From Lachnospiraceae bacterium (lineage in GTDB: Bacteria; Bacillota_A; Clostridia; Lachnospirales; Lachnospiraceae), in assembly GCA_024699595.1 (NCBI GenBank), contig JAILPG010000168.1:1-10018 (forward strand): 10,018 bases of DNA, in the 5' to 3' direction. Positions 1-10,018 of the stretch are shown here, piece by piece; position 1 is the stretch's first letter, and the number at the start of each line of letters is the position of its first letter. Below the pieces are notes generated by a model. That model saw nothing but the letters and a program-made list of their open reading frames with translations, had not been told where the DNA came from and ran no database searches. The position numbers and the translations under genes were made by a program.

Positions 1-1
1 C

Positions 2-793
2 GTACATCTCATAAAAAATGAAGAAAATTACGGATTTGCAAAGGCTGTAAACCAGGGAATAGAATTCTGTAAACATGACTATGTTATACTTTTGAATAAC
101 GATACGGTTGCGGATGAGCACTTTGTGGAAATGCTGTATAAGGCAGCATCCGAAAGAGCAGATGTTTTTGCTTACCAGGCAAGGATGTTAAAGCTTTATG
201 ATAAGGAACGGATCGACTCCTGCGGGGATCTGTACTGTGCCCTCGGATGGGCTTTTGCCCTTGGAAAGGACAAAGATCTTAGCAGGTATACGCAGGATAA
301 AAGAGTATTTTCAGCCTGTGCAGGTGCTGCGATATATAACAGAAAGCTCCTTTTAGAGACCGGATTGTTTGATGAAAGGCACGGATCTTATCTCGAGGAC
401 GTGGATATCTGCTACAGAGCCCGCATTTTGGGCTATATTAGCAGGTATACGCCTGATGCCGTTGTATATCATGCTGGAAGCGGGGTGACCGGATCCAGGC
501 ATAATCCCGTAAAGGTGAGTCTTTCCTCAAGAAACAGCGTGTATCTGATATATAAGAACATGCCGCTTTTCCAGCTTATCATTAATATCCCTTTCATTAT
601 TCTGGGATATCTGATAAAGCTTCTGTTCTTTGCCATGAAGGGTATGGGAGCAGAGTATTATAAAGGAGTCATCGGGGGGATAAAGCTTTGTGCTTCGGGC
701 AGGAAATATCCGTTTAAGCTTAAGAATCTCAGAAACTATGTCCTTATCCAGTTTGATCTCTGGATAAACATGATACGAAGGATTACGGGTTAG
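2..793 (+). CDS. Family 2 glycosyltransferase, rhamnosyltransferase-like, 5' partial
   Basis: This predicted GT2 (GT-A fold) enzyme would transfer a nucleotide-activated sugar, possibly dTDP-rhamnose, to a lipid-linked glycan at the inner membrane face. The reading frame is open from base 2, so 263 residues are visible and the N-terminus lies upstream. The TTG at 92 is internal: it sits inside the conserved segment ILLNNDT, and the residues before it (NEENYGFAKAVNQGI) are typical of the family. The metal-binding NND is at visible residues 32-34, the acceptor-side LEDVD motif at 131-135, and YHAGSG at 156-161. A hydrophobic helix at about 188-212, followed by basic residues, probably anchors the C-terminus to the membrane. 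The gene ends six bases before the next one, which supports cotranscription. The family call is firm; the donor and acceptor sugars are not visible. Confidence 0.92.
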   Translation, partial: VHLIKNEENYGFAKAVNQGIEFCKHDYVILLNNDTVADEHFVEMLYKAASERADVFAYQARMLKLYDKERIDSCGDLYCALGWAFALGKDKDLSRYTQDKRVFSACAGAAIYNRKLLLETGLFDERHGSYLEDVDICYRARILGYISRYTPDAVVYHAGSGVTGSRHNPVKVSLSSRNSVYLIYKNMPLFQLIINIPFIILGYLIKLLFFAMKGMGAEYYKGVIGGIKLCASGRKYPFKLKNLRNYVLIQFDLWINMIRRITG

Positions 794-799
794 CAGTAG

Positions 800-2200
800 A
801 TGATCAAAGACAATCAGAGTTTGTTTAACAGATTACATGTGCTGATAGATGCCTTCATTATAGCGGGTGCATACGCTCTTGCATGGTGGTTTAAGTTTAA
901 GAGCGGGCTCGTATCTTATTCTATCGGCCTTCCGACAAAGTATTATTTCAGGGCGCTTTACTATATAATCCCTGTCTATCTGTTTCTGTATTATCAGTTC
1001 AATCTCTACAATTCAAAAAGGGCGTCCGGCAGGAAGAGAGAGCTCTTTAATATCATAAAGGCAAATACGGTTGGCCTTATAGCGATAATGGTCGTGCTCT
1101 ATGTTATCAACCAGCCGCATTTTTCAAGGGAAATGATCCTCATCTTCTGGGCGTTCAATATCTTCCTTGAAACCTTTGTAAGAAACATAATCAGATATAT
1201 CTTAAGATTCATAAGACGCAGAGGCTACAATATCAAATACGTGCTTTTGGTGGGTTATTCAAAATCCGCAGAGAGCTATATCAACAAGATAAGACTTAAT
1301 CCGCAGTGGGGCTATGTCATCCGCGGCATCCTTGATGACAGGGTGGAGCGCGGCAGCATGTACAAGGGCGTCAAGGTACTCGGAAAGATAGACAACCTGT
1401 CCATTATCCTTCCCGAGAACAAGCTTGACGAGATAGCGATAACCCTAAGCCTTTCCGAATACGGAAGACTTGAGGAGATAGTCGCGATGTGTGAAAAATC
1501 CGGCGTACATACCAAGTTCATACCGGATTACTCGGGCATAATCCCGAACAAACCCTATACGGAGGATATTCAGGGCCTTCCCGTCATAAATATCCGGCAT
1601 GTGCCGCTTTCAAATACCTTAAATGCAGTCGCAAAGAGGACGGTAGATATAGTAGGTTCGCTTCTTGCAATCATAATCCTTTCACCTGTGATGCTTGTGA
1701 TATCGATACTCGTAAAGGCATCCTCAAAGGGTCCGGTCTTATTCAAACAGGAAAGAGTGGGTCTTCATAACAGGCCGTTTATGATGTACAAGTTCAGGAC
1801 CATGTATGTGCAGGATGAGCAGGACGAGCAGGAGGGCTGGACAACCAAGGACGATCCGAGAGTTACAAAGGTCGGAAAGGTATTAAGAAGGACAAGTCTT
1901 GATGAACTGCCGCAGTTTTTTAACATAATCGCGGGCAAGATGAGCATAGTGGGACCGCGTCCCGAAAGACCAAATTTTGTGGAACAGTTTACTGAGGAAA
2001 TACCACGCTATAATATCAAGCACCAGGTAAGACCGGGTCTTACCGGCTGGGCACAGATAAACGGCTTAAGGGGAGACACCTCGATAGAGAAGAGAATAGA
2101 ATATGATCTCTATTATATAGAAAACTGGACGATGAGCTTTGATTTTAAGATCATGTTCTTAACCATATTCAGAGGATTTGTGAACGAAAATGCCTACTGA
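800..2200 (+). CDS. Polyprenyl-phosphate sugar-1-phosphate transferase (WcaJ/WbaP type)
   Basis: This enzyme probably moves a hexose-1-phosphate from a UDP-sugar to undecaprenyl phosphate, the first step of building a surface-polysaccharide repeat unit. Its 466 residues match the usual length of the large polytopic members of the family. About four membrane helices lie in residues 13-130. A nucleotide-fold-like region follows (about 145-215, starting YVLLVGYS). A further hydrophobic or re-entrant segment lies at 281-305, and the bacterial sugar transferase domain fills 278-466. Visible signature motifs are FKQERVG (315-321), KFRTM (331-335), the catalytic Asp-Glu pair in SLDELPQ (D368, E369), VGPRPE (384-389) and PGLTGWAQING (412-422). 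The ATG at 800 gives a family-typical N-terminus (MIKDNQSLFNRLHVLID), although the ribosome site is weak and distant (AAGGA, 778-782). Glucose or galactose is the likeliest sugar, but the sequence does not decide it. Confidence 0.95.
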   Translation: MIKDNQSLFNRLHVLIDAFIIAGAYALAWWFKFKSGLVSYSIGLPTKYYFRALYYIIPVYLFLYYQFNLYNSKRASGRKRELFNIIKANTVGLIAIMVVLYVINQPHFSREMILIFWAFNIFLETFVRNIIRYILRFIRRRGYNIKYVLLVGYSKSAESYINKIRLNPQWGYVIRGILDDRVERGSMYKGVKVLGKIDNLSIILPENKLDEIAITLSLSEYGRLEEIVAMCEKSGVHTKFIPDYSGIIPNKPYTEDIQGLPVINIRHVPLSNTLNAVAKRTVDIVGSLLAIIILSPVMLVISILVKASSKGPVLFKQERVGLHNRPFMMYKFRTMYVQDEQDEQEGWTTKDDPRVTKVGKVLRRTSLDELPQFFNIIAGKMSIVGPRPERPNFVEQFTEEIPRYNIKHQVRPGLTGWAQINGLRGDTSIEKRIEYDLYYIENWTMSFDFKIMFLTIFRGFVNENAY

Positions 2201-3173
2201 TGAAAAGAACTCCGAAAAAGCAGGGGATAAACGTTTTCCCAAAACTGATGTCTGCATCCCCGTATACAGACCCGGGGAAAAATATGAAAGACTCTTATAC
2301 ATGCTGTCAAAACAGACGGTAAGTGTTTCCTCGGTCATCTGCATGTACACAAAAGAGAATGATGACGATCATTATGCGGATAGAAATATTGACTCTCATT
2401 CTCTTGACATAAGGGTTTTCGAGCTTGACAAAAAGGATTTTGATCACGGAAAGACCAGAAATGAGGCAGCAAAAAGATCCGATGCGGATATAATGGTCTT
2501 CATGACCGATGATGCGGTGCCCGCCGATGAAAGACTTATCGAAAATCTTATAAAAGGTCTTTCTTTTGACGAAAAAGCAGCCATTTGTTATGCAAGACAG
2601 CTTCCCTCTGAGACTTCATCCCTTGCGGAGTGTTTTTCAAGAGGTTTCAATTACGGCGATGAGAGAAGGGTAAAGACCGAGGAGGATATAAAGACTCTCG
2701 GAATAAAGGCTTTCTTCTGCTCGAATGTATGCGCGGCCTATAAAAAGGATGTATTTGAGTCACTCGGCGGATTTGTGGATCACACGATATTCAACGAGGA
2801 CATGATATATGCAAGAAAGGTTCTTAAGAACGGCTACAGTATAGTATATGAGCCGGATGCGGCAGTGGTTCATTCACACGATTATAAGAATATTGAACAG
2901 CTTCGCAGGAATTTTGACCTTGCGATCTCCCAGAAGCTTCATCCGGAGGCTTTTTCCGGGATCTCTTCGGAATCAGAGGGATTAAGATACATAAAGGCGG
3001 CAGCTTCTTACATGAGAAACAGAAAGAAATCATACCTGATGGTTCCCTTTATGATAACAAGCGTATATAAGTATGCCGGATACAGACTCGGAAAGAATTA
3101 TGACAGGCTTCCGAAGGGGCTTGTAGACAGACTTACGATGAACAGGACGTTTTTCGATAACAAAGGTGCATAG
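2190..3173 (+). CDS. Family 2 glycosyltransferase, soluble, rhamnosyltransferase-like
   Basis: This 327-residue protein is a predicted cytoplasmic GT2 enzyme that extends the lipid-linked glycan started by its upstream neighbour. The fold begins at TDVCIPVYRPGEKYERLL (about residues 19-36). The segment FDHGKTRNEA (84-93) is typical of rhamnosyltransferases. TDDA (106-109) holds the metal-binding aspartates, NED (202-204) is the probable catalytic-base region, and VVHSHDY (226-232) follows. No convincing membrane helix is seen. The gene starts inside the previous one (11-base overlap), so translational coupling is likely; an AGAGG at 2171-2175 is a possible but distant ribosome site. The first 18 residues are charged and lie outside the domain. 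Rhamnose as donor is inference; another deoxyhexose or hexose is possible. Confidence 0.92.
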   Translation: MPTDEKNSEKAGDKRFPKTDVCIPVYRPGEKYERLLYMLSKQTVSVSSVICMYTKENDDDHYADRNIDSHSLDIRVFELDKKDFDHGKTRNEAAKRSDADIMVFMTDDAVPADERLIENLIKGLSFDEKAAICYARQLPSETSSLAECFSRGFNYGDERRVKTEEDIKTLGIKAFFCSNVCAAYKKDVFESLGGFVDHTIFNEDMIYARKVLKNGYSIVYEPDAAVVHSHDYKNIEQLRRNFDLAISQKLHPEAFSGISSESEGLRYIKAAASYMRNRKKSYLMVPFMITSVYKYAGYRLGKNYDRLPKGLVDRLTMNRTFFDNKGA

Positions 3174-3180
3174 AAAGGAG
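3174..3180 (+). promoter_or_regulatory. Strong ribosome binding site of glmS
   Basis: AAAGGAG lies five bases before the ATG at 3186 and overlaps the stop region of the preceding gene. It is the best Shine-Dalgarno match in the window and fixes the glmS start, which must place cysteine at position 2. It suggests glmS is translated more strongly than its neighbours. Confidence 0.8.
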
Positions 3181-3185
3181 AGCTT

Positions 3186-5006
3186 ATGTGCGGAATAGTA
3201 GGATATGTTGGAGATAAGCAGGCAGTACCCGTACTTTTGGAAGGACTTTCCAAGCTTGAGTACAGAGGTTATGATTCCGCCGGAATAGCCGTGATCGAAA
3301 AAAATCACATAAAGGTGGCAAAATGCCAGGGCAGGCTTAAGAATCTTGAGGATAAGCTCGAAGCGGACGGGGTTCCTGACGGACATGTCGGGATCGGCCA
3401 CACAAGATGGGCAACCCATGGAGAGCCCTCGGATATCAATTCCCACCCGCACGGCAATAAGAGGGTATCCATAGTACATAACGGTATAATCGAAAACTAC
3501 AAGCAGATCAAGGACTTTCTCATATCCGAAGGCTACAGCTTTGTCAGCGAAACGGATACGGAGACTGTCGCAAAGCTCATAGATTACTGCTATAACGGAA
3601 ATCCCGTCGAGACTCTTTCAAAGGTCATTGCCCAGATACACGGATCCTATGCGCTCGGGATAATGTTTCGTGATATGCCTGACCGGATCTATGCGGTCAG
3701 GAAGGATTCTCCGCTTATCGTGGGTCTTTCCGAAAAGGAGAATTTCATCGCTTCGGATGTGCCTGCGATCATAAGCTACACAAGGGATTACTACCTGCTT
3801 GAGCAGAACGAGATCGCTGAGATCCGTGCTGACAGGGTTACCATATATGACATAAGGGGCTGCGAGGTTAAAAAAGAAAAGCAGACTGCCGACTGGGATG
3901 TTGAGGCAGCCGAAAAGGGCGGCTATGAGCATTTCATGTTAAAGGAGATACATGAACAGCCCTCTGCGGTGAATATGACGATAACCCCGAGGATCATAGA
4001 CGATCTTCCCGATTTTTCAATGGAAGGAATGCCTCTTGATAAGCTTAAGGATTATGACAGGATACATATAGTTGCCTGCGGTACCGCGATGCATGCCGGA
4101 ATGGTCGGAAAGTACGTGATAGAAAGACTTGCGAGGATACCCGTTATCGTGGATATAGCCTCGGAATTCAGATACCGTGATCCGCTCGTGTCAGAGGGTG
4201 ATCTGGTGATAGTGATATCCCAGTCCGGAGAGACCGAGGATACCAAGCAGGCACTTAAGCTTGCCAAGGAAATGGGTGCACTGACCATGGCCGTTGTAAA
4301 CGTCAAGGGCTCGAGCATTGCAAGAGAAGCGGACATCGTGGTATATACCCATGCGGGACCGGAGATATCGGTAGCCTCGACCAAGGCATATATGGTTCAG
4401 GTATCCGTTATGTATCTGCTTGCCTTTGCTCTTTCCTATGCAAAGGGAAAGATCGACCGTGATACCTGTAAGGATTATATAGCAAAGCTTGGCAGGATGC
4501 CTTCGGTCATCGAGGAAGCGATAAAGCTCCAGGAAAAATGCCAGTATGCCGCAAGCAAACTCTTAAATGCGGACAGCCTTCTGTATATAGGAAGAGGACT
4601 TGATTATGCACTGAGCATGGAGGGATCTCTTAAGCTTAAGGAGATATCCTACATCCATTCCGAATCCTATGCAGCGGGAGAGTTAAAGCACGGGACCATT
4701 TCCCTTATCACGAATGAGATGCCCGTGATCGCTGTTGCCACGCAGAGCAGGCTTGTGGAAAAGACGATAAGCAATATCAAGGAAGTAAAGTCAAGAGGAG
4801 CCTATGTCATCATGATCTGTGATAAGGATGTTGACATTGAAGACGGCGTATGTGACCAGATAATAAGGCTTCCGGAAGCGGATGAGCTCTTAATGCCGAT
4901 GGTCGCAGCAGTGCCTTTGCAGCTCATCGCATATTATACGGCCGTACTTAAAGGCTGTGATGTTGATAAGCCGAGGAACCTCGCAAAATCAGTTACGGTA
5001 GAGTAA
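3186..5006 (+). CDS. glmS: Glutamine--fructose-6-phosphate aminotransferase (isomerizing)
   Basis: GlmS converts fructose-6-phosphate and glutamine to glucosamine-6-phosphate, the committed step toward UDP-GlcNAc for peptidoglycan and surface glycans; it is cytoplasmic. The 606 residues match the family's usual length of about 600. The N-terminal glutaminase domain starts MCGIVGYVG, so Cys2 becomes the nucleophile once Met is removed. It also shows YRGYDSAGIA, HTRWATHGEPSD (72-83), NGIIENY (99-105) and ETDTE (122-126). Two sugar-isomerase (SIS) domains follow, with CGTAMHAG from residue 298, SQSGETEDT near 344-352, SVASTKAY near 395, and the invariant C-terminus DKPRNLAKSVTVE. The gene begins 12 bases after the upstream glycosyltransferase. 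That gap has no room for the roughly 150-base glmS ribozyme that controls many Firmicutes glmS genes. Whether a second glmS exists elsewhere cannot be seen here. Confidence 0.98.
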   Translation: MCGIVGYVGDKQAVPVLLEGLSKLEYRGYDSAGIAVIEKNHIKVAKCQGRLKNLEDKLEADGVPDGHVGIGHTRWATHGEPSDINSHPHGNKRVSIVHNGIIENYKQIKDFLISEGYSFVSETDTETVAKLIDYCYNGNPVETLSKVIAQIHGSYALGIMFRDMPDRIYAVRKDSPLIVGLSEKENFIASDVPAIISYTRDYYLLEQNEIAEIRADRVTIYDIRGCEVKKEKQTADWDVEAAEKGGYEHFMLKEIHEQPSAVNMTITPRIIDDLPDFSMEGMPLDKLKDYDRIHIVACGTAMHAGMVGKYVIERLARIPVIVDIASEFRYRDPLVSEGDLVIVISQSGETEDTKQALKLAKEMGALTMAVVNVKGSSIAREADIVVYTHAGPEISVASTKAYMVQVSVMYLLAFALSYAKGKIDRDTCKDYIAKLGRMPSVIEEAIKLQEKCQYAASKLLNADSLLYIGRGLDYALSMEGSLKLKEISYIHSESYAAGELKHGTISLITNEMPVIAVATQSRLVEKTISNIKEVKSRGAYVIMICDKDVDIEDGVCDQIIRLPEADELLMPMVAAVPLQLIAYYTAVLKGCDVDKPRNLAKSVTVE

Positions 5007-5024
5007 TAGAACCAGGGTAAAAAA

Positions 5025-6626
5025 ATGGATAATAACGATAAGGAAATAAAATACTGTCAGCTGTGCAGAAGACCTTCGAGTTCCGTAAAGGACATGTTCA
5101 GGCTTTCGGACGAACTCTATGTCTGCTCGGACTGCATGCATAACATGCTTGATTCCCTGACAAGGTTTGCGGGAAACGGTTCCCCTTCAGGCTTTAACCT
5201 TAAGGATATGCCTGATCTTTCAAAGCTTGTGGATCCGAAAAATGCGGATAAGGGAGTTTCTGATAAGCCCGATGCTCCCAAAGAAGGATTTTTTTCGGGC
5301 TTAAAAAAGCAGAAAGAGGATAAGAAGGAACCTGAGGGGGATGAGGAAACAAAGGACGACGGGATCAGCGGCTTTTCGCCCAATTTCTCCTTCCCGGGTG
5401 TCAGCTTTTTAAACATGTCGGATCTTCAGGGCATGCTTTCCGGAAGACCTAAGGTTAAAAAGAAAAAGACCAGTGACCATGTTCCTGAGATTGATATCAA
5501 TAATATCCCGAGACCTGACAGGATAAAGGCCATGCTCGATGAGTACATAGTGGGACAGGACCATGCAAAAAAGGTCATATCCGTTGCCGTATACAACCAT
5601 TACAAGAGGGTTGCCTCAGAGGGAATGGATAAGAGCAGGTTCTCAAAAAGGCTCGAGGGCGTGGAGATCGAAAAATCCAACATGCTGATGATCGGGCCTA
5701 CGGGCTGCGGAAAGACCTATATGGTAAAGACCCTTGCAAAGCTTTTGGATGTGCCTCTTGCGATAGCGGATGCAACCTCCCTTACCGAGGCAGGCTACAT
5801 AGGCGATGACATAGAGAGTGTTGTCACAAAGCTTTTGACTGCGGCCGACAATGATGTTGACAAGGCCGAGACAGGGATAATCTTCATCGATGAGATCGAT
5901 AAGATAGCAAAAAAGAAGAATACGCATACCAGGGATGTCTCCGGTGAGAGCGTGCAGCAGGGGATGCTCAAGCTTCTTGAGGGAAGCGAGATCGAGGTTC
6001 CGGTAGGCTCAAACAGCAAGAATGCCATGGTTCCGATGGCGACCGTGAACACAAGAAACATCCTCTTTATCTGCGGCGGTGCTTTCCCCGATCTTGACGA
6101 GATAATAAAGCAGCGTCTCAGAAAGCAGACGTCGATAGGCTTTAATGCCGAGCTTAAGGATACTCTTGATAAGAGAAAGGATATCCTTAAAGAGGTCACT
6201 GTCGAGGATGTAAAGAAGTTTGGAATGATCCCCGAATTTGTCGGAAGACTGCCCATTTTATTTGCAATGGAGGGTCTTTCCGAGGATATGCTCGTAGAGA
6301 TCCTTAAGGAGCCCAAAAATGCGATAATAAAGCAGTATCAGAAGCTTTTTGCAATAGACGAGGTCGACCTGCAGTTTGACGATGAGGCCCTGCACGAGAT
6401 CGCAAAGAAGGCTCTTGAGCGGGATACGGGTGCCAGAGCGCTTCGGTCGATTATAGAAGAGTTCATGCTTGACATCATGTACGAGATCCCCAAAGATGAC
6501 AGTATCGGCAGAGTAACGATCACAAAGGATTATATCCTGGGTCAGGGCGGTCCTGTTATCGAGCTTCGAGGGATGGACATAAAACATGATGACATTATAG
6601 GGATCAGTGCTTCGGGTATGGCATAG
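5025..6626 (+). CDS. ClpX-like AAA+ unfoldase, divergent, with long charged linker
   Basis: This 533-residue protein resembles ClpX, the ATP-driven ring that unfolds proteins and feeds them to the ClpP peptidase. The N-terminal zinc-binding domain has CQLC (11-14) and CSDC (34-37). A low-complexity, charged linker covers about 50-150; ClpX usually has a short one and totals near 420 residues. The AAA+ part has LDEYIVGQDHAKK (171-183), Walker A GPTGCGKT (224-231), pore loop GYIGDD (257-262; usually GYVGED), Walker B IIFIDE (285-290), RDVSGESVQQ (303-312), sensor 1 region ILFICGG (346-352), arginine finger in FVGRLP (R408) and sensor 2 GARALRSI (469-476). The ClpP-docking IGF is kept (371-373). 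The RKH loop, used by E. coli ClpX to bind substrate tags, reads SKN (331-333). A weak ribosome site (CAGGG, 5013-5017) precedes the ATG. No clpP is adjacent, so this is probably a specialised paralogue rather than the housekeeping ClpX; that is inference. Confidence 0.9.
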   Translation: MDNNDKEIKYCQLCRRPSSSVKDMFRLSDELYVCSDCMHNMLDSLTRFAGNGSPSGFNLKDMPDLSKLVDPKNADKGVSDKPDAPKEGFFSGLKKQKEDKKEPEGDEETKDDGISGFSPNFSFPGVSFLNMSDLQGMLSGRPKVKKKKTSDHVPEIDINNIPRPDRIKAMLDEYIVGQDHAKKVISVAVYNHYKRVASEGMDKSRFSKRLEGVEIEKSNMLMIGPTGCGKTYMVKTLAKLLDVPLAIADATSLTEAGYIGDDIESVVTKLLTAADNDVDKAETGIIFIDEIDKIAKKKNTHTRDVSGESVQQGMLKLLEGSEIEVPVGSNSKNAMVPMATVNTRNILFICGGAFPDLDEIIKQRLRKQTSIGFNAELKDTLDKRKDILKEVTVEDVKKFGMIPEFVGRLPILFAMEGLSEDMLVEILKEPKNAIIKQYQKLFAIDEVDLQFDDEALHEIAKKALERDTGARALRSIIEEFMLDIMYEIPKDDSIGRVTITKDYILGQGGPVIELRGMDIKHDDIIGISASGMA

Positions 6627-6638
6627 GAAAGAGTTGTC

Positions 6639-8138
6639 ATGATCTTTTACAGCTTGAAATTTGTCGTGTTTATGGCGGCAGTCTTTCTCATATACTGGAA
6701 TATACCCCACAGATACAGATGGGCATTGATACTTGCAGCAAATATATGCTTTTATGCCTGTTATGATCTGAGATATCTGATCGTGCTTGTACTTATCACG
6801 GTGATATCGTTCTTTACGGCATTGTATCTGGAGGATAAGCCTCTTTCGAAAAAAAGAAAGGGGCTTTTTGTGATGGGGCTTCTTATGACCCTGTCCTTCC
6901 TCTTCGTGTTCAAATATCTGAACTTTACCTTTTACGGTGTCAGAAAGGTATTATCCTTTATAAGCATTCCAATACAGGAGACGACCCTTAAGCTTATCAT
7001 GCCTGCGGGCATATCCTTTTACACCTTTGAGACCGCAGGTTACCTCATAGATGTATACATGGGAAAAATAAAGGCAGTAAGGCATTTTGGCAAATACGCC
7101 GTATTTGTTTCGTTTTTCCCGAATATCTCATCAGGCCCCATAGAGAGGGCGGGGCATTTTATCCCGCAGCTTGATGAGGAAAAGGTCTTTGATTACGGAA
7201 AGGCTGTTTACGGCAGCAGGCTTCTTTTGTTCGGACTCCTTAAAAAGATCATCTTTGCCGACATGATGGTAAAGTATGTGGATGCGGTCTTTGATAACGT
7301 GACGCAGATGAGAGGTATCTGTTTTGCCTGGGCCACTCTCTTATACACCTTCCAGATCTATTTTGATTTTTCGGGTTATTCGGATATGGCAGTAGGGCTT
7401 GCAAAGCTTTTGGGCTTTGATCTTCTTACCAATTTCAAGAGTCCCTATATGTCATCGAGCATAAAAGAGTTCTGGGGCAGCTGGCATATCTCGCTGTCAA
7501 CGTGGTTTAGGGATTACGTATATATTCCTCTCGGAGGAAACAGGTGCTCAAAGCTTAAGAGGGACAGAAACCTCCTGTTAACCTTTCTTGCATCGGGTCT
7601 CTGGCACGGCGCAAGCTTTACCTTTATCTTCTGGGGCGGGATACACGGTGTGTGCCAGATAATCGAAAACAGGATATCCGAGGCAGTCAGTGCGCTTAAG
7701 AAGGATAAGGCGGGTGCCACGGGACAGAAACCTTCGGGTAATGCTGTTTACGGTGAAAAAGAAGGTGCAAAAGCTGTCGCAGTAAAGATACTTCAGACCG
7801 TTCTTACCTTCCTTATAGTAAGCTATGCCTGGCTCTTCTTCAGGGCCAATTCCATAAGCGAGGCGCTCTATGCAACAAAGAACATGTTTGCGGATCTGTC
7901 TGTTGCTACAGCCATGGCAAACATGAAGATGAGCGACAGATCGGTTCTTAAGACCACCCTTGCGATCGTATTTATCCTTGTCTATGACTTTTTTGCAAAA
8001 AAAAGAGATCTTCTCAAGGAAATGGACAGACTGAAGACTCCGCTTCGGTGGGTCATATATGTTGCAGCCGGAGTACTGGTGGTTGCCTTTGCATCCCACA
8101 GCGGCGGGGCACAGGAGTTCATATATTTCAAATTTTAG
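6639..8138 (+). CDS. MBOAT family O-acyltransferase (AlgI/DltB type)
   Basis: This polytopic membrane enzyme of 499 residues belongs to the MBOAT family, which passes acyl groups (often acetyl) across the membrane to extracellular glycans or teichoic acids. The family signature is clear: SSGPIERAGHFIPQL (164-178), YFDFSGYSDMAVG (241-253), KEFWGSWHISLSTWFRDY (276-293), IPLGGNR (296-302) and SGLWHGASFTFIFWGG (319-334). His323 in LWHG is the expected catalytic histidine; His283 is in the other conserved WH motif. Many hydrophobic segments are spread from residue 4 to the C-terminus. A hydrophilic, lysine- and glycine-rich loop lies at about 345-380, and AWLFFRA at 397-403 is also typical. The ribosome site AGGAAAGAG (6625-6633) overlaps the stop of the upstream gene. 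The next gene encodes an SGNH-like partner, a common pairing for polysaccharide O-acylation systems. The acyl donor and acceptor glycan are unknown. Confidence 0.95.
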   Translation: MIFYSLKFVVFMAAVFLIYWNIPHRYRWALILAANICFYACYDLRYLIVLVLITVISFFTALYLEDKPLSKKRKGLFVMGLLMTLSFLFVFKYLNFTFYGVRKVLSFISIPIQETTLKLIMPAGISFYTFETAGYLIDVYMGKIKAVRHFGKYAVFVSFFPNISSGPIERAGHFIPQLDEEKVFDYGKAVYGSRLLLFGLLKKIIFADMMVKYVDAVFDNVTQMRGICFAWATLLYTFQIYFDFSGYSDMAVGLAKLLGFDLLTNFKSPYMSSSIKEFWGSWHISLSTWFRDYVYIPLGGNRCSKLKRDRNLLLTFLASGLWHGASFTFIFWGGIHGVCQIIENRISEAVSALKKDKAGATGQKPSGNAVYGEKEGAKAVAVKILQTVLTFLIVSYAWLFFRANSISEALYATKNMFADLSVATAMANMKMSDRSVLKTTLAIVFILVYDFFAKKRDLLKEMDRLKTPLRWVIYVAAGVLVVAFASHSGGAQEFIYFKF

Positions 8139-8204
8139 CTGCGGGCAGAGAAGACCGTCCGCCTGAGAAGGATGATCTTTTAAAGCACGCACGGGGCTTA
8201 AAAA
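8139..8204 (+). other. Longest intergenic gap, 66 bases
   Basis: This gap between the MBOAT gene and the SGNH-like gene is the only one in the window above 20 bases. It contains a small GC-rich inverted repeat (GCGGGC at 8141-8146 and GTCCGC at 8157-8162, with one G-U pair) and most of the hairpin that reaches the next start codon. No -35/-10 promoter pair and no T-run were recognised, so transcription probably continues through it. Confidence 0.5.
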
Positions 8205-8205
8205 G
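8177..8205 (+). promoter_or_regulatory. Hairpin over the start region of the SGNH-like gene
   Basis: The left arm CTTTTAAAGC (8177-8186) pairs with GCTTAAAAAG (8196-8205), giving nine pairs and one A-A mismatch around a nine-base loop. The right arm ends on the G of the GTG start codon, and the only Shine-Dalgarno-like GGGG (8193-8196) lies in the loop and at the stem's closing base. If it forms in mRNA it could limit ribosome access to the gene starting at 8205. It is seen by eye only; the stem is A/T-rich, so stability is modest. It is not an intrinsic terminator, since no T-run follows it. Confidence 0.35.
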
Positions 8206-9242
8206 TGAAAAAATATCTTATAAGACTCTGTATCTTCATATTGATATTGTGCACGGTATTTGCATCGGTCAACATCCTGATCGATCCGTATAATATCTTT
8301 CATTATTCTGCACCCAAAAACAACGGGGTGGAAGCAAACAAGAATTATATAAAGACTAAGTATATCTTAAACAATCCCGATAAATTCGATTCCTTTGTAT
8401 TCGGATCCTCAAGGGCCGGATTTGTAAACACCTATGATATTCCAAACGGCCATTATTACAATATGTGCTGTTCGGAGGCAGTTCCCGCAGAGCATTTAAG
8501 GCTTTTAAAGATCTTCATAAAGAACGGGATCGTACCCAAAAATGTTCTTATCCTGCTTGACGACATCAGCTGTTTCGTGGATCCTGCGCTGCATGACCAG
8601 ATGCTTTACCGCGTGCCCTATCCCGATGATGACATCATTTCAAAGCTTAAGTTCTATTACCGTTACTGCGATCTTATCACCACTATGGATGCAGTAAGGA
8701 TCATGCGTTCCCATATAGATGATGATCCGGATTTTCTTAACAGATACCTTAACTCGGGATCTGAAAGAATGGACAGAAAAGCATCGGAGATCGCGGGAGA
8801 TTTTTCCGAGGGATACTGGGCAGAATATTACAGCCTTCGTACTGATGAGGTCATCTCAGATATAACTGAGATAAAGAAGCTCTGTGATGAGAACGGCATC
8901 AATCTCATCTTTGCCACAAATCCCATGTATTTTAAGACCTATACACTGGGTGTTGAGCAGGGTTATCTTGAGTTTCTTGATGCTCTTTCGAAGGTTACCG
9001 ATTTCTGGAATTTCAGCTCCTATTCCGATATCACGGTGGATACGGCCAATTATTATGAGACCAGCCATTTCACGCCGGATATAGGAAAAATGATGATAGA
9101 TGCGGTATTTAACGGAGCATACGATGAAAGACTGTATTCCCAGGGCTTTGGCGTACATGTGACTGAGGACAACAGGGAAGAATTCATATCCATGATAAAG
9201 AACCAGGCCGGGGAGTTCGGTGTTAAGCGTTATGAGCAGTGA
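8205..9242 (+). CDS. Membrane-anchored SGNH-hydrolase-like protein, MBOAT partner
   Basis: This 345-residue protein is probably an extracytoplasmic partner of the upstream MBOAT enzyme, taking part in acylation of a surface glycan as AlgJ/AlgX- or DltD-like proteins do. Residues 4-24 form one hydrophobic helix after MKK, either a signal anchor or an uncleaved signal peptide. VFGSSRAGF (65-73) matches the nucleophile block, with Ser69 as the likely nucleophile; YYNMCCSEA (84-92) and FATNPMY (236-242) may be the following blocks. YYETSHFTPDIGKMMID (283-299) aligns with the C-terminal block, where His288 is expected and Glu285 stands where Asp is usual. The start is GTG at 8205, because an in-frame TAA at 8199-8201 excludes anything further upstream. 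The ribosome site is weak (GGGG, 8193-8196) and lies in a possible hairpin. The superfamily call rests on short motifs; the substrate is not known. Confidence 0.78.
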   Translation: MKKYLIRLCIFILILCTVFASVNILIDPYNIFHYSAPKNNGVEANKNYIKTKYILNNPDKFDSFVFGSSRAGFVNTYDIPNGHYYNMCCSEAVPAEHLRLLKIFIKNGIVPKNVLILLDDISCFVDPALHDQMLYRVPYPDDDIISKLKFYYRYCDLITTMDAVRIMRSHIDDDPDFLNRYLNSGSERMDRKASEIAGDFSEGYWAEYYSLRTDEVISDITEIKKLCDENGINLIFATNPMYFKTYTLGVEQGYLEFLDALSKVTDFWNFSSYSDITVDTANYYETSHFTPDIGKMMIDAVFNGAYDERLYSQGFGVHVTEDNREEFISMIKNQAGEFGVKRYEQ

Positions 9243-10018
9243 TCTGATTAAGATACTTGATTATGTCTGTATTATAGGTGTTTTTTCTCTGTGGTATCTT
9301 TATGCTTTTGTATTCATGCAGAAGGAAGATGATGATAAGGGAAAGCTTTATAAGCTAAAGAGTGCGTTCCTAAGAATTCATATTCCGGATATCGTATGCT
9401 TCATTATCCTCGGGTTTATAATTCAGATCGCAGGCTCTTATCTTCTTACGGCGGTGCTTACACATCTGGAAAAGGCAGAGGAGTATTCGGCCATCATTTC
9501 AGGCATGATGACCAAAAACCCCTATACCGTGCTGTATGTGTGCTTACTTGGCCCGCTTTGCGAGGAGCTTATGTTCCGGGGTCTGATCTTTTCATATCTT
9601 AAAAAGTTCCTTCCTTTTATCATAGCGGATATCATTCAGGCTCTGGCCTTCGGGATATACCACAGAAATATTTACCAGGGGATCTATGCTTTTATCTTCG
9701 GTATGCTTGTCGGATTTATAAATCATATATATGGATCGCTCTTTCCGTCTGTTATCATCCATCTGATGATCAATATCGCGGGTCTTTATGCAGAGATGCC
9801 ACTGACCGATGCTCTTGGTCAGAATGTTATGGGGATCCTTTCACTCATTCTGGTGATCCTTGGGGGAGCTATCGTGTATTTCATGGTAAAAAAGAACAAA
9901 AACCGGCTAAAGCCTCATTTCATGACATGCCTTATGGTCTTTTGCGCATTCTTTGCATCGGCTGTTTCCTGCCGGATCGTAAGCGTTAATGCGGCGGATC
10001 AGACAGGAAACCATATAA
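9232..10018 (+). CDS. CPBP (CAAX-like) intramembrane protease with C-terminal extension, 3' partial
   Basis: This polytopic protein carries the glutamate and histidine motifs of the CPBP/Abi family of intramembrane metalloproteases, related to eukaryotic Rce1: CEELMFRG (110-117; E111, E112, R116), FGIYH (140-144; H144) and HLMIN (177-181; H177, N181). Hydrophobic segments are seen at about 10-29, 53-77, 98-110, 126-142, 150-168 and 200-219. The ATG at 9232 overlaps the previous gene by 11 bases. The reading frame is still open at the window's end, with 262 codons visible. After the lysine-rich stretch at 220-228, where such proteins often end, comes another hydrophobic helix (231-250) and then VNAADQTGNHI, which resembles a signal peptide leading into a secreted segment. 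In bacteria the family includes proteases for membrane proteins, bacteriocin immunity proteins and members of unknown role; the substrate here is unknown. Confidence 0.88.
   Translation, partial: MSSDLIKILDYVCIIGVFSLWYLYAFVFMQKEDDDKGKLYKLKSAFLRIHIPDIVCFIILGFIIQIAGSYLLTAVLTHLEKAEEYSAIISGMMTKNPYTVLYVCLLGPLCEELMFRGLIFSYLKKFLPFIIADIIQALAFGIYHRNIYQGIYAFIFGMLVGFINHIYGSLFPSVIIHLMINIAGLYAEMPLTDALGQNVMGILSLILVILGGAIVYFMVKKNKNRLKPHFMTCLMVFCAFFASAVSCRIVSVNAADQTGNHI

Follow-up and report, generated by a model that had tools for sequence, protein, structure and literature searches.

The stretch of DNA analysed here (the window; 10,018 nucleotides of contig JAILPG010000168.1 from a Lachnospiraceae bacterium) contains a gene, named ClpXL, that is a real, nearly family-wide second ClpX in which the degron-reading loops have been rewritten; it is apparently old. 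ClpXL is not the housekeeping ClpX. From comparison of the sequences, it is favoured with moderate confidence that ClpXL is an additional unfoldase that recognizes substrates by a code of its own and probably uses the same ClpP as ordinary ClpX. Among the 120 database matches listed, the paralogue was called simply ClpX wherever it was named by the source, so that a nearly family-wide second unfoldase of common gut bacteria is hidden under a plain label.

The gene in the window and the ordinary clpX of its relatives

ClpXL and the genes that define its context are as follows.

800..2200, + strand: WcaJ-type undecaprenyl-phosphate sugar transferase, context (514.1 bits against a cut-off of 410.75)
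3186..5006, + strand: GlmS, context (798.7 bits against a cut-off of 418.05)
5025..6626, + strand: ClpX paralogue ClpXL, open reading frame with an ATG start, 533 amino acids, between glmS and the MBOAT gene
6639..8138, + strand: MBOAT O-acyltransferase (DltB-like), context, from a family search

The product scored 549.5 bits (cut-off 359) and 492.5 bits (cut-off 370.75) against the ClpX equivalog models NCBIfam NF003745 and TIGR00382, respectively, and belongs to the ClpX family; the reading frame and these scores confirmed the ClpX-like gene that the initial annotation had placed between glmS and an MBOAT gene. The order in the window, all on the + strand, is GT2 glycosyltransferase, WcaJ-type transferase, GT2 glycosyltransferase, GlmS, ClpXL, MBOAT, a 345-amino-acid protein and a CPBP protease, with both GT2 enzymes and the transferase upstream of glmS. 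The eight main open reading frames of the window were scanned and ClpP, Tig and Lon were not found among them, in agreement with the description of a paralogue without clpP nearby. The intergenic gaps are 18 nt (glmS–ClpXL) and 12 nt (ClpXL–MBOAT) on the same strand, with no terminator-like site in either junction, which is compatible with the single transcript proposed for this run but is not proof of it.

The 345-amino-acid protein (positions 8205-9242) gave no Pfam or NCBIfam match at an E value of 0.001; its pairing with the MBOAT gene recurs in the loci L036, L051, L055 and L075 with 46-48% identity. The frame of the CPBP (Rce1-like) intramembrane protease (positions 9220-10017) starts inside the end of the preceding frame and is truncated by the end of the window.

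An AlphaFold model of ClpXL was calculated using 30 sequences. The mean pLDDT was 72.8, with higher values for most of the AAA+ core and values below 50 for residues 55-131 of the linker, which is thus modelled at low confidence. All of the 50 matches listed in a Foldseek search of the PDB were ClpX chains, with 6wrf, the ssrA recognition complex, among them.

The search for a second clpX was performed in the genomes of relatives of the window. A genome scan matched 596 stretches, of which 572 encode a relative, and the best 80 of these 572 were taken as the window-like set; most of these loci are recorded as Lachnospiraceae or as genera that we place there, and a few only as 'bacterium' or 'Bacillota'. 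All 20 window-like genomes searched contain an ordinary ClpX (653.5-679.8 bits, frames of 418-453 amino acids) alongside the paralogue (527.7-576 bits, frames of 507-556 amino acids). The best ClpP directly adjoins the ordinary clpX by coordinates in 20 of 20, and no ClpP-family match was found on the contig of the paralogue in these 20 genomes. In the family sample, each of 40 further genomes has ClpP as the gene immediately preceding the ordinary clpX, in the same orientation, the two frames overlapping by at most 23 nt or standing at most 336 nt apart. The paralogue status, for which a second clpX beside clpP had been named as the check, is borne out by both sets. The place beside clpP that marks the housekeeping gene is occupied in the 20 genomes by the other clpX and not by ClpXL.

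One genome (L101; G018:C178) contains a third ClpX, which has the loops of ordinary ClpX (RKH, GYVG) but a very long branch in the tree. Two tandem divergent ClpX-like AAA+ genes are located downstream of the paralogue in L038 (about 17.0-20.2 kb; G016:C65 58623-61281). They scored 244.7 and 283 bits against the ClpX model, lack the zinc finger and GYxG and have other N-terminal parts; one internal stop was marked by the search in one of them.

Distribution, phylogeny and conservation

At least two matches to the ClpX model at E ≤ 1e-60 were obtained in 141 of 150 genomes of the family (Lachnospiraceae), and a profile of the paralogue matched 138 of them at E ≤ 1e-170, 12 being without it at this cut-off. 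In a class-wide draw the paralogue was found in 16 of 391 genomes, at least six of which were also in the family draw. The ordinary ClpX was taken for six class carriers (G415, G514 and G547 were left out), one of which, L224, was not read by the pattern. In all five readable carriers, none of them from the family draw, the ordinary ClpX fell inside the ordinary Lachnospiraceae ClpX clade, on which basis the paralogue looks close to confined to Lachnospiraceae.

The first tree was calculated from 43 of the 81 window-like paralogues, 50 ordinary ClpX (20 from carriers, together with the 30 that scored best in the class draw) and one extra copy; all 43 paralogues lay on one side of a branch with an SH-aLRT value of 100. 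The second tree contained 99 rows including other phyla, with paralogues taken from the window-like set (15 of 81), the other family rows (38 of 72) and the class sample (nine); L241 was not read by the pattern and is missing from it. The 72-row family sample represents 71 genomes (G150 occurs twice), and L142 (G020), from outside the family draw, repeats L077. In the second tree 63 paralogue rows formed one clade (support 100/100), and the branch leading to it is 2.46 changes per column long. ClpXL thus forms a clade of its own with full support, separate from ordinary ClpX, as the initial annotation had supposed. The attachment of this clade among ordinary ClpX is weakly supported (81/68). 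The named outgroup rows are not on one side of a single branch, so that the tree does not fix where the paralogue branched off. In the favoured scenario ClpXL would have a single origin close to or at the root of Lachnospiraceae and have been kept beside the clpP-linked ClpX.

Plasmid records gave 70 matches, all with less than 60% identity and none covering 80% of the query. Six fecal records labelled 'Bacteriophage sp.' (L245, which is MT835487.1, and MT838359, MT837358, MT838159, MT839016 and MT837365) are 58-80% identical to the paralogue; since L245 nests within the Lachnospiraceae paralogues, these records are probably host contigs. A metagenome-assembled genome labelled Muribaculum (Bacteroidota; L048) contains a Lachnospiraceae paralogue with GT2, GlmS and HtrA neighbours and is probably mislabelled or mixed.

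Over the compared core, the paralogue and the ordinary ClpX of the same genome share a mean identity of 52%. Conservation was compared in 40 genomes picked by us from the 138 carriers; these were not chosen by likeness to the window, and the pick excludes the carriers that already had loci, i.e. the highest-scoring ones. The mean pairwise identity of the core was 76.4% for the paralogue versus 72.1% for ordinary ClpX, and in 681 of the 780 genome pairs, which share genomes and are not independent, conservation was higher for the paralogue. In a set of 20 genomes chosen by paralogue similarity, and hence biased, this was the case in 161 of 190 pairs. The paralogue is under strong purifying selection, and conservation above that of ordinary ClpX is not expected of a mere spare copy. 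We therefore regard as unlikely a redundant or stress-time copy of ordinary ClpX acting on the same substrates: the fold and the ATPase motifs are the same in both proteins, as such a copy would require, but a core identity of 52%, fixed changes in all three degron-reading loops (see below) and retention in 138 of 150 genomes argue against it.

Precedents for an additional ClpX were sought in open-licence papers, and no description of a second Lachnospiraceae ClpX was found among the literature matches listed. The nearest precedent among them is provided by the three ClpX of Myxococcus xanthus (PMC11423568, excerpt). ClpX2 and ClpX3 of strain DK1622 are likewise encoded away from clpP, and have separate roles; they are described from one species, whereas ClpXL bears a zinc finger and is nearly family-wide, a distinction that is drawn from the excerpted description alone (PMC11423568). 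ClpI of the Actinomycetota is similarly a lineage-specific class of Clp unfoldase found by bioinformatics, but ClpXL comes from another phylum, and here also the two are set apart by the excerpted description alone (PMC10149685).

Channel loops, probable ClpP docking and linker

The features of ClpXL within the reading frame are listed below, with their occurrence among the 81 window-like paralogues.

5055..5135, + strand: C4 zinc-finger region, Cys 11, 14, 34 and 37 (C-x2-C-x19-C-x2-C in 81/81)
5394..5468, + strand: part of the linker specific to the paralogue, P124...SFLNMSDLQ...KVKKKK148, which includes a polybasic stretch ahead of the AAA+ core
5694..5717, + strand: Walker A, GPTGCGKT (GPTG[CS]GKT in 81/81)
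5793..5804, + strand: pore-1 loop, GYIG replacing GYVG (GYIG in 81/81)
5877..5900, + strand: Walker B, IIFIDEID (I[IV]FIDEID in 81/81)
5904..5930, + strand: pore-2 loop, two residues shorter (nine residues in 81/81 versus 11 in 50/50 ordinary ClpX)
5997..6035, + strand: RKH-equivalent loop, S331-K332-N333 followed by AMVP (SKNAMVP in 79/81)
6135..6143, + strand: IGF ClpP-docking tripeptide, residues 371-373 (IGF in 52, IGY in 26 and MGF in three of 81)
6426..6449, + strand: sensor 2, TGARALRS (GAR in 81/81)

The N-terminal C4 zinc-binding motif of the ClpX family is present, all four cysteines being invariant in the paralogue alignment; the score against Pfam zf-C4_ClpX is 22.3 bits, under the cut-off of 27, so that the zinc-binding domain is divergent. 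The arginine finger is kept in 81 of 81 paralogues and, with Walker A, Walker B and sensor 2, completes an intact set of ATPase motifs. ClpXL resembles ordinary bacterial ClpX in its zinc finger, AAA+ core, Walker A and B motifs, arginine finger, sensor 2 and docking tripeptide, and differs from it in GYIG, the shorter pore-2 loop, SKN, a longer IGF loop with Leu at position 274, a longer and mostly polybasic linker and the lack of an adjoining clpP. Both proteins retain the motifs of the arginine finger and the sensor, and both ClpX types are present in the same genomes, as would suit putative mixed rings in which ClpXL joins ordinary ClpX in hetero-hexamers and shifts their specificity; we consider such rings very improbable. 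As a second unfoldase, ClpXL would form a ClpX-like hexamer.

The changes to the channel loops extend to the 72 rows of the further sample. GYIG was found in 72 of 72, versus GYVG in 50 of 50 ordinary ClpX; the pore-2 loop has nine residues in 70 of 72, the other two not being read; and SKNAMVP was found in 55 of 72. RKHP does not occur in the paralogues (0/81 and 0/72) and is present in 50 of 50 ordinary ClpX. The combination of GYVG and RKH that characterizes the housekeeping, ssrA-degrading ClpX is thus not found in ClpXL.

In the recognition structure of Escherichia coli ClpX the critical contacts to the ssrA degron are made by Tyr153 and Val154 (pore-1), Thr199 and Val202 (pore-2), and Arg228 and His230 (RKH), according to the excerpted text of PMC7652416. 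The substitutions T199A, T199V, V202A and H230A raise KM strongly and T199S about fourfold. Human ClpXP has Leu in place of both Thr199 and His230 and degrades ssrA substrates only once it has been given the pore-2 and RKH loops of E. coli (PMC7652416, excerpt). In the window protein three of the six contacts are altered, Ile154, Ser228 and Asn230 replacing Val154, Arg228 and His230. ClpXL is similar to human mitochondrial ClpX in differing from E. coli at degron-contact positions, but the positions or residues altered (Ile154, Ser228, Asn230 in the window protein) are other ones, and ClpXL coexists with an ordinary ClpX.

With its substrate-gripping loops rewritten, the paralogue probably selects a different set of proteins, and we infer a reduced or altered recognition of ssrA. 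In place of Thr199, 66 of the 81 paralogues have Ser and five have Ala, while ten (including the window) keep Thr; since Ser at this position is mild in E. coli and Tyr153 and Val202 are kept, some binding of ssrA may persist. ssrA-tagged proteins would accordingly be taken less well by ClpXL than by ordinary ClpX, and another class of substrate might be recruited by a terminal motif of another kind or via an adaptor to which the zinc finger and linker bind. The natural loop set of GYIG, short pore-2 and SKN constitutes a ready experiment on the choice of degron by the ClpX channel loops.

The docking tripeptide of the xGF type that is typical of the ClpX family is present, and the IGF at residues 371-373 reported by the initial annotation was found in the window protein. 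The loop around it is modified: all 81 window-like paralogues and all 72 of the further sample have one extra residue in it (distance from GGAF to the tripeptide 16 versus 15 residues), and the position of E. coli Val274 is occupied by Leu in 81 of 81 and 71 of 72, whereas each of the 50 ordinary ClpX has Val or Ile there. In E. coli, changes in the length of the IGF loop and the substitutions I268L, F270L and V274A weaken the binding of ClpP (PMC7112951, excerpt), in view of which the docking of the paralogue on ClpP may be weak or the loop may serve another partner.

ClpX is also known as an unfoldase and assembly factor acting without ClpP. It is possible, although we think it improbable, that ClpXL is mainly such a remodeller, independent of ClpP and with an IGF-like loop that is weak or meant for another partner. 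The extra residue and Leu274, each in 81 of 81, IGY in 26 of 81, the dependence of ClpP binding in E. coli on the loop length and the same side chains (PMC7112951, excerpt) and the lack of a ClpP-family match on the paralogue contig in all 20 genomes would fit this reading. Against it, the tripeptide has stayed [IM]G[FY] in every one of the 81 window-like paralogues and [IMV]G[FY] in all 72 of the further sample across a deep divergence, and no gene for a cytosolic peptidase was linked to the paralogue among the gene families named. Docking of ClpXL on ClpP is therefore judged likely from these residues, and in the favoured reading it would take place on the ClpP of the cell through the modified IGF loop. 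A single ClpP-family match above 100 bits was found in 11 of the 20 genomes, some of these 11 also giving a weak match of 65-75 bits; in these genomes ClpP would be shared by both ClpX. ClpXL may represent a further route to ClpP in Lachnospiraceae, a circumstance that would bear on drugs directed at ClpP and on ssrA-tag tools in this family.

In the ordinary ClpX of the 30 class-draw genomes (L111-L140), the docking tripeptide is MGF in 21 and LGF in four, rather than IGF.

The linker has a median length of 85 residues in the window-like paralogues and 77 in the family sample, compared with 33 in ordinary ClpX. A run of at least three Lys/Arg residues was found in the linker of 76 of 81 and 64 of 72 paralogues, versus none of 50 ordinary ClpX, and a basic run lies within the last 45 linker residues in 140 of 153, compared with a mean of 20.8 in 200 shuffles. 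The motif SFxN was considered as a clade-wide linker feature and dropped: it occurs in 58 of 81 window-like paralogues, but in the family sample only a looser form was found, in 18 of 72 rows, and the polybasic stretch alone is therefore reported as common to both samples.

Neighbouring genes and possible clients

The neighbourhood was compared in 82 rows, comprising the window, 79 loci and the two divergent tandem genes of L038 (from the best 80 of the 572 relatives). Genes were called mechanically; antisense open reading frames displaced the ClpX-like gene in L005 as well as some genes for GlmS and glycosyltransferases, so that counts of presence are lower bounds. Neighbours were named by BLAST against window-like reference sets, with a Pfam check on one or two members.

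GlmS lies immediately upstream of the paralogue in three of 82 rows (the window, L015 and L054) and two genes upstream, with HtrA between, in 29; it is absent from all 40 family-sample stretches. The conserved adjacent glmS–clpX pair suggested earlier was therefore rejected, and the association of GlmS with the paralogue is a loose one among close relatives only. HtrA, which is missing from the run of the window, where GlmS is the adjacent gene, lies immediately upstream on the same strand in 46 of 82 window-like rows. Within 80 window-like stretches, HtrA is present in at least 55, the transferase in at least 49, GlmS in at least 40, an S8 subtilase in at least 38 and LspA in at least 23.

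In the 40 family stretches the next gene upstream is HtrA in 15 (present in 18) or an NAD-dependent DNA ligase in 12 (present in 13). Downstream, an S8 subtilase was found in 19 (12 on the same strand) and LspA in 16 (same strand); LCP occurs in 14, the sugar-phosphate transferase in 12 and MBOAT in seven. Among nine class-sample stretches, HtrA was found in eight, two of which have it as the next gene downstream in the opposite orientation; GlmS was found in one. HtrA is not lost where it is unlinked, being on other contigs in G001, G002, G004 and G011, and the ten genomes searched have one or two close HtrA genes each. The linkage of HtrA to the paralogue looks far beyond chance, as judged from raw counts over related genomes. 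The upstream gene varies between lineages, however, and no single partner is implied; the DNA ligase as next gene upstream in 12 of 40 family stretches likewise makes the link to the envelope a loose one.

The initial annotation had put forward that ClpXL controls an adjoining envelope enzyme, for example GlmS or the sugar-phosphate transferase. The tight same-strand run in the window, with gaps of 18 and 12 nt, and the presence of the two enzymes among window-like loci are in keeping with this proposal. Conservation does not point to GlmS as a client (adjacent in 3/82, absent from 40/40), and the case for the transferase, which occurs in at least 49 of 80 window-like loci, weakens in the family sample (12/40), where the DNA ligase takes the upstream place in 12 of 40. 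For GlmS the proposal is thus not supported, for another neighbouring envelope enzyme it is left as a weak possibility, and overall we regard it as very unlikely. Of the outcomes named beforehand as decisive, the presence of another clpX and the separate clade favour the earlier reading of a distinct paralogue, whereas the varying neighbours oppose the idea concerning GlmS.

Within the favoured reading, the repeated occurrence of HtrA, subtilase and LspA genes near the paralogue is a weak hint that the clients of ClpXL are in envelope or secretory protein quality control. A fuller version is offered tentatively, as one that we hold to be rather doubtful. The family would have split ClpX into an ssrA-type machine and a more constrained second machine, distinguished by a separate degron code and the polybasic linker. 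Both would deliver to one ClpP, and the clients of the second machine would be the membrane or exported leftovers of the extracytoplasmic proteases HtrA, the subtilase and LspA, whose genes are found repeatedly near it. The polybasic linker may in that case hold ClpXL at the membrane or on an acidic adaptor.

In one family stretch (L199), the gene next to the paralogue on the upstream side encodes an S41 protease of the CtpA type, and is itself preceded by ftsX and the gene of an M23 peptidoglycan hydrolase (with a PcsB coiled coil).
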